Below, piece by piece: positions 1-64,000 of a DNA stretch of 64,000 nucleotides. Within the stretch, counting starts at the first letter, position 1. The number at the start of each line of letters is the position of its first letter. The notes beneath the pieces were generated by a model that had not been told where the DNA came from, made no database searches, and saw nothing but the letters and a program-made list of their open reading frames with translations. This stretch comes from Alphaproteobacteria bacterium (lineage in GTDB: Bacteria > Pseudomonadota > Alphaproteobacteria > Puniceispirillales > Puniceispirillaceae): assembly GCA_016780775.1 (NCBI GenBank), contig JADHLI010000005.1, forward strand, positions 62,001-126,000, given 5' to 3'. A program made the position numbers and the translations under genes.

Positions 1-293
1 CCATTGGCAGTCATTTTGCCGCCAAATTCATCTCCATACCAAGAAGCAATACCCGTCTTATCATAGGTCAGATCCCGGTCTGGATAATACCAAATGCCAG
101 CTATTTGATAGGGGTTGCCTATCTTGTAGTGTGGATTGGCAACAATCTGCTGCGCCTCAGCCTGCTTTTCTTTATTTTTTTGTTTCTTGGCAAAATCAAT
201 AGCCAGTTCAGCAGTAGTACAACCACTCACGCTAGCTAAAAACGCAGCCGCTATACCTGCTCTAATAATGGGAATAAGCTTGTTCTCAATCAC
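1..293 (-). CDS. rlpA: RlpA-family septal lytic transglycosylase, N-terminal part
   Basis: The gene runs leftward off the window edge, so only about 97 N-terminal codons are visible. A GTG start at 293 is supported by an AGGAAA-type ribosome site just upstream. The product opens with a lipoprotein signal ending in a lipobox (V-S-G-C). It then has the alphaproteobacterial RlpA signature: NPYQIAGIWYYP, followed by TGIASWYGDEFGG at the start of the double-psi beta-barrel. RlpA proteins are outer-membrane-anchored enzymes that cleave denuded glycan strands at the septum. The neighbour at 355-1377 is another murein hydrolase on the same strand, a common pairing in alphaproteobacteria. The catalytic region and any SPOR domain lie outside the window. 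Confidence 0.88.
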   Translation of the reverse strand, partial: MIENKLIPIIRAGIAAAFLASVSGCTTAELAIDFAKKQKNKEKQAEAQQIVANPHYKIGNPYQIAGIWYYPDRDLTYDKTGIASWYGDEFGGKMTAN

Positions 294-354
294 AAATCTT
301 TTCCTTAAAAACCTTTAAAAACTATTATTCCCGGCCAGCTTGAACGCTGTTTTG

Positions 355-1377
355 TTATTCTGCTTGCTCTATCATATCGGCCAATGTGCCAACAGCAATA
401 GCAAAAAAGTTAGACCGATTCCATTTCAAGATATTGTCATAATTAGCATAAGCAATATACGCCTTGCCATCATTGCGCGAAGGCACTACCAGCCGCGAGG
501 TCAAATTGCGCTTTGGCAATGCCTCCCCATCCGCATTTTTAAGCCCAAGCGCGCGCCATTCATTCATGGTTTTTTTTGTCTTAGCGTCTGAAAGTTTTTT
601 ACCGTCGATAGTGTCTGGCACAAATACACGCCGCCCCCAGGTTAAATCATCACGCCAACCAACCGAGGACAGGTAGTTAGCAATAGAGGCAAAAACATCA
701 TGCTGAGTCTGCCATATATCGCGCCGCCCATCCCCGTTATAATCAAAGGCATAGCTTAAGAAGCTAGAAGGCATAAACTGGCTTTGGCCCATTGCCCCTG
801 CCCAAGAGCCTTTCATATCGCCTGATTTAATATGCCCTTCTTCGATAATCTGAAGCGCATTTAACAATTCTTTGCGAAAATAGGCAGAGCGCCGCCCATC
901 ATAGGCGAGCGTAGATAAGGCCGCGATAACCGAAAAACCGCCTGTATGCTGGCCAAAATTTGTCTCAATTCCCCATAAGGCAACGATAAAGCGCGGTTGA
1001 ACACCAAATTTTTCTGAAACTTCTTTTAAAATTGCGCGATGTTCTACTAGCTTCTGGCGCGCACGCTTCACTCGTGTGGCCGATACCACCTTATTCAGAT
1101 AGCTATCTAGCGTCAGGGTAAACTCAGGCTGACTGCGGTCTAGCTCTAGCACACGCGCAATAGGCGCAACCCCAACAAAGGCTGTATCAAACGTGTCTGC
1201 TGAAATGCCCTTAGAAAGGGCTTCGGTGCGCAATTCTGCCTGCCACGCGGTAAAGCTCTGATGGCTATCGGCAAAGGCGGTGTGAGCATGAAGAAGAAAA
1301 ACAATAGAAAACAAAAAGTTAGCGCCTCGCGCGCATATGCCTCGCATATTATCATAAAAAGTTGAAATGATTTTCAT
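355..1377 (-). CDS. Lytic murein transglycosylase, MltB/SLT_2 family
   Basis: This periplasmic enzyme cleaves peptidoglycan glycan strands to 1,6-anhydromuropeptides. The 340-residue product starts with a hydrophobic signal segment (about residues 18-36). The SLT_2 core contains ALWGIETNFG with the likely catalytic Glu at residue 138, and the MltB signatures GAMGQSQFMPSSF and NGDGRRDIW. An in-frame ATG 42 bases further upstream exists, but 1377 gives a better signal peptide. It lacks the lipobox of enterobacterial MltB, so it is probably soluble in the periplasm. It is upstream of and co-directional with rlpA, with about 60 bases between them, so co-transcription is likely. Confidence 0.9.
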   Translation of the reverse strand: MKIISTFYDNMRGICARGANFLFSIVFLLHAHTAFADSHQSFTAWQAELRTEALSKGISADTFDTAFVGVAPIARVLELDRSQPEFTLTLDSYLNKVVSATRVKRARQKLVEHRAILKEVSEKFGVQPRFIVALWGIETNFGQHTGGFSVIAALSTLAYDGRRSAYFRKELLNALQIIEEGHIKSGDMKGSWAGAMGQSQFMPSSFLSYAFDYNGDGRRDIWQTQHDVFASIANYLSSVGWRDDLTWGRRVFVPDTIDGKKLSDAKTKKTMNEWRALGLKNADGEALPKRNLTSRLVVPSRNDGKAYIAYANYDNILKWNRSNFFAIAVGTLADMIEQAE

Positions 1378-1557
1378 CGCGCGCCTGCCCCTTTTTATCA
1401 GACCTATTTTAAAAGGCATAAAATCTTGCTTAAAATGCCCGTCAACAGCCTATCTGCGCTAGGGCAATAGAGCAACAGGCAATCGGCGGGCGCAGCAAGA
1501 TTATCGGCTCTGCTTGATGCTGGATATGCTGACAAGAGAAGAAAAGTGAACTTCCCA

Positions 1558-1586
1558 TTGACACCGCTTTAAGGATATTTTAATCA
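1558..1586 (+). promoter_or_regulatory. Possible tRNA-Ser promoter
   Basis: A perfect -35 hexamer, TTGACA, lies at 1558-1563, and an A/T-rich TAATCA follows after 17 bases. The -10 match is poor, but the position about 40 bases before the tRNA is right. Confidence 0.35.
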
Positions 1587-1624
1587 CACTCTGGCAAGAC
1601 CGCGAATTGCACCCGATTAAAGAC

Positions 1625-1714
1625 GGAGAGGTGGCAGAGCGGTTGAATGCACCGGTCTTGAAAACCGGCATGGGTGAAAGCCCATCGTGGGTTCGAATCC
1701 CACCCTCTCCGCCA
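1625..1714 (+). tRNA. tRNA-Ser (anticodon TGA)
   Basis: The 7-bp acceptor stem GGAGAGG pairs with CCTCTCC at 1704-1710. The anticodon loop reads CTTGAAA, giving anticodon TGA. A long variable arm typical of serine tRNAs follows, then the T-loop GTTCGAATC. The discriminator G and an encoded CCA end at 1714. The last 14 bases of the gene are part of the 20-bp repeat that bounds the integrated element, so insertion preserved the tRNA. Confidence 0.96.
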
Positions 1715-1720
1715 TATTTT
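1701..1720 (+). repeat. attL, 20-bp direct repeat at tRNA-Ser 3' end
   Basis: The sequence CACCCTCTCCGCCATATTTT is identical to 9469-9488, and matching stops at both flanks. It covers the tRNA acceptor 3' strand, the CCA and six downstream bases. This is the usual core crossover site of tRNA-targeting tyrosine integrases. Confidence 0.93.
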
Positions 1721-1766
1721 ATTATAAATTATTGTTAAATAGAGGTTTATTATTTAAGCCTGTACT

Positions 1767-1788
1767 TTTACCCACACATTTACCCACA
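1767..1788 (+). promoter_or_regulatory. Left pair of putative integrase arm-type sites
   Basis: TTTACCCACA occurs at 1767-1776 and again at 1779-1788, 12 bases apart, about 50 bases inside attL. The same 10-mer is paired near the other end at 9316-9336 in the same orientation. That is the arrangement expected for arm-type binding sites of the integrase N-terminal domain. Confidence 0.65.
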
Positions 1789-1797
1789 AATTAAAAA

Positions 1798-1832
1798 GCC
1801 CCAGTAGTTTTTTTAGGAGGAACTACTGAGGC
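1798..1832. other. Hairpin in left end of element
   Basis: The arms CAGTAGTT (1802-1809) and AACTACTG (1821-1828) pair perfectly, and the stem extends through GCC/GGC with one mismatch. It may terminate transcription near the left boundary, or be a packaging or replication site. The sequence alone does not decide. Confidence 0.5.
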
Positions 1833-1898
1833 GGGTAGATTAGGAAGTATTTAAAATATTTCTGTTTTTCTTTTCAAAATTATTACATCTCAAAAGAA

Positions 1899-1942
1899 AA
1901 CCCCCATTAAGCGGACGCGAGCATCAACGCTATTTGGGGGTT
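1899..1942. other. Second hairpin in left end of element
   Basis: AACCCCCA (1899-1906) pairs with TGGGGGTT (1935-1942), and AGCG (1910-1913) pairs with CGCT (1928-1931), separated by a small internal loop. With the hairpin at 1798-1832 it fills most of the 278-base gene-free stretch between the tRNA and the first cargo gene, where I see no ORF. Confidence 0.45.
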
Positions 1943-1992
1943 GGCAAAGGTAACGGCCTCTGAGAGACTTATTTTAGTAATTGGAGGTAATT

Positions 1993-2367
1993 ATGCGTTT
2001 GTTATCACTTTTAGTAATTTCAACTTTTCTTGCAGGATGCTCATCGATAGTTAATGAGTCTCATCTGCCTATCAATCTTTCATTTAGTGATAATTCAGGG
2101 GGTGAATGCTCGCTTCGGAATAAACGTGAAAGTTACACCACTCAAATACCTGCATCTATATTAGTTAGGCGCTCAGATGACCCATTAGTATATGACTGCA
2201 CAACTACTGATGGCCGGAAAGCAAACGGCAGTATTAATAGTAATATTGGGCAAACGATGGCTGGCAATATTATTTTTGGCGGTGGTATAGGAGCCATCGT
2301 TGACGCAAATAATGATATGCACCGAGAATATCCAGACTCTTTCATCATTCCAGTAGTGAAGCAGTAA
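1993..2367 (+). CDS. Small lipoprotein, element cargo
   Basis: The 124-residue product has a lipoprotein signal, MRLLSLLVISTFLAGCSS, with the lipobox cysteine at residue 16. The ATG at 1993 is preferred over an upstream TTG because GGAGG sits 6 bases before it. The C-terminal third carries a glycine-rich segment, GNIIFGGGIGAIVDA, followed by a YPDSFIIPV tail. I recognise this ending from a widespread family of small bacterial lipoproteins of unknown function, often misannotated as translation initiation factors. It is followed 2 bases later by another exported-protein gene, so the two are probably co-transcribed. No enzymatic role can be assigned. Confidence 0.75.
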   Translation: MRLLSLLVISTFLAGCSSIVNESHLPINLSFSDNSGGECSLRNKRESYTTQIPASILVRRSDDPLVYDCTTTDGRKANGSINSNIGQTMAGNIIFGGGIGAIVDANNDMHREYPDSFIIPVVKQ

Positions 2368-2369
2368 CA

Positions 2370-2792
2370 ATGCCCTCTACCTTCAAAACACTCATCCTCG
2401 CCCTGCTAATCACTTTTTCTTTTTTGGCAGTTAGCAAGGTTGCTAATGCGGGAGATATTATAAACGCCGAATTTAAATGTATGCCCTATCAGGGGGGACA
2501 TATTAGAGGGTATAGCAACCTGACTGAAAATCCCTTCAGAATAATTGAACCAGATGAAATTATTGTAGTTGTAAAAGGCACTGATGTTAGGGTTAAACAC
2601 ATGTCGTTTTGGGAAACCCTTAGGCGTGATCATAGTGCCGCTTCTTGGGTGGCCGCATCATCTGACGATTTGTTTATGAAGCATGTACACATTAGGCTAA
2701 CACAAGATAGTGCTACTTTTAAATGGCAATTTCAGCTTGTAAGAAATGGTTCTATGCAAGTCTTTGCTTTTGGAACTTGCCAAAAAAAATAG
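2370..2792 (+). CDS. Secreted hypothetical protein, element cargo
   Basis: The product has 140 residues with a clear Sec signal peptide and likely cleavage after VANA (about residue 27). The mature part has cysteines near its start (EFKC) and end (GTCQKK) that could form a disulfide. I do not recognise a family. The gene starts 2 bases after the lipoprotein stop and ends just before a hairpin at 2794-2820, so the two genes form a short rightward unit at the left end of the element. Confidence 0.7.
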   Translation: MPSTFKTLILALLITFSFLAVSKVANAGDIINAEFKCMPYQGGHIRGYSNLTENPFRIIEPDEIIVVVKGTDVRVKHMSFWETLRRDHSAASWVAASSDDLFMKHVHIRLTQDSATFKWQFQLVRNGSMQVFAFGTCQKK

Positions 2793-2793
2793 C

Positions 2794-2820
2794 CCCCCAG
2801 CGGGATGAGACGCTGAGGGG
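2794..2820 (+). terminator. Hairpin after cargo pair
   Basis: CCCCCAGCG (2794-2802) pairs with CGCTG and GGGG (2811-2820) across an 8-base loop, with one bulged A. There is no clear T-run after it on the + strand. It separates the rightward cargo pair from the converging capsid gene. Confidence 0.4.
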
Positions 2821-2896
2821 ATAGGCTAGGTTACGTCATAGGGGTAAAGGAAGCCCTAAACCTAGCCGAGCGATGGATAACGTGGAAAACCATCGC

Positions 2897-4345
2897 TTAA
2901 GGTGTGAGTGTAACCTTATTAAATGCACCAGCATGAGCAACAGCCACATCAGTTAGCTGTGATGCAGTGATTTCAATTACACCATTTCTAGCAGATGAAT
3001 ACGGGTCGATAACCAGATCCATACCGCCAAACATCCCGATATACAGATGCCTAAACACGCCAAAGAATGCTGTTGCTGATGGGCAGTGAGCGCTTTCTAT
3101 TACACGCTTACCCGCCAATTGACCGTTTTCATATACAAACAAGCCAGAGCCACTATCTTTCGCTGTAGAGGCCAATGTAGCTGCGCTAGCAGGGTTGATA
3201 ATCCATACCCCGCCTGCTGTATCGATATTGTTGGAAGCAACTTCACCGATAATCTCATAGCTTTCTGCGTGTGTAATTGTAGAGCTGCCAGTGGTAGTGA
3301 ATGTTTCAATACCCGTAGCATTCTCAACACCAGTGGGATTAGCCCCTGTACCATCACCAGTAAGCGCTGCCTCATCAATAGCGTTAGTAATGCGGAATTG
3401 GAGGTTTTCCCGCACTAGCGCATCTACACGCGGATCAGCTGTTTCCAACACATGACGCGTAAATGATGCTGTGCCAGCACATAAACGCGGGGTCATAGTG
3501 ATGGTATCAATATCCAGATCTGTCTCTGTGATGGCTGAATTCTCTGCAATAAAGCTGGCAGATACATCGCTGTTTAGCTTCGGTATCGAGATTGTGCCTT
3601 GTGGTGCTTCAATCATAGTTGCGCCAGCTTCCATTACAGATGAAGCCTCACGCGGGATATCAATATAGCTCCCACTTAAATGCACAGAACCAATGCCGCC
3701 ACCAATATCACCAGTGCTGGTCATAACCGCACGCTGATAAACTGCCGATGATGGCACAACTAAGCCCTTTGCAGAGCCGATATAATGTCGCTTAGCCTCT
3801 TGGCACATTTCGCGCTCAAAGCCAGCTTCTGACCAATCGCCTTTCAATTCCGCTCTAATTGCATTTCCAAGGGAAAATGTGCGCTCTACTGCGCTTAACG
3901 GATTTGGAGTGGCGAGAGGTTCGGTAGATGAGATTTCCATATCATCATCCTTTCTCTTTATTTCTATAGGTTGAAGCGATAGTCCCACTGGCTGACCGGC
4001 CTTTGAGCCTTCACTGTATTTCAAGATTGTTGGTTGCAACTCACCACGCGCTACGTTTCGCATAGCTTGTTGCCCTTTAGCTGACCGGCTAAATCGTAAA
4101 TACCCGACATCGGTATCCTTATTCATAAACATCGCGCCCACTTGGTCGCGTGTATCATCCTCGTTAAACCACATAATCGGCAAAGAACCGTCCTCAGGGG
4201 CGCGTATCTTGCCCTCCAGTGCGAATGCTAGGCCTTCTGAGTCAGTTCCCTGAAAGTTAAAGGCTCGCGTACCTACGAGCGTTGAAAGCGGCTCACCAGA
4301 GTCCTTAATCGATAGGGGATTAACCATAGTGGTGCGGCTATCCAT
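2897..4345 (-). CDS. HK97-type major capsid protein with N-terminal protease-like domain
   Basis: The 482-residue product has two parts. From about residue 215 to the end it matches the HK97-fold phage capsid family, with the N-arm stretch GTISIPKLNSDVSASFI, a central EAALTGDGTGANPTG segment and the C-terminal PYSSARNGVIEI segment. Residues 40-130 resemble prohead protease (PIMWFNEDD, LRFSRSAKGQQAMRNVARGE, LQPIEI). The positions where the catalytic His (MFFNH in HK97-like proteases) and Ser (MSVGFS-like) would lie are Asn/Glu/Asp and Pro-Thr, so this part looks catalytically dead and may serve as a scaffold. The ATG at 4345 is chosen because AGGAG lies 7 bases upstream. The gene overlaps the preceding one by 8 bases. 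No other virion gene is nearby. Confidence 0.88.
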   Translation of the reverse strand: MDSRTTMVNPLSIKDSGEPLSTLVGTRAFNFQGTDSEGLAFALEGKIRAPEDGSLPIMWFNEDDTRDQVGAMFMNKDTDVGYLRFSRSAKGQQAMRNVARGELQPTILKYSEGSKAGQPVGLSLQPIEIKRKDDDMEISSTEPLATPNPLSAVERTFSLGNAIRAELKGDWSEAGFEREMCQEAKRHYIGSAKGLVVPSSAVYQRAVMTSTGDIGGGIGSVHLSGSYIDIPREASSVMEAGATMIEAPQGTISIPKLNSDVSASFIAENSAITETDLDIDTITMTPRLCAGTASFTRHVLETADPRVDALVRENLQFRITNAIDEAALTGDGTGANPTGVENATGIETFTTTGSSTITHAESYEIIGEVASNNIDTAGGVWIINPASAATLASTAKDSGSGLFVYENGQLAGKRVIESAHCPSATAFFGVFRHLYIGMFGGMDLVIDPYSSARNGVIEITASQLTDVAVAHAGAFNKVTLTP

Positions 4346-4763
4346 TATCTGCTCCTTCAAATATCTGTTTATGGTTAAGCGGGATAAATATCGCTCTACT
4401 TGCTTCCCGAATGCCGCCTGTCTTGCGCCAGCGCATCATTAGCGGGGCATCATCTTTTGAATAGCTAACCAAAACACCATAAATGCGCCTATCAGAGCCG
4501 CGTCCCCAATCCCACATTAATTCGCGGAAATCAGCTGCCACATCATTAAGAGTGGTAGCGATATGCAAATAAGAGAGCGTGGTTTGGTCAAATGCCTGCG
4601 TTAAAAGGCGCGCCGCATAGAGGCTATCCAACTCAGGGAAGGTTTCTTGCATCAGCAATAAGGCTTGCTCAAAAGACACCTGATTTTCAATCTCAGGATC
4701 TACCCAACGGCCTGATATTGGCCTGCCTTCATGCTTTGGTTTTATAGGAATTATATTTCTCAT
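4338..4763 (-). CDS. Unknown protein coupled to capsid gene
   Basis: This 141-residue soluble protein has no signal peptide and no family I recognise. It has a helical, acidic middle (FEQALLLMQETFPELDS) and a basic stretch near the end (RWRKTGGIREASR). Its stop overlaps the capsid start by 8 bases, implying translational coupling and a role tied to the capsid, such as assembly, scaffolding or size redirection. A small terminase subunit is possible but I see no motif for it. It starts just downstream of an inverted repeat at 4767-4788. Confidence 0.7.
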   Translation of the reverse strand: MRNIIPIKPKHEGRPISGRWVDPEIENQVSFEQALLLMQETFPELDSLYAARLLTQAFDQTTLSYLHIATTLNDVAADFRELMWDWGRGSDRRIYGVLVSYSKDDAPLMMRWRKTGGIREASRAIFIPLNHKQIFEGADNG

Positions 4764-4766
4764 ATC

Positions 4767-4788
4767 ACTTTAGATAATACACTAAAGT
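4767..4788. promoter_or_regulatory. Inverted repeat upstream of capsid operon (operator candidate)
   Basis: ACTTTAG (4767-4773) and CTAAAGT (4782-4788) form an inverted repeat with an 8-base A/T spacer, starting 4 bases before the leftward ATG at 4763. This is the size and position of a repressor or activator site for the capsid operon. A second repeat, AATGTGT/ACACATT, lies at 4808-4828 in the same intergenic region. Confidence 0.5.
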
Positions 4789-4807
4789 ATATGTAAATAT
4801 TATTAAT

Positions 4808-4828
4808 AATGTGTTTGTGAGACACATT
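4808..4828. promoter_or_regulatory. Second inverted repeat between divergent element genes
   Basis: AATGTGT (4808-4814) and ACACATT (4822-4828) are separated by 7 bases. They lie in the A/T-rich gap between the leftward capsid operon and the rightward exported-protein pair. Confidence 0.4.
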
Positions 4829-4954
4829 AATACTAAATTAAACTAGTGTTTTTAATTCTGTCGCTAGCGATACTCTGCGGTCGCGCGTTACCCGTAAAAC
4901 AGGCTTGCCAAAAGTACCTTTTAGATGGTCAGATTAGTCTGTGGAGGAATGCAG

Positions 4955-5347
4955 ATGATTAGATTTTTGATAGCTGGTTTGATGGTACTAATGGTTAGTA
5001 ATGCTAATGCTGTGAAGAACGAAACCCATTTCAAATATTGTAAACAATATGTGGAGAATGGTTTTAAAACTACCGATATAGATACGCTGAAATGTTATGT
5101 TTATTTCACTGGGGTTTATGAAGTGCTCTACGATGCCTGTTATCAATATCAGCAAAGCTTGAGCAACTTGAACGATTCTCAAAAATCTATTTTTGAATAC
5201 CTTGCCGTAGGTAAGGCGCTTAGCTTGGATTCCGCAATTCAACATTATGTTGATAAAATGCAAAATGCACCCGAGGATTGGAATTACAGCGCTGGTGGCG
5301 ATGTTAGACGATCCCTCCAAGCTATGTATAAGTGCAAACCAGAATAG
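4955..5347 (+). CDS. Exported Rap1a/Tai-like protein, copy 1
   Basis: The 130-residue product has a signal peptide ending NANA (about residue 19). The mature part has four cysteines and the layout of Rap1a/Tai small helical proteins: CKQYVENGF, then YFTGVYEVLYDAC, then a C-terminal helix and terminal Cys (YKCKPE). Known Rap1a/Tai proteins include periplasmic immunity proteins against type VI amidase effectors. The assignment rests on pattern only. The ATG at 4955 has GGAGG 7 bases before it. The gene at 5381-5773 is a clear paralog of equal length with all four cysteines conserved, so this is a tandem duplication. Confidence 0.7.
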   Translation: MIRFLIAGLMVLMVSNANAVKNETHFKYCKQYVENGFKTTDIDTLKCYVYFTGVYEVLYDACYQYQQSLSNLNDSQKSIFEYLAVGKALSLDSAIQHYVDKMQNAPEDWNYSAGGDVRRSLQAMYKCKPE

Positions 5348-5380
5348 ATAACTATTTCACCAGATTGGTAGGTGTTCATT

Positions 5381-5773
5381 GTGATAAAATTATTGATAGC
5401 TGGATTGTTTGTGCTGATAGCTGAAAATGCAAATGCAGCATCTAACGAGTCCATTTATAAGGTATGTAAAAAATTTGCCAGTAGTGGTTTTGATGAATCA
5501 ACGACAGATGCGTTGGCTTGTACAATGTATTTTCTAGGCGTTCGAGACGCATATGACGGTGTGTGCAGCATTTATGAAGGTAGTTATGAAACTTTAAGTG
5601 AGAGTGAAAAATATGTTTTTGAATTTTTTGCACTTAAATCATCGGAAAACCTTCATGCAAGTATTCAAGATTACGTCAATAAAATGCAGCAAAAACCAGA
5701 GAATTGGGGGTATGGCGCTACATTTGATGTAGGTGACTCACTCCGCAAAATGTCACCCTGCAAGCCTAAATAG
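5381..5773 (+). CDS. Exported Rap1a/Tai-like protein, copy 2
   Basis: This is a 130-residue paralog of the upstream gene. It has a matching signal peptide ending NANA and four cysteines at equivalent places (VCKKF, LACTMY, GVCSIY, SPCKPK). Both share the motif DYVNKMQxxPENWxY or its close variant. A GTG start at 5381 follows a GGTAGGT ribosome site; an in-frame GTG 9 bases upstream would overlap that site. The spacing of 33 bases suggests one transcript. The family may be immunity-like, but no partner toxin is visible, so the role is open. Confidence 0.68.
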   Translation: MIKLLIAGLFVLIAENANAASNESIYKVCKKFASSGFDESTTDALACTMYFLGVRDAYDGVCSIYEGSYETLSESEKYVFEFFALKSSENLHASIQDYVNKMQQKPENWGYGATFDVGDSLRKMSPCKPK

Positions 5774-5853
5774 ATATCACATTCCCCCACTTAGAATTAG
5801 TTATCTGTAGACTGAGCTTGTAGGCACTGGCCCGTATTAAAATGGAGATAAAT

Positions 5854-6075
5854 ATGGAAAAAAAATTCGCTTTTGATTTGGGAAGGCACTACCACTTAAT
5901 GATGCTAACACTCGCGACCATTATGACAGTTTGCCTTGTGATACTTACTGTTAAAGCTTTCGAAAAACAAACTGGGCTTCAAAGTGTACGCATTTGTGAT
6001 TTCACAAGTTGTGCTAATGTTAGCTGGGGATCTCTGCAAATTTCTGGTGAAGTGGACGCCAGAGTTAGGGATTGA
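5854..6075 (+). CDS. Small membrane protein, element cargo
   Basis: The 73-residue product has one strong membrane segment (about residues 18-40, LMMLTLATIMTVCLVILTV) followed by a short polar tail with two cysteines (RICDFTSC). The ATG at 5854 is preferred because GGAG lies 7 bases upstream; an ATG 12 bases earlier would include that site. It converges on the winged-helix gene ending at 6113. I do not recognise a family. Confidence 0.6.
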   Translation: MEKKFAFDLGRHYHLMMLTLATIMTVCLVILTVKAFEKQTGLQSVRICDFTSCANVSWGSLQISGEVDARVRD

Positions 6076-6112
6076 AGACAACTAGCTAGTAAGGAGTATG
6101 GCTCCACTCTCG

Positions 6113-6964
6113 TTAAAGTTTATCGGGAATGTTAGGAAACTTCATTCCTTCACCGCCTACGGCACGCCAAACCTCTGGCGTACGCTCCTTTGAGCCTATA
6201 AAGCGGCATAAGGTGTAGATAGCTTTTAGGTTAACTTCGCCAACTGGAGGCTTATGGTGTGTGCTGTAAATATCGACAGCCATATTCCACTGGGGGTCGG
6301 AAATTGCGGTGAGGCAGGCGAGCTCTTCATTAAACCAGCCAGATAATAGCTGGTAGGCTGAAAACCTAAAGTTCAGCTCTTTTCCTTTATGGCCTAGCAG
6401 CGGCTCTTCATATACGCCTACCTTATTAGCCTTTTCCAGCCAATTTTCTAAATTCAGTGCCCCTAACTTAAATTTAAAAAGATCTACAAACGCCTCGTTT
6501 TTTAGGATGTTATTTATTTGTATCTTAGGTGTATAGATTAACTTTTTTACACTAGGTGGGTGTAAAAACTTCTCCTCTGGGGTGAAGTCTTTACTCTCCG
6601 CTAGCGAAGTTGTTTCACTGGTGGGTGAATTGATTACACTAGCTTGAATGCCTTCATCAAAACACGCAAAATCATTCCCATCCTTTTCAGGGATATAACT
6701 TTTGATTTTGTCGATATTCACTTTGTAGAGATTTGAAGAATTGAAACGCTGATGTGAATAAAGAAGCCCTTTTTCAACAAGCATTTTTTTAGCCTCTATC
6801 ACTGTCTTTTTACTAAAACCCGATAAAGCAGCTAGCTTATTGTTTGAAGGCCACGCAATCTGGCCTTGTTCAGCATTAAGGTGGTCACAAATGATTATTA
6901 ACAGCAACTTTTCCTTAGGCTCTAGCCCTTCGGCTTTTACGGCATTTCTAAGAGCTTCAAACAT
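6113..6964 (-). CDS. Winged-helix protein, possible satellite replication protein
   Basis: The 283-residue product begins with a helix-turn-helix domain (about residues 15-85) of the HTH_36 type found in plasmid and phage replication proteins: WPSNNKLAALSGFSKKTVIEA, then a recognition-wing segment. The C-terminal half (LENWLEKANKVGVYEEPLL onward) is unfamiliar. It is the last gene of the integrase operon, and its ATG comes 2 bases after the second AlpA-like stop. The position suggests element replication or its control. No helicase or primase motif is seen. Confidence 0.65.
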   Translation of the reverse strand: MFEALRNAVKAEGLEPKEKLLLIIICDHLNAEQGQIAWPSNNKLAALSGFSKKTVIEAKKMLVEKGLLYSHQRFNSSNLYKVNIDKIKSYIPEKDGNDFACFDEGIQASVINSPTSETTSLAESKDFTPEEKFLHPPSVKKLIYTPKIQINNILKNEAFVDLFKFKLGALNLENWLEKANKVGVYEEPLLGHKGKELNFRFSAYQLLSGWFNEELACLTAISDPQWNMAVDIYSTHHKPPVGEVNLKAIYTLCRFIGSKERTPEVWRAVGGEGMKFPNIPDKL

Positions 6965-6966
6965 CA

Positions 6967-7152
6967 CTATTCCGCAAAACTATCGATATGGTCTTGCACC
7001 TCTGAAAGCATCCAGCGGGTAGTACCAACGATTTTATGTGCCTTAGGGAAATCAGGGTCTATTTTTGACCACCGCCAGATAGTGGGAACTGACACGCCAT
7101 ACATACGCGCCACTTCTTTTACTGTTACCCTGCGATCATATTCATCCATCAT
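6967..7152 (-). CDS. AlpA-like DNA-binding regulator/excisionase 2
   Basis: About 61 residues form an AlpA/MerR-type helix-turn-helix: VTVKEVARMYGVSVPTIWRW, then the sheet FPKAHKIVGTTRWMLSEVQ. AlpA proteins of satellites act as excisionase activators or directionality factors. ATGs at 7152 and 7149 are both possible and both overlap the upstream stop, so translation is probably coupled. It is flanked by another AlpA-like gene and the winged-helix gene. Confidence 0.8.
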   Translation of the reverse strand: MMDEYDRRVTVKEVARMYGVSVPTIWRWSKIDPDFPKAHKIVGTTRWMLSEVQDHIDSFAE

Positions 7153-7357
7153 TTTCAAATACCATTTTGGCAGTAAGCCACGCCTCAAGGTCTGCCTTTT
7201 TCCAAAGCACCTTGTGGTCAGACAGTCTTATGGGTTTGGGAAAATCTGGACGGTTTTTTACATCCGCGTGAAACTGGCTTTTTTCATAATGGATAAAGTA
7301 AGCAGTTTCAGTCGCATTTAAATATGGACGCGATAAATCATATTGTTTCTGAACCAT
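7142..7357 (-). CDS. AlpA-like DNA-binding regulator/excisionase 1
   Basis: This 71-residue protein has a degenerate AlpA-type fold: LNATETAYFIHYEKSQFHADV in the helix-turn-helix place, then DFPKPIRLSDHKVLWKKADLEAWL, the usual AlpA sheet and C-terminal helix. The ATG at 7357 has GGAGG 5 bases upstream. It overlaps the second AlpA-like gene. Two AlpA paralogs in tandem suggest separate roles, such as excision versus transcription control, but the sequence does not say which does what. Confidence 0.75.
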   Translation of the reverse strand: MVQKQYDLSRPYLNATETAYFIHYEKSQFHADVKNRPDFPKPIRLSDHKVLWKKADLEAWLTAKMVFENDG

Positions 7358-7422
7358 ACTGGCCTCCAAAGGTTTGCATTCCCCTTTTTCGGCTGTTTTA
7401 GGATGAAATAGTATGGAATTAC

Positions 7423-7749
7423 TTAGTCAGGTTTTTCCGCTGATTTTTCAATTACTTTACGGACTGCATCTGCGCTCAAACCCAATTCATCGCTGATCCT
7501 GTTATAAGAAGCTGTGATAGAAAGGCCATCTTCCAGATTAATTTCGTGAACTCTAACGATGTCTCTATCCCGCACCTTTTGATCATAGTCTGAGCGTTTA
7601 CCCGCACTCTTTAGGAGTATGGCGCAAATTTCTTCTTGTATTTGAGGATTGTTTCCAAAGTCAGCATATCGAACAGCATCAGCCAGCAAGCGTTTATCGC
7701 CTGTATCCTGATACTCTTTCCAAATTTGGCTAATCAACGTTTTTGGCAT
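7423..7749 (-). CDS. Unknown protein in integrase operon
   Basis: About 108 residues from the ATG at 7749; a TTG start at 7812 would lengthen it and overlap the preceding gene. The C-terminal half, ASYNRISDELGLSADAVRKVIEK, looks like a helix-turn-helix of the sigma-region-4 or transposase-like type. It is therefore probably a small DNA-binding protein. It lies between a small membrane protein gene and the AlpA pair, on the same strand. Confidence 0.6.
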   Translation of the reverse strand: MPKTLISQIWKEYQDTGDKRLLADAVRYADFGNNPQIQEEICAILLKSAGKRSDYDQKVRDRDIVRVHEINLEDGLSITASYNRISDELGLSADAVRKVIEKSAEKPD

Positions 7750-7756
7750 AGTCGCG

Positions 7757-7990
7757 TTAGGATTTATTAAGGTTAAAAGTATTACTTTGGATATCTTCGA
7801 GATTTTTTTCAATAATCTCCCATCGATTATTATCTACTTCAAAGTTGTTTGTTAATACGTATCTATTTTTAAAATTTATTAAATTTTGATTTATTGCAGT
7901 TAAAACTGTCCAAATTTTGTAAAAAAGAAATAGCAGTGGCAAACCTACTAAACAAATGCTCAACAAAATCAAACTTTCATAATCTGTCAT
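7757..7990 (-). CDS. Small membrane protein downstream of integrase
   Basis: The 77-residue product has an N-terminal membrane helix (SLILLSICLVGLPLLFLFY) and a polar tail that looks coiled (RWEIIEKNLEDIQSN). Its ATG directly abuts the integrase stop codon, so it is in the integrase transcript. Family unknown. The one-helix-plus-coil form resembles small phage or satellite interference proteins only in outline. Confidence 0.6.
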   Translation of the reverse strand: MTDYESLILLSICLVGLPLLFLFYKIWTVLTAINQNLINFKNRYVLTNNFEVDNNRWEIIEKNLEDIQSNTFNLNKS

Positions 7991-9310
7991 CTAAAGCTCC
8001 ATCACATAATTTTCCCACTTTTGCAGGATTTCTCTTCGCTCTGCCTCTACTGGCACTCTTTTATCTGCATCGATAGAATAAGCCTTTTCCAGCTGGTCTA
8101 ATGTGTGCTGTAAAATCAGCTTTTTTACTATGCCCTGTCTAGGACGCGCTACATCCTCAATCCATTGAGCAAGTGTGCCCCTAGCCCCGTGAGCATTCAA
8201 GGTCATTTCTGGATTGCTTAGAGGTTTGTAGCTACTGATGCATTTGGCGATTGTATTGTTCGATAGCGGCTTTGTGGGGTGTAGGGAGAGCGCATATTGG
8301 TTTGCCCCTGTAATTTCCCTCACCTCCTCCATCATAGCCATTAGGCGGCTTGGTATAGGGGTGGAATGAGCATCACCATTCTTAGTGTAGTGAACATCCC
8401 TGCCATCTTCTGGATTATAGAACCAACCCGGTGCGTTATATACCGCATTCTCAAAATCAATATATCCCCACTTGAGGAATCGAACTTCTTTTTGCCGCTT
8501 TCCAAGAATGAAAACTATAGCCGTTGCCAACTTAGTGATTTTGTTTGATGTACTTTCATTTTGTAACCAATTCCAGAAATGAGGCGCATCATTATAATCT
8601 AATGATCGGTAATGCTGGTCATCATTATTCTTTTGGCTCGGAAAATCTCTAGCTGTTGGCGTGGGGTTCACATCAACGAGCGTATTTGCCCTGTCATTTA
8701 GGGCTATACGGAAAATCTCGCGGATTATTCCTAGCAGCCGCCTAGCAGTCTCATTACCAGCCTTGTTGCCGCCTCTCTCGCCCTTACGCATCCACATAGG
8801 ATGAATAAGCCTACGAATATCCTCAAAAGTAACCTGATTGATTGGTTTAGCGCCTAATGCTGGAAATGCATAACTTTCTAGCTGCTGGATTTTCTGCCTT
8901 ATTGTTATCGGGTCTAACGATGAGGGTTTTATGTTGGTTTCCCACCACTCACGCGCATAACGCTCGAAACTAGGCGCTATCTTCTTAATGGTTTGCACCT
9001 CACCTGTCACAAACTGCTTTATGCGGTCAGGGTCGGTAGTGATGCCGCAAAGTGATTTCAAATGTTTGGCATCAGTGTGCGCTAAAAGATCGTAAATCGT
9101 TGGAGCTAAGCGGCGGGCATCTTTTGTAGAAAGGTCAGGATATTTTCCAATCCTACAATAAGCACGTTTACCAGCATTATGCCGCATTACCTCCCAATAT
9201 CCAGTTTTGGCTTTAGTGGTTTCTAGATATAGGTTTTGGTTATCACGATAACGCTTCTTGATGCCAAGATTGATAAATCTCTTTATTTCAACTTCCTTAA
9301 GGACTGGCAT
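7991..9310 (-). CDS. int: Tyrosine integrase (P4/DUF4102 type)
   Basis: The 439-residue integrase recombines the tRNA-Ser core site. Its N-terminal domain (about 5-95) is the arm-binding DUF4102-like domain (KKRYRDNQNLYLE, YCRIGKYPDLSTKDARRLA). A core-binding segment follows at about 100-200. The catalytic domain shows Arg in GKRQKEVRFLKWG, the H-x-x-R motif in NAHGARGT, a third His in LILQH, and the Tyr nucleophile in LEKAYS. Length and order are normal for tRNA-targeting island integrases. It starts 159 bases from attR, with the right-hand arm-site pair directly before the start codon. Confidence 0.95.
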   Translation of the reverse strand: MPVLKEVEIKRFINLGIKKRYRDNQNLYLETTKAKTGYWEVMRHNAGKRAYCRIGKYPDLSTKDARRLAPTIYDLLAHTDAKHLKSLCGITTDPDRIKQFVTGEVQTIKKIAPSFERYAREWWETNIKPSSLDPITIRQKIQQLESYAFPALGAKPINQVTFEDIRRLIHPMWMRKGERGGNKAGNETARRLLGIIREIFRIALNDRANTLVDVNPTPTARDFPSQKNNDDQHYRSLDYNDAPHFWNWLQNESTSNKITKLATAIVFILGKRQKEVRFLKWGYIDFENAVYNAPGWFYNPEDGRDVHYTKNGDAHSTPIPSRLMAMMEEVREITGANQYALSLHPTKPLSNNTIAKCISSYKPLSNPEMTLNAHGARGTLAQWIEDVARPRQGIVKKLILQHTLDQLEKAYSIDADKRVPVEAERREILQKWENYVMEL

Positions 9311-9315
9311 TTATA

Positions 9316-9336
9316 TTTACCCACAATTTACCCACA
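9316..9336 (+). promoter_or_regulatory. Right pair of putative integrase arm-type sites
   Basis: TTTACCCACA occurs at 9316-9325 and 9327-9336, immediately upstream of the integrase ATG. It matches the left pair at 1767-1788 exactly and in the same orientation. Integrase binding here could also repress its own gene. Confidence 0.65.
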
Positions 9337-9389
9337 ATGATACGTTACCACCGCATCAATCCGAATAAAACCGATAAATTCCAGAATAT

Positions 9390-9414
9390 GTATAATATCC
9401 TGTTAATATTATAC
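9390..9414. promoter_or_regulatory. Palindrome upstream of integrase
   Basis: GTATAATAT (9390-9398) and ATATTATAC (9406-9414) form a perfect 9-bp inverted repeat with a 7-base spacer, 80 bases upstream of the integrase start. It could be an operator or overlap the -10 region. The sequence differs from the 4767-4788 repeat, so a different regulator is likely. Confidence 0.5.
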
Positions 9415-9468
9415 TTTAATTATATTATTTGGATAATTAAAGCATCTGATGGACAGTAGTATGACGGA

Positions 9469-9488
9469 CACCCTCTCCGCCATATTTT
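9469..9488 (+). repeat. attR, 20-bp direct repeat
   Basis: This is an exact copy of 1701-1720, that is, of the tRNA-Ser 3' end with CCA and six following bases. Beyond 9488 the sequence is presumably the original chromosome downstream of the tRNA. Confidence 0.93.
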
Positions 9489-9530
9489 CCCAAATAAATC
9501 AGCGCTACTCACAGACACAAGAAATGCTGG

Positions 9531-10148
9531 CTACTCCCCGCTAGCCGCTTTCAGGCGTTTATATAAAGCGATATTTGTAATCCATTCTGGATTGCCCTTC
9601 GCATAATCAAAGGGGGTTTTGCCCTTCCTATCTTTGATGCTAGCATCCGCCCCCGCATCCAACAGATGGTCAATCACATCAAATTGCTTGCCCTTCATCG
9701 CCCCATGAAGCGGGGTCTCGCCCCGGCCATCTTGGGTATTCACATTCGCCCCAGCCTTAGTCAGGATTTTTACTTTGGCGACATCCCATCCGGTTATCGC
9801 ATAATGCAAAGGGGTTGTTCCACCGGGAGCGCTTTTATTATACCCTGTTCTTGTTTCCAGATTAACGCCCTTATCCGCCAAATATTGGACAATTTCTGGG
9901 GTGCTTCTGTATGCCGCATAATGGAGAGGGGTATATCCAGCTATATCATCATATATATCTGCGCCTTTGGCGATTTCCGCCTTTACATCGGCTAGGGTAG
10001 GGTCTCTAAACCAAAAGCGGTCATCACAAAGTTTCATGCAATCTCCTGCGCTAGCCTGTTTGGTTGCTATACCCAAAGCCAGAAGAAGGGGAATTAGAAG
10101 CAGAAAATTTAGAATTGGGAAGGTCATTTTCATCTCGGTCACTTTCAT
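9531..10148 (-). CDS. Exported ankyrin-repeat protein
   Basis: The 205-residue product has a signal peptide ending near QASAG (about residue 35) and three to four ankyrin repeats (GYTPLHYAAYRSTPEIVQYL, GTTPLHYAITGWDVAKVKIL, GETPLHGAMKGKQFDVIDHL, GKTPFDYA). Ankyrin repeats mediate protein contacts; a periplasmic location is inferred. The start is supported by AAGGAG 7 bases upstream. It lies just outside attR and reads toward it. Upstream, 10149-10407 (259 bases) holds a short hairpin (AACCCT/AGGGTT, 10272-10287) and no gene. Confidence 0.85.
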   Translation of the reverse strand: MKVTEMKMTFPILNFLLLIPLLLALGIATKQASAGDCMKLCDDRFWFRDPTLADVKAEIAKGADIYDDIAGYTPLHYAAYRSTPEIVQYLADKGVNLETRTGYNKSAPGGTTPLHYAITGWDVAKVKILTKAGANVNTQDGRGETPLHGAMKGKQFDVIDHLLDAGADASIKDRKGKTPFDYAKGNPEWITNIALYKRLKAASGE

Positions 10149-10407
10149 TTCGCGCTCCTTTCTTAAAAAAGTTGGGTATCTTCCAGCCTGAAGCGATTAA
10201 GGTTTTTAAACAAGGAAGGGGAATATAATCGGCTATGCACATGCAGCATTATATTAGCGGTTTTGAAACTCAACCCTATTGAGGGTTTCAGATTATTTGC
10301 GTATCGTTAGGAAGCTTTAAGGGAGGGCCATTTCTCTTTGGCATATTCTTTGCCGCCTAAACGCCCTCATCTCTTGCCAGCTATCTATATTTTAATAAGG
10401 AAAAATC

Positions 10408-10731
10408 ATGCTCGTTGATGTTCGCACCTACCGTTGTAAACCCGGCACTATCAATGCCCATCTCGCACTTTATGAAGAGTTTGGCAAAGCCCCGCAATAT
10501 CGCTGTCTTGGCGCGCCGCTGGCCTTTATAAAAGGAGAGACAGGCGACCCGAACGAATTTGTGCATATCTGGGTCTATGAGAATGCTGGCGACCGTGAGG
10601 CAAAGCGTGCAACGCTTTGGTCTGATCCTGAATGGCTAGCCTATACCAAAAAAAGCGCAGAGCTTGGCGCATTAGAAAGCCAACAGAATAAACTTATGGT
10701 GCCAACCAGCTTCTGCCCGCCGCTAAAATAG
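10408..10731 (+). CDS. NIPSNAP family protein
   Basis: The 107-residue product fits a single dimeric alpha-beta barrel NIPSNAP domain: VDVRTYRCKPGTINAHLALYE at the start, then FVHIWVYENAGDREAKRATLWSDPEW. These proteins are of uncertain function and are often beside catabolic clusters. The start has AGGAA upstream. It stands alone on the + strand, converging on the sulfonate-type cluster across a small ORF. Confidence 0.85.
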   Translation: MLVDVRTYRCKPGTINAHLALYEEFGKAPQYRCLGAPLAFIKGETGDPNEFVHIWVYENAGDREAKRATLWSDPEWLAYTKKSAELGALESQQNKLMVPTSFCPPLK

Positions 10732-10836
10732 ATAAAAAAAAGTCAAACCTTATTACAGGGAAGGCAAGCTAGCGGTAATCTGCTATAGATTTTTAAGTGC
10801 TAGAAAATTCAAGGGACCAAAGATAAAGGGATTGCA

Positions 10837-10977
10837 ATGCTGCATACTATTATAAAAATTTTAATTATCGCTATGTTGGCGCTATTTGCCTATGCCGGCT
10901 ACACCACGATTTCGGAAGCTGAAGCCGCTACATTTACGGGCACATTTACAAGTATGCTGCCCCTATCAAGCCTATAA
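10837..10977 (+). CDS. Possible 46-residue membrane or secreted peptide
   Basis: An ATG at 10837, following AAAGGG, opens 46 codons encoding a hydrophobic N-terminus (IIKILIIAMLALFAYAGY) and a small polar tail. The 3' end overlaps the end of the converging TauE-like gene by 6 bases. It may be a genuine small protein; there is no homology I can name. Confidence 0.45.
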   Translation: MLHTIIKILIIAMLALFAYAGYTTISEAEAATFTGTFTSMLPLSSL

Positions 10978-11742
10978 GAGGCCAGTTACTATCAGCCGTA
11001 TCCCCATGATTAAGAAAGCTGTCAGCACAGCTAGGCGGAACAGGCGTTGTGAGACACGCCCTCGCAATAGCTCGCCGCATCTGAACCCAGCTAATACAGC
11101 AACCAGCCCAAACAGGGATTGAATGAGGCTTGCGGTGGTTACTACCCCTGCTAGGACTAATCCAGCCATTAAGGGCAAACATCCAGATAAAAACAAAAAT
11201 CCTGTGGCGCTGATGAATTTTTCTTTCTCCACGTCACGAGCAAGTAAATACATAGCCACAGGCGGTGACCAGATAGAGCTAAGTCCGCCCAAAATGCCAG
11301 AACAGACCCCTACCCCCACCTGCCAGACTGGTGCGGCTGTAACCGGCAATTTTACGCCTGACAGTAATTGCAGGGAAAATATTACCATTGCAAAACCGAT
11401 AGATACTGTCAGCAAAGCAGTGGGAAAGCTCTTAATATACAGCGATGTGATAAAGATGCTGACAACAATCGCGAGCGCAAACAGCCAATATTCTCGTGCC
11501 GTTTCACGCGGGTTTGGCGCGCGCAGATATTGCAAGCTGTTGGTAAATAAAATAGGTAACACCATCAGCGATATCGCGGTGCGTGGGTCTATAATCAATG
11601 TTAGGAATGCCATCGCGGCGGCTGGTAGACCAATGCCCAAAAAACCTTTGATGATGCCAGAGAAAAAGAATACCGCAAAAACAAGCCCTGCCATCCCTAG
11701 CGTCATTCCCGGCAATAAAAATAGTGGCAATAAATCGCTCAT
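10972..11742 (-). CDS. TauE/SafE-family anion exporter
   Basis: The 256-residue polytopic membrane protein has about 7-8 helices and typical TauE/SafE features: a glycine-rich first repeat (GIIKGFLGIGLPAAAMAFL) and its second-half counterpart (GVCSGILGGLSSIWSPPVAMYLLA). Family members export sulfite, sulfoacetate or related anions, and several sulfonate clusters carry one. Here it is the last gene of the leftward SauT/SauS/Tct group, which fits disposal of a sulfur anion. The exact substrate cannot be read from sequence. Confidence 0.85.
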   Translation of the reverse strand: MSDLLPLFLLPGMTLGMAGLVFAVFFFSGIIKGFLGIGLPAAAMAFLTLIIDPRTAISLMVLPILFTNSLQYLRAPNPRETAREYWLFALAIVVSIFITSLYIKSFPTALLTVSIGFAMVIFSLQLLSGVKLPVTAAPVWQVGVGVCSGILGGLSSIWSPPVAMYLLARDVEKEKFISATGFLFLSGCLPLMAGLVLAGVVTTASLIQSLFGLVAVLAGFRCGELLRGRVSQRLFRLAVLTAFLIMGIRLIVTGLL

Positions 11743-11765
11743 AAAACGCCTATTTCTGAACTGAC

Positions 11766-11792
11766 TAGGCTAGTTAGGCTAGTTAGGCTAGT
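11766..11792. repeat. Triplicate 9-bp tandem repeat over a stop codon
   Basis: TAGGCTAGT occurs three times in perfect tandem. The stop codon of the acyl-CoA synthetase gene (11788-11790) falls inside the repeat. Confidence 0.9.
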
Positions 11793-13311
11793 TTGTACCA
11801 TAAACCAACTCATGCAACTTCAAACGCTGTATCTTGCCTGATGGACCTTTTGGCAAATCATCTAGGATATGGATTTTGTCTGGCGTCTTATAAGCGCCTA
11901 GTCGCTCTTTACAATGCTGGCTTAGCTCATCTGGGCTAGCATGGCGTGAAGGTTTAAAACAAATACAGGCCTCTACCCGCTGGCCATAATCACGACATGG
12001 CACAGCAAAGGCCGCAGCTTCCAAAATTGTTTCATGCTCTAGCAATACTTCATCTATCTCGCGCGGGGCAATATTCTCACCGCCCTTAATGATTAGCTCT
12101 TTGATGCGTCCGGTTACAAACACATAGCCATCCTCATCCATATGACCTAAATCGCCTGTGCGCAGCCAGCCCTCAGGCGTAATGGTTTTTGCTGTCTCTT
12201 CTGGCTGATGCAAATAGCCTTGCATCACATTATCGCCGCGCACCCAAATCTCTCCAGTTATGTTGGCTTCACATGGTTTGTGATGCTCATCAGCTATCAT
12301 CACCTCATTGCCAATAGCGATACCGGGGGAGCCTATTTTGCGGGTTTGCGGCGGAAGCGGGTTCGATAAGATTTGCGCGCCAGTTTCCGTCAGACCCATC
12401 GTTTCAATGATCGGGATGCCAAAGCGTGCTTCAAATTGGCGGTGGATTTCAGGGGCTAACGGCGCAGATGCAGAACGTGAAAAACGCAGCCTATCCTTAT
12501 CTATATCAGGGATTTTTTCATCATTGAGCAAATAGGCGAAAAGCGTGGGAACAGCACTAAACCAGCTTGCCTTATGGGTTTTGATATCCTGCCAGAAGCG
12601 CGAAAGCGAAAACCGGTAGGGCAAAATTAGCCCGCCACCAGACATTATTGTGCCCATGACTGTAACACAAAGCCCATTAATATGATAAATCGGCAGCACA
12701 CAGCAGCCTATATCCCTAGCGTCCAAATGATGCGCCTTTGCTACATTCTGACCAGCTGACAACAAATTCGCGTGGCTTAATACCACCCCCTTAGGATTGC
12801 CAGTAGTCCCAGAGGTATACATCAAAATGCCAGGGGTGCTCGCATCAGCATATTGAAAATCTATCTTTGCGGCGGCATGCATATCTTCAGGCCAAATCGG
12901 CCCATTTTCCGGATGCAGCTCTATGATGCGCAGGCTACGGTCAAAACCCGCTGCAGCTTCTTCTACCAACGCAATGCTCTCAGGGGCACAAAATACCAAC
13001 TCTGCCTCGCAGTGATTAAGCACATATCCCATCACCTTGGCACCAGCAACCAGATTTAGCGGCGTCGCTAAATAGCCGGCGGTGGTAACGCCAATCATTA
13101 CACATGCTGCGGCTAGAGAATTAGGCGAGGCTATGGCAATGCTGGCCCCTTTTGGAATACCGCTTCCTGCGATAATGCTCGCGATATTTTGCGTAATATC
13201 AGCAGCCTCAGACCAGCTGATCTCGCGCCCTGTTTCTGGTGAAATCAGCCAGCTTTGGTCTGGCTGTGCGGCTTTATTTTCGGCAATTTTCTGCCAGATT
13301 GCTTGCTTCAT
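11788..13311 (-). CDS. AMP-forming acyl-CoA synthetase, SauT-like (sulfoacetate-CoA ligase)
   Basis: The 507-residue ANL-family ligase has the P-loop-like motif MYTSGTTGNPKGV, the TGLTETG adenylate motif, WLRTGDLGHMDEDGYVFVTGR and the C-terminal Lys in GPSGKIQR. The family activates a carboxylate to its CoA thioester through an acyl-AMP. Its ATG overlaps the stop of a SauS-like aldehyde dehydrogenase gene (ATGA). The SauS/SauT pair is the known route between sulfoacetate and sulfoacetaldehyde. The ligase alone could act on other short acids; specificity comes from context. Confidence 0.78.
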   Translation of the reverse strand: MKQAIWQKIAENKAAQPDQSWLISPETGREISWSEAADITQNIASIIAGSGIPKGASIAIASPNSLAAACVMIGVTTAGYLATPLNLVAGAKVMGYVLNHCEAELVFCAPESIALVEEAAAGFDRSLRIIELHPENGPIWPEDMHAAAKIDFQYADASTPGILMYTSGTTGNPKGVVLSHANLLSAGQNVAKAHHLDARDIGCCVLPIYHINGLCVTVMGTIMSGGGLILPYRFSLSRFWQDIKTHKASWFSAVPTLFAYLLNDEKIPDIDKDRLRFSRSASAPLAPEIHRQFEARFGIPIIETMGLTETGAQILSNPLPPQTRKIGSPGIAIGNEVMIADEHHKPCEANITGEIWVRGDNVMQGYLHQPEETAKTITPEGWLRTGDLGHMDEDGYVFVTGRIKELIIKGGENIAPREIDEVLLEHETILEAAAFAVPCRDYGQRVEACICFKPSRHASPDELSQHCKERLGAYKTPDKIHILDDLPKGPSGKIQRLKLHELVYGTN

Positions 13312-14714
13312 TTGCCATATTTTTCCCAATAGGCTGAAAACATCTCTGTCAATTCAGGTCTATTTTCAGGAATAACGCGTACTACGTTGACTTTATTTAC
13401 AAAATGCGTCCAGTTCAGATTCTCATCAATAGAGTTTTTACCCCAGCTTCCACACCCCATAGAGAGTGAAAAGGGCATCCCATTATTGAAAAAACCGCCT
13501 GTAGCAAAACAATGTGCCTGATTAACAATAATGCGGCAGCTTTGTGCCTGCATAGCCAGCGCGCGCGCACGGCTATCTTCTGATGAATGCAAACCAAGCG
13601 AATGCCCTGCCCCAAGCGCCGATTGTATCGCAACAGCCTTGCTAGTCGCATCTTCGAAATCATCGGCGCGATAGAGTGTTAAAAACCGCGACATCTTCTC
13701 TGATGTAAGGGGGCTATCTTTGTCTATAAAATCCTGAGGTAGCACAAGAAAGCGGGTATGCGCATCTGCCCTACCCTCTAAGCCAAGCTCTTTAACCATC
13801 ACCTCAATATCTTTGGCTAGCAATTTGCCCGTCATTTTCCCATGCTGCCAGTGCGTATCGCGCAAACGCACAACTTCCTCTTCGGTTAGGATCAATCCCC
13901 CCTGCTCTTGCAAGTTTTTGCAAACATCATCATAGACAGATGAAATGGCAATAACACTATTCTCAGAGCTACAGGAGGTCGCGTTATCAAAAGTCTTTGA
14001 GGCCGCAATTTTTTCTGCTGCCCCTGCAATATCCGCTGTTTCATCAATAATGGTCACCACATTGCCAGCCCCTACCCCAATAGCAGGTGTTCCAGAGCGA
14101 TAGCCAGCACGAACATTATTTTGAGAGCCTGTTACCACCACGAGATCTGCAATTTGCATTAATCGTTCTGTTTTGGCTTTTGAAGGTGGGCTTGGCACCA
14201 TTTGTACCAGATCATCCGGCAATCCCAATTTACGCAGATGGGCGTGAATATAACCTAGCAGCTTCAATCCCGGCTTCACCCCTTTCGGGCTTGGCGCAAT
14301 GATAATGGCATTACCTGTTTTCAGCGCGTTGATGATATTATTTACCGGTGTTGCAAGAGGGTTGGTAGACGGCACAATCGCGGCAATAACGCCCTTTGGC
14401 CGGTAATAAACAGACAACCCCTTTTCGGCATCATCATAAATATGACCAGTAGATTTAGCGCCATGCAAATCACGCAGCAATCCTAGGGTTTTATTGTGGT
14501 TTTTCTTGATTTTATCCGCAACATTTCCAAGCCCCGTTTCCGCGACAGCCAATTCGGCTAGCTCAGCATTACGGCTAGGCTCCATTAATGCCCATCCAAC
14601 AGCTGCACATGCATCATCAAACAGCTCTTGGCCGCCCATCGCTTCATAGGCTTGTTGGGCAATGCGCGCCCGTTGCACCACTTCATCTATTACTGCCACA
14701 TCATTATCAGTCAT
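13308..14714 (-). CDS. CoA-acylating aldehyde dehydrogenase, SauS-like
   Basis: The 468-residue product interconverts an aldehyde and its acyl-CoA. It shows strong resemblance to sulfoacetaldehyde dehydrogenase (acylating): ETGLGNVADKIKKNHNKTLG, SKTFDNATSCSSENSV with the catalytic Cys, and the C-terminal QAHCFATGGFFNNGMPFS. The ATG at 14714 is chosen by the length of SauS homologs; an earlier in-frame ATG would overlap tctA. The gene follows the TctABC transporter and overlaps the SauT-like gene, so uptake and metabolism of one substrate are probably coupled. No Xsc gene lies in the window. Confidence 0.82.
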   Translation of the reverse strand: MTDNDVAVIDEVVQRARIAQQAYEAMGGQELFDDACAAVGWALMEPSRNAELAELAVAETGLGNVADKIKKNHNKTLGLLRDLHGAKSTGHIYDDAEKGLSVYYRPKGVIAAIVPSTNPLATPVNNIINALKTGNAIIIAPSPKGVKPGLKLLGYIHAHLRKLGLPDDLVQMVPSPPSKAKTERLMQIADLVVVTGSQNNVRAGYRSGTPAIGVGAGNVVTIIDETADIAGAAEKIAASKTFDNATSCSSENSVIAISSVYDDVCKNLQEQGGLILTEEEVVRLRDTHWQHGKMTGKLLAKDIEVMVKELGLEGRADAHTRFLVLPQDFIDKDSPLTSEKMSRFLTLYRADDFEDATSKAVAIQSALGAGHSLGLHSSEDSRARALAMQAQSCRIIVNQAHCFATGGFFNNGMPFSLSMGCGSWGKNSIDENLNWTHFVNKVNVVRVIPENRPELTEMFSAYWEKYGK

Positions 14715-14742
14715 TTTAAGTAAGCCTGTATCTATAAAAGGG

Positions 14743-16242
14743 TTAGGAGGCAGGTGACTTCTGCTTAATACCTTGAAACGCCTGATAAATGCTAAAGCCA
14801 AGGGTCAAAACCCCTGCAAGGATAAGCAGAGTGCAAATAGGTCGTGAGAAATAGGTCACTAAATCATAATGAACCATCTGCATACCCTGAGCGAAGTTTT
14901 GTTCGCCAATTTTACCCAGAATAATCCCCAATACAATCCCCGGGATAGAATATCCAGAGCGCCGCAACAAGAAACCTAAAATCCCCGCAACAAACATCAC
15001 GACGACATCCAGAACCAAACCACGCCCGATATAAGAGCCAATACTAGCCAATAGTAAAATCATGGGTGCAAGGAACTGGAAAGGTACTTTTAACAGATAC
15101 ATAATTGTCTTGGTTTCCATAACACCAATAATCAGGATAGATAAATTGGCATAGAACATCGCCGCAAAAACAATCCAAATAAGGTCAGGTGAGTTATAGA
15201 AAACAAGCGGACCTGGTTCCAGATCATGCATCTGGAACACAGCAACCATCATCGCGGTTAGCGCCCCGCCCGGCAGACCAAGCGCCAATAGGGGTATCAT
15301 TGCGGCTCCTGTTGCCGCGTTGTTCGCGGTTTCAGAAGAGATAACACCTTCCATATTGCCCTTACCAAAGCTCTTTTTATCTTTGGACCAGCGAACCGCC
15401 TCTCCATACCCCATAAAGGCAGCAAGGGTTGCGCCAATACCTGGCAAAATCCCGCAGAAAAAACCAACCAAAATAGACCGTACAACCGCAATTTTATAGC
15501 GCCAAAGTTCCAGAATAGTTGGAAAACTCATCCCCACAGGTGGGGCATCATATTTGCCAGTAACTTTCTTTTCTGCCTGAACAAAAATTTCTGATACGGC
15601 AAAAAAGCCGAGAATTGCCGGTACAAAGGCAATCCCTGCTGCAAGGTCAGCAAAGCCGAAATTATACCGCTCAATGCCGCCAACCGGGTCCTGTCCAATA
15701 GTAGCAACCATCAAGCCAAGAAGTACAGATAGCCAGCCCTTCCAGATAGTGCGCCCCCCCACTGAAGAGGCAACAGCCAGACCAAAAAACACAAGCGCAA
15801 AAATCTCTGGCGGACCAATATTGCGAATTGCCCATTTCGCCAAAGGCTCAGTTGCGGCCATCATCACCAACGCAGAGCTAATGCCGCCAATAGCCGAACA
15901 TAAAACAGCTGCCCCTACCGCCTTGCCTGCTCGCCCCTGTTTGGTCATTGGATAGCCATCAAAGGCCGTTGGCGCATTTTCAGGCGCACCCGGAATATTA
16001 AACAGAATGGCCGTAATTGCCCCGCCATAGGTGCCTGTGCAGTAAATAACGGCAAACAGCATCACCCCTTGCGCAGGCTCTAAATCAGAGGTGAACGGCA
16101 ATAAAATAGCCGCAAGGGTAAGCATGCTCACCCCCGGAATAGCCCCAAATAGCATCCCCCCAATTACGCCAAAAACAAAAATAGCTACTGTGAAAGGGTC
16201 GCCAAATAACGCGGCACTCCCTGCAATAAAATTCTCAAGCAT
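14743..16242 (-). CDS. tctA: Tripartite tricarboxylate transporter, large membrane subunit
   Basis: The 499-residue TctA-family protein has about 11-12 membrane segments. The family signatures are GAIPGVSMLTLAAILLPFT near the N-terminus and GILPGIGATLAAFMGYGEA at about residue 260. It translocates small organic anions using the periplasmic TctC binding protein. Related SlcHFG transporters import 3-sulfolactate. It is third in the leftward tctC-tctB-tctA order, 9 bases after tctB. Confidence 0.92.
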   Translation of the reverse strand: MLENFIAGSAALFGDPFTVAIFVFGVIGGMLFGAIPGVSMLTLAAILLPFTSDLEPAQGVMLFAVIYCTGTYGGAITAILFNIPGAPENAPTAFDGYPMTKQGRAGKAVGAAVLCSAIGGISSALVMMAATEPLAKWAIRNIGPPEIFALVFFGLAVASSVGGRTIWKGWLSVLLGLMVATIGQDPVGGIERYNFGFADLAAGIAFVPAILGFFAVSEIFVQAEKKVTGKYDAPPVGMSFPTILELWRYKIAVVRSILVGFFCGILPGIGATLAAFMGYGEAVRWSKDKKSFGKGNMEGVISSETANNAATGAAMIPLLALGLPGGALTAMMVAVFQMHDLEPGPLVFYNSPDLIWIVFAAMFYANLSILIIGVMETKTIMYLLKVPFQFLAPMILLLASIGSYIGRGLVLDVVVMFVAGILGFLLRRSGYSIPGIVLGIILGKIGEQNFAQGMQMVHYDLVTYFSRPICTLLILAGVLTLGFSIYQAFQGIKQKSPAS

Positions 16243-16251
16243 TTAACAAAC

Positions 16252-16815
16252 CTACCATAACTCTAGCTGCTGCCATTTGGTATTCATGCGCAACATAAAG
16301 GCACTGAAATCATAAAAAGGTGAGGTATTCCCCTGCGGTAATGGTGCGTTCAAAATCACCATGAAAATTATCATAATAATCATATAGATAAACAAGGTTA
16401 CAAGAAGAATATTCTTCAGCTTATGCTCACCAAAAATAAAAGCAATAGCAGCAATAAAAAACGGTGTCGCTGCATAAAACCCAACCGGTTTTAGCGATAT
16501 GGCATATAAAAAGGGAACACCCAATGCTGTTACCACGCGCAGAAAAGTGGCCCTATCATAAGACGTTTTTTCCGCCTCATCGTCAGCAATCCCAACTCTG
16601 CCCTGCTGGAGAGCATGCCCTTGATAATAGGCATAGGCCATATTCCCAAACATCACTAGCAGCAATAAAAGCAGGATGGTACGCGGCCAACCCGTTGCCC
16701 CGAATTTATAAATTTCTATCGGCTGATTAAATTCAAAAGAGGCGATAAAAAAGACAATAAAAAATAAAAACCACACCCCTGCTTCAATAATATGCGATCG
16801 GTCTAATTTCCCCAT
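16252..16815 (-). CDS. tctB: Tripartite tricarboxylate transporter, small membrane subunit
   Basis: The 187-residue product has four predicted membrane helices and the usual TctB charged loop between the second and third (QGHALQQGRVGIADDEAEK). The ATG at 16815 has GGGG 8 bases upstream. It is separated from tctC by about 130 bases holding a long hairpin at 16886-16934, so expression below tctC is probably reduced. Confidence 0.85.
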   Translation of the reverse strand: MGKLDRSHIIEAGVWFLFFIVFFIASFEFNQPIEIYKFGATGWPRTILLLLLLVMFGNMAYAYYQGHALQQGRVGIADDEAEKTSYDRATFLRVVTALGVPFLYAISLKPVGFYAATPFFIAAIAFIFGEHKLKNILLVTLFIYMIIMIIFMVILNAPLPQGNTSPFYDFSAFMLRMNTKWQQLELW

Positions 16816-16885
16816 TGCAGACCCCAAATATGCTCGTTAGTTTTCTCTTCTTCTGAGAGATTGGATATTTTTTTAGACGTTAAAA

Positions 16886-16934
16886 ATAACGGCCTAAACT
16901 TATATAATCACGAAAATAAAGTTTAGGCCGTTAT
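16886..16934 (-). terminator. Long hairpin between tctC and tctB (attenuating terminator)
   Basis: A perfect 16-bp inverted repeat (ATAACGGCCTAAACTT, 16886-16901, against 16919-16934) has a 17-base loop. It starts 11 bases after the tctC stop on the - strand, and a U-rich stretch (ATTTTTAA) follows. Hairpins here commonly terminate most transcripts or protect the binding-protein mRNA, giving excess TctC over TctAB. Confidence 0.7.
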
Positions 16935-16944
16935 CAGCATCAGG

Positions 16945-17961
16945 TTATTTTACGTCTAAGCCCATCTGCTTATAAACTTCACGATATTGCGGAATAGTTG
17001 CATTAATCAACGCAATTGACCCTTCAGTATCGCGGTAGCTATCGATCACAGTCATGAACTTTGACTCGTTAAACTTCTGATAACTATCTTCACAATAGCC
17101 GCGCTGGAATGCCCATTTCAGCCAATCCACGCGATCCTTTGGCGCATCTTTATGCACATAAAAACCTCTGAAACGCAGAAGTGGCTCAAAATCCATACCC
17201 ATTTCGCGATGGGTTGGCACATCTGCAAACACATCAGGGCGCTCATTAAAGATGGTCAAAATGGGTTTGAAATCGCCTGAATCTAGGAACTTACGCACGT
17301 CACCTGGCTGCTCATATAATGCGTCAACCTGACCGCCAAGCAGCGCGCCATAACGTGGGGCACCTTTATCGAACGAAATTTGCTGGATGCTCATACCGGT
17401 TGAATCGGTAATGAACTTCATAGTCACACGTTCCATTGACCCTTCTTTGGACACGTTTGCAATGGTAGCGTTACCGTTTTGAGCTTTCACCCATTCAACA
17501 AAGGACTTCCAGTCGGTAAAACGTGTTTCATTTGTGCGGATGTAAATTTGCGAAAACGTTACTTGTGAAGTAACTAATGGAATTAGATCAGACGCCGGAT
17601 TAGGACGACTGGAATCAAGCGCATGTGCAGAAGAAGCATCATCGATATGTTCTAGTACTGAATAACCGTCCGCAGGTGCAGCCATGTAGGCTGTCATCCC
17701 AACAGTGCCCGAACCACCTGACTTATGGTCGCGGTTAATAGAAACACCTGTTAGAGATGTAACCGCTTCTGCCATAGCTGCAGCAACCTGACCTGAACCC
17801 CCGGCAGGGCCATATGGCACAATCATGGTCAACGCCCGGTCTGGAAATCCGCCAGGCTTGCTCATGCTGGCTTCCTTAACCTGACATTCAAAGGCATTAG
17901 CCGCGCCTGCCATAGCCACAAGGCCAGCAGCCAGAAAGGCCGCTTTAAAAGAATGTTTCAT
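16945..17961 (-). CDS. tctC: Tripartite tricarboxylate transporter, periplasmic binding protein
   Basis: The 338-residue Bug/TctC-family protein has a signal peptide ending GAANAF. The ligand-site stretch MIVPYGPAGGSGQVAAAMAE and the second conserved loop KSGGSGTVGMTAYMAAPADGY are present. It captures a carboxylate or sulfonate substrate for TctAB. AGGAGAGG lies just before the start. The upstream gap 17962-18202 (241 bases, A/T-rich) must hold the promoter for this leftward operon and for the divergent DUF3147 gene; no clear operator is seen. Confidence 0.9.
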   Translation of the reverse strand: MKHSFKAAFLAAGLVAMAGAANAFECQVKEASMSKPGGFPDRALTMIVPYGPAGGSGQVAAAMAEAVTSLTGVSINRDHKSGGSGTVGMTAYMAAPADGYSVLEHIDDASSAHALDSSRPNPASDLIPLVTSQVTFSQIYIRTNETRFTDWKSFVEWVKAQNGNATIANVSKEGSMERVTMKFITDSTGMSIQQISFDKGAPRYGALLGGQVDALYEQPGDVRKFLDSGDFKPILTIFNERPDVFADVPTHREMGMDFEPLLRFRGFYVHKDAPKDRVDWLKWAFQRGYCEDSYQKFNESKFMTVIDSYRDTEGSIALINATIPQYREVYKQMGLDVK

Positions 17962-18202
17962 TTTCCTCTCCTAAATTTTCTAATATATGCAAATAAACAC
18001 GATAATTGATAATTAAACAAATAAAAACAAAATTTCTGGTAAAAATACTTAAAATAATTTTTGCCAAAATAAAAAACTATCACGCATAAGCCTAAAACTA
18101 GATATGACCAAGACCTCTAAATTTAGCGCGTTTAAACTTGGCAAAACACCCAACCCCTTGCAGAATATAACTCTAATATCGCCGACATAAGGGGGATAGG
18201 CT

Positions 18203-18553
18203 ATGGCTTTTTATCTAGCTAAATTACTGCTGACATCTGGATTAATTGTTTTAATTACCGAAGTGGTTAAACGCAGCGATAAATTTGGCGCCCTCATCGC
18301 AGCGTTGCCGCTAACAACCTTGTTGGTTATCTCTTGGATGTATTTTGAACAGCAGCCTAATAAAAAAATAGCCGACCATATGGTGCTAACCTTTTATTTT
18401 GTTCTGCCAAGCTTGCCGATGTTTCTACTATTTCCTTACCTAATCAATAAGTTTGGCTTTATCGGCGCTCTAAGCTTAAGTATTATCCTGACTGTGGGGC
18501 TATTATATCTATTTAATCTCGGTTATCAAAAATTCGGATTTCATATTCTATAA
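18203..18553 (+). CDS. DUF3147 family membrane protein
   Basis: The 116-residue product has four membrane helices and the family hallmark VKRSDKFGALIAALPLTTLL. Function unknown. It is divergent from tctC, and a secreted hypothetical protein gene follows directly (the next ATG is 16 bases after the stop). The two genes split the ComDE pair from the TctABC group. Confidence 0.8.
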   Translation: MAFYLAKLLLTSGLIVLITEVVKRSDKFGALIAALPLTTLLVISWMYFEQQPNKKIADHMVLTFYFVLPSLPMFLLFPYLINKFGFIGALSLSIILTVGLLYLFNLGYQKFGFHIL

Positions 18554-18568
18554 TTGGGGCATATTGCT

Positions 18569-18949
18569 ATGCGAATAATTTTCAGTTTTTTAGTATTTAT
18601 TGGCCTTTCTTCTGGTCTTTCTGCTCAGGAATGGACAGTTGGCCTGTTTTGCTCCTCGGTCTCGCCTGATAAGCGTTTGAATAATTTTTTTCTGATAGAT
18701 TCGAAAAAAGAGCAAATGCGCGTCGCCTCTTTTAATGATGATAAGGTCAGCTTTGTGATGCCGGCCATCCGTTTGGATAAAACCCCAGATGAGTTGGTTA
18801 ACCGTAAATCAGGGCTGACCCTAAACCGTAAAACATTGGAGATGAAATGGCGCAATCGTAAAAGCGCTTGCCAGATTAAAACGCCCACAGAGCTGAATAA
18901 ATTGACTGCAGAACATTTAGATTTTCTGCTTAAAGACAATAAGTTATAA
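18569..18949 (+). CDS. Secreted hypothetical protein
   Basis: The 126-residue product has a signal peptide ending LSAQE (about residue 19). The mature part holds two cysteines (GLFCSS and KSACQI) that may form a disulfide. No family recognised. It is in the same orientation as and close to the DUF3147 gene, and converges on comE with an 18-base gap. Confidence 0.65.
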   Translation: MRIIFSFLVFIGLSSGLSAQEWTVGLFCSSVSPDKRLNNFFLIDSKKEQMRVASFNDDKVSFVMPAIRLDKTPDELVNRKSGLTLNRKTLEMKWRNRKSACQIKTPTELNKLTAEHLDFLLKDNKL

Positions 18950-18967
18950 ACCGTTTTTAAGAAACAC

Positions 18968-19552
18968 TTATAACGGAACAAGCCCTAATGTACGCCGGAA
19001 ACGATTTTTAATTTCCACCCCATCCACAATAGGCAGGCTACGCTCCGGACTTTCCGCAGCCACCTTTATAGACGCAAAAATAGCCCCGCTTTTATCTGCT
19101 GCTTGCGTCGTGATAATTTTGCATAGTTGCTGTAGCTCTGCCTCATTTTCGACTGCAAGAGAAACTGGCAGGCCAGAAGCACGCGCGATAGTGGGTAAAT
19201 CAACGCCAAATTGCGTATGGCTTGCCTGCATACCCGTTTCACCATAATGGCCATTATCTAGCACGATAACGCATAAATTATCAGGCTGCTGTACACCAAT
19301 AGTTGCTAGCCCGCCAATGCCCATTAACATCTCGCCATCGCCAGTTAGAACGATGACCTGACGCTCAGGCTGTGCCATTGCCACACCCAGACCCGTCATC
19401 GCCGCACCGCCCATAGCGCCCCATAGATAAAAATTACGGTCATCATCACCAGCGGCATGTAAATCATAGCTGGAAGACCCTAGACCGGTTACCATCAGAG
19501 CCTGACCCCTAGCCTGATTAATCTGGGCTACTACTTCGCGTCTTTGCAACAT
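18968..19552 (-). CDS. comE: Sulfopyruvate decarboxylase beta subunit-like, TPP-binding
   Basis: The 194-residue product is the C-terminal TPP-binding half of a split 2-oxo acid decarboxylase. The TPP motif is VLTGDGEMLMGIGGLATIG with a later LDNGHYGETG. Together with the upstream alpha subunit it matches ComDE (sulfopyruvate to sulfoacetaldehyde plus CO2). A related split enzyme acts on phosphonopyruvate, so the substrate is inferred. The ATG lies in a TAATG overlap with comD and has AAGGAG 6 bases upstream. Confidence 0.75.
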   Translation of the reverse strand: MLQRREVVAQINQARGQALMVTGLGSSSYDLHAAGDDDRNFYLWGAMGGAAMTGLGVAMAQPERQVIVLTGDGEMLMGIGGLATIGVQQPDNLCVIVLDNGHYGETGMQASHTQFGVDLPTIARASGLPVSLAVENEAELQQLCKIITTQAADKSGAIFASIKVAAESPERSLPIVDGVEIKNRFRRTLGLVPL

Positions 19553-20091
19553 TACCACTCCTTTCTGCCTACCAGCTGTTGCGACAGCAATACCGCCACC
19601 TGCTGGTCGCTGGCATAAGCCGAATAAAGCGCTGCATCTATGGTTTTGACCAGCTGATCTTCTTGTGTAACTGTATGCACAGATAACCCCATTGCTGCCA
19701 AAACTTCTGGCGTTGCGCGCCCCATTGGCACTTGCCAGGAGTTAAATTCACCAAACTCGCCGCGCATGGTCACTAATGTAACAAAAGGAAAACGGCAATT
19801 TGCCAGCATCGAGAGCATGTTAATGGTATTGCCAACACCACTGGATTGCATCAATAGAACTGATTTCTTGCCGCCCAGCCAATGTCCACAAGCAAGCGCC
19901 ACCCCCTCTTCTTCGGTGGTCAGCACAACAGGTTGCATATCATTATCAGCGTGCGCTAATGCAATTAAATCAGCATGCCCAGCATCTGGCACGAAAGGCA
20001 AAAAACTAACGTCATGCTGTTTCAGAAGCGCAAATAAATCCGCTCCCCAACTATTTTTAGGACTATTTTTAGGGGCTACTACCTCAGCCAT
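19552..20091 (-). CDS. comD: Sulfopyruvate decarboxylase alpha subunit-like, TPP-dependent
   Basis: The 179-residue product is the pyrimidine-binding half of the same split enzyme. It has LTTEEEGVALACGHWLGGKK with the activating Glu, and the conserved QSSGVGNTINMLSML. It overlaps comE by one base, which suits a fixed subunit ratio. Its N-terminus carries a small in-frame 12-bp duplication (PKNSPKNS, 20051-20075) absent from the core fold. It follows a hydratase gene on the same strand. Confidence 0.75.
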   Translation of the reverse strand: MAEVVAPKNSPKNSWGADLFALLKQHDVSFLPFVPDAGHADLIALAHADNDMQPVVLTTEEEGVALACGHWLGGKKSVLLMQSSGVGNTINMLSMLANCRFPFVTLVTMRGEFGEFNSWQVPMGRATPEVLAAMGLSVHTVTQEDQLVKTIDAALYSAYASDQQVAVLLSQQLVGRKEW

Positions 20092-20156
20092 GAATATCTC
20101 CCCATCCGCTTAGATATATCAGCAAAGCATAAACTTAAGTCGATGCCAAGCGGCAC

Positions 20157-20189
20157 GTACCTAAAGCGTACCAAAAGCGTGCCAAAAGC
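20157..20189. repeat. Three 11-bp tandem repeats upstream of comD
   Basis: GTACCTAAAGC, GTACCAAAAGC and GTGCCAAAAGC stand in direct tandem in the gap between the hydratase and comD. The region can also fold through GGCACG/CGTGCC (20152-20183). Confidence 0.8.
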
Positions 20190-20197
20190 AGACTTGT

Positions 20198-21004
20198 CTA
20201 TATTTCGCCTAGCTGGCAACTTATTATGCCAAGCGTGCCAAAATCCGCTGCAATTTTATCACCAGGCAGAAAAGCCATCGGGGTAGTGGTCGTGCCTGTG
20301 GTAACAAACTCGCCCCGCTTGAGGGTAACACCTAATAAAGAAAGCTCATTTACCAGCCAAGTCAGCGCGATGCGTGGACAGCCCAGCACATTAGCACCCG
20401 CTCCTTCATAATGAGCCGTACCCTCATCATTTTTACGCATCACAACAGCATTTGTCTGGTGGGCAGATAAATCCAACTCATGCCAATTATCGGTAACTGC
20501 AGCCCCCATCATAAATTTATAAGCGCAGGCATTATCAGCAATAAGCTGGGCTTCCCCCGCAGAAGCAAAATCGGCAAAGCGCGAATCTGGAAACTCCAGC
20601 CCCAAATGCAGACTATCGACTGCTGCCATCACTTCCTCGCTGGAATAGACTTGTGGGCGGGGGGGCAGGTCATATCCAAAACAGAACACGAATTCGGCCT
20701 CAGCCACGCGCATTCGGTTTTTACCAAACGGCACTTCTGTGCCTTGCTCAACCATCATGTCAGAAAAAATGCGTCCCGCAACAGGCCCTGAAAGACCGAT
20801 ATGCTGCTGTCCTGCTTTACTGGTCGCAGCGATTTTCCAGCCTTTTCTGTCATATCCTTTCTGTTCTTCCAGCATTGCCTGAATGCCATACCCTGCCTCA
20901 CGGCTGTCTGGGCGCAGGCTATCTGGCAGATTTTGTAGCACCGTACCATCTTGCATATGCTGATGCATTATCTCCGCTGCCTGCCTAGCTAACCCCTTAT
21001 CCAT
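20198..21004 (-). CDS. 2-keto-4-pentenoate hydratase/decarboxylase-like protein
   Basis: This 268-residue member of the MhpD/fumarylacetoacetase-like hydratase family has GYGIQAMLEEQKGYDRKGWK, then RVAEAEFVFCFGYDLPP with the metal-binding acidic residues, and the ending GEFVTTGTTTTPMAFLPGD. Family members hydrate 2-oxo-4-enoic acids or decarboxylate 4-oxalocrotonate. AGGAGA lies upstream of the start. It is the first gene of the comDE unit. Its role beside a sulfopyruvate-type decarboxylase is unexplained. Confidence 0.78.
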   Translation of the reverse strand: MDKGLARQAAEIMHQHMQDGTVLQNLPDSLRPDSREAGYGIQAMLEEQKGYDRKGWKIAATSKAGQQHIGLSGPVAGRIFSDMMVEQGTEVPFGKNRMRVAEAEFVFCFGYDLPPRPQVYSSEEVMAAVDSLHLGLEFPDSRFADFASAGEAQLIADNACAYKFMMGAAVTDNWHELDLSAHQTNAVVMRKNDEGTAHYEGAGANVLGCPRIALTWLVNELSLLGVTLKRGEFVTTGTTTTPMAFLPGDKIAADFGTLGIISCQLGEI

Positions 21005-21133
21005 TTGCCTATCTCCTGCAATCCTATACGCTAATCTTCAACCGCAGGAGCATTGTTTTGCAAGCCCAAAAAGAGGTAGAACAAAAGAGCAGCCTCATTT
21101 GTTATACTGATGCTAATGCCCAAAGAAGCTACG

Positions 21134-21178
21134 ACTAGGAGTATGTGGACTAGGAGTATGTGGACTAAAAATATGCCG
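21134..21178. repeat. 15-bp tandem repeat across a start region
   Basis: GACTAGGAGTATGTG occurs twice in tandem and a third diverged copy ends inside the DUF188 coding start. Each copy contains AGGAG and an in-frame ATG. Confidence 0.85.
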
Positions 21179-21628
21179 ATTATATATATCGATGCAGATG
21201 CCTGCCCCGTAAAGGCAGAAGCCGAACAGGTGGCTAGCCGCCATAATTGCCAGATGGTGCTGGTCAGTAATGGCGGTATCCGCCCGTCACAGAATCCGCT
21301 TGTGAGCCTTGTTATTGTAGCGAGCGGGCCAGATGAAGCTGATAAATATATCGCAGACCATGTTGAGGCTGGTGATATTGTGGTCACAAGTGATATTCCC
21401 CTCGCCGCAAAAGTGCTGGATAAGGGAGCGGATGCCTTGCGCCATAATGGTGATATCTTTAGCGTTGAAAATATTGGCTTGCAGTTGGCTAAGCGCGATC
21501 TAATGGCAGATAGGCGTGCTGCTGATCCCTTTTTCACGGAAAGCAATCGCAACGGGGCTAAAAGTTTTTCCAAACGAGATAGGTCTGCATTTTTGAATAA
21601 GCTGGAACTTCTGGTTAGAGGAAAATAG
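21173..21628 (+). CDS. UPF0178/DUF188 (YaiI/YqxD) family protein
   Basis: The 151-residue product has the PIN-like family signature YIDADACPVKAEAEQVASR, then GDIVVTSDIPLAAKVLDKGA. The family is predicted to act on nucleic acid but is uncharacterised. The ATG at 21173 gives the usual family length. Two upstream in-frame ATGs (21143 and 21158) arise from the 15-bp repeat and would add SMWTR units, so the true start is uncertain. Confidence 0.82.
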   Translation: MPIIYIDADACPVKAEAEQVASRHNCQMVLVSNGGIRPSQNPLVSLVIVASGPDEADKYIADHVEAGDIVVTSDIPLAAKVLDKGADALRHNGDIFSVENIGLQLAKRDLMADRRAADPFFTESNRNGAKSFSKRDRSAFLNKLELLVRGK

Positions 21629-21631
21629 CAC

Positions 21632-21736
21632 ATGGAAAATATCAGTGATATTCTGGTATGGCTTGGCCTAGGCGGTGTGTTAGTCGGATACGTAGCTAGA
21701 GTAGTCTTAAAGAAAAAGCCCCCAAACAGCGAATAG
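21632..21736 (+). CDS. 34-residue membrane peptide
   Basis: A short ORF with GAGGAAA upstream encodes ISDILVWLGLGGVLVGYVARVVL, a single glycine-rich membrane helix, followed by KKKPP. It starts 4 bases after the DUF188 stop, so it is probably in the same transcript. Function unknown. Confidence 0.5.
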   Translation: MENISDILVWLGLGGVLVGYVARVVLKKKPPNSE

Positions 21737-21768
21737 CGCGGCATCTTAAAAAAAATATAAGGAATGAA

Positions 21769-21993
21769 ATGATCTATCTACGCGAGAAGCAAAAAAATGG
21801 AACCTGTAATGGCTGTGGGCATACAAGCTGGAAATATGAAGATAGCTCAACCCGGTATCGCGAAGAAATCTGCCTTGATGGCAATTGCCGCTACCGGGCG
21901 CTTAATGGTTCTGGTGAGATTATGAATAGAGCGCTCTGGGACCAGATTTTAACCCAAAATGCAGAGCCACATTTGACCATCGCAAAACTCTAA
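21769..21993 (+). CDS. Small cysteine-rich protein (zinc-ribbon-like)
   Basis: The 74-residue product has a CNGCG knuckle and a second pair in CLDGNC, spaced as in a small zinc ribbon. AGGAA lies upstream. Family not recognised. Its stop codon lies at the start of a tandem duplication (TAAAAACAAATTTGA-like units, 21990-22022) that fills the gap to psuG. Confidence 0.6.
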   Translation: MIYLREKQKNGTCNGCGHTSWKYEDSSTRYREEICLDGNCRYRALNGSGEIMNRALWDQILTQNAEPHLTIAKL

Positions 21994-22048
21994 AAACAAA
22001 TTTGAAACACTAAAAACAAATTTATTGGGAACAAATCTATTGGGAAAC

Positions 22049-22960
22049 CTATTTTTTGCTGTAAGAGAGCGCAATATCAGCAGCTAGTCGCGCATTGTTT
22101 AAAACCAGCGCTTTATTGGTGTTAAGACTGCGCCCATCTGTTTCCTCACGAATATGATCTAGCAAATAGGGTGTCACTTTTTTACCTGTTATCCCTCTGA
22201 TTTCTGCCTGCTCTAATGCGGAAGTTATTGCTGCTTGCAGCTCTAAGGCGGGGATTTCATCTGCTTTTGGAACTGGGTTTGTGACCAGAACACCCCCTTC
22301 TAATCCTGCCTGCCATTTATGCCTTAACAGGCTGGCAATTTCATCTGCTGTATCAAGGCGTAACGGCACGCTTGTGCCAGTCCCGCCCTGTGACCAAAAC
22401 GCAGGCACCTCGTCACATTGATAGCCTATCACCGGCACACCAGAAGTTTCCAAGACCTCTAGCGTCAGCGGAATATCTAAAATCGCCTTTGGCCCAGCAC
22501 AAACCACACATACGCTCGTGCGTGCTAGTTCTGGCAGATCTGCTGAAATATCAAAGCTTGCGCTTGCCCCACGATGAACACCGCCTATACCCCCGGTAGC
22601 AAATACGGCGATGCCTGCAGTTTTTGCAAACAACATGGTTGCGGCAACAGTGGTTGCGCCATGAGTACGGCTAGATAGAAGATAGGGAATATCCCGCCGG
22701 CTTACCTTTTCAATCTTGCTATTCGGGTCTGCCAACAAAGCAAGCTTTTCTGCGTCCAGTCCTATATGCGGCAGTCCGTCAAAAATAGCGATGGTCGCCG
22801 GAACAGCTCCCTTTTGGCGCACCGCCTCTTCTAGGGCGTTAGCAGTGGCTAAATTATCAGGATAGGGCAGGCCATGTGAGATGATGGTAGATTCTAACGC
22901 CACCACCGGCTGGCCAGATACCAGCGCATCTTTTATTTCATCTTGAATTTTAATTTTCAT
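22049..22960 (-). CDS. psuG: Pseudouridine-5'-phosphate glycosidase
   Basis: The 303-residue enzyme splits pseudouridine 5'-phosphate into uracil and ribose 5-phosphate. The family motifs are VALESTIISHGLPYPDN near the N-terminus, a Lys in SKIEKVSRRDIPYLL, ATGGIGGVHRGA and the C-terminal NIA-type segment NARLAADIA. It follows a PfkB-family kinase gene on the same strand, the expected partner that makes its substrate. Confidence 0.93.
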   Translation of the reverse strand: MKIKIQDEIKDALVSGQPVVALESTIISHGLPYPDNLATANALEEAVRQKGAVPATIAIFDGLPHIGLDAEKLALLADPNSKIEKVSRRDIPYLLSSRTHGATTVAATMLFAKTAGIAVFATGGIGGVHRGASASFDISADLPELARTSVCVVCAGPKAILDIPLTLEVLETSGVPVIGYQCDEVPAFWSQGGTGTSVPLRLDTADEIASLLRHKWQAGLEGGVLVTNPVPKADEIPALELQAAITSALEQAEIRGITGKKVTPYLLDHIREETDGRSLNTNKALVLNNARLAADIALSYSKK

Positions 22961-22980
22961 TTATATCTAACTGTTTTTTA

Positions 22981-23913
22981 TCATAATGTTTTATTTATTT
23001 TTGAATGGACTGCACTATCACATTGCAAGCTCAGCGCCGCTAGATCCCGCGCATAGGACGCGGCCTGCCGCTTATCTAATCCCGTCTCTATCCCATAAAT
23101 ATATCCTGCCAGCAAGGCATCCCCTGCCCCGGATGCCGTGCCAGAAGGGGGTGTTTTGCTTGGCTCTATCCATATACGCTCATTTGTATCAGCTAGTAAA
23201 AAGCCTTGCCCCGCAGCAGATAACAACAAACCTCCCACACCTTTATCGATGAGGGCTGTTGATAATTCGGGCAAGGCTGTATGCGCTGGCAGTCCAGCAA
23301 GAGCAGCAGCTTCTAGCTTGTTACATTTCAAAATATCTATCTGTGAGAGGCAGTTTTTAAATCGTAGCGCTTTTGTTGCTGACACCATATCCGTAACGAG
23401 CTTTTGCTTGTCACCCTTGATGCTGACGAGATAGCTTATAGTAGCTTCACTCAAATTACCATCTAGGATAAGGGTTTGCGTGCCTTCAATCTCCTTTTGG
23501 TGCTGCTCTAAATAGCTAGGGGTAATCTCTGTTACGCGCTGCATTTGATTGACCGCACTAATAAGGCTACCATCCCCGTCAAATAGGCTTAAATATCTGT
23601 CATTGCTGCCTTTTGTAGTTGCACATAAGCTTATATCTACATCCGCATCTGTTAGAGAAGTTTTCAAGAAACCGGTAAAATCATCTGTTCCAAAACAGCC
23701 GATAAAAGCTACGTTCAGACCTAGCCTGCCTAAATTCTCTGCAATATTGCGGGCGACCCCGCCTGCATATGTAGCAATGATGCCGGGGTGAGAATCTGCC
23801 ATATTTTCTTGTTCAGATAAGGCGGTATCTGCGCGGCCATAAATATCAATATTTACCCCGCCAATAACAAGAGCTGCCTGTTTATCGCGGGTTGGCACGG
23901 CAGGATCAGACAA
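22981..23913 (-). CDS. psuK: PfkB-family kinase, probable pseudouridine kinase
   Basis: About 310 residues of ribokinase fold: VIGGVNIDIYGRAD at the N-terminus, YAGGVARNIAENLGRLG, and the C-terminal anion-hole motif PPSGTASGAGDALLAGY with the catalytic Asp. Next to psuG it probably phosphorylates pseudouridine. The start is uncertain: a TTG at 23913, overlapping the upstream stop, or a GTG at 23898. A longer frame would overlap the FAH gene without family support. Confidence 0.85.
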   Translation of the reverse strand: MSDPAVPTRDKQAALVIGGVNIDIYGRADTALSEQENMADSHPGIIATYAGGVARNIAENLGRLGLNVAFIGCFGTDDFTGFLKTSLTDADVDISLCATTKGSNDRYLSLFDGDGSLISAVNQMQRVTEITPSYLEQHQKEIEGTQTLILDGNLSEATISYLVSIKGDKQKLVTDMVSATKALRFKNCLSQIDILKCNKLEAAALAGLPAHTALPELSTALIDKGVGGLLLSAAGQGFLLADTNERIWIEPSKTPPSGTASGAGDALLAGYIYGIETGLDKRQAASYARDLAALSLQCDSAVHSKINKTL

Positions 23914-25069
23914 GGCCGCGTTCCGATAAATTGCGCATAAAAGCAGACAGGCCAAACGTCCAGTGCCGGCATTCACCAGATGGTTTCATCTGATTTTGCA
24001 ACATGCCAATATCTGGGCAAGAAATAGTGACTACATCGCCTGTTTCATGGGTGAACCCTTCTCCTTTTGCCCCTCTATCTTTAGTTGGTGCAAACATCGT
24101 ACCCAAAAACAGCATGAAGCCGTCTGGATATTGGTGATTAACACTAATGGTTTGTGCAACAAGCTCTGTTGGCGAGCGGCTAATTTCGCGCATTAAGCTT
24201 TCACCTTCGAGGGTAAAGCCATCTTTACCTGTTATCTGCAGGCGCAATTCTGCATTTTGGACCCTATTCAAATCGAACCTATCATCAAATAGCCGGATAA
24301 AAGGCCCAATAACACAAGAGGCATTATTATCCTTTGCCTTACCTAGTAACAAGGCTGAACGCCCTTCAATATCTCGCAAATTCACGTCATTACCTAGGGT
24401 TACGCCTCTAATTTGGCCAGTACTGTTCACTGCTAGTACAATTTCCGGCTCTGGATTATTCCAGCTTGAAGCCGGGTGCAGACCTGCATCTGCGCCCCAC
24501 CCTATCGCAGATAAAGGTTGGGCTTTGGTAAATACTTCTGCGTCAGGGCCAATACCAACTTCCAGATATTGAGACCACATCCCTTCTGATATCAGCGCTT
24601 GTTTAACCTTCTGCGCCGCAGCAGAGCCAGCCTCTAAATCTGAAAGCCGCGAGCCAATAATATCTAGACAGCGAACACGTAATGCTTCTGCACGGGCAGG
24701 ATCCCCTGCTGCCTGCTCTTCGATAACCCGCTCTATCATGGAGCTAGCAAAAGTAACACCGCAAGCCTTCACAGCCTGTAGATCGCATGGTGCTAAGAAA
24801 TGCATCAGGGCCGTATCTGCATCACTGCCAAGGCTATTTTCCATCAAAGCGTCAAGTGATATAAGCGCCTTTGCTCCAGCTAGCTTTGCTGTGACATAGC
24901 CGCAACAATCATCCAACTCTAGCAAATCCCGCATTGTCGGCACATCACGGCTAGTAATATCATAAAGGTGACCTGCTTTGTGCGCTACAAGGCAGGGGCC
25001 GCCCACCTCTGGGCGCCATATCCGGCCAACTAATATCGCATCTTGTGCATCATCAGGTAGAATTTGCAT
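23906..25069 (-). CDS. Fumarylacetoacetate hydrolase-family protein
   Basis: The 387-residue product has a FAH-type C-terminal domain: YLEVGIGPDAEVFTKAQPLS, PEPEIVLAVNSTGQIRGVTLGND with the metal-binding Glu, and a long C-terminal part. The reaction is unknown; family members cleave or hydrate 2-oxo acids. It is the first gene of a tight three-gene operon with psuK and psuG, overlapping psuK. A role beside pseudouridine catabolism is suggested only by position. The upstream gap to 25285 holds a G8 run and a short CCCC/GGGG pairing. Confidence 0.75.
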   Translation of the reverse strand: MQILPDDAQDAILVGRIWRPEVGGPCLVAHKAGHLYDITSRDVPTMRDLLELDDCCGYVTAKLAGAKALISLDALMENSLGSDADTALMHFLAPCDLQAVKACGVTFASSMIERVIEEQAAGDPARAEALRVRCLDIIGSRLSDLEAGSAAAQKVKQALISEGMWSQYLEVGIGPDAEVFTKAQPLSAIGWGADAGLHPASSWNNPEPEIVLAVNSTGQIRGVTLGNDVNLRDIEGRSALLLGKAKDNNASCVIGPFIRLFDDRFDLNRVQNAELRLQITGKDGFTLEGESLMREISRSPTELVAQTISVNHQYPDGFMLFLGTMFAPTKDRGAKGEGFTHETGDVVTISCPDIGMLQNQMKPSGECRHWTFGLSAFMRNLSERGLV

Positions 25070-25285
25070 GACCTCTTGCCTCGCTTAACAAATAATTTCA
25101 TCATTTAGGCTCAAAAAAGGGGGGGGTATCACCCCTAGCAGCATAGCGGATAGAATAGATACCTTGCAAATCTATTTAGCTGGAAAGGACATATCCAGAA
25201 AAGACGCACTTTTTCACAGGTTATTTGTATTAAAGCTGCTACTATATTAGGTTTATCACACTGTTTTAAAGGAGGGTTATATCTC

Positions 25286-26404
25286 ATGACAAAAGCTACG
25301 CTTCCACCCTTCACCCCCTTGGTTGATAGCTTGCCTGCCAGTGTACCTTTTGTTGGCCCAGAAGCGCTAGAGCGTATGCATGAGCGTGCCTTTCTTGCCC
25401 GCATTGGCGCGAATGAAAGTGTGTTTGGCCCCTCTCCCCTTGCGATAGAAGCAATGCAAGCAGAGGCAAAAGGCGTCTGGCAATATGGCGATCCTGAAAA
25501 TTTTGAACTAAAGCAGGCCTTAGCAAAAAAGCATGGTATTACAGCAGACCATATCGCCATTGGCGAAGGTATTGACGGTCTATTAGGCTATTTGGTGCGT
25601 TTGTTTGTTGAAGCGGGGGTGCATGTGGTCACAACCGACGGCGCCTATCCAACCTTTAATTATCATGTCACTGGGTTTGGAGGGCATCTGCATAAAGTCT
25701 CATTCAAGGACGACAGAGAAGACCCTGCGGCCTTGCTCGATAAAGCAAATGAAGTTGGGGCACGGATAATCTACCTCTCCAACCCAAATAACCCGATGGG
25801 CTCTACCAATCCGGCGCGCATTATCGAAGATTTAGCTGATAACCTGCCGCCACAGACGCTATTATGCCTTGATGAGGCTTATGCAGACTTTTTGGATGCA
25901 GCACAAATGCCAGATATTGCTCCAGATCATCCACAGATTATTCGCATGCGCACCTTTTCCAAAGCCTATGGCATGGCTGGGGCTAGAATTGGCTATGCGA
26001 TTACACATACCGAGCTGGCGACCGCCTTTCATAAAATCCGCAATCATTTTGGCATGAGCAGAATATCACAGGCTGGCGCACTGGCCGCGCTTGATGATAC
26101 AGGCTATCTGGCGGCCATAAGAACAAAGGTAGGGCGCGCGCTGTCAGATATAGCCGCAATAGCCGTTGAAAACGGACTAGCCCCGCTTGCCTCTGCAACT
26201 AACTTTTTAGCGATTGATTGCGGCGGTGATGGGAGGCGCGCAGCTAAAGTGATGCAGAGTTTGATAAGTCAGGGCATATTTGTGCGTATGCCCGGAACAG
26301 CGCCGCAAAACAGGTGCATCCGGATTACGGCAGGCACACCAGAAGATTGCAAGCATCTAGCCGCCTGTTTGCCAAAGGCGCTGGCAGCCGCAAAACAAAA
26401 TTGA
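25286..26404 (+). CDS. PLP-dependent aminotransferase, histidinol-phosphate aminotransferase-like
   Basis: The 372-residue fold-type I aminotransferase has IYLSNPNNPMGS, CLDEAYADF with the PLP-binding Asp, and the Schiff-base Lys in RTFSKAYGMAGARIGY. The closest family is HisC. The substrate cannot be fixed and its neighbours are not histidine genes. AAAGGAGGG before the ATG is an unusually strong ribosome site. A tandem A-rich repeat covers its stop codon (26400-26440). Confidence 0.85.
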   Translation: MTKATLPPFTPLVDSLPASVPFVGPEALERMHERAFLARIGANESVFGPSPLAIEAMQAEAKGVWQYGDPENFELKQALAKKHGITADHIAIGEGIDGLLGYLVRLFVEAGVHVVTTDGAYPTFNYHVTGFGGHLHKVSFKDDREDPAALLDKANEVGARIIYLSNPNNPMGSTNPARIIEDLADNLPPQTLLCLDEAYADFLDAAQMPDIAPDHPQIIRMRTFSKAYGMAGARIGYAITHTELATAFHKIRNHFGMSRISQAGALAALDDTGYLAAIRTKVGRALSDIAAIAVENGLAPLASATNFLAIDCGGDGRRAAKVMQSLISQGIFVRMPGTAPQNRCIRITAGTPEDCKHLAACLPKALAAAKQN

Positions 26405-26456
26405 AAAACTAGAAAAAAAAATTAAAATCTGAAAAAGGATTATGAACTTTTTAGTG

Positions 26457-27968
26457 CTAGCTGGTTTCAATTCGTGATGAAAGCCCGCAGCATTTAGCAA
26501 ATGCTTTAAAGCGGCGGGCAGAATGCGCATCCATAAGGGTACGCTCTGCGGCTGGAAGCTGGCACACAAGGCTCCCCTCTTCCACCGATAAATTTATCAG
26601 GCGCAAATAGTCTGGCACGCCGCCACAGAATATTTGTCCAAAGCGCATACCAAGACCAACCGATTGCGCAGAAAATCGCTCTTCACGTGATAGGATTTTG
26701 GTAAATAAATCCATGGTAGGCTTATGCGGTTTTAGCCCCACATAACGGTGGTAGATAGCAAGTGCGAGCCAAGCACGCTCCTTATGGGTGACCGAGAATA
26801 TAGGCAAAGCTAATATGCGTTCCACAGCTAATTGAGCGCGTCTATCTGGACTTTCATTCCAGCAGATATCCGATAACATACAAGCAGCTTCAAGCAGGCG
26901 TTTTAAATTACGCTTGCGGCCATCTATTTTTGCCAAACCTGAGGTCTGAAAATAATCAGCAATAGGCATTAAGAGCGCGACAAGGCCAGCAGTAAGTCCC
27001 ACCTGTCTCTGCGTATGTAGGGCAAGTTGCCGTCCTGTAACCAATAGCTGATCATGTGTCTCTGATGCCACAGGCTGAATATCAGCTATCAGCCCATCAC
27101 GTAGCGAAGTACCGCTGATAAACAAATCTTTAGTCTTAGCAGTCTTTTTAACAGTTTCAATTATTTGCGCCGCCATCTTGATTGTTTTTTGCCGGCCAGC
27201 AGGCACGCCATCAAAATTTGGCTTTTGGGCGGTTAGAGACTTCAATAACCCTTTGGATTGCGAGGGCGGAATTACTAATCCATGCAATAGGAATAACGGA
27301 TAGTTGCTTCGCGAAATAAAAGCTGACCCTAATGCGCGAAAACTGCCACCAATGCCATAGAGCACCTGCCCTTTAGCAGCAGCCAGAAAATCTATAGCTT
27401 CAATTTGAGACTTCATCTCTTTTTTGGATAAATTGCTAAGATGGCCGATATTCAGGCTTGTGTAATCCTGTACCTTGCTGTCCTTAACTAAAACAAGCTC
27501 AATGCTGCCGCCGCCCAAATCGGCAACAAGTCCATTAATAATAGGCATGTTACGGGTAAGACCTAGCGTGACAAGACGAGCTTCTTCTGATGCAGGCAAT
27601 ATTTCAACAGGATAACCCAGAATTTTAGCAGCAGGCCGAAGGAAGTTATCGCCATTTTTAGCGCGCCGCGCAGCCGCAGTAGCAGCTATTTTCACATAAG
27701 TCGGCTTTAGCGCGTCAAGGAGCTTGCCAAACCTGGCTAGCACTTTCAATGCGGCATCAATACGTTCGGGCTGTAATTCACCACTGATATCAAGGCCGCG
27801 TCCTAATTCACAGGTAATGCGCTCATTAAAAAAGGGAAAGGGATAATCACCATCACGGCGATAAACCACAAGCCGGATTGAGTTTGAGCCAATATCAATA
27901 ACAGCGGCGGTTGGCGCATCAATCGCCAACTGCCTATCCTCAGACAGCTCTGCCTTATCTTGCTTCAA
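26457..27968 (-). CDS. ppx: Exopolyphosphatase, Ppx/GppA family
   Basis: The product has about 503 residues. The ASKHA-type ATPase motifs are VIDIGSNSIRLVVYRRDG and VADLGGGSIELVLV, followed by a C-terminal HD-like helical domain. It removes phosphate from polyphosphate ends or acts on pppGpp. The TTG at 27968 is preferred because GGGGGG stands 4 bases before it; a TTG at 27986 is also in frame. It follows ppk by about 30 bases, so the two enzymes that make and break polyphosphate form one operon. Confidence 0.9.
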   Translation of the reverse strand: MKQDKAELSEDRQLAIDAPTAAVIDIGSNSIRLVVYRRDGDYPFPFFNERITCELGRGLDISGELQPERIDAALKVLARFGKLLDALKPTYVKIAATAAARRAKNGDNFLRPAAKILGYPVEILPASEEARLVTLGLTRNMPIINGLVADLGGGSIELVLVKDSKVQDYTSLNIGHLSNLSKKEMKSQIEAIDFLAAAKGQVLYGIGGSFRALGSAFISRSNYPLFLLHGLVIPPSQSKGLLKSLTAQKPNFDGVPAGRQKTIKMAAQIIETVKKTAKTKDLFISGTSLRDGLIADIQPVASETHDQLLVTGRQLALHTQRQVGLTAGLVALLMPIADYFQTSGLAKIDGRKRNLKRLLEAACMLSDICWNESPDRRAQLAVERILALPIFSVTHKERAWLALAIYHRYVGLKPHKPTMDLFTKILSREERFSAQSVGLGMRFGQIFCGGVPDYLRLINLSVEEGSLVCQLPAAERTLMDAHSARRFKAFAKCCGLSSRIETS

Positions 27969-28000
27969 ACCTGCCCCCCTTAGCAAGTTAACCTGCCAGT

Positions 28001-30148
28001 CTATTTATTGTCTGTTGTTTTAGGGGCTAAACTACCCTGGCCAGACAAGCTTGGATTCTGCATAAAATAATCATGTGCAGAAAGCAGCAAATCCTCACTC
28101 GCCTCTAGTTTTGTATAAGCGCCATCTGGTTGCAAGTCCCAGCTGTTCTTTTTATCAAGGTCAAGTGCACGCAGCACTTGGCTCAGAACTTGTTTACGGA
28201 CAGTTCTATTTTCCAAAGGCACCAGCACTTCAACGCGCCGATAGAGATTGCGCGGCATCAGATCTGCCGAACCGATAAAGACTTTGGTTTTCGATTTTCC
28301 GAGGGTGTCACCATTGGCAAAAGCATAAATTCGCCCATGCTCCAAAAAACGGCCAATTATCGACCAGACCCGGATATTTTCAGATAAACCCTTGATTTGT
28401 GGGCGAAGACAGCAAATACCGCGCACACATAAATCTATCTTAACGCCAGCGTTTGAGACTTCATATAGACGGTCAATAACGCGCCTATCAACAATCGCAT
28501 TAGTCTTTATCCAAATATGGGCTGGCAAGCCCTGTTCCGCGTTTTTAATTTCTGTATCAATAGCGCCATATAGCCAATCAATAGTATGCGTCGGCGACAT
28601 CACTATCTTGCTCAGCTTTTTGGGCGGTACATAGCTGGTCAGAAAATTAAAAACCTGCCAAATCTCAGAACATAGTTTTTCATCGCAAGTAAAAAACGAT
28701 AAATCAGTATAAATTTTTGCCGTGATAGGATGATAATTGCCCGTACCACAATGTACATAAGATGAAAGCTGGCCATTTTCACGCCGCGTAATATGGGTCA
28801 GCTTGGAATGCACCTTAAGATCTGCAATACCATAGGCTACTTGGGCGCCCGCCCGCTCCAGCATCCGTGCCAATTGGATATTATTTTCTTCATCAAACCG
28901 AGCCTTTAACTCGATAAGCGCCATCACCGTTTTGCCATTTTCAGCGGCCTCAACCAGTGCTTTGGCAATCGGCGATTGCGGCGAGGTACGATACAGAGTC
29001 TGGCGGATAGCCAGCACATCTGGGTCGCGTGCGGCCTGCTCCAGAAACCGCACCACCACATCAAAGCTCTCATAAGGGTGGTGGACAATAATATCCTTAT
29101 TGCGGATAGCCGCAAAACAGTCGCCTTTGAAATCCACAATACGTTGCGGAAAGCGCGGGGTATATTCTGAGTATAATAGGGCTGATGGCAACCGGCTGAC
29201 AATTTCACTCAAATCGCCGGCTCCAACCAAGCCAGAGCTAACAAAGATTTGCGTATCACCAAGATTAAACTGGGATTTCAGAAAGTTACGTGAGGACTTT
29301 GACAAGCCTTCAGAGACAATAAGAGAGACAACATTGCCGCGCCGGCGCTTACGCAACGCACTTTCAAACTGACTGACCAAATCAGCAGCTTCATCATCTA
29401 TTTCGACATCTGAGTCTCGAAGCAAACGAAACATGCCGCTTTGCTTTACAGTAAAGCCAGGATAAATCTTATCCAAAAATGCCATGATAGCGGTTTCAGC
29501 GGGCACAAATTTTAGCGCATCATGGGGGCTATTATTTTCTGCTGGTAGAGCAATAAACCGCGGCGAATTCAGCGGCAGCAGAATAACTACCTTTTGCGCC
29601 TTTTTCTGATGATTAGTCATTTCTATCAACAGCCCCTGCCCCTTATTCTGGATAAAGGGAAAGGGATGACGCGGGTCTATTGTTGTAGGAGAAAGCAGTG
29701 GTAGTAGGTTTTTTGCGTACCATTCTTCGAGCCAGCTTAATTGGTCTGCTGATAAATCTGATACATCACAAATATTGCATTGATGCTCGGCTAATTGGCT
29801 TAGAACCTGTTTTTCTGCTTTTTGTTGCTCAGACAAAAGATAGGTAACCTTGGCTTCGATAGCTTCCAGTAATCCAGATATTTGGGCATCTGTTTCTGGC
29901 ATACGATGATAGCCGCGCATTTGCAGCTGATACATTCCAGCTAGACGCACCATTAAAAATTCATCTAAATTTGACGCTGAAATAGAAATGAAACGAAGCT
30001 TTTCACCTACCGGATTAGCATCTGATTTTGCCTGCCACAAAACCCGTTCATTAAAAGATAGCCATGAAAGCTCGCGGTCAAAATAGCGGCTTTCATTTTC
30101 ATTATATAAGAGGGGTTGTGTTGTGCTCACTGCTTTACTTAACCTCAC
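28001..30148 (-). CDS. ppk1: Polyphosphate kinase 1
   Basis: The 715-residue enzyme polymerises the gamma-phosphate of ATP into polyphosphate. Features in order are the N-terminal ESRYFDRELSWLSFNERVL, the catalytic His region VHSKLTHITRR, YVHCGTGNYHPITAKIYTD, and the C-terminal phospholipase D-like part (SADLMPRNLYRRVEVLVP). Length is normal. The start is a GTG at 30148. A candidate PHO box about 80 bases upstream suggests induction by phosphate limitation. Confidence 0.95.
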   Translation of the reverse strand: MRLSKAVSTTQPLLYNENESRYFDRELSWLSFNERVLWQAKSDANPVGEKLRFISISASNLDEFLMVRLAGMYQLQMRGYHRMPETDAQISGLLEAIEAKVTYLLSEQQKAEKQVLSQLAEHQCNICDVSDLSADQLSWLEEWYAKNLLPLLSPTTIDPRHPFPFIQNKGQGLLIEMTNHQKKAQKVVILLPLNSPRFIALPAENNSPHDALKFVPAETAIMAFLDKIYPGFTVKQSGMFRLLRDSDVEIDDEAADLVSQFESALRKRRRGNVVSLIVSEGLSKSSRNFLKSQFNLGDTQIFVSSGLVGAGDLSEIVSRLPSALLYSEYTPRFPQRIVDFKGDCFAAIRNKDIIVHHPYESFDVVVRFLEQAARDPDVLAIRQTLYRTSPQSPIAKALVEAAENGKTVMALIELKARFDEENNIQLARMLERAGAQVAYGIADLKVHSKLTHITRRENGQLSSYVHCGTGNYHPITAKIYTDLSFFTCDEKLCSEIWQVFNFLTSYVPPKKLSKIVMSPTHTIDWLYGAIDTEIKNAEQGLPAHIWIKTNAIVDRRVIDRLYEVSNAGVKIDLCVRGICCLRPQIKGLSENIRVWSIIGRFLEHGRIYAFANGDTLGKSKTKVFIGSADLMPRNLYRRVEVLVPLENRTVRKQVLSQVLRALDLDKKNSWDLQPDGAYTKLEASEDLLLSAHDYFMQNPSLSGQGSLAPKTTDNK

Positions 30149-30228
30149 ATGATCAAATCAAAAAACGCACTATCTTCGTTTCAGGCTTAATAATAACCCA
30201 AACAGGATATTGCCCAAACCATATTCGT

Positions 30229-30246
30229 ATGAAACTTTAATGACAG
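30229..30246 (-). promoter_or_regulatory. Candidate PHO box upstream of ppk-ppx
   Basis: Read on the - strand the site is CTGTCAT-TAAA-GTTTCAT. These are two 7-mers in 11-base register, the first matching the PhoB consensus exactly and the second at 5 of 7 positions. It lies 81 bases upstream of the ppk start, a usual distance. Known ppk genes are often in the Pho regulon. Confidence 0.6.
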
Positions 30247-30315
30247 TCCGTTTTATCGCCTTGGATTATTCTAAATAAGCCTCCACATCACCAAAAAAAT
30301 CGCCAAAACATCCAG

Positions 30316-31710
30316 CTATTTATTTGGATAAAGCCATGCGTCCATCGCATCCCGCAAAGAAAACAGGTTTGCGTCTGCAGGCGGGGTTATCATTTCGCGT
30401 GTAATGACCGCACCTGCGGGCACATCGCAGGCAAGCATCTGGCCTGCTGCCATATAATAGGGTAGCGGCTGATTATTATGTGCTGGCAATGCCCCTTGCA
30501 GAAGCGGTTTTAAGCCATCTACCTCATGATGATGCTGGTCGGTGATACGCAACAGCTCCCCTTTTTTCCAAGCTCTGGTGGTACAAGCATGTAAATCAAC
30601 ATGATGCTCAAGGGTTATCGCCCCTGACGGCTTTTCCAGCAAAACCGTTGATAGAAGCGATATTGGTGCTTCCACCCCCAAAAGATGTGAGGGATTATAA
30701 AGCAGGGCAGAACGGCCATCTTGGCTCATCGGAATCCCCTTTTCCTTCAGGATTTTCCAGCTTTCCTCACCTTTGCAATCAACCACAACATAAACGCCGC
30801 CGGCGAAACTCTGCTCATCTATGCGGCGCAGACAGTTAAACACATCTACCCGGCCAGATGATGCCGCAATGCCGCCCCTGGAATGCGGTTTAAAAATATC
30901 AGCAACCTCGCCTACCCTCGCATGCGGGGCATGAAAACCTGAAATGTCAGGCCGCAAGCCAGTGTGGTTACACACAATGCCCATTTCGCATAAATCAGGG
31001 ACTGTGCGCTGGGGAAATCCATCCAACAATCTAGCGCGCATTTCCAGCGTAGCTTGGATATTATCCCCCATTGACCATGCTTCTCTAAATTCTGGCAGCT
31101 GTTTCTCATGCCCTCGCCAGCTCACAACATCTCGCTCAGGATGATAGATAAAATCATATTCACTAGATTTGCCTGCAGCCAAAATCTCCAGCCCAAGAAG
31201 GCGTGCCCATGACATTAAACCAATAAGCAAGCTTGGCTGATCGCCATCTACGGGGGTAACAAATTTCCCGTTCTGCGCCGCTATATGGCTTAAATAAGGA
31301 CCGACAACAATATCTGCTTCCTTGGTAACCATCGCAACATGATAGCCGCTGGTTAGGGCTAGATAGGCAATAGAGGCAGCAGCTTCTGGCTGTCCCGTAG
31401 CTTCGACGATGATATCAGCTGGTAATGCACACAGCAGGCGATAATCATCAGTAATAATTTTTTTGCCCATTTCAAAGGCTCTAAGGGCAGCTGGCGCACT
31501 GTCAGCAAAAAAGATGTCTTCCTCTGCTATGCCGGCATCCAAAAAGGCTTTTTTGGCAAGCTCTATATCGAGATCGCATAAAAAAGGAACCTTAAAACGT
31601 GGCATCAAGGTCGCCTGATTAATTAGCGAGGCACCAAACTGGCCTGCCCCAACAAGGCCAGCTGTAACTTGTCTATTCTCAGATGCGGGGAAAAAATGAT
31701 CAAAATTCAT
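30316..31710 (-). CDS. Homoserine dehydrogenase-like oxidoreductase with SAF domain
   Basis: The 464-residue product begins with a Rossmann fold (VTAGLVGAGQFGASLINQA), continues as a homoserine-dehydrogenase-type NAD(P) enzyme (DIIVEATGQPEAAASIAYLAL, VTKEADIVVGP) and ends in a SAF-like domain (about 380-455, MLACDVPAGAVITREMI). Some members serve sugar-acid or apiose catabolism; many are misannotated as flagellar FlgA. No catabolic partner lies next to it. A terminator-like hairpin about 130 bases upstream suggests leader control. The exact substrate is unknown. Confidence 0.75.
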   Translation of the reverse strand: MNFDHFFPASENRQVTAGLVGAGQFGASLINQATLMPRFKVPFLCDLDIELAKKAFLDAGIAEEDIFFADSAPAALRAFEMGKKIITDDYRLLCALPADIIVEATGQPEAAASIAYLALTSGYHVAMVTKEADIVVGPYLSHIAAQNGKFVTPVDGDQPSLLIGLMSWARLLGLEILAAGKSSEYDFIYHPERDVVSWRGHEKQLPEFREAWSMGDNIQATLEMRARLLDGFPQRTVPDLCEMGIVCNHTGLRPDISGFHAPHARVGEVADIFKPHSRGGIAASSGRVDVFNCLRRIDEQSFAGGVYVVVDCKGEESWKILKEKGIPMSQDGRSALLYNPSHLLGVEAPISLLSTVLLEKPSGAITLEHHVDLHACTTRAWKKGELLRITDQHHHEVDGLKPLLQGALPAHNNQPLPYYMAAGQMLACDVPAGAVITREMITPPADANLFSLRDAMDAWLYPNK

Positions 31711-32046
31711 ATTATGCCCCTAACATTACTTAAAAAATACCCAGCTAGAGCTACAAAAAAGCTCAGACCAGAAGAAAGATGAATGAATAGTGGCAGGAAA
31801 ACAAATGAATTCAACAAAATGTTCTCAAAAATAGGTAAAAAAAAATCCGCCACAAAGGCGGATTTAATAAATTATAATTATTCATTTTATTTTGCACACG
31901 TCAAAGCGTGGCTTATCCTCCCCAAACTTGGCTTTATCGATTAAAAGCGAACCGCCAGTTCGTTCAAATCAGCAAAACACCAAAGAAAAACTTTGTAAAG
32001 AATTTTATATAGGTTTTTTATAAAATGGAGAGGAGATATACCAATA
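31711..32046. other. 336-base intergenic region between divergent genes
   Basis: No gene with a usable start codon lies here. The region holds a strong intrinsic terminator facing left (31836-31865), two short hairpins (CGAAC/GTTCG near 31948-31962 and CACG/CGTG near 31898-31912), and the GGAGAGGAG ribosome site for the rightward gene at 32047. Sequence between 31866 and about 32020 may be a leftward leader or small RNA. Confidence 0.6.
31836..31865 (-). terminator. Intrinsic terminator upstream of SAF oxidoreductase
   Basis: AAATCCGCC (31843-31851) pairs perfectly with GGCGGATTT (31857-31865) around a 5-base loop. On the - strand a run of nine U follows. No leftward coding gene ends here, so it terminates a short RNA or acts as an attenuator for 30316-31710. 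Confidence 0.8.
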
Positions 32047-32460
32047 ATGTCCAAATTCATCCTTCACCCGCAGCTGGAAAAAGACAGTTTGTTTGTTGCA
32101 AAATATAAGAGCCTGCAAATCAGGTTGGTAAAAGATAATCGCTTTTTCTGGCTACTGCTGATCCCTGAGCGGAATGATATTTGTGAGTGGCATGAGTTAA
32201 AAACCACAGAACAGCAAGATATCACAAACTTAACAAATTTTTTTAGCAATGCATTAAAGGTAATTGAAAAGGCTGATAAAATTAATATCGGTGCATTGGG
32301 TAATATGGTTAGCCAATTTCATTTCCATATCCTTGCTCGTCATATTGGTGATGCGGCATGGCCTTCCCCTGTTTGGGGAAACACTGCCGGCAAAAAAGAA
32401 GATACAAGGCTACTTGACGCTAGAATGGAAAAAATTCTGCAGGTCGTGGAAAAACTCTAA
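32047..32460 (+). CDS. HIT-domain protein
   Basis: The 137-residue protein has the histidine-triad motif in QFHFHILARH, preceded by GNMVSQ. HIT hydrolases cleave nucleotide polyphosphates such as diadenosine tetraphosphate or release AMP from adducts. GAGAGGAG lies before the ATG. It stands upstream of two photolyase genes on the same strand, with a gap of about 135 bases. Confidence 0.85.
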   Translation: MSKFILHPQLEKDSLFVAKYKSLQIRLVKDNRFFWLLLIPERNDICEWHELKTTEQQDITNLTNFFSNALKVIEKADKINIGALGNMVSQFHFHILARHIGDAAWPSPVWGNTAGKKEDTRLLDARMEKILQVVEKL

Positions 32461-32548
32461 CGCCTGCTATTAGTTTTCCCGCGATACGGGCAATCCGCTC
32501 GGCTCTAATTTTCGAATATATAAGGCTAGCTATGTTACTGGCTAGATA

Positions 32549-32563
32549 GGCGGTTCTGCCGCC
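32549..32563. other. Short hairpin upstream of photolyase
   Basis: GGCGG and CCGCC pair around a 5-base loop (TTCTG). No T-run follows, so it is a weak terminator or a leader element. Confidence 0.35.
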
Positions 32564-32596
32564 CTTGACCCTCGAGAAAATTGGATAGTGCCTTTA

Positions 32597-34021
32597 ATGA
32601 CTATTTTGCATTGGTTTCGTGATGATTTGCGCCTTGGCGATAACCCAGCCCTTAATCATGCTAGCCAGCTCGCAAAGACGGCTTATGTCTATATTCTGGA
32701 AGAAGAAGCGTCATCTTTGGGCGGCGCTGCACAGGTGTGGCTGCATCATAGCCTATCTGCCCTAAATCAGCAGCTGCAAGGAAATCTGCTCCTCTATAAG
32801 GGCAAAGCAAGCGATATTCTGCCTGAATTGATGGAGACATTAAATGCTGAACGCCTGACCATGACGAGGCGATATCATCTCGCTGGGGTTAAAACAGATG
32901 CTGAAATAACGGAAACACTTTCTGGACTAGGAAAGTCTGCTAGCGTGATAAGCGGGAATTTATTGTGGGAGCCTGAAGAGATAGCCAAGCAGGATGGCAC
33001 GCCTTACAAAGTTTTCACCCCCTTTTATCGGCGGGGATGCTTAAATGCCCAACCGCCACGCCTACCACTTCCTGCCCCTGAATTAGACCATGCAGCTATA
33101 GGTGTTAATAACGCACTACCACTAGAAGAGCTTGGCTTGCTAGATGGGTCACACTGGCAAACTGAGATTACTAATGACTGGGAGATTAGCGAGCAAGGCG
33201 GCCATTCCCGCCTAGAAGCATTTTCAAACGCATCAGGTAGTGATGGCATAAATGACTATGTTGATGGCCGTAATTTCCCTGCTAAAACAAATGTCTCAAG
33301 GCTTTCGCCTTATTTACGTTTCGGCCAGATATCTGCGCATCAGGCTTGGCATGAAGCTGGCAAAAATAAACGCCCCGATGACAGACAACTTGATATCTTC
33401 CGCTCTGAGTTAGGCTGGCGCGAGTTTTCCTATAGCTTGCTACATTTTAACCCAGATATGAAAACAGACCCATTGCAAACGCGCTTTGCAAGCTTCGGCT
33501 GGGCAGAAAATCCGGAACATTTAAAAAAATGGCAACGCGGCCAAACTGGTTATCCGATTGTAGATGCCGCGATGCGTGAGCTCTATCAAACCGGGTATAT
33601 GCATAACCGTGTGCGCATGATTGTAGGCTCATTTCTGGTTAAAAACCTGCTGCTGCATTGGCATCATGGCGAGGCCTGGTTCTGGGATTGCCTGTTTGAT
33701 GCGGACCGCGCTAATAACAGTGCTGGCTGGCAATGGATTGCCGGGTGCGGCGCAGATGCAGCGCCCTATTTCCGGGTGTTTAATCCAGTAACACAAGGGC
33801 AGAAATTTGACCCAGATGGCCGTTATACCCGCGCATATGTGCCTGAGTTACAAGATATGCCGAACAAATATCTCTTTAATCCGTGGGATGCGCCAAAAGA
33901 TGTTTTAGCGCGTGCGCGCGTTCAGCTTGGCAAGAGTTATCCTTTCCCGATCGTTGACCTGAAAGCCTCGCGTCAGCGCGCCCTTGATGCATTTGCTGAT
34001 TTACCAAAGAGCAAAATATGA
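32597..34021 (+). CDS. phrB: Deoxyribodipyrimidine photolyase, class I CPD type
   Basis: The 474-residue flavoprotein repairs cyclobutane pyrimidine dimers with blue light. The N-terminal antenna domain begins TILHWFRDDLRLGDNPAL. The FAD domain has SELGWREFSYSLLHF, NRVRMIVGSFLVKNLLLHW and FDADRANNSAGWQWIAGCG. The ATG at 32597 fits the family N-terminus; an upstream GTG adds three codons. Its stop overlaps the start of the next gene by 4 bases (ATGA), coupling it to a second, iron-sulfur photolyase. Confidence 0.95.
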   Translation: MTILHWFRDDLRLGDNPALNHASQLAKTAYVYILEEEASSLGGAAQVWLHHSLSALNQQLQGNLLLYKGKASDILPELMETLNAERLTMTRRYHLAGVKTDAEITETLSGLGKSASVISGNLLWEPEEIAKQDGTPYKVFTPFYRRGCLNAQPPRLPLPAPELDHAAIGVNNALPLEELGLLDGSHWQTEITNDWEISEQGGHSRLEAFSNASGSDGINDYVDGRNFPAKTNVSRLSPYLRFGQISAHQAWHEAGKNKRPDDRQLDIFRSELGWREFSYSLLHFNPDMKTDPLQTRFASFGWAENPEHLKKWQRGQTGYPIVDAAMRELYQTGYMHNRVRMIVGSFLVKNLLLHWHHGEAWFWDCLFDADRANNSAGWQWIAGCGADAAPYFRVFNPVTQGQKFDPDGRYTRAYVPELQDMPNKYLFNPWDAPKDVLARARVQLGKSYPFPIVDLKASRQRALDAFADLPKSKI

Positions 34022-35547
34022 GCGCTCTTATCCTTATTATGGGCGATCAGCTTAGCTTTGATATCGCCGCCCTTAAAGCAGGTTCCAAAGAGACAGATGT
34101 TGTTTTGTTAGCTGAATTGCGTGACGAGGCTAGCTATGTTCAGCACCACAAAAAGAAAATTGCGTTTTTGTTTTCGGCCATGCGTCACTTTGCAAAAGCC
34201 CTTAGTGAGGCTGGCTGGAAAGTAGATTATGTAAAGCTGGATGATAAGAACAATACGCATCATTTCACTGGGGAAGCTGAACGCGCCCTTAGCCGCCATC
34301 AGTTAAGCCGCGTTATTACCACCCACCCTTCTGAATACCGGGTCTTGCAGATGCTAAAAGACTGGCAGTCTAGAGCTGACTTTCCAGTAGAAATACAGGA
34401 TGATAACCGGTTTTATTGTAGCCCAGAGGAATTTGCTGTCTGGGCGGAAGGGCGTAAGCAGTTGCGGATGGAGTTTTTCTATCGCGAATTACGCCGCAAA
34501 ACTGGAATTTTGATGCAAGATGATAAGCCCATTGGCGGACAATGGAATTATGATAGTGATAATCGTAAACCGCCAGACAGTAGCGTTCCAATTCCTGCGG
34601 CTACCCATTTTGAAATAGACGATATTACTGCTGAAGTATGTAAACTGGTAGAAATAGAATTTGCCCATCATTACGGTGACCTTGAACCTTTTTTCTTTGC
34701 TGTAACTCACGCACAGGCAGAACAGGTACTAAACCAGTTTATTGCTGAAAGGCTGGCGCATTTTGGTACCTATCAAGATGCAATGCGCACAGGTGAGCCT
34801 TTCATGTTTCATTCGCATATTGGCTTTTATTTAAATTGTGGGCTCTTAAGCCCGATGCAAGCAGTAGATGCAGCACATGAAGCCTATAATAAAGGGCTAG
34901 CGCCGTTAAATTCGGTAGAAGGGTTTATTCGCCAGATCCTTGGGTGGCGCGAATTTGTACGCGGCCTCTATTGGCTAAAAATGCCGGAATATAAAGCCTT
35001 AAATTTTCTGCAAGCAGAGCGCGACTTACCAGAGTTTTTCTGGACCTCGCAAACAGATATGAACTGTTTGCATCAATGCTTTAGCGAAACACAACGTCAT
35101 GCCTATGCCCATCATATTCAGCGACTTATGGTTATTGGTAATTTTTCCCTGCTAGCTGGCCTATCGCCAGAGGCAGTTAGTCATTGGTATCTTTGTGTTT
35201 ATGCAGATGCCTATGAATGGGTGGAGCTGCCAAATGTCTCTGGCATGGTGCTATTTGCGGATGGCGGAATTCTAGCCAGCAAGCCTTATGCTGCTGGTAG
35301 TGCCTATATTGACCGAATGTCGGATTATTGTTCGGGGTGTAAATATAGCCCGAAAGAGAAAAATGGTGACCGAGCCTGCCCGTTCGGGTATTTGTACTGG
35401 GACTTTCTTGGCCGCCATGAAGATAAACTTCGAACAAACCCCCGCCTTGGCATGATTTACCGAAGCTGGGATAAAATGTCGGACGAGAAAAAACAACAAA
35501 TAACGACGCAAAGCCGTGCATTTTTGGAAAAAATTACCCCCAGTTAA
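34018..35547 (+). CDS. Iron-sulfur (6-4)-type photolyase/cryptochrome (FeS-BCP)
   Basis: This 509-residue member of the prokaryotic FeS-BCP group repairs (6-4) photoproducts or senses light. Four cysteines at residues 350, 438, 441 and 454 (NCLHQ, YCSGC, ACPFG) are placed as in the characterised Agrobacterium PhrB that binds a 4Fe-4S cluster. The N-terminus LILIMGDQLSFD is typical, and the FAD domain has QILGWREFVRGLYW. The 4-base overlap with the CPD photolyase gene gives a two-enzyme light-repair operon. Confidence 0.93.
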   Translation: MSALILIMGDQLSFDIAALKAGSKETDVVLLAELRDEASYVQHHKKKIAFLFSAMRHFAKALSEAGWKVDYVKLDDKNNTHHFTGEAERALSRHQLSRVITTHPSEYRVLQMLKDWQSRADFPVEIQDDNRFYCSPEEFAVWAEGRKQLRMEFFYRELRRKTGILMQDDKPIGGQWNYDSDNRKPPDSSVPIPAATHFEIDDITAEVCKLVEIEFAHHYGDLEPFFFAVTHAQAEQVLNQFIAERLAHFGTYQDAMRTGEPFMFHSHIGFYLNCGLLSPMQAVDAAHEAYNKGLAPLNSVEGFIRQILGWREFVRGLYWLKMPEYKALNFLQAERDLPEFFWTSQTDMNCLHQCFSETQRHAYAHHIQRLMVIGNFSLLAGLSPEAVSHWYLCVYADAYEWVELPNVSGMVLFADGGILASKPYAAGSAYIDRMSDYCSGCKYSPKEKNGDRACPFGYLYWDFLGRHEDKLRTNPRLGMIYRSWDKMSDEKKQQITTQSRAFLEKITPS

Positions 35548-35596
35548 GTCTTGGTTACCTGTACATAAAAACCATCCATCATAAGGCGCTTATAAA

Positions 35597-36517
35597 ATGA
35601 AAGCTGAGTTAACAAACAGCCGCTACGGGCTGCTGCTAGCCTTGTTTGGTGCGCTGATGATAACACCAGACACCCTGTTCATGCGCCTGTCCGAGATGCA
35701 GGCATGGGTAATGATGAGCTGGCGCGGACTGGAAATGGGCATTTTGCTTCTAGTCCTATGGGCAGCACATAGCCTAATAGCCAAAAACCCGCAAAAAACC
35801 AAAGCAGAAGTTGCAGCGCTATTTAGCCGACCTGGCATGGGCGCGGTTTTATGCACGCTTGCTGGTGCCACTTCCTTTACCTACGGCATCGCTGAATCGT
35901 CTGTTGCGATTGTATTGATAACGATTGCCTGTGCGCCTATTTTTGCAGCCCTTTTTTCCCTGACTTTTTTATCAGAAGCAATAAGCAGAGCAAGCTGGAT
36001 AGCAATTTTATGTTGTTTTATTGGCATTATCATAGCTGTATCTGACGGCGATAATGTTATTGCTGCCCCTGCGGGAAGTACGCTTGTTGGCGCGCTTTGC
36101 GGACTAACAGCCGCCGCATCCTTGGGGTTAAGCTTTGTTCTGCTTCGTGGTAATGAAGCTATCCCTTTATTGGGTATGAACGGGCTAGGTTCTTTGCTGG
36201 CGGGATGTGTGGGTTTATTTATGACGCTGACCACCCCAGATGAGCCTAGCTTGCTGGATGGCAATATTTGGATGATATCTGTCAGTGGTTTAATTATTTT
36301 GCCTATATCCTTTGTTGCGCTGACCAGCGCCACCCGCCATACCAATGCAGCAAATGTTAGTCTTTTCATGTTTTTGGAGACGATTTTAGGATCGTTCTGG
36401 GTCTGGCTTGGCGTAGGAGAACGTCCAGGCTTGTGGATGATCATTGGCGGCGCAATTGTGCTTGGATCGCTTAGCGTTTATATCCTAACAAGTATGCGAG
36501 ACGCCCCCTCTTCTTAA
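35597..36517 (+). CDS. EamA/DMT-family permease
   Basis: The 306-residue inner-membrane protein has about ten helices in two EamA repeats (PDTLFMRLSEMQAWVMMSWRG in the first; FLETILGSFWVWLGVGE in the second). DMT transporters export metabolites or amino acids; the substrate is unknown. It follows the photolyases by 49 bases and may share their transcript. It converges on a GST gene through a C-rich/G-rich hairpin. Confidence 0.85.
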   Translation: MKAELTNSRYGLLLALFGALMITPDTLFMRLSEMQAWVMMSWRGLEMGILLLVLWAAHSLIAKNPQKTKAEVAALFSRPGMGAVLCTLAGATSFTYGIAESSVAIVLITIACAPIFAALFSLTFLSEAISRASWIAILCCFIGIIIAVSDGDNVIAAPAGSTLVGALCGLTAAASLGLSFVLLRGNEAIPLLGMNGLGSLLAGCVGLFMTLTTPDEPSLLDGNIWMISVSGLIILPISFVALTSATRHTNAANVSLFMFLETILGSFWVWLGVGERPGLWMIIGGAIVLGSLSVYILTSMRDAPSS

Positions 36518-36524
36518 AAATGCT

Positions 36525-36551
36525 CCCCCTTTTTTCAAAAATATTGGGGGG
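36525..36551. terminator. Bidirectional terminator candidate
   Basis: CCCCC (36525-36529) pairs with GGGGG (36546-36550), with T5/A5 also complementary inside. It lies between the converging EamA and GST genes and overlaps the GST stop codon. Confidence 0.4.
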
Positions 36552-37203
36552 CTTGTTCTGACTGCCAAGGCGGATATTTTTCCATGATTTGGCTAAAGCG
36601 GTCACTAACCAAAAATTCTGCTAGCCAGCGATGCAGGTGCGGCCAGTCTTGAGCATCAAACCAATGCATATCTGCGAGCCGAAATTGGCGTATAAAGGGC
36701 AAGCAGGCAAAATCTAAAATGCCCATCTTGGCACCAGATAGGCAAGCTTGTTTTGATAAATGCGCTTCTATCTCGTTCAAGAAGATAGCGCCTTGTGTGC
36801 GATGGGTGAGTTGATTTTCTGCAACATCTTTTTTGTTATCTGCAAAGCGGGTTGCATACTTATACCTATCCAAGTCTTGCTTGAACGGTCCATCCAACCT
36901 CTCAAAGAAGGCCGCAACCGCGCTTTCATCTTTGTAAAAAGGGGCTAGCCAGCCTTCTGGGTCATGCGCATATTTAAGTGCCCAAAACATAATATCCCGG
37001 CTTTCCTCTATCACCTCACCATCAGCAAGTTCTAGAACAGGTACTGTTTTGGTTTTAGAAACCGTTAGAAAAGCTGCTGGCTTATCTCTCAGTAAGATTT
37101 CACGCAATTCAACTTTGATGCCAGCAGAACGCAAGGCGAGACGCGCACGCATCGCATAAGGACACCGCCTAAAACTCCAAAATATAGGCAATTTTTTTTC
37201 CAT
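36535..37203 (-). CDS. Glutathione S-transferase-like protein
   Basis: The 222-residue product has a thioredoxin-fold N-terminus with RRCPYAMRARLAL, so the active residue is Cys as in omega or glutaredoxin-2-like GSTs. VPVLELADGEVIEESRDIM follows, with the glutathione-binding cis-Pro and Glu-Ser, then a helical C-terminal domain. Likely a thiol transferase or dehydroascorbate-type reductase. It is preceded by a HugZ-like gene 6 bases upstream. Confidence 0.85.
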   Translation of the reverse strand: MEKKLPIFWSFRRCPYAMRARLALRSAGIKVELREILLRDKPAAFLTVSKTKTVPVLELADGEVIEESRDIMFWALKYAHDPEGWLAPFYKDESAVAAFFERLDGPFKQDLDRYKYATRFADNKKDVAENQLTHRTQGAIFLNEIEAHLSKQACLSGAKMGILDFACLPFIRQFRLADMHWFDAQDWPHLHRWLAEFLVSDRFSQIMEKYPPWQSEQAPQYF

Positions 37204-37209
37204 AATCGC

Positions 37210-37716
37210 CTATCCTTGTCGAAGATGTGTTGTGATGTCAAAGTCTCTACCTTCAACTTCAAAAGCAGCCGCAAATCCAGTTACCAAATTACCGCGCTCT
37301 GGGATAATTTTGAACAGGTGAAAATCGGTAAAATTGCGGATAATATCCATTACCGGCCCATGCTTCGCCCCAATATTATTCAACAAACCATCAAATGCAG
37401 CATCCTCGCGCGATAACTCTTCAACAGTTGCGCTAAATTTCAGCCTGACCCGTGCCCAAATATTTTGCGAGCTTCCCTCATCAGCAATCAGAAAAAATTG
37501 CACGGGCTGGCCGTCTATCAAGCTACGAATATGCGAGGATAAATCACTGGAATAGATGTAAAAACAGCCCTCTTGACGAATAAAGGGAGCAAAGCCTATA
37601 TCCGGCATTCCTTGCCCTTCAGAAGCAGGCGTTAAAATACTTATCCCGATAGTTTGCGCGGAGCTAATCAGCTTATCTCTTAGCTTTTCTGCCTTCTTAA
37701 CCAGCTTTTCGTCCAT
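37210..37716 (-). CDS. HugZ-like heme-utilisation/PNPOx-fold protein
   Basis: The 168-residue product belongs to the split-barrel FMN-binding-like superfamily: SSAQTIGISILTPASEGQGMPDIGFAPF at the start, then FFLIADEGSSQNIWARVRL, and the terminal heme-pocket-like part FTDFHLFKIIPERGNLVTGFA. HugZ members bind or degrade heme; the role here is inferred from family. It is divergent from the FrnE-like gene and co-directional with the GST gene. Confidence 0.8.
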   Translation of the reverse strand: MDEKLVKKAEKLRDKLISSAQTIGISILTPASEGQGMPDIGFAPFIRQEGCFYIYSSDLSSHIRSLIDGQPVQFFLIADEGSSQNIWARVRLKFSATVEELSREDAAFDGLLNNIGAKHGPVMDIIRNFTDFHLFKIIPERGNLVTGFAAAFEVEGRDFDITTHLRQG

Positions 37717-37834
37717 ATCCGCACCTTTGCTCTTAAAGTGTTACACAAACCTTGAAAATACGGGTAGATTTGTAAAAGTAAACTTAAAACCTGTCTCATT
37801 GCAGACATATAAACAAGATAAAGAGCCGCGCAAA

Positions 37835-38467
37835 ATGACTGCCATAATAGATATAGATATCTTTGCTGATATTATTTGCCCTTGGTGCTATATCGGGAAA
37901 AAAAGACTGGAAGCGGCTTTTGCCTTGCGCCCAAATGTTACGCCGCGCTATCGCTGGCGTACTTTTTTGCTAAACCCGACCATGCCGCAGCAAGGAATGG
38001 ATAGACAAGCCTATCTGCATGCAAAATTTGGCCCAGCAGCATCAGCTGTTTATGCGCGCATTTCTAAGGCTGGCGCGGAAGCTGGTATTGATTTCAACTT
38101 TATGGATATTGAAAAAACCCCAGATAGCCGACCTATTCATAAATTGCTGATCGCAGCAGGGCCAGATGCTGACCCCCTTTCAGAGCATTTTTTCCAAGCT
38201 TATTTCCTAGATGGGCTAGATATATCTGATAAAGACATACAAACAGATTTAGTAGCAAAGGCTGGCCTTGATATTGCTGTATTGCAAGCTAGAGACGGCG
38301 AAGCTGAGAGCCAGCTGGTCGAAGATTTAGATGAAGGGCGCATGGCCGGCATTGAAGGCGTTCCAATGATGATTTTTTCTGAACGTTACTCATTGGCTGG
38401 CGCCTATCCACCGGATGTGCTGGTTAGTGCTATAGATGCGTGCGTGCGCCCAGCCTCTGACGTCTAG
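37835..38467 (+). CDS. DsbA/FrnE-family oxidoreductase
   Basis: The 210-residue protein has a thioredoxin-fold with the active site CPWC at residues 15-18 (ADIICPWCYIGKKR), a helical insertion, and the cis-Pro loop EGVPMMIF. There is no signal peptide, so it is cytoplasmic, as FrnE proteins are. An upstream in-frame start at 37727 lacks family support. A tandem repeat of about 17 bases begins over its stop codon (38454-38539). Confidence 0.9.
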   Translation: MTAIIDIDIFADIICPWCYIGKKRLEAAFALRPNVTPRYRWRTFLLNPTMPQQGMDRQAYLHAKFGPAASAVYARISKAGAEAGIDFNFMDIEKTPDSRPIHKLLIAAGPDADPLSEHFFQAYFLDGLDISDKDIQTDLVAKAGLDIAVLQARDGEAESQLVEDLDEGRMAGIEGVPMMIFSERYSLAGAYPPDVLVSAIDACVRPASDV

Positions 38468-38539
38468 AAGCTTCTGACGTCTAGAAGCCTCTCTGACTTC
38501 TAGAGACTTCTGAATTCTAGGGGCATCTGACGTCTAAAT
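38454..38539. repeat. Five imperfect 17-bp tandem repeats at a gene end
   Basis: Units such as CTTCTGACGTCTAGAAG recur five times with slight changes. The first holds the last codons and stop of the FrnE-like gene, and later units each contain a TCTAG- or TCTAA-type stop. Confidence 0.9.
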
Positions 38540-38567
38540 AAAAGGTTCAATCTAGGCTGCGGTTTGC

Positions 38568-41500
38568 TTAGCTAGATGAGGGATTAAGTGTTTGTGCCAT
38601 TGATCGCAGCCAATTTTTAGCCTGACCACTGCGCACAGGCACCTTTGCCAGATCATCCTTTATGATAAGCCGGTGATTGGCTTTTAGCTGAACCTTGCCA
38701 CGTTGCGCTGAAATCCAGCCAATAAGTGCATCTGGGTCTTGCACCTGATTATCGCGGAAGCTAAGGGCAAAGCCTTTATCCCCTGCATCAAATTTCTGGA
38801 TATTTAACTGACGACATAATTGTTTTAATTCAACTATTTCTAGCAAGTTATTCATAGTGTCTGGCATTTTTCCAAATCGGTCAGCACATTCTGCTTTCAC
38901 ATCGAAAATTTCGTCCTGGCTCTTCAAATTACCAATCCGGCGATACAAAGATAGCCGAACAGAAAGGTCTGGCACATAACTCTCTGGTATAAGAACATTT
39001 GTGCCTAGCGATATTTGCGGTGACCATTCTTGGGCTTCTGTCGCATTTTCTGCTGCTGACTGGCTACTCTGCTTGGCAATATCAACAGCCTGTTTCAACA
39101 TATCCTGATACAGCTCTATACCAACCTCGCGCACATGCCCAGATTGCTCATCTCCCAGCAAGTTCCCAGCGCCCCTGATATCCATATCATAGGACGCAAG
39201 CGAGAAGCCTGCCCCCAAAGTATCAAGCGTTTGCATTACATCCAGCCGCCGTTTAGCCTGCGCCGTCAAGATAAGATCAGGGTCAGTAGTCAAATAGGCA
39301 TAAGCACGCTCTTTGCTACGCCCTACCCGCCCCCGCAACTGGTAAAGCTGAGCCAGTCCAAACATATCTGCGCGGTGGATAATCATCGTATTAGCAGTCG
39401 GAATATCAATGCCAGACTCAATAATGTTCGTTGAAAGCAACACATCTGCCTTGCCCTCACCAAAATCAGTCATCACATCATCTAGCTCATTTGGTGCCAT
39501 CTTGCCATGTGCTGTGAAGATACGTAAATCTGGCACCATCTTTACCAGCTTGTCATAAACACGGTTTAAATCGGCAACACGTGGGCAAACAACAAAGCTC
39601 TGACCACCTCTAAAACGCTCTCTTATAAGGGCTTCTTTTAGAACTACGCCATCCCAACCACCAACAAAGGTTCGCACGGCCAGACGGTCTACAGGTGGGG
39701 TTGCGATAAGTGACATATCCCGAACCCCCGATAGAGCAAGCTGCAAGGTACGTGGTATGGGCGTTGCTGATAGGGTCAGCACATGCACATCCCCGCGCAA
39801 TTCTTTTAAACGCTCTTTCTGGGCAACGCCGAAATTCTGTTCTTCATCAATGATCAGTAATCCTAGATGGTTAAAATCTATAGATTTCGCGAGTAGTGCA
39901 TGCGTGCCAACGACCATCTGGACTGTTCCGTCTTTCAGCCCTTCCTTAACCTTTTGTGCGTTCTTGGTAGTCACCATCCGCGACAGGCTCGCTACCTTTA
40001 CTGGAAAGCCTTTAAAGCGCTCTTCAAACAGTTTTGTGTGCTGGCGTGCAAGCAAGGTTGTTGGCGTTACCAGTGCCACCTGATAGCCAGACATAGCGGC
40101 CACAAACGCGGCCCTCAGCGCAACCTCCGTCTTGCCAAACCCAACATCACCACAAATCAGCCTGTCCGTTGCCTGCCCAGAGGACAGATCGCCCAAAACA
40201 TCATGTATTGCATCTAGCTGATCATCGGTTTCAGAATGACCAAATCGTGCACAGAATTCGGCAAACACACCCTCTGGCGGCGACAAAGGCTCAGCCTTTG
40301 CCACAGCGCGGTTGGCGGCGATTTTTATCAATTGCTCAGCCATTTCACGAATGCGGCCTTTGATAAGGGCTTTCCGGCTTTGCCAGCCAACCCCGCCTAG
40401 CCTATCCATGACCACATCCGAGCTTTCTTGGCCATAGCGACTTAACAGCTCAATATTTTCAACTGGCAAATATAACCTGTCTCCGCCAGCATAGCGCAGA
40501 TGAAGACAATCATGCTGGGTGCCATCTGAAGTTATCGTCTCCAGCCCTTCGTAGCGGCCAATGCCATGCTCCACATGCACCACCAAATCGCCAACTTCAA
40601 GCGAGGATACTTCACGCAAGAAATTATCGGCGCGCCGCCTCTTTCCAGCAGGCCGGCCAATACGCGCACCAAAAATATCCTGCTCGCTTAACACCAACGT
40701 GTCAGGTCCAGTAAAGCCTGTTTCCAGCGGCCATTGCAAAATATAAAGCCCTGCCTTGGCAACCTCTTTTAAGCTTGTAACCTGTTGCGGCAAAACACCT
40801 ATTTCAGCTTCAAACAGCTCGCTCAAACGTGTGCTGGCCGCATCGTTGCTAGCACATAAAATCACCACTCTTTTTGCACAATTATCACGGATATGCTGGG
40901 CAGCAATAGCAATGGGGCGCTCCTCACCTCTGGCTTGGCTGTGGAAATGCGGGGCAAGCCGCGCACCAGTATCTGGCCAGTCATCCCTATCAGGTGCTGC
41001 AAAATTAAACAAAAAGCTGGTATTCTGACGGCTAGACAGGGCTTCAATATCGCTTGCCGTCAGATACATCTCATCTGGCGGTACTGGGCGATAAACGCTC
41101 TCATCCTTATCCGATATCGCCTCTAATCTGGCATTGTAAAAATCAGATATCTGCTCCAGCCGCGCGGCTGCGGCAGGTTGGCATTCCACATCAAACAAGC
41201 ATGTCCAGCCTTCAAGACAGGTAGGGAGTGCGTTTAATTCTGTATGCAACAAGCCAAGCCAATGCTCTATGCCTGCTGGGGTCTGGCCAGCAGAAACCGC
41301 CTCATAAAGCGGGTCACGCGCGGCCTTACCACCAAATAGACTAAGATAGCGCTGACGAAAATGGCTGATAATGCCCTCATCCAAGCAATATTCAGAGGCT
41401 GGATGTATGGTAAGCGTGCCCGCATCCCCTTCTGAACGCTGACTAAGGGCATCAAAATAGCGAATGCTCTCAATCTCATCACCAAAGAAATCTAAGCGAA

Positions 41501-42053
41501 CTGGCGGAGATAGCGTACTGGCATAAATATCTAAAATGCCACCACGAAGAGAAAACTCGCCAAACTCACGAACCGTTTGTGTGCGGATAAAACCGTTTCG
41601 GGTCAGAAAATCGGTAATAGCATTTTGCGCCATTTCAGTACCTGCACGCAGCGTTAAGCTGTTTTCCGCAAAAAAGCTTCGCGGCGGTATTTTCTGCATC
41701 CAACTATTTATTGTTGTTAGCAAAACGCTATTTTTAGCGGGGGCAGCTTGCGATACTGGGCTATCTGCCATGCTATAAAGATTGGATAGGGTTTGAATAC
41801 GCTGAGATATAATGCCCGCATGCGGCGATACTCTATCATAGGGCAGGCAGTCCCAAGCTGGCAGAAGCTGGATATTCAGATCAGGGTCAAGTGCCGCTAG
41901 CCCTTGCTGCATTTGCGCCATTCGTGCATCGTCACGCGCAACATAAACCAGCTTGCCTTGATGGACGCTTTGCTGGGCAACCAGCAACTGAACAGCCCCG
42001 TCAACGCCGCCATATACTTTTTCTTTTAAATATATTTTATTAATAAAATTCAT
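38568..42053 (-). CDS. mfd: Transcription-repair coupling factor
   Basis: The 1,161-residue translocase removes stalled RNA polymerase and recruits UvrA. Visible parts are the UvrB-homology N-terminus (WDCLPYDRVSPHAGI), the RNA-polymerase-interaction domain (VGDLVVHVEHGIGRYEG), the RecG-like motor with Walker A GDVGFGKTEVALRAAF and Walker B IIDEEQNFG, LSATPIPRTLQLALSG, then the TRCF C-terminal domain. Length is normal. It follows sdhE by 17 bases on the same strand. Confidence 0.96.
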   Translation of the reverse strand: MNFINKIYLKEKVYGGVDGAVQLLVAQQSVHQGKLVYVARDDARMAQMQQGLAALDPDLNIQLLPAWDCLPYDRVSPHAGIISQRIQTLSNLYSMADSPVSQAAPAKNSVLLTTINSWMQKIPPRSFFAENSLTLRAGTEMAQNAITDFLTRNGFIRTQTVREFGEFSLRGGILDIYASTLSPPVRLDFFGDEIESIRYFDALSQRSEGDAGTLTIHPASEYCLDEGIISHFRQRYLSLFGGKAARDPLYEAVSAGQTPAGIEHWLGLLHTELNALPTCLEGWTCLFDVECQPAAAARLEQISDFYNARLEAISDKDESVYRPVPPDEMYLTASDIEALSSRQNTSFLFNFAAPDRDDWPDTGARLAPHFHSQARGEERPIAIAAQHIRDNCAKRVVILCASNDAASTRLSELFEAEIGVLPQQVTSLKEVAKAGLYILQWPLETGFTGPDTLVLSEQDIFGARIGRPAGKRRRADNFLREVSSLEVGDLVVHVEHGIGRYEGLETITSDGTQHDCLHLRYAGGDRLYLPVENIELLSRYGQESSDVVMDRLGGVGWQSRKALIKGRIREMAEQLIKIAANRAVAKAEPLSPPEGVFAEFCARFGHSETDDQLDAIHDVLGDLSSGQATDRLICGDVGFGKTEVALRAAFVAAMSGYQVALVTPTTLLARQHTKLFEERFKGFPVKVASLSRMVTTKNAQKVKEGLKDGTVQMVVGTHALLAKSIDFNHLGLLIIDEEQNFGVAQKERLKELRGDVHVLTLSATPIPRTLQLALSGVRDMSLIATPPVDRLAVRTFVGGWDGVVLKEALIRERFRGGQSFVVCPRVADLNRVYDKLVKMVPDLRIFTAHGKMAPNELDDVMTDFGEGKADVLLSTNIIESGIDIPTANTMIIHRADMFGLAQLYQLRGRVGRSKERAYAYLTTDPDLILTAQAKRRLDVMQTLDTLGAGFSLASYDMDIRGAGNLLGDEQSGHVREVGIELYQDMLKQAVDIAKQSSQSAAENATEAQEWSPQISLGTNVLIPESYVPDLSVRLSLYRRIGNLKSQDEIFDVKAECADRFGKMPDTMNNLLEIVELKQLCRQLNIQKFDAGDKGFALSFRDNQVQDPDALIGWISAQRGKVQLKANHRLIIKDDLAKVPVRSGQAKNWLRSMAQTLNPSSS

Positions 42054-42070
42054 GGAATTAAATCAGTAAC

Positions 42071-42355
42071 CTAAAGTTCTGACTGAAACTCTTTAATCTG
42101 TGCCAAGACAGGACCATCTAGATTAGCTGGTGGCTGGGAATCACCACGCACCCATGCAAAAATATTTGGATCCCCAGCATCTAGTAGTGCCTGAAATTCA
42201 TCCAAACCTGCATCAGATAGACTAGGCAAATAGCGCTGGGCAAATTGCCCTAACAGCAAATCAGTTTCCTTCATGCCTGTATAGCTCGCCCGGTAAATCA
42301 GTCTTTTGATACGATGCGCGCGGCTTTCCGCCAAATGGGGGAGTTCTGTGGTCAT
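42071..42355 (-). CDS. sdhE: FAD assembly factor SdhE
   Basis: The 94-residue SdhE/YgfY family protein promotes covalent flavin attachment to succinate dehydrogenase. The family motif RASYTGMKETDLLLGQF is present with its RxGxxE-like core (R-A-S-Y-T-G-M-K-E). An ATG at 42361 adds two codons. It sits between recG and mfd, a known alphaproteobacterial order. The 240-base gap to recG holds no gene and must contain the divergent promoters. Confidence 0.9.
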   Translation of the reverse strand: MTTELPHLAESRAHRIKRLIYRASYTGMKETDLLLGQFAQRYLPSLSDAGLDEFQALLDAGDPNIFAWVRGDSQPPANLDGPVLAQIKEFQSEL

Positions 42356-42595
42356 TATCACACCCTGTCAAAATAAAGGCTATTTCAGGCACAACCCTTT
42401 GAAGCCTATGTAATGCGAATTGACTTTATGAACAGCACTAAAGGCTGTGTCTAGCCCCTTTTCCCGAACAGTGGAAGAAAACATTTTTTTGTGGCAGAGT
42501 TAGATACGGGTTAGATAAAAAAGATGGCTCTAACCGATGTAATCACCCCTTGCCAGCAATGAAGGTTGCTGTCAGATAGAAATGCAAGAACCTAG

Positions 42596-44695
42596 ATGCA
42601 TATTCCGCGCCCTACAAGCCTTTATCGTCTGTTTGCCAGCACCTCCAGCCTGCCGGGTATTGGCCCAAAGATAGCGGCTATAATGGAAAAGCGCATTGGC
42701 GGGCATTTGATAGATATTCTTCGCCACCTTCCAGTAAGCCTGAATGATAGGCGCGCAAGGCCATCTGTAGATGAGGCTGAAGACGGCCAACTCGCAACCT
42801 TTGAAGTTTTGGTTCTGTCTGGAGATATTCCGCCTGGCAAATCGAACCGGCCTGCACGGATTACAACTGAAACAAAAGGTGGACGCCTAGAATTGGTCTT
42901 TTTCAGGGCGCGGGCAGATTGGTTACGCCAGAGCCTGCCTATTGGGGAGCGCAGACTAGTAAGCGGACGCGTTGAACGCTTTCAAGGGCGCTTGCAAATG
43001 GCGCATCCTGATTTTATCACCTCACTAGAAAAAGCCTCAGACATTCCAGAAATTGAGCCTATTTATCCGCTAACCGCGGGTCTGAGTGCGCGCATTTTAC
43101 GCCGAGCTATTCTTGCAAGCCTCAAAGCTGTGCCAGATTTACCAGAATGGATTGATGTCCAGCAGTTGCGCACCCATCAGTGGCCATCACATAAACATGC
43201 CTTACAAGAGGCGCATAACCCGCAAGAACCTTCCGATTTGCTTGCTTCCACGCCAGCTAGGACGCGCCTTGCCTATGATGAGCTTCTCGCCAATCAGTTT
43301 GCGCTGGGACTGCTGCGCCGGCAAACAAGTGCAGCAGGTGAGGGTTGTGCTAAAGAAGGCAGTGAGAAGCTGACCGCTGCATTGCTTAGTGCCCTGCCCT
43401 TTACACCTACGAACGCCCAGATGCGTGTGATAGCTGAGATTAAAGCTGACCAGATGAGCGAGGCGCGGATGCTGCGGCTCTTACAAGGGGATGTGGGAAG
43501 CGGCAAAACCTTTGTTGCGTTGATGGCCATGCTACATGCGCTAGAAGCAGGCTATCAAGCCGCACTGCTAGCCCCAACCGAAATCTTGGCACGCCAACAT
43601 CACGCCAGCCTGAGCGCATTATTAAAAGAGATGCAGATAGAGCCAGAATTATTACTAGGCGGGATGAAGACAAAAGAACGCAAAGAAGTTACTGAAAAAC
43701 TTGCGGCTGGCAGTTGCCAAATTGTTATCGGCACGCATGCTCTTCTTTCTGATGATATTCATTTTGCCAAGCTAGGGCTTGCCGTGGTGGATGAGCAGCA
43801 TCGCTTTGGTGTGCGCCAACGCCTTGTTTTGGGTCAAAAAGGAGATGGCTGTGATGTGCTCGTGATGACAGCAACGCCTATTCCGCGCACGCTTGCCATG
43901 ACTGCTTATGGTGATTTGCAGGTCTCTCGCCTAGATGAAAAACCAAAGGGACGCCAAGAAATTAGCACTGCTGCCATTTCTGGAGAGCGCATTGCTGAGA
44001 TTGTTGAGCGCTTGCGGCAAGCAGTGGCTAGTCAGCAACGCGCCTATTGGATATGTCCGCTGGTTGAAGAAACAGACAAGCTAGATGTAGCCGCTGCAGA
44101 AGATCGGCATCGCCAATTACAGGCTATTTTGCCAGATATACAAATTGGGCTGGTACATGGGCGAATGAAAACAGATGAACGCGAAGCTGCAATGGCAGAA
44201 TTCAAGGCTGGCAAAAGCCAGATATTAATCGCTACTACCGTAATTGAGGTTGGGGTAGATGTGCCAGAAGCTAGCATCATCATCATTGAGCATGCGGAAC
44301 GCTTTGGCCTTGCACAATTGCACCAGCTGCGGGGACGTGTTGGCAGAGGTTCGGCACGCTCAGCTTGTATTTTGATGTATCAAGCCCCCCTTAGTGAGGC
44401 CGCACAAGCCCGGCTAAAAATTATGCGGGCAACAAATGACGGCTTTGTTATTGCTGAGGAAGATTTACGTCTTCGCGGGCCCGGCGAAGTGCTAGGACAG
44501 CGGCAATCTGGCTTACCAGAATTTTGCCTAGCAGATTTAGCGCTACATGCAGATTTACTCCCGCTAGCCCGCCAGCAAGCTGAAAATATTTTGGAAAAAG
44601 GCTTTAGCCTAGACGCGCCAGAAATGGAGCCCTACGTGGTTTTACTAAGCCTGTTTGAACGCGATAATGCGGTACGTTTCCTTGCCTCTGGCTAG
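42596..44695 (+). CDS. recG: ATP-dependent DNA helicase RecG
   Basis: The 699-residue branch-migration helicase acts on stalled forks. An N-terminal wedge/OB domain (about 60-170) is followed by the SF2 motor with Walker A GDVGSGKTFVALMAM, Walker B VVDEQHRFG, TATPIPRTLAMTAYGDL, and QLRGRVGRGSARSACILMY. Length is normal. The last part, LRLRGPGEVLGQRQSGLP, is the RecG signature. Confidence 0.95.
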   Translation: MHIPRPTSLYRLFASTSSLPGIGPKIAAIMEKRIGGHLIDILRHLPVSLNDRRARPSVDEAEDGQLATFEVLVLSGDIPPGKSNRPARITTETKGGRLELVFFRARADWLRQSLPIGERRLVSGRVERFQGRLQMAHPDFITSLEKASDIPEIEPIYPLTAGLSARILRRAILASLKAVPDLPEWIDVQQLRTHQWPSHKHALQEAHNPQEPSDLLASTPARTRLAYDELLANQFALGLLRRQTSAAGEGCAKEGSEKLTAALLSALPFTPTNAQMRVIAEIKADQMSEARMLRLLQGDVGSGKTFVALMAMLHALEAGYQAALLAPTEILARQHHASLSALLKEMQIEPELLLGGMKTKERKEVTEKLAAGSCQIVIGTHALLSDDIHFAKLGLAVVDEQHRFGVRQRLVLGQKGDGCDVLVMTATPIPRTLAMTAYGDLQVSRLDEKPKGRQEISTAAISGERIAEIVERLRQAVASQQRAYWICPLVEETDKLDVAAAEDRHRQLQAILPDIQIGLVHGRMKTDEREAAMAEFKAGKSQILIATTVIEVGVDVPEASIIIIEHAERFGLAQLHQLRGRVGRGSARSACILMYQAPLSEAAQARLKIMRATNDGFVIAEEDLRLRGPGEVLGQRQSGLPEFCLADLALHADLLPLARQQAENILEKGFSLDAPEMEPYVVLLSLFERDNAVRFLASG

Positions 44696-44708
44696 GAAAA
44701 TTTAACCG

Positions 44709-44790
44709 CTAGCTCTTCTTCTTTACTGCTTTTTTTTGAGCTGCTGACTTTTTCTTTACTGATTTTTTACAGCTGCTGTTTTCTTAACTG
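44709..44790. repeat. Three ~33-bp Lys/Ala-coding tandem repeats across a stop codon
   Basis: Units of the type TTCTTTACTG-T-run-GCTGCTG recur about every 33 bases at 44719, 44752 and 44781. The annotated DUF502 stop (44756-44758) falls in the middle unit. One extra A in the A6 run at 44763-44768 would keep the lysine/alanine frame open to a TAG at 44709. Confidence 0.75.
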
Positions 44791-45553
44791 GTTTTTTTGA
44801 AGCCGCTACTTTCTTGGCTGTTTTTGCCTTAACTGATTTGCCTGATTTTAGCGGCGATGGCGGGGTTACGATCCCGCCAGAAACTACCAGCTTTACTGCA
44901 TCCTCTACACTCATCTCTAGATAGGTGATCTCATTTTCTGGGCAAAAAAGCAAAAAACCAGAAGTTGGGTTTGGCGTTGTTGGAATAAACACATTCACCG
45001 TTTTCGGACGAATACTGGATTGTACCTCCCCCTTAGTAACGCCGGTTACAAACCCGATAACCCACAAGCCCTTGCGTGGATATTCAACCAACACCACTTC
45101 GCGGAACGCATCTGATTGCGCAGATAAGAGCGTTTCCAGAATCTGTTTTGACGCCCCATAGATAGAACGCACGACAGGCATTCTGTTTAACAAATTCTCA
45201 CCAATACGAATGAGCCAACGCCCTAAAAATCCAGCAGCTAACGCACCAATTAGTGTAATTGTTACCGCACCCACTAAAAGACCAACACCTGGCAACTGAC
45301 CAGCAATAGGCGCCTTTAGAGTGATATAATCGCGCAAGCCTGACGGGATAAGCCCCACCACTTGTGCGTCAATAATGTCAATAAACAGCCAAGTGATATA
45401 AATGGTCAGCATTACCGGTGCAGTTACCAATAAGCCAGTAAAGAACCAGCTGCGCAATCTGGCCATAACACTTATTTTCACAGGTTTTGGCGGTGCATCA
45501 AAGCTAGGTTTATTATCCATTTTCACTTCCAGTTGAACATCATTGTTTGGCAC
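44756..45553 (-). CDS. DUF502 family membrane protein
   Basis: The 265-residue product has two membrane helices (WFFTGLLVTAPVMLTIYITWL and LLVGAVTITLIGALAAGFLG) flanking the family core (RMPVVRSIYGASKQILETLL). Function unknown. The C-terminus is a Lys/Ala-rich tail (KTAKKVAASKKPVKKTAAVK). The tail is probably longer in the natural reading: a one-base change in an A6 run restores a K/A-rich extension ending at 44709. It is divergent from mazG. Confidence 0.85.
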   Translation of the reverse strand: MPNNDVQLEVKMDNKPSFDAPPKPVKISVMARLRSWFFTGLLVTAPVMLTIYITWLFIDIIDAQVVGLIPSGLRDYITLKAPIAGQLPGVGLLVGAVTITLIGALAAGFLGRWLIRIGENLLNRMPVVRSIYGASKQILETLLSAQSDAFREVVLVEYPRKGLWVIGFVTGVTKGEVQSSIRPKTVNVFIPTTPNPTSGFLLFCPENEITYLEMSVEDAVKLVVSGGIVTPPSPLKSGKSVKAKTAKKVAASKKPVKKTAAVKNQ

Positions 45554-45642
45554 ATGATATTGACCATCTTAGGATAATAATGCAAGCAGAGATGAGCGAA
45601 GAGCCATCCCACTTCTTAAGATTTTATAAAAGCAGGTTTCTT

Positions 45643-46449
45643 ATGACAACGCCGCCCCTACCTATCGAACGCCTTTTGAATGTTATGAAAGCCTTGCGTG
45701 ACCCTGAAACTGGATGCCCATGGGATATCAAACAAGATTTTAGCAGCATCGCTCCCTATACAATAGAGGAAGCCTATGAAGTTAATGAAGCGATAGCAAA
45801 CGGTGCGCGTGATAAAATCTGTGATGAGTTGGGAGACCTGCTGTTACAAGTTGTGTTTCATGCCCAAATCGCCGCAGAAGAAGGAAGCTTTACCTTTGAT
45901 GATGTTGCCAACAGCATTTCGGATAAAATGGTACGGCGCCATCCACATGTTTTCGGCGATACAGAAGCCAAAACAGTTACAGAAGTGCGCAAAAACTGGG
46001 AGCAGATAAAAGCAGAAGAGCGCGCATTAGAAAGTGGTGACGCGGTAAGCCTGCTAGACGGCATTGCAACCACTTTGCCGGCTATGGTGCGCGCATCTAA
46101 GCTACAGAAACGGGCAGCAAATGTGGGCTTTGACTGGCCCGAATTAGACGCGGTGATTGAAAAACTACATGAAGAGACAGATGAGCTTCGTGTGCAATGG
46201 CAGCAAGATAAAACAGATAAAATCCGGCTAAAAGAAGAGATTGGCGATATTTTGTTTGTGGCGGCAAATCTAGCGCGCAAGGTAGGGGTCGACCCGGAAA
46301 CAGCTCTTATTGAAACCAATCGCAAATTTGAGCGCCGCTTTGGCTATATTGAACAAGCCCTTGCCCTGCAAAAAATCCCTCTTGAAGAGGCTGGGCTAGA
46401 AAAGATGGACAAATTATGGGACGCTGCCAAAGCAAAAGAGCGTAAATAG
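45643..46449 (+). CDS. mazG: Nucleoside triphosphate pyrophosphohydrolase MazG
   Basis: The 268-residue product has two MazG domains in tandem. The first has MKALRDPETGCPWDIKQ and EEAYEVNEAI with the acidic metal-binding set, then DELGDLLLQVVFHAQIA. The second has EEIGDILFVAANLARKVG. It hydrolyses NTPs or dNTPs to NMP and PPi. The ATG at 45643 matches the usual MazG start; upstream in-frame ATGs overlap the divergent DUF502 start region. A 15-bp duplication covers its stop (46446-46476). Confidence 0.92.
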   Translation: MTTPPLPIERLLNVMKALRDPETGCPWDIKQDFSSIAPYTIEEAYEVNEAIANGARDKICDELGDLLLQVVFHAQIAAEEGSFTFDDVANSISDKMVRRHPHVFGDTEAKTVTEVRKNWEQIKAEERALESGDAVSLLDGIATTLPAMVRASKLQKRAANVGFDWPELDAVIEKLHEETDELRVQWQQDKTDKIRLKEEIGDILFVAANLARKVGVDPETALIETNRKFERRFGYIEQALALQKIPLEEAGLEKMDKLWDAAKAKERK

Positions 46450-46493
46450 ACTAAACTTGAATAGACTAAACTAGAATGGCCTTGTTCCCTATC

Positions 46494-47342
46494 TCAAGCT
46501 GACCAGACAAAATCAGCTAGCTGTTGCCATATTTCTGATGTTGGCGCGCCTAGCAATACGCCCTTATCCCCTGGTTGATACCGCACACCTGTTGGGCCAA
46601 GACGCACATGATAGCCAAGACTACTAAGCACCATTACTACTGGCACACTATCCCAATAGGTAAGCTTGCTATGCGTTAAATAATCGCATGAACCAGCTGC
46701 AATATTCATCGCCTCCACCCCGGCAGAGCCGATATGAAAGCGCCCCTTTAGGGTTTTTAATTTTTCTCTGACACGCTCGCGGATAGCGCTATCAAACCCC
46801 ATCGCATTCATGCACCCTTTCAGATTATGGAGTGAGCTATTTGCTAAATTGCTAGGATTTGGCTGGCGAGTGTGAGCGCAACCTTGGGAATCTGTATAGC
46901 ATGGCAATTCATTATGACGGGCGATAACACTCTCAGAAGTAAGCGGCTTATATATCCACGCCCCGACAGGCATACCATCATATAAAAGCCCCAACATAGT
47001 GCAGAAATGTGGGTCGCCTTTGACAAAATTGCGGGTACCATCAAGGGGATCAATCGTCCAGACAAAACCTGTATCTAGCGCTTCTGGCAAGCCAAATTGG
47101 GCTGTATTTTCCTCGGCTACAAAACGAGCCTCTGGCAGTAACAACTTTAAGCCTGCAATAAGCTGCCGCTCAGCTCCTTTATCAGCGATAGTTACAAAAT
47201 CAGTAGCAGAGCTTTTGGTTTCGATATCCAGCTCTTTAAGATTTTGAAAATATGGCAGGATGTCCTGCTCAGCAACGCGCTTCAGCAGGCTAAGAATATC
47301 CTCATCAAAATGGGGGGAAAGCGCAGGGATGTGGCTAGGCAT
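46494..47342 (-). CDS. Inositol monophosphatase-family phosphatase
   Basis: The 282-residue product has the metal and substrate motifs [22 protein letters not shown] and the late WDSVPVV. Members dephosphorylate inositol phosphate, histidinol phosphate or fructose bisphosphate; the substrate is not fixed by sequence. The ATG at 47342 overlaps the hfq stop (GATGCCTAG), and ATGs further upstream lie inside hfq. It occupies the place where hflX usually follows hfq in this class. Confidence 0.85.
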
Positions 47343-47574
47343 CGCCACCATCAAGGCCTTGCAGATCTACTGGGCTAGCCGGCATGATAGTCGATACCGC
47401 ATGTTTATAAATAAGCTGGATATGTCCCTCACGCTTAAGCAGAATAGAATAGCTATCAAACCAAGTGACCACCCCTTGTAATTTCACGCCATTTACTAAG
47501 AAGATAGTTACCGAAACATGCTGTTTTCTGATTTGGTTCAGAAAAATATCTTGTAAATTTTGACCCTTGTCCAT
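47335..47574 (-). CDS. hfq: RNA chaperone Hfq
   Basis: The 79-residue Sm-like protein forms hexamers that pair small RNAs with mRNAs. Sm1 is [21 protein letters not shown] and [12 protein letters not shown]; Sm2 is [10 protein letters not shown] with the KH pair. The start and length fit alphaproteobacterial Hfq. The gap of 138 bases to dat is filled with seven tandem repeats, so its promoter or leader may lie in repetitive DNA. Confidence 0.97.
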
Positions 47575-47610
47575 TATCTGGCTCCATATCTTCGGTTCAT
47601 GTTCGGCACT

Positions 47611-47714
47611 AAAATACTGGCTGTAAAATACTGGCTGTAAAATACTGGCAGTTAAATCTAGGCTGTAAAATTCTGGCCGTTAAATCTAGGCAGTTAAATC
47701 TAGCCCCTAGAGTT
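47611..47714. repeat. Seven 13-15-bp tandem repeats between dat and hfq
   Basis: Units such as AAAATACTGGCTGT and AAATCTAGGCAGTT alternate seven times. The last runs into the dat stop codon (47713-47715). Exact copies stand next to diverged ones, which suggests repeated slippage events of different ages. Confidence 0.9.
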
Positions 47715-48567
47715 AAAGCACCCCACCATGTGCATGTTGAATATAATCTTCACGTAATGCCGCGCTTACAACACCAATTTCACCGTCAGATATCACAGTA
47801 TCATCAATTTTTGTCACTGCGGTTACAATCGAAGTCGCGCTTGTTATAAACACTTCACGCGCATTCAGCATTTCTGCCACATCAAAAGTGCGCTCACTAA
47901 CCTTTAACTGATGCATACCAGCAATTCTTTGTACGGACTGACGCGTGATCCCGTTCAAAATATTTTCATTTGCTTTGCGGGTAACCAGCTCACCTTTATC
48001 CGTGACAAGCCAGACATTGCTAGAAGAGCCCTCGGAAACACTGCCATCTGGCATCACCAGAATAGCTTCAAAAGCGCCCTTTTCTGCAGCTTCTTGTTTT
48101 GCAAGGCAGTTTGGCAGTAGCTGAATGGTCTTAATATCGCGCCGCGCCCATCTCTCATCAGCGACGGTAATAGCTGCGACCCCTTTCTGGCTTGGCGATG
48201 GCATAGATGCAAGAAGCTTAGCTGTCATTACGATAGCTGGCTGGCTAGCAGTGGGAAATTTATGGTCTCGGCGCGCCACCCCTCTGGTGACTTGAACATA
48301 AATCGTGCCATTGACCAAATGGTTTAGCCGGATCATGCGCGCGATAATTATCCGCAATGATGCTTCCGAAAAATTAGCCTTTATTTTGATTAATTTCAGT
48401 GAGTTATAAAGTCTTTTTAAATGGCCGTCATAATCTATAGGCTGGCCATTTAAAACCATCACCACCTCATAAATACCATCAGCAAATTGATAACCTCTAT
48501 CCTCAACATGCACACTCGCCTGACTATGCGGAATATAGCGGCCATTAACATAAGCAATGCGTGACAT
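47713..48567 (-). CDS. dat: D-amino-acid transaminase, class IV
   Basis: The 284-residue PLP enzyme has AYVNGRYIPHSQASVHVEDRGYQFADGIYEV at its N-terminus, the PLP-lysine region IQLLPNCLAKQEAAEKGA, and the substrate-side EGSSSNVWLV. It interconverts D-amino acids and 2-oxo acids. The ATG at 48567 has AGAGGCG upstream. It lies between trkA and hfq in the order common to this group of alphaproteobacteria. Confidence 0.9.
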   Translation of the reverse strand: MSRIAYVNGRYIPHSQASVHVEDRGYQFADGIYEVVMVLNGQPIDYDGHLKRLYNSLKLIKIKANFSEASLRIIIARMIRLNHLVNGTIYVQVTRGVARRDHKFPTASQPAIVMTAKLLASMPSPSQKGVAAITVADERWARRDIKTIQLLPNCLAKQEAAEKGAFEAILVMPDGSVSEGSSSNVWLVTDKGELVTRKANENILNGITRQSVQRIAGMHQLKVSERTFDVAEMLNAREVFITSATSIVTAVTKIDDTVISDGEIGVVSAALREDYIQHAHGGVL

Positions 48568-48620
48568 GATATCGCCTCTCTTCGTAAAGATTAAAAATTC
48601 AGCAAGCAATGACCATCAGG

Positions 48621-49991
48621 CTAAACCTGATCAGATAGAATAGATTCGGCGCGGCTTGCTTTACCAGGGGCTGCAAATAACACCACCCTATCGCCAGCTT
48701 CAATAACAGTATCCCCTCTTGCCGCTATAACAACATCTTTACGCAAGATAGCGCCAATAGCGACACCCTTTGGAATGCGTGATTTACGCAAAGGCTGGCC
48801 AACAAGTGGGGATGTCGGCAAAGCTTCAGCTTCTAATACCTCCCCTAGGCCCTCTACCACAGAATGCACGTCCAGAATTCGGCCTCTGCGAATATGCTCC
48901 AAAATTGAAGATACGGTGATTTGCGGTGGATTAATAACCGCATCAACGCCCAGCGCACTTATCAGCGGCACAAAGCCCGGCATATTGACAAGCGCAACCG
49001 TATGAAGCGCGCCCATTCGTTTTGCTAGCAAGGCAGACAGAATATTCACCTCATCATCATTAGATACTGAAACAAAGGTTTCAGCAGTAGTCGCCCCCGC
49101 TTCTTTCAGGATATCAGCTTCTAGCGCATTGCCCCAAATGACACTGGTGCGCTGCAGTTGTTCGGCAATCAAGCGTGCTTGTGCCCTATCACGCTCAATA
49201 ATATGCACCACGGCATTATCACTTGCCGCCTCGATATGCTGCGCTAGCAACGTTCCAATATTGCCGCCACCAGAAATAACAATAGAATGCGCTTCTTCTT
49301 CAGTATGGCCAAAACTGGCCATGGCACGCGCTGCATGATTTTCATCACAGACAAAATATACTCGGTCATCAGGTTGCATCATGTCTGTACCATCGCGCGG
49401 CACGATCACCTGATTATTCCGAATAATCGCTACAACCGTCATGCTTAGGCCGGGAAATAGATTGGTCAGATGCCGTAGCGGTGTGGCCAAAATTGGACAG
49501 TTTTCCTTACATAGCACACCAATCAATTTGATTTTATTTTCTGCCATATCCTTTACATCAAACGCGCCAGGCATTTGCAATTGGCGTCCAACAGCAGCTG
49601 AAACTTCCCGCTCTGGCGAGATAATATAATCAATCGGTAAATTATTGCGGCTATAGAGTTGGCCAACTTTAGGATCAAGATAGGCTCGTGAGCGAATACG
49701 TGCAATCCGGGTTGGCGTGTCAAAAATAGTATGGGCAACCTGACAGGCCACCATATTGATCTCGTCTGATTCTGTCACCGCAATCAGAAGTTCAGCCTCT
49801 TTAAGGCCAGCTTGCGCCAGAATATCGGGATGTGAAGAAACCCCCTCAACAGCACCCACATCCGCCTGTTCGGTCAGCCTTTGCAGCTTGTCCGGGTCAG
49901 CGTCAATAACCGTAACATCATTCTGTTCTGCAGAAAGATGGCGCGCAATCGCATTACCAACTATTCCTGCTCCACAAATAACGATTTTCAT
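48621..49991 (-). CDS. trkA: Trk system potassium uptake NAD-binding protein
   Basis: The 456-residue peripheral membrane protein has two RCK repeats. The first Rossmann motif is IVICGAGIVGNAIARHL with the distal acidic residue in TVIDADPDKL; the second is IVISGGGNIGTLLAQHIE. It gates the TrkH/TrkG K+ channel through NAD(H) and nucleotide binding. No trkH gene is in the window. It follows ntrX by about 98 bases on the same strand. Confidence 0.94.
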   Translation of the reverse strand: MKIVICGAGIVGNAIARHLSAEQNDVTVIDADPDKLQRLTEQADVGAVEGVSSHPDILAQAGLKEAELLIAVTESDEINMVACQVAHTIFDTPTRIARIRSRAYLDPKVGQLYSRNNLPIDYIISPEREVSAAVGRQLQMPGAFDVKDMAENKIKLIGVLCKENCPILATPLRHLTNLFPGLSMTVVAIIRNNQVIVPRDGTDMMQPDDRVYFVCDENHAARAMASFGHTEEEAHSIVISGGGNIGTLLAQHIEAASDNAVVHIIERDRAQARLIAEQLQRTSVIWGNALEADILKEAGATTAETFVSVSNDDEVNILSALLAKRMGALHTVALVNMPGFVPLISALGVDAVINPPQITVSSILEHIRRGRILDVHSVVEGLGEVLEAEALPTSPLVGQPLRKSRIPKGVAIGAILRKDVVIAARGDTVIEAGDRVVLFAAPGKASRAESILSDQV

Positions 49992-50089
49992 AGAATACCT
50001 ATCCTTTTGAAGGAGAGTTGCAATTCTGCCTCGTTATGCCGCACTCGCGTGAGTTTGGCAAATTTGCACTAACTCAGTTTTGCTGGCTA

Positions 50090-51466
50090 TCAGCTTGTTT
50101 CTACCTTTAGCGACTTTAATTTACGGTGCAAGGCAGAACGCTCCATACCTATGAATTTAGCCATTTGCGAGATATTACCTTCAAATTTCTGTAGCTGGGA
50201 GACCATATATTCGCGCTCAAACAGCTCGCGTGCTTCACGCAATGGCAGCGATAGGCTTTGCTGGAGTATCTGATTAGCCCCTTCGACAGGTGAGGACAGC
50301 AATTCTGCTGGCAAGGCATCAAGGGTTACCACCCCCTGCTCTGGCTTTTCATTCAAGATTAATATTGTTTCTATCACATTGCGTAATTGCCGCACGGAGC
50401 CTGGCCAGTCATAAGAGCGCATCGCGTTAAGCAAATCATCCCCTAGCTTTACTGGCGGCCGGCCTAGCCTGCGTGCACTATCTTCCACAAAATACTCAGC
50501 CAGCAGGCTAATATCCTCACGCCGCATCGCTAGCCCCGGGACCGACATCGAAATCACACCAAGCCGATAATATAAATCTTCTTTTAACCCGCCTGCTTCT
50601 ATTGCACCTACCAAATCTTCAGAAGATGCTGATATAATACGCACATCTGTTACCACCTGATCTGTACCGCCAACCCTGCGGAAGGTCTGTTCAGCCACCG
50701 CACGAACCAGCCGGCTCTGGGTATCTAGGGGCAAGTCGCACAGCTCGTCAAAATATAGGGTCCCGCGATGCGCTTGTTCAAACAGCCCAACAATGCGTCG
50801 GCCGGAAGCCAGCATCTCAGAGCCAAAAAGTTCAGTATCTGCATTTTCAGCGCCAATACGCGCGCAATGTGCAACAACAAATGGGCCGTCTTTACGTTCT
50901 GACTGCGCATGAATAAGACGGGCTACCACCTCCTTGCCAGACCCGGTAGGCCCAGTTATCAATATTCGGCTAGAAGTGGGCGCAACCTTCTCGATCGTAG
51001 CACGCAACTGTTTTACTTGCGCAGATTGACCGATAAGTTCTACCTTCTCCGGCGCGTCACTTTTTTCACGCAATTCTGCATTTTCGCGTGTTAGACGGCT
51101 TTGTTGTAAGGCGCGCCGCACGGTTAACAGCAACCGTTCTGCCTTAAAGGGCTTTTCGATAAAATCATGGGCGCCTTTCTGGATAGCCTGCACTGCGGTT
51201 TCAATATTTCCATGCCCAGAAATCATCAAAATTGGGACCTCTGGATACAGGTTTTGACACCAGCTTAATACCTCCAACCCATCCATATCTGAATCTCGCA
51301 TCCAGATATCAAGGATAATACAAGATGGTGGGCGCGAGGTAATAACCGCACGTGCCTCCGCAGCATTTGCGGCCTGCACAGTCAAAAACCCCTCATCTTC
51401 CAAAGTCAGACTGATAAGAGAGCGGATATCAGGTTCATCATCAACGACTAGAATTTCTTCATTCAT
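50090..51466 (-). CDS. ntrX: Nitrogen/redox response regulator NtrX
   Basis: The 458-residue regulator has a receiver domain with phosphoacceptor Asp53 in IILDIWMRD. The AAA+ domain has Walker A GPTGSGKEVVARLIH and Walker B TLYFDELCDLP, and a Fis-type helix-turn-helix ends the protein (GNISQMAKFIGMERSALHRKL). The GAFTGA sigma-54 contact loop is missing between ELFGSE and the Walker B region, as is usual for NtrX. It overlaps ntrY by 4 bases. Confidence 0.95.
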   Translation of the reverse strand: MNEEILVVDDEPDIRSLISLTLEDEGFLTVQAANAAEARAVITSRPPSCIILDIWMRDSDMDGLEVLSWCQNLYPEVPILMISGHGNIETAVQAIQKGAHDFIEKPFKAERLLLTVRRALQQSRLTRENAELREKSDAPEKVELIGQSAQVKQLRATIEKVAPTSSRILITGPTGSGKEVVARLIHAQSERKDGPFVVAHCARIGAENADTELFGSEMLASGRRIVGLFEQAHRGTLYFDELCDLPLDTQSRLVRAVAEQTFRRVGGTDQVVTDVRIISASSEDLVGAIEAGGLKEDLYYRLGVISMSVPGLAMRREDISLLAEYFVEDSARRLGRPPVKLGDDLLNAMRSYDWPGSVRQLRNVIETILILNEKPEQGVVTLDALPAELLSSPVEGANQILQQSLSLPLREARELFEREYMVSQLQKFEGNISQMAKFIGMERSALHRKLKSLKVETS

Positions 51467-53718
51467 GTCTTTACCTCTTGCGGGATATCCTCTTTCAGAT
51501 AAGGGATAGTGAGCGTGACAATCGCCCCCCGCTCTGGATGATTAGATAGGTCTATCTGCCCTTCATGGTCAGAGATAATTTTCTGGGCAATAGCAAGTCC
51601 CAGTCCAGTTCCCTTGCTGCGTGTGGTAATATAGGGTTCTAGATACCTATCCATATCCTCCCCTTGAAAACCACTACCAAAATCACGAATGGTAAGCTGT
51701 GCAATATCACTATCCAAAATCAAGCCCATCTCGATACGCAACGGGTTACCCATATTGGCAGATGCGGGAATATCATTTTGTGTCTCTTGCATATTTTCAA
51801 CAGCATTCTTCATTAAATTTGTTAACATTTGACGCATCAGACCAGTATCTGCCATCACCCAAATAGCAGCGGGACTTTCGGGAAATTCAAAAATGATTTC
51901 CAGATTAGAATATGTCTGGAGCAATATTTCCTGTTCACGTACTAAACGACATAAATCTGTCTTTTTCATGACTGGTGCAGGCATGCGGGCAAATTTTGAA
52001 AACTCCTCTACCATCCGGCCGATATCGCCAACCTGACGGCTGATAATAGTAACATAATCATCAAATTTTTTAGCCTCTTCAGGCGCTTCTGGACGATATT
52101 TTTTCATTAAACGATCAGTGGCTAGCGCTATCGGTGTTAGCGGGTTCTTAATTTCATGCGCAATCCGCCGCGCTACATCTGCCCAAGCTGCCTTTCGCTG
52201 AGCGGCTAGAAAATCAGTAATATCATCAAAAGTCAGCACATAACCAACTAAGCGCCCTTCAACACGCTCTGAGACTAGACGCACGCGAAGGGTCAGTGCG
52301 CGCTTGCGTCCCCTAATAACGATTTGCTGTTCTATTTGCTGGCGGCGTTGTACAGAAAGCTGGTCAAAAACAGGTTTAAACTCTGGCTGAATATCCACCA
52401 GCTTTTTGCCAATAAGGGTAGAAAGATCCGCATCAAGCAACATGCAGGCTGCCTGATTAGGCAGGGTAACAACGCCCTTTTTATCCAGACCAATAACCCC
52501 AGAGGTTACCCCCCCTAACACCGCTTCGGTAAATTCGCGCCGCGCATCTAGCTGTTTATTGGCTTCCACCAACTGCTCTCGGCTGTTTGATACCTCATCC
52601 AGCATACCATTAAAACTAGTACCAAGACGCGCAATCTCGTCCATATTGTCAATTTCTGGCACCCGTTCTTTTAAATTTCCAGACCGAACCTGCTCGGCAA
52701 CCCCAATAACGCTGACCAGCGGCTCAACAATTGAGTTGGCCAATGTCAGCCCAATCCAAAGCGCAGATAAAACCAGCAATAAAGCCACCACAAAAAACAT
52801 CACCGCAAAGGATATTTGCAAATCAAATTGTCGCAATCCAAGAGATTGATATTCATTTACAGCCAATTGAGTTCGATCAAGCGCAGATAGCACATTAGCA
52901 TCAACAAATCGACCAGCCAGGAGATACGCATCTAAAAAACTATTCAATTTTACAATAGCTTGTATCTTGTTATTATCCTTCGGTGTGATGATAACAACAT
53001 CGCCATTACGTGCCTGTTCCAACAACGCGCCATCTATTTTTGAAAAGCTAATAGCAAAGGCAAATTGCGACTTTGCTTTAATCCGGCCTGTTCCATCGAC
53101 AATCACACTTTCAGACAGGTTTCGTAACGCCGTCTGGTTAGATAGATATTCGTTCAGCAATTGCTGATTATTTACCAGCCTCGGTGCTTCGCGGTTGATG
53201 TCATTTGCCATTGTCAGAATTTGTCCCCGAACGGAACGTGCATGCTCTTCAAAATAGGCACTTGCCACCTCAACAGACTCGTTAACAGCTGTTGAAATAC
53301 GTTCAGCGAACCAACCCCGCAAAGAATAATCAATTAAAGAAACAGCAAATACTGCTACAAGAATAGAAGGAATAGCCGTGACAAGCCCAAATAGCATCAC
53401 AAGACGCAAATGCAGCTGTGCGCCGGCAAGGCGTCGTTTGCGTTCTTGCCATAGCCGTAATAATTGCCTGCCCACAAAAAAGGAAAGCACCAGCAACAGC
53501 ATGATAGCTAGAAAAATTGCCGCAGATAAAACATTGGATTGTGTGCTTATATCACTAACAGTGCTTAACGATAGAAACACCGTAAAGCCAAGCACAAAGG
53601 TCAAAACGATAAGCACATAGCCAACATTATCACGGCTCAAGCGGCGAAAAAGCCTCTGTGTTAAGCTCGCTTGCTTTTTTGTCTGGCTTGTCTGCGCTAT
53701 TATCTTGGCGTCTGCCAT
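51463..53718 (-). CDS. ntrY: Sensor histidine kinase NtrY
   Basis: The 751-residue membrane sensor has three to four N-terminal helices and a periplasmic segment, then HAMP (about 330-385, GVAEQVRSGNLKERVPE), PAS, the H-box HEIKNPLTPIALATDRLMKKY and an ATPase domain with GSGFQGEDMD and GTGLGLAIAQKI. It phosphorylates NtrX and responds to nitrogen or redox state. The ATG at 53718 lies 8 bases after the ntrC stop. Confidence 0.94.
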   Translation of the reverse strand: MADAKIIAQTSQTKKQASLTQRLFRRLSRDNVGYVLIVLTFVLGFTVFLSLSTVSDISTQSNVLSAAIFLAIMLLLVLSFFVGRQLLRLWQERKRRLAGAQLHLRLVMLFGLVTAIPSILVAVFAVSLIDYSLRGWFAERISTAVNESVEVASAYFEEHARSVRGQILTMANDINREAPRLVNNQQLLNEYLSNQTALRNLSESVIVDGTGRIKAKSQFAFAISFSKIDGALLEQARNGDVVIITPKDNNKIQAIVKLNSFLDAYLLAGRFVDANVLSALDRTQLAVNEYQSLGLRQFDLQISFAVMFFVVALLLVLSALWIGLTLANSIVEPLVSVIGVAEQVRSGNLKERVPEIDNMDEIARLGTSFNGMLDEVSNSREQLVEANKQLDARREFTEAVLGGVTSGVIGLDKKGVVTLPNQAACMLLDADLSTLIGKKLVDIQPEFKPVFDQLSVQRRQQIEQQIVIRGRKRALTLRVRLVSERVEGRLVGYVLTFDDITDFLAAQRKAAWADVARRIAHEIKNPLTPIALATDRLMKKYRPEAPEEAKKFDDYVTIISRQVGDIGRMVEEFSKFARMPAPVMKKTDLCRLVREQEILLQTYSNLEIIFEFPESPAAIWVMADTGLMRQMLTNLMKNAVENMQETQNDIPASANMGNPLRIEMGLILDSDIAQLTIRDFGSGFQGEDMDRYLEPYITTRSKGTGLGLAIAQKIISDHEGQIDLSNHPERGAIVTLTIPYLKEDIPQEVKT

Positions 53719-53725
53719 AACTGGT

Positions 53726-55162
53726 TTACCGCCCTTCTTGCCCGCGTTTGCGATAAACATCGCGTTTGCTTGGAATATTCAACTCTTTGATTTTTTTGCG
53801 CAAGGTATTTCGGTTCAAACCTAGTATATGTGCGGCTTTAATCTGGTTTCCTGCTGTGTGATAGAGCGTTTCCATAATGAGCGGCTTTTCAATTTCTGCC
53901 AAAATGCGGCCATGCAATCCTGGCACAGGGCTAGCATCACCTGTGGCTGCAAAATAGCGCTCAATATGCTGGCTAAACATATCGGTTAGATTTGTCTCTT
54001 TTGCGGGCACCGCCTGTTCAACCATATTCGCGGTGCGACCAATCTCTTCTGCCACCATAGCCGCACTTAGCCGCACATATTGCCCGGTCAAAGACAATCT
54101 CTTTAAAATCAGCTCCAACTCTCTGATATTTCCGGGCCAGTCATAGGCCTGCAAAGCGGCAACCGCCTCTTCTTCAAGCGTTTTTTTGGCCTTTAGCTCT
54201 TCTGAGAAGCGGCTACAAAGCAAATGGGCAATTTGCGGTATGTCTTCAGCTCTATCACGCAGTGGCGGCACATTAAGCACGGCAACCGATAGCTCAAAGA
54301 AAAGATCTTCACGAAACAGCCCCTGCTCCACAAGCGATTGTAAATTTACGGCCGTGCCAGCCACCACCCGCACCGCATGTTTTGGCATCGGAATATTAGA
54401 TGGGGTAGCATTTTCAACAAACCGAGCAAGCTGCATCTGTGCTTGCGCAGAAAGAAGCTCGATGTAATTAATAAAGACCATCCCAGAACTGCGCCGTGTT
54501 AACAGGCCAGAAAGGCCGAAAAGCGCGTCTTCATGCCGGCTTTCTTCTAGCTGAGACAGGTTAAGTGCCTCAAAACTTTCGCCAGATTGTGGGCCCATTT
54601 CATGCAAAGTTTTAGCAATAGTCTGTTTGCCTGAGCCAATATCCGCCTTTATCAATACAGGCATATGCTGGCCAGACAACCTAGTTAACAACTTAAAGCT
54701 CATTTGCATTGCAGGGGATTTTCCAAGCAAGGCGATAGGCAATTGTTTTGGCAAGCTAACAGCCGGTTTTTCTTTCGCGCTAGCAGGCGGCTCTGCGGTT
54801 ACAGCTCTTGCAATTACATCCAATAATTGTTTGAGTTCAAACGGTTTTGGAAGATAATCAAATACGCCGCTTTGCTGGGTTTTAATCGCGGTTAGCAAAT
54901 TGGCCCGCGCACTCATAACAATGATAGTCAGATCAGGGCGCTTTTCCTGTAATCTTGGTAATAATTCCAGCGCATCCCCATCTGGAAAGCCAACATCGGT
55001 TATCAAAACATCCCCGCGGCCAGAGGTCGTAATATCCCATAATCCAGCTATCGTGGTTGCGGCACCGACCTGATACCCCTGCCGGGATAGGGCTTGAACA
55101 ATCACTGTGCGAACAGTTCTATCATCATCGGCTACAATAATCTGGGAGGCACGCGTTTTCAT
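53726..55162 (-). CDS. ntrC: NtrC-type response regulator with degenerate AAA+ domain
   Basis: The 478-residue regulator has a normal receiver domain (Asp56 in DVLITDVGFPDGD) and an intact Fis-type DNA-binding end (GNQIKAAHILGLNRNTLRKKI). The central domain is altered. Walker A reads KADIGSGKQT with the first Gly replaced; the Walker B site is GMVFINYIE, lacking the Asp-Glu pair; and no GAFTGA loop is present. It is therefore unlikely to drive sigma-54 promoters by ATP hydrolysis. It overlaps ntrB by 4 bases. A sigma-54-independent NtrC is known in Rhodobacter. Confidence 0.93.
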   Translation of the reverse strand: MKTRASQIIVADDDRTVRTVIVQALSRQGYQVGAATTIAGLWDITTSGRGDVLITDVGFPDGDALELLPRLQEKRPDLTIIVMSARANLLTAIKTQQSGVFDYLPKPFELKQLLDVIARAVTAEPPASAKEKPAVSLPKQLPIALLGKSPAMQMSFKLLTRLSGQHMPVLIKADIGSGKQTIAKTLHEMGPQSGESFEALNLSQLEESRHEDALFGLSGLLTRRSSGMVFINYIELLSAQAQMQLARFVENATPSNIPMPKHAVRVVAGTAVNLQSLVEQGLFREDLFFELSVAVLNVPPLRDRAEDIPQIAHLLCSRFSEELKAKKTLEEEAVAALQAYDWPGNIRELELILKRLSLTGQYVRLSAAMVAEEIGRTANMVEQAVPAKETNLTDMFSQHIERYFAATGDASPVPGLHGRILAEIEKPLIMETLYHTAGNQIKAAHILGLNRNTLRKKIKELNIPSKRDVYRKRGQEGR

Positions 55163-56310
55163 AAAACCTCCTTTTCAGATGCCTGATTTGATACAGAGCT
55201 GTCTGTATAAGATTGGGTAATAGGCAAATTGAGTGTAAAGCACGAGCCTTGCGCCGAAGATTGCATGGCAATTGCGCCGCCATGATCTGCAATGACACTT
55301 GCCACCATAGCTAGCCCAAGCCCTGAACCACCTGATTTATTGGATACAAAGGGCTCAAAAACATGCGCTTGTAACTCCTCTGATACCCCCTTCCCGCTAT
55401 CTTCGATAGCAATCTGTAACGGCAGATGAATAAGCTTGCGGCTTGTCTCAGTCGTTACATAACGGGTCAGTGAATAGCTAGTATGTATAGATAGGCTATC
55501 ACCTCGTGTTGTGGCTTCAGAGGCATTTTTGAATAGATTGATAAAACATTGCACCAGCATTTCGCGATCTGCTTGAATATCAGGCAAGGACGGGTCATAA
55601 GAGCGTTTAATGTCGAGATGCCGGCCAAAAGAAGCAGACGTGATCTTCAGACAATGATCGAGAATTTCGTGGATATTAACAGTCTCAAACCGCACCGGTG
55701 CATCTGAGGATAAATTTTCTATCCGCTGCAGAAGCGAAGTAATCCTGTCGGTCTCGCTTACAATCATATTGCTAAGCTCATGCTGGGCTTCTGGCAACTC
55801 CATCTCCAGCAACTGTGCCGCTCCCTTAATCCCTGCTAGCGGATTTTTAATCTCATGTGCCAATAAAGACGTCATCCGTGACATGGATAAAGCAGCACCT
55901 TTGAAATTTTGTTGCGTAGCAAGTTGCTCAGCGCCCGTGCGTTCCTGCAAGGTCATCAAAATAAGGGGCATCTCAAAGCCAGCCAGATGAAACGGCACAA
56001 GCTGGATGCTCGCCCCCTTTAGCCCAATACGTGGACCAACAAAGGTTATCGCTTTATCTTCAACCGAACTGCCAGACTGGCGCGCGCGCCGAATAAGCGA
56101 AAAAATTTGGCTATCATTAGGAATAAGCCTGTCTAGACGCGTACCAGACAAAATAGATAAGCTACTTTTGAAAAAATGCTCGCCAGCATGATTTAGCCAG
56201 ACAAAACTATCTTCTTCATCTAGCAAGACCACTGGAAAGGGCAACACATCCATCACGTCGGCAAGTGGCAAGCTATCAAGAGATGATAAGGGCGATAATT
56301 TAGGCTGCAT
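55159..56310 (-). CDS. ntrB: Nitrogen sensor kinase NtrB
   Basis: The 383-residue soluble kinase has an N-terminal PAS domain (VMDVLPFPVVLLDEEDSFVWLN), the H-box HEIKNPLAGIKGAAQLLEMEL, the N-box INLFKNASEAT and the G-boxes EDSGKGVSEE and GGSGLGLAM. It phosphorylates or dephosphorylates NtrC under PII control. The ATG at 56310 overlaps the dusB stop region by 11 bases, giving the classic dusB-ntrB-ntrC operon. Confidence 0.95.
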   Translation of the reverse strand: MQPKLSPLSSLDSLPLADVMDVLPFPVVLLDEEDSFVWLNHAGEHFFKSSLSILSGTRLDRLIPNDSQIFSLIRRARQSGSSVEDKAITFVGPRIGLKGASIQLVPFHLAGFEMPLILMTLQERTGAEQLATQQNFKGAALSMSRMTSLLAHEIKNPLAGIKGAAQLLEMELPEAQHELSNMIVSETDRITSLLQRIENLSSDAPVRFETVNIHEILDHCLKITSASFGRHLDIKRSYDPSLPDIQADREMLVQCFINLFKNASEATTRGDSLSIHTSYSLTRYVTTETSRKLIHLPLQIAIEDSGKGVSEELQAHVFEPFVSNKSGGSGLGLAMVASVIADHGGAIAMQSSAQGSCFTLNLPITQSYTDSSVSNQASEKEVL

Positions 56311-57313
56311 GGCAAGCTTCTTTATCAAAATATTCAGCCAGCGCAGCAAAGACAAGCTCTGGGCGCTCTGACTGTGTTGCAATAAGGCGCAAATCCTGTG
56401 ATTGCGGCAGATAATCGCAATAGGCAGCCAGATGCTTACGCGCTAGACGTACCCCCCGCATACCATAATCGGTTAGCAACATATCTAGATGCTGGCATAT
56501 CTGCTGGTATCGAAACGCCATATCTGGGGCACTGCGTATATCACGGCCCTCCAAATGATCAGCAATTTGCGCCAACAGCCAAGGCCGACCTTGTGCGCCT
56601 CTACCTACCATCACGCCTTGTGCTTTAGAGGCCACTAACGCGCTTTTTGCATCCTCTGGGCTGATAATATCGCCATTTGCAAGCACTGGTATGGAAACCG
56701 CCTGAACAACATTTGCAATTTCGTGCCAATTAGCACTGCCCTTATACATCTGGGTGCGGGTACGGCCATGAATAGTTATCATAGAAATACCGCTTTCCTG
56801 GGCAATATAGCCGATTTCAGGAGCATTTCGATGCGTATCGTCCCAGCCTAGGCGCGTTTTCAGACTGACAGGCAAACTGACCGCATCAACCACTGCAGAG
56901 CAAATTTCACCAGCAAGCACCGGCTCCTTCATCAAAGCAGAGCCAGAAGCACGTCCGGTGACCTTTTTTGCCGGACAACCCATATTGATATCAATGAGGC
57001 AAGCGCCCATCTGCTCAGCCATTTTTGCCGCCTCTGCCATCATTACAGGATCCCACCCAGCAATTTGGATGGCGACAGGGGCTTCGGCGGCGGCGTTGAA
57101 TTGCAGCTTCTGCATCTCAGCGCGCACATCTGTAAGCATTGCATGACTTGCCACCATTTCAGAAACAACCAGCCCGCCACCAGAAGCACGAACAGCCGTC
57201 CGAAAGGCGCGGTCAGTAATGCCCGACATTGGCGCAAGCACAACATCAGGCAGCGCATTTTCGCCGATGGCATCTGCTTCATTTTTGTTCAAAATTTGGC
57301 TCAAACAACCCAT
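56300..57313 (-). CDS. dusB: tRNA-dihydrouridine synthase DusB (NifR3)
   Basis: The 337-residue FMN enzyme reduces uridines in tRNA. It has DVVLAPMSGITDRAFRTAVR, the catalytic Cys in INMGCPAKKVTGRASGSALM, and ITIHGRTRTQMYKGSANW. It heads the ntr operon, as nifR3 does in Rhodobacter and Azospirillum. The start faces ispDF across a gap of about 170 bases that holds no gene. Confidence 0.95.
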   Translation of the reverse strand: MGCLSQILNKNEADAIGENALPDVVLAPMSGITDRAFRTAVRASGGGLVVSEMVASHAMLTDVRAEMQKLQFNAAAEAPVAIQIAGWDPVMMAEAAKMAEQMGACLIDINMGCPAKKVTGRASGSALMKEPVLAGEICSAVVDAVSLPVSLKTRLGWDDTHRNAPEIGYIAQESGISMITIHGRTRTQMYKGSANWHEIANVVQAVSIPVLANGDIISPEDAKSALVASKAQGVMVGRGAQGRPWLLAQIADHLEGRDIRSAPDMAFRYQQICQHLDMLLTDYGMRGVRLARKHLAAYCDYLPQSQDLRLIATQSERPELVFAALAEYFDKEACHAA

Positions 57314-57486
57314 TAAAATGCCTTAAACTGCATCAATATCAGAAAACGCCTAAATTATAGGCAATCCCATCTCAATTGACCAGAGATTAATCTGTTTTAG
57401 CGTAGATAGACAAATCTTGCACTCTGAGCCAGCTATTGGCAAACTCAACAAAATTCATCTCCTGCTGTTTGAAAGCGTCTTACGAT

Positions 57487-58758
57487 ATGTCGGTGCATCC
57501 TGCCTCTTCTGCCAAACTTGATATTATAATTCTGGCAGCTGGAATGGCCACGCGATTTCAAAATAACCGTTCAAGCTTACCAAAACAGTTTCAGTATCTG
57601 CATCAAAAATCGCTTATCGCGCATTGCTTAGAAAACGTTATCCGCTGGCCAGATTGCGGCCAAATAATTTTAGTATTGCCGCCAGATATAATGACAGATA
57701 CCCTGCCGGAACATTTGCTTGAGGAGCTTGCCCGTTTTGGTAACAAGGTAGAGCTAGCTGTGGGCGGTACCAGCCGTGCAGCATCTGCATTAAATGGACT
57801 GCAAGCCCTTCAAAATTACAGGCAAACTCGTGGATACAATAATAGTAGCTTTGTTGCAATCCATGATGCCGCGCGCCCCAATATCCCAGAAAGAGTATTA
57901 TCGAAGCTAAAATCTGCTCTTGAGAGCGGAGAGCAAGCCGTTATTCCAACTCTGCCAGTTAGCGATACTATTCGCCAGAAAGACGCATCTGATAGCCCTA
58001 CAAGCCATGTGATTGACCGGGATAGGCTGATGCGGGTACAAACACCACAAGCATTTGAAACAGCCCTTATTTTAGATGCGCATCTACAAGCAGCGCGCAC
58101 AGCCTCGCAAGCCAGCTTTACAGATGATGCCATGATTGCCGAAGCTTTTGGAGCAAAAATAGCTCTTATTGCTGGGGATGAATGCCTAGCAAAAGTAACC
58201 TATGCAGAAGATTTAATCGCGATGAGCCGAGAAATGACCGCAACAATGGGGATAATGGAAACACGCACTGGCTCTGGTTTTGATGTTCATAAATTTGATA
58301 CCGATAGCATTGGACCTATCATGATTTGCGGGGTCGAAATAGCCCATGATAAAGGCTTGCTTGCCCATTCTGACGGCGATGTTGGCTTGCATGCTTTATG
58401 CGATGCGATTTTTGGAGCGCTAGGCACAGGTGATATTGGCACTTTTTTTCCGCCTTCAGAACCAAAATGGAAAGATGCCGCCTCTGATCAATTTCTGCGC
58501 TTTGCTGTGGACGCTGTTAAACAAGCAGGCGGTCATATCATCCATCTAGATGTCACGATAATCTGTGAGCGGCCAAAAATTGGGCCGCATCGTGCGCAAA
58601 TGTTAGACAGGCTAAATGAGATAACTGGCCTTTCAACGCGCCGTTTATCAGTGAAAGCTACTACCAGTGAAGGGCTAGGCTTTACCGGCAGAGGCGAAGG
58701 AATTGCCGCTATGGCTCAAGCTAGCCTCTATCTGCCAGCCTTTGATGAAGAGCAGTAA
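57487..58758 (+). CDS. ispDF: Bifunctional IspD/IspF isoprenoid enzyme
   Basis: The 423-residue fusion has methylerythritol-phosphate cytidylyltransferase in residues 1-230 (IIILAAGMATRFQNN, VAIHDAARPN, RVQTPQAF) and 2-C-methyl-erythritol 2,4-cyclodiphosphate synthase in about 240-423 (TGSGFDVHKFD, AHSDGDVGLHALCDA, TTSEGLGFTGRGEG). The fused form is common in alphaproteobacteria. The ATG at 57487 fits the family N-terminus. The stop is followed at once by the pgpA start. Confidence 0.95.
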   Translation: MSVHPASSAKLDIIILAAGMATRFQNNRSSLPKQFQYLHQKSLIAHCLENVIRWPDCGQIILVLPPDIMTDTLPEHLLEELARFGNKVELAVGGTSRAASALNGLQALQNYRQTRGYNNSSFVAIHDAARPNIPERVLSKLKSALESGEQAVIPTLPVSDTIRQKDASDSPTSHVIDRDRLMRVQTPQAFETALILDAHLQAARTASQASFTDDAMIAEAFGAKIALIAGDECLAKVTYAEDLIAMSREMTATMGIMETRTGSGFDVHKFDTDSIGPIMICGVEIAHDKGLLAHSDGDVGLHALCDAIFGALGTGDIGTFFPPSEPKWKDAASDQFLRFAVDAVKQAGGHIIHLDVTIICERPKIGPHRAQMLDRLNEITGLSTRRLSVKATTSEGLGFTGRGEGIAAMAQASLYLPAFDEEQ

Positions 58759-59235
58759 ATGCCTTATTTTATGAAAAAGACTCTTTGCTTTATTGCCACA
58801 TTGGGCCCGATAGGTTTTGCACCCGCCCCGGGCACCGCAGGCTCGCTTGCCGCGCTTATTGCTGGCTGGTTTATTGCCTCGCAAGGGTATCTTGTGCTTG
58901 CGTTGGCAAGCCTTGCGGCGCTGCTTATCGGAATTATCGCAGCAGAGACCTATAGCCAAATGAGCAACACCAAAGATGCCTCAGAAGTCATTATTGATGA
59001 AGTGGCCGGCCAATGGGTGGTGCTATTATGTATTCCGCCCTTAATAGAGGGGGCGTTATTATGGTATATCGTTGCATTTATCTTGTTTCGGTTTTTTGAT
59101 ATCACCAAAATTGGCCCTGTTGGTATGGCCGAAAAGCTGGGCGGCGGTATCGGTATTATGGCAGATGATATTGTTGCAGGTGGTCTGGCGGGCATGTGCG
59201 TGCTAGCCCTGCAATTTGCTATCTATAGCCTATAA
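58759..59235 (+). CDS. pgpA: Phosphatidylglycerophosphatase A
   Basis: The 158-residue membrane enzyme makes phosphatidylglycerol from its phosphate. It has GFAPAPGTAGSLAALIA, the conserved acidic EVIIDEVAGQWV and RFFDITKIGPVG. Four membrane segments. It abuts ispDF with no spacer and is followed by pncC, giving one operon. Confidence 0.93.
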   Translation: MPYFMKKTLCFIATLGPIGFAPAPGTAGSLAALIAGWFIASQGYLVLALASLAALLIGIIAAETYSQMSNTKDASEVIIDEVAGQWVVLLCIPPLIEGALLWYIVAFILFRFFDITKIGPVGMAEKLGGGIGIMADDIVAGGLAGMCVLALQFAIYSL

Positions 59236-59259
59236 TTTAGCTATGATGAAAGGAGCCTT

Positions 59260-59745
59260 ATGATGCCCTCACCTCTCGCTAGGCAAGTTATTAAAACAGC
59301 ACAAGATGCGCAGTGGATGATATGCACAGTGGAAAGCTGTACAGGCGGGATGATTTTTGCCTCCCTTACCGATATTGCTGGCGCCTCCGCTGTCCTTGAC
59401 CGCGCCTTTGTTACCTATAGTAATCAGGCTAAACAGGAGATGGTGGGCGTTAGCATAGAAACGCTGGAAGCATATGGCGCGGTATCACAGCAATGTGCCG
59501 CAGCAATGGCAGAAGGCGGTATTGCCAAAAGTGCAGCAGATATTAGCCTATCTGTTACCGGGGTTGCAGGACCGGGGGGCGGCACGATTGAGAAACCTGT
59601 TGGTCTGGTTTGGATGTCAATAGCCACAAAGGACGGCGTGCAGATAACCAGACGTTTTGATTTTACAGGTGACAGACAGGCGGTCCGCAACCAAGCCGCA
59701 GAAGCTGGCACTACCCTTATCCTTGAGGCCTTGCCAAAGACTTAG
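59260..59745 (+). CDS. pncC: CinA C-terminal-type nicotinamide-nucleotide amidohydrolase
   Basis: The 161-residue enzyme deamidates nicotinamide mononucleotide. It has the family motif TVESCTGGMIFASLTDIAGASAVLD-type with catalytic Ser, then TYSNQAKQEMVGV and VTGVAGPGGGTIEKPVG. AGGAG lies before the ATG at 59260. It ends inside the last codons of the converging coq10/ratA-like gene (29-base overlap). Confidence 0.92.
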   Translation: MMPSPLARQVIKTAQDAQWMICTVESCTGGMIFASLTDIAGASAVLDRAFVTYSNQAKQEMVGVSIETLEAYGAVSQQCAAAMAEGGIAKSAADISLSVTGVAGPGGGTIEKPVGLVWMSIATKDGVQITRRFDFTGDRQAVRNQAAEAGTTLILEALPKT

Positions 59746-60241
59746 AGGCTTTTGGCGCCGATGCTTTGCCTGAATTTATCTTACCGGAGTTTTGAGGCGC
59801 TGCTATCTGGGTATTATAAAGGCTATTTGCCCGCATCTCAAAGGCGCGAACCATCCGCTTTACCGCTTCGGTAAACAAGCTTTCAATAACCGTTTGTAAT
59901 AGCCGGGATTTAAATTCAAAATCCACATAGAAATCAATTACACACCCATCGGGGTGTTCGATAAATTGCCATTTATTAGTTAGATATTTAAAGGGACCTT
60001 CAGCATATTCAACCTCGATAGATAGCGCGTCCCTGTCCATCTTCACATATGAGGTAAAGCTTTCCCGGAACATCTGAAAGCCAATGATTAAATCTGCGAT
60101 TAGCATTTCATCTGTTTTAGAGCGCACACGTGCCGCTACACACCATGGCAAAAATTGAGGATAGCGCTGAACATCGGCCACTAGCTCAAATAGCTGCTCA
60201 GGGCGGTGCGCTATTACCCGTTTTTCACTATGGGTCGTCAT
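59717..60241 (-). CDS. Coq10/RatA START-like ubiquinone-binding protein
   Basis: The 174-residue START-fold protein has RVIAHRPEQLFELVADVQRYPQFLPWC at its N-terminus and FKYLTNKWQFIEHPDGC in the middle. The family (Coq10 in mitochondria, RatA in some bacteria) binds ubiquinone or is annotated as a toxin; a role in the respiratory chain fits better here. It follows lipA by 7 bases. The C-terminal tail is Lys/Ser-rich. Confidence 0.88.
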   Translation of the reverse strand: MTTHSEKRVIAHRPEQLFELVADVQRYPQFLPWCVAARVRSKTDEMLIADLIIGFQMFRESFTSYVKMDRDALSIEVEYAEGPFKYLTNKWQFIEHPDGCVIDFYVDFEFKSRLLQTVIESLFTEAVKRMVRAFEMRANSLYNTQIAAPQNSGKINSGKASAPKASKSLARPQG

Positions 60242-60248
60242 CGCCTTC

Positions 60249-61214
60249 TTATCCTGCCTGCTGCGTACCAGCTAGTTGGTTCAGACGCTGAGATTTCAGA
60301 GCCGCAAAATCTGCATCTGCATGATAGGAAGAGCGTGTTAGCGGTGTTGATGCCATCATCAAAAAGCCCTTTTCACTGCCTGTTTCAGCATAGGATTTGA
60401 ACTGATCTGGCGTAACAAAACGGTCAACCACTGCATGTTTTGGGGTTGGTTGCAGATATTGTCCGATGGTCATAAAATCAACATCTACTTCCCGCAGATC
60501 ATCCATCATCTGATACACCTCATCATCACTTTCGCCGAGACCTACCATAATGCCAGATTTAGTGAAAATGCTGGGGTCCAGTTTTTTTACCTGATGCAAC
60601 ACATCCAGCGAATGGGCATAGCGTGCGCCTGGACGCACTGATTTATATAAACGCTCAACTGTTTCCATATTATGATTGAAAACATCTGGGCGCGCTTCGA
60701 CCACCACCTCAACGGCGCCTTCTTTACGCAGAAAATCAGGGGTTAAAATCTCAATAGTAGTTGCTGGTGATGCAATACGTATCGCACGAATGGTCTGGGC
60801 AAAATGATCTGCCCCACCATCTTCCAAATCGTCTCTGTCTACTGAAGTGATAACAACATGCTGCAAGCCAAGACGCGCTACAGCTAGACCAACATTATCC
60901 GGCTCATGCGGATCCAGCTGATCAGGCCTGCCAGTTGCCACATTACAAAAGGCGCAAGCGCGGGTACAGATAGAACCAAGGATCATCATGGTTGCATGCT
61001 TTTGTGACCAGCATTCACCGATATTTGGGCAGGCTGCTTCTTCGCAAACCGTGACCAAATCCAGCTCACGCATCAATTTTTTAGTTTCAGTAAAAGCGCC
61101 AGCTTGCGGGGCTTTTACGCGCAACCAGTCTGGACGACGCGGTTGTGGGCGGTCTTCATTGCGGCGTTTTTCAGGATGACGCTGTGCGCCCTTGGTCAAA
61201 TTAGGTGATGGCAT
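60249..61214 (-). CDS. lipA: Lipoyl synthase
   Basis: The 321-residue radical-SAM enzyme inserts sulfur into octanoyl groups on lipoyl domains. The auxiliary cluster motif [12 protein letters not shown] and the SAM-cluster motif [10 protein letters not shown] are intact, and the C-terminal RSSY motif (TRSSYHAD) is present. Downstream of lpd and pdhC, it completes maturation of pyruvate dehydrogenase, whose lipoyl domain lies at the window edge. Confidence 0.96.
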
Positions 61215-61361
61215 AAATGCTCCATAACTCCTGCCAATTTATCCACGGCATAATGTAGTCCTTTGTAACAGCCGTTTTGCCCTTATGTCCCGATAAATCC
61301 TACCAACCTATGCCATAGCGCAAAAAGCAAGACGGTGCGCCCCATCAAAAAGGAATGGCCT

Positions 61362-62771
61362 TTAAAAATGAATAGCGCGACCATAGGCGTCTAGAACAGA
61401 CTCATGCATTGCCTCTGACAGGGTAGGATGCGGGAAAATAGTCTGCATCAATTCAGCTTCTGTTGTCTCTAATGTCTGGGCAACTACATAGCCTTGGATA
61501 AGCTCGGTAACCTCAGGGCCTATCATATGCGCCCCAAGCAAAGCGCCTGTTTTTTCATCAAAAATGGTCTTGATCATCCCCTCATCATCACCAAGCGCAA
61601 TTGCTTTGCCATTCCCAAGGAAGGGAAATTTACCAACCTTAATCTTATAACCTTTAGCGCGCGCAGCTGCCTCTGAAAGGCCAACAGACGCAATTTGTGG
61701 CCGGCAATAGGTACAGCCCGGCACCATATCTGCCTGCATCGCGTGAACATTTTTCTGCCCAGCAATTGCCTCAACGCAAATGATACCTTCATGGCTGGCT
61801 TTATGAGCTAGCCATGGCGCACCAGTAATATCGCCAATAGCATAAAGGCCCGGCTCAGCTGTGCGCATCAGCCCATCAGTCTCAATATGGCCTTTGTTTA
61901 GCTTAACCTTTGTGCCTTCTAGCCCTAGCCCTTCTGAATTTCCAGTAATGCCAACAGCCATAATAACTTTGTCAGTGTTCAAGGTTTGCACCTTGCCGCC
62001 AATCTCTACCTCAGCTGTTACCCCCTTCGCCCCTGATTGCAGTTTTTTCAGCTTTGCAGAAGTATGGATAGCCATACCGCGCGCGGTAAAAGCCTTATGG
62101 GCAAGAGCTGAGATTTCTTCATCTTCGGCGTTTAAAATACGATCAAGAGCTTCAATAATGGTAACTTGAACGCCCATATCTGCATAAAAGCTGGCAAATT
62201 CAACCCCAATAGCGCCAGAGCCGACTACCATCAGAGATTTGGGCATATCAGATGGCACCATCGCTTCTTTATAGGACAGAATATTACTGCCATCTGTTTC
62301 CAAACCAGGAATTTGGCGTGCGCGCGCCCCAGTTGCAAGAATAACATGCGGGGCTTGTAGCTTTTGTGCGTCCTTGCCAGAAACATCAACCACCCAATTT
62401 GCTCCAGATTTACCGCCAAGCTTTGCTGTGCCATCTAAAACTGTGACCTTATTCTTTTTTAGCAAATGCGCCACACCTTGCGATAGCCTAGACGCAACTT
62501 TGCGTGAACGGCTAACTACTTTTTCAAGATTGACAGTGACCTCGCCAGAAACTTCAATCCCAAAATCAGCCATATGTGCCAGATTATGGCGCATTTCCGC
62601 TGCTCTCAGTAGCGCCTTAGTTGGAATACAGCCCCAGTTAAGGCAGATGCCGCCCAGATGTTCACGCTCTATAACCGCAACAGACTTGCCAAGCTGGCTA
62701 GCTCTAATAGCCGCGACATATCCACCTGGCCCGCCCCCGATAACCACAATATCAAAGGATTTATTTTGCAT
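61362..62771 (-). CDS. lpd: Dihydrolipoyl dehydrogenase (E3)
   Basis: The 469-residue FAD enzyme reoxidises dihydrolipoyl groups with NAD+. It has an FAD-binding GGGPGGYVAAIRASQLG, the redox disulfide in GGICLNWGCIPTKALLR, the NAD motif VVGSGAIGVEFASFYADMG and the C-terminal active-site His in FPHPTLSEAM. It follows pdhC by 66 bases in the pdh operon. The 147-base gap to lipA holds no gene. Confidence 0.96.
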   Translation of the reverse strand: MQNKSFDIVVIGGGPGGYVAAIRASQLGKSVAVIEREHLGGICLNWGCIPTKALLRAAEMRHNLAHMADFGIEVSGEVTVNLEKVVSRSRKVASRLSQGVAHLLKKNKVTVLDGTAKLGGKSGANWVVDVSGKDAQKLQAPHVILATGARARQIPGLETDGSNILSYKEAMVPSDMPKSLMVVGSGAIGVEFASFYADMGVQVTIIEALDRILNAEDEEISALAHKAFTARGMAIHTSAKLKKLQSGAKGVTAEVEIGGKVQTLNTDKVIMAVGITGNSEGLGLEGTKVKLNKGHIETDGLMRTAEPGLYAIGDITGAPWLAHKASHEGIICVEAIAGQKNVHAMQADMVPGCTYCRPQIASVGLSEAAARAKGYKIKVGKFPFLGNGKAIALGDDEGMIKTIFDEKTGALLGAHMIGPEVTELIQGYVVAQTLETTEAELMQTIFPHPTLSEAMHESVLDAYGRAIHF

Positions 62772-62837
62772 GGTTTTTATCCCTTTATGTTCTAAATGGG
62801 CTGTTAATTTATATTGGTTTTGGTGATGCTATTGGGC

Positions 62838-64000
62838 TTATAATAGCATCGTTACTGGGTTTTCAATTGCCCCTTTGAAGGCTTGCAGCCAGCGCGCACC
62901 AACCGCGCCATCCACAATACGATGATCAGCGGATAGAGTAACGCTCATCACAGTGGCGATATCCAGTGCATCACCGCGCACGACCGGACGCTTCTCTCCG
63001 GCTCCAACAGCTAGAATGGCTGCTTGCGGCGGGTTAATCACAGCCGAAAATTCGCGCACCCCGAACATGCCCAAATTGGAAATGGTGAAAGTACCACCTG
63101 TATATTCTGCTGGGTCTAGCTGATTATCACGCGCCCGCTTAGCTAAATCCGCAGAGGCGCTAGCAATCGCAGATAGGCCTAGATGATTAGCAGCTTTGAT
63201 TACCGGTGTGACCAGCCCACCATCCACCGCAACCGCGATACAAATATCGGCATCACTGAAATAGCGGCATCCTGCCTCTTCGAAATAACCGTTCACCTCA
63301 GGTACGGCGATAAGCGCCGCAGCAGCAGCTTTGACAACCATATCATTGACTGAGATTTTAACCCCTTCTGGGGCAACTTCGTTTAAGGCTTTTCTTGCTT
63401 GCAGTAAATTATCAATCTCGCAATCGACAGTTAGATAGAAATGCGGGGCTTTTTGTTTTGATTGCTGCAAACGCTCAGCAATTACACGCCGCATCGCTGA
63501 ATGTGGCTCAAAACGCTCTGATTGCGCAGCCATACCCATCGTTGGTGTCGCAGCAGATGTTGTTACTGCAGCAGCGCCCTTGGCGATAGCTTCTTCCACA
63601 TCCGCACGGATAATTCGGCCATGCGGGCCTGTTCCCATAACGCTGGTAATATCCAAGCCTGCATCCCCAGCAATACGCCGGGCTAGCGGGCTAGCAAAGA
63701 TACGCGCGCCCTTTTGCACCGTAACAGCCTGTGGGGCAGTTGGCGCGGGTGCGGGCGTAGGTGTAGGTGCGGCAACTGGTGCAGGTGGTGCTGGCACAGG
63801 AGCATTTTCAGGGGCATTTTTAGGGGCATTTTCAGGAACATTTTCAGCGCCCTTTGCCGCCTCGCTTGCATCCTCGCCTTCTTCGGCTAATACAGCGATA
63901 AGCGCATTTACCGCCACATTTTGCGTGCCTTCTGCGATAACCAGCTTGGCCATGACACCGTCATCCAGAGCTTCAACTTCCATAGTTGCTTTATCAGTTT
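62838..64000 (-). CDS. pdhC: Pyruvate dehydrogenase E2, dihydrolipoamide acetyltransferase, partial
   Basis: The N-terminus is cut by the window edge. The visible part starts inside the lipoyl domain at TDKATMEVEA, where K is the lipoylated lysine. An Ala/Pro linker with an ENAPKNAPENAP repeat follows, then the E1/E3-binding domain (IFASPLARRIAGDAGLD) and the catalytic domain ending in the SADHRIVDGAVGARWL active site. It transfers acetyl groups to CoA in the pyruvate dehydrogenase complex. The first visible in-frame ATG (63983) is internal, not the start. Confidence 0.95.
   Translation of the reverse strand, partial: TDKATMEVEALDDGVMAKLVIAEGTQNVAVNALIAVLAEEGEDASEAAKGAENVPENAPKNAPENAPVPAPPAPVAAPTPTPAPAPTAPQAVTVQKGARIFASPLARRIAGDAGLDITSVMGTGPHGRIIRADVEEAIAKGAAAVTTSAATPTMGMAAQSERFEPHSAMRRVIAERLQQSKQKAPHFYLTVDCEIDNLLQARKALNEVAPEGVKISVNDMVVKAAAAALIAVPEVNGYFEEAGCRYFSDADICIAVAVDGGLVTPVIKAANHLGLSAIASASADLAKRARDNQLDPAEYTGGTFTISNLGMFGVREFSAVINPPQAAILAVGAGEKRPVVRGDALDIATVMSVTLSADHRIVDGAVGARWLQAFKGAIENPVTMLL

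Follow-up and report, generated by a model that had tools for sequence, protein, structure and literature searches.

The system closest to the locus reported here is SaPIbov5, in which small T=4 shells are built from pentamers of the Ccm protein and hexamers from the helper phage. According to the available portions of the published account, Ccm has a shorter delta domain, yields no capsids when expressed without the helper, and lowers the helper titre 10^3- to 10^4-fold when expressed from a plasmid. Capsid homologues are also carried by two Gram-negative PICIs. For EcCICFT073 of E. coli with phage lambda, the accessible text reports that all packaged DNA was phage-sized and that deletion of the capsid homologue did not relieve interference (PMC6092414, PMC6893505), and for PmCI172 of Pasteurella it reports small heads, the cause of which was untested there (PMC6092414). 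The PICMI satellites of marine Vibrionaceae package concatemers in full-size heads, and the sections of that work available to us remark that marine satellites seem seldom to reduce capsid size (PMC10803314). Predicted capsid sizes place 8.14 kb at T~2.33 and the lower bound of T=3 at 8.1 kb, and the range of T=3 or smaller is called missing among tailed phages in the excerpts available (PMC7762592). In the literature covered, satellites described with one capsid homologue come from a few pathogens or their relatives.

We analysed a window of 64,000 nucleotides, the whole stretch of DNA under study, from an alphaproteobacterium of the family Puniceispirillaceae, and report an integrated element with a lone capsid gene. 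Our preferred reading, to which we give a probability of just under one half (about 0.48), is that this satellite capsid homologue works like Ccm and co-assembles with the shell of a helper phage.

The locus is a 7.8-kb phage satellite with a single recognised structural gene

The locus is an integrative phage satellite, with an integrase, perfect 20-bp att repeats enclosing 7.8 kb, a small size and no full structural set (Table 1), and its packaging by a helper is predicted. Only one structural gene was recognised among the 13 ORFs (Pfam was searched for 13 and PHROGs for 10). Apart from this capsid gene, the head and packaging set is represented in the element by nothing but weak terminase-small-subunit matches of one HTH protein, the regulator at 6967–7188 (phrog_4044, E = 8e-4; phrog_509, E = 0.003); these lie below its AlpA-type match and count against our preferred reading. 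The element is not a capsid-forming PICI (cf-PICI), which we define, partly from general knowledge, by possession of its own head and packaging gene set.

Table 1. Features of the element and its attachment sites, in window coordinates.
Feature	Position	Strand	Evidence or remark
tRNA-Ser (TGA), attachment target	1625..1714	+	ARAGORN; Rfam tRNA 62.9 bits
att repeat, left copy, 20 bp, tRNA-Ser 3' end	1701..1720		Perfect direct repeat with 9469–9488
128-aa lipoprotein-like gene	1981..2367	+	phrog_6823, function unknown, E = 6.6e-8
140-aa secreted-looking protein, no family	2370..2792	+	ORF
Terminator-like hairpin 3' of capsid gene	2793..2820	minus	10 pairs, 8 GC, T run
Capsid gene with putative degenerate N-terminal protease domain	2897..4345	minus	482 aa
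HK97-fold capsid part with N-arm (residues 154–482)	2900..3886	minus	PF05065; HK97 prohead I
Putative dead, shortened prohead-protease remnant (about residues 25–130)	3956..4273	minus	Collinear alignment with fused proteases; register unsure
141-aa orphan gene	4338..4763	minus	Overlaps capsid start by 8 bases
140-aa secreted protein, weak Rap1a-like	4925..5347	+	PF18602 E = 0.005, below cut-off
133-aa paralogue, weak Rap1a-like	5372..5773	+	PF18602 E = 7.7e-4 and HTH_6 E = 2e-4, both below cut-off
77-aa membrane-like protein	5842..6075	+	ORF only, no Pfam match
Replication-initiator-like protein (HTH_36)	6113..6967	minus	PF13730 E = 3e-15; phrog_270 E = 5.7e-13
AlpA/excisionase-like HTH regulator	6967..7188	minus	phrog_66 E = 7.2e-10
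Second AlpA-like protein	7142..7369	minus	PF05930 E = 6.7e-4, just below cut-off
129-aa protein, no family	7423..7812	minus	Pfam and PHROGs negative
77-aa membrane-like protein	7757..7990	minus	Pfam, PHROGs
Tyrosine integrase	7991..9310	minus	PF00589 E = 2.8e-8, PF22022 E = 6.3e-13; phrog_1 E = 2.9e-29
att repeat, right copy	9469..9488		Perfect 20-bp repeat

The orphan gene that overlaps the capsid start is probably co-transcribed with the capsid gene. Its product belongs to no Pfam or PHROGs family and has no phage match at E ≤ 1, and its best matches in the order reach E = 0.004. According to the available text, interference by SaPIbov5 also involves ORF10, whose number is next to that of ccm (ORF11). 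Terminator-like sites in the element are at chance level (8 found against 7.0 expected). The genes at 4925–5347 and 5372–5773 are tandem paralogues that share a DNA repeat and lie on the strand opposite to the capsid gene; below cut-off, these secreted proteins weakly resemble Rap1a immunity proteins. A secreted ankyrin-repeat protein (9531–10148) adjoins the right att site, outside the element.

By two models, portal (PF04860) and S78 protease, the host genome holds no helper phage: neither has a match at E ≤ 0.001 in the whole 2.2 Mb, while each matches 4 of the 14 genomes used as controls. Conservation of the left flank in five genomes of the same genus reaches the tRNA-Ser or extends into it, and past this point four have other DNA and one has a contig end; the right flank has no match in any of the five stretches, and an empty site was not seen. 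One of them, G006, carries a different integrase after the same tRNA-Ser (L181 2210–3654) and, by our reading, a small AlpA-like ORF as well. The tRNA-Ser (1625–1714 in the window, and its counterparts in the five genomes) thus looks like a landing site for elements. Relatives of the replication-initiator-like gene occur in 14 of the 136 genomes of the order, the window's own included, and none of the six stretches examined contains a relative of the window capsid. In two genomes of the family these relatives (L151 1829–2713 and L152 8111–9043) sit within about 0.5 kb of a tRNA-Glu, again with no capsid relative in the stretches read. Exact-short-peptide scans, which detect close relatives only, found none of the capsid, the 141-aa protein, the replication protein or the integrase in viral_contigs, and none of the capsid in genome_contigs.

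An HK97-fold capsid protein carries a putative protease remnant

A preliminary description had proposed, at 2897–4345, a capsid protein fused to a prohead-protease-like domain without catalytic residues. The coordinates are right for a gene on the minus strand; AAGGAG precedes its ATG at 4345, and an alternative 487-aa form starts at an upstream TTG. The capsid assignment holds. Residues 231–479 match PF05065 (Phage_capsid; E = 2.3e-32, 112.9 bits against a cut-off of 24.2), residues 231–482 take the HK97 fold in the full-length model (block pLDDT 67–94), and comparison of the model with HK97 prohead I gave Z = 19.5 (248 aligned, 3.8 Å). By both profile and fold, the window protein is an HK97-fold major capsid protein. 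Its match to phrog_617 joins residues 153–478 to profile positions 274–621 of 626, and the N-terminal half of that profile is therefore unrecognisable in it. The stretch ahead of the capsid part measures 154 aa, and in four relatives 290–363 aa from the preceding stop (273–339 from the first Met).

The proposed protease likeness of this stretch proved modest. Pfam gave no match at E ≤ 1 in the N-terminal part, S78 (PF04586) included. Against a fused-protease profile built from the proteases of 83 relatives, residues 1–150 scored 6.4 bits, a score equalled by 1 in 5,000 shuffles in a first run, by 1 in 10,000 in a second, and by none of 54 other window ORFs, the best of which reached 1.0 bit. 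With a narrower profile (six relatives and the second element described below) the score fell to 3.3 bits, which 33 of 10,000 shuffles equalled.

The absence of the catalytic residues is clearer. Histidine is missing from all of residues 1–186, so a His-Ser pair is impossible under any alignment, within the aligned segment or elsewhere in the domain. Which residues stand in their place, however, depends on the register, which is uncertain: full-length alignments and an unanchored HMM alignment place the Ser column at Ile107, versus Pro119 in 13 of 18 MAFFT runs on the domain alone (Ile107 in the other 5). The Pro-Thr named earlier as the substitute corresponds to residues 105–106, one or two positions off Ile107. 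The His column holds Asp or Asn depending on the alignment; it is Asp63 in 9 of the 18 domain-only runs, and in the other 9, which used the larger row set, it meets a gap or a residue far towards the N-terminus. The third catalytic position is Glu128 (in LQPIEIK) by pairwise and six-row alignments and Gly by an 84-row alignment.

In the full-length model, the N-terminal part forms strands at 57–62, 65–74, 80–85, 103–110 and 119–126 and a helix at 89–99 (block pLDDT 52–78). The strand-strand-strand-helix-strand order fits the protease by eye, but the model is not independent evidence, since its input alignment contained the proteases. The domain modelled alone reached a mean pLDDT of 56; a fold search with this low-confidence model returned no viral match at E ≤ 0.001, with named prohead proteases recurring among the top weak ones, and the PDB fold search gave a best Z of 4.0 and named no prohead protease among the 50 rows listed. 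Searched against PDB sequences, the fused-protease profile found only EntV (E = 0.45). Together, these results suggest a dead protease remnant with a putative protease fold; descent supports the remnant well and sequence modestly, with further support from its position ahead of a capsid of a fusion-rich family and from the matching strand and helix order in the model. On its sequence, the window protein is not a member of the prohead serine protease family (PF04586/S78, U35), because the defining residues are absent. The remnant may have taken over an internal assembly role.

Catalytic residues and linker in the fused relatives

A tblastn search with the window capsid returned 60 records from the phage collection, each below 60% identity and with less than 80% of the query covered, and nine from the plasmid collection; the best relatives are 34–38% identical. 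Phage relatives are mostly prohead-protease/capsid fusions. All five phage proteins examined combine a capsid domain with an S78 protease domain, the latter over cut-off in four and below it in RcCronus (E = 0.033), and window residues of about 25–130 align opposite the protease. The gene directly upstream of the fusion is an annotated portal in four of the five and an annotated capsid protein in ep3. Such fusions are common in the relative sets assembled here, and the available text already describes them in small actinophages (PMC5513430).

Two sets of relatives were compared at the catalytic positions. For the first, the best 80 of at least 568 relatives, from at least 600 stretches in viral_contigs, were pooled with genome, phage and plasmid loci into 108 relatives, of which 83 had at least 595 aa and a closed 5' end; catalytic His, Ser and Glu are intact in all 83. 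The second began from at least 120 stretches with a DWS.AGFERE-type pattern, of which 80 were taken and 78 gave an ORF; a closed start and a long N-terminus were found in 66, and 65 of these keep all three residues (among the matches listed). The odd one, L213, has no S78 profile match, and ahead of a capsid with the same N-arm motif its N-terminus reads like a ClpP-type protease instead. Among the 12 rows dropped, nine reach the fused-protease profile, seven of them with all three residues; L246 and L222, which have cut-off ends, show each catalytic residue at the columns still covered, and L193, L216 and L221 have no protease part. The idea that dead fusions are numerous, with the window copy just one among them, was not borne out in these two sets, in which no relative (among the matches listed) shares the loss. 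The earlier proposal, a capsid joined to a dead protease, is thus supported, with active fusions in most relatives and substitutions that these do not have in common with the window copy. For the further suggestion that such a protein might reduce capsid size or hinder the helper, Ccm of SaPIbov5 offers a precedent.

More than the active site has gone. The protease segment measures 101 aa in the window protein against 139–160 aa in relatives, and the linker between protease and capsid 22 aa against 91–155 aa. A delta or scaffold region would be expected within this linker, so that the most scaffold-like piece appears to be missing and a disarmed protease left. The delta-domain role suggested for the N-terminal part is weakened accordingly: the region in question is what was lost, and the remnant is modelled as strands and one helix, with no long helical scaffold.

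These losses could also be read as those of a protein whose main task is interference, one that would enter helper procapsids and poison their maturation for want of a working protease. The loss of both His and Ser, found in no relative of the two sets among the matches listed, would suit such a protein, as would the fall in helper titre caused by plasmid-borne Ccm. A pure poison, however, would not help the element to spread, the gene sits in an integrative element, and none of the ten element proteins tested has a match among the PADLOC models; we consider this explanation distinctly unlikely.

Portal genes accompany most relatives. A portal profile of our own, built from five seeds (that of ep3, annotated as a capsid protein, was taken as a portal by position), matched in 79 of the 108 relative loci, and 26 of the 29 loci without a match have at most 556 bases upstream. 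Of the remaining three loci, L081 looks like a run of tail genes from a phage; by eye, L099 and L101 contain a portal-like ORF and, being unfused, separate protease genes. In the second set, L187, L206, L233 and L258 lack a portal match with more upstream DNA present, on a cursory reading. The idea that many relatives are lone-capsid satellites was not borne out, most of the 108 loci having a portal match or short upstream DNA. Counting its own genome, relatives of the window capsid occur in 1 of 61 genomes of the family, 1 of 136 of the order and 13 of 385 of the class. Four of the 12 class matches outside the window match the fused-protease profile, and the surroundings of three of these four revealed one element and two loci with portal genes.

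The window protein is highly diverged. Its branch is very long (2.06–2.45 changes per site in the trees), and of the columns at least 90% conserved among the 83 relatives it retains 9 of the 41 that lie in the protease part and 42 of the 69 that lie in the capsid part, when the lowest retention by any of the 83 is 71% and 79%, respectively. With best relatives at 34–38% identity and no second copy known, decay becomes a serious rival: a captured phage capsid gene, found in its own genome alone among the 136 of the order, that is losing parts and serves no function. The capsid part is also less gene-like than the neighbouring genes in its GC content by codon position (0.54/0.51/0.37). The N-terminal part resembles other genes in this respect, however, and 482 codons have stayed open in spite of the low identity, with the ribosome site and the overlapping upstream gene in place and a capsid fold still modelled over residues 231–482. 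Taking both sides together, we consider mere decay distinctly unlikely.

A second element of similar size carries an intact fusion

A search of the class identified a second element of 8.3 kb (L169 8953–17317, G308 contig 24), bounded by perfect 51-bp repeats, one of them in a tRNA-Arg. Like the window element, it is about 8 kb long and integrated at a tRNA, encodes an integrase and a replication-type protein (DUF1376-type, below the Pfam cut-off), and has a single fused capsid gene with a short N-arm and the DWS.AGFERE motif; none of the eight proteins scanned matches a portal, terminase or tail protein. Unlike the window protein, its 588-aa capsid keeps the protease active-site residues and the linker, and matches phrog_617 at profile positions 23–624, N-terminal half included. 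The two capsids are 29% identical and have the stretch DWS.AGFEREM.QE in common. Their other genes are not clearly related, the best match being the window replication protein against the C-terminal part of the second integrase (E = 0.003). This integrase has 714 aa, with a long C-terminal extension that has no Pfam match. The second capsid gene is found in 1 of 18 genomes of its order, its own, and no further lone fused-capsid element was found in the surroundings of relatives that were read.

In a tree, the two elements' capsids pair at 95/89. Both branches are long, one row was lost and one badly cut in trimming (G154ph, G463ph), and the result changes when rows are omitted: without the window protein the second capsid pairs with L104, and the window capsid joined the long branch of L099 in a tree built before the second element was included. 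The pairing was therefore set aside as evidence. A short N-arm (20–21 aa against 25–27) is only a hint of kinship, being common to 8 of 107 rows (the window, the second element, L088, L089, L090, L091, L093 and the unfused L099).

An element of this kind might form its shell entirely from its own capsid subunits, which at 7.8 kb would mean a size of about T=3 or less, with the helper lending only portal, packaging motor, tails and maturation. With active site and linker retained, as in the second element, one gene could make and mature a shell, and the two genome lengths (7.8 and 8.3 kb) are close to the 8.14 kb of T~2.33 and the 8.1-kb lower bound of T=3 given in the available text (PMC7762592). 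Among the matches of the window model is the cf-PICI shell of EcCI2, at Z = 18.7 but with an rmsd of 9.7 Å. For the window element itself this seems unlikely, because the protease and most of the linker are gone from its copy and Ccm, in the portions of the account available, formed no capsids without its helper. The cf-PICIs, moreover, carry a larger head gene set. It is possible, though doubtful, that there exists an unrecognised kind of tRNA-integrated satellite of about 8 kb in which one fusion gene, the sole structural gene, makes and matures its own shell below T=4, as that of the second element might, and that the window copy has been converted from such a self-maturing protein into a protease-dead, linker-less parasite of the shells of a fusion-type helper.

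Discussion

Under our preferred reading, co-assembly with a helper's shell, the capsid gene would have come from a phage whose capsid protein is fused to its protease, an origin to which its family, its context and the missing catalytic residues point. Infection by a helper with a related fused capsid would lead the element to excise and replicate. Its capsid protein would then co-assemble with that of the helper, as Ccm does, into small shells that fit the short genome at the helper's cost, and the helper would supply portal, terminase motor, tail and active protease. With its linker gone and its protease dead, the window protein could not cut the shell and would bring a short, different internal extension, the part likeliest to change curvature or size. 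A dead protease need be no handicap in a mixed shell and might slow the maturation of helper shells. Two described satellites counsel caution about size: as the available texts have it, an island capsid homologue need not change it (EcCICFT073), and small satellites can fill full-size heads with concatemers (PICMI).

In the open-licence literature covered, apart from the original tycheposon and VEIME papers, we found no satellite with a protease-capsid fusion as its only structural gene, nor one with a disarmed protease. Proteins of the exact window kind, a protease-dead satellite fusion, number one. Two elements in different orders of one class nevertheless hint at a recurring solution, and with genomes of about 8 kb each, a shell matched to one genome length would lie near the range of T=3 or smaller. 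If the hosts are marine, as we suspect, the window element bears on the remark, made in the available part of that work, about size reduction in marine satellites (PMC10803314).

The phage fusions of the phrog_617 type (S-LBS1, vB_EcoM-ep3, CRP-811, RcCronus and Alexa) have the same domain order as the window protein and an aligned N-arm at 25–29% overall identity, but they are 619–816 aa long and keep His, Ser and Glu and a linker of at least 91 aa. Among satellites, the PICMI elements resemble the window element in their very small size, few genes, and AlpA and replication genes, and differ, as far as the available text goes, in concatemer packaging and in having no capsid remodelling genes. 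EcCICFT073 and PmCI172 are, like the window element, satellites with a capsid homologue; EcCICFT073 differs in its additional decoration gene and in its phage-sized packaging, according to the accessible portions of the reports. SaPIbov5 belongs to a different host group, and for the window element helper use and co-assembly are predicted. In the published portions at hand, the delta domain of Ccm is predicted to be helical and no protease remnant is reported for it, whereas the window protein derives from a protease-capsid fusion and for that reason bears a visible scar of its disarming. The two nevertheless agree in being capsid homologues on satellites in which no protease is identified and in an N-terminal extension shorter than those of the phage proteins, as far as the available account of Ccm describes them. 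As a satellite-borne capsid homologue with an N-terminal extension shortened relative to its relatives, the window protein resembles the Ccm type, and it probably works like Ccm.
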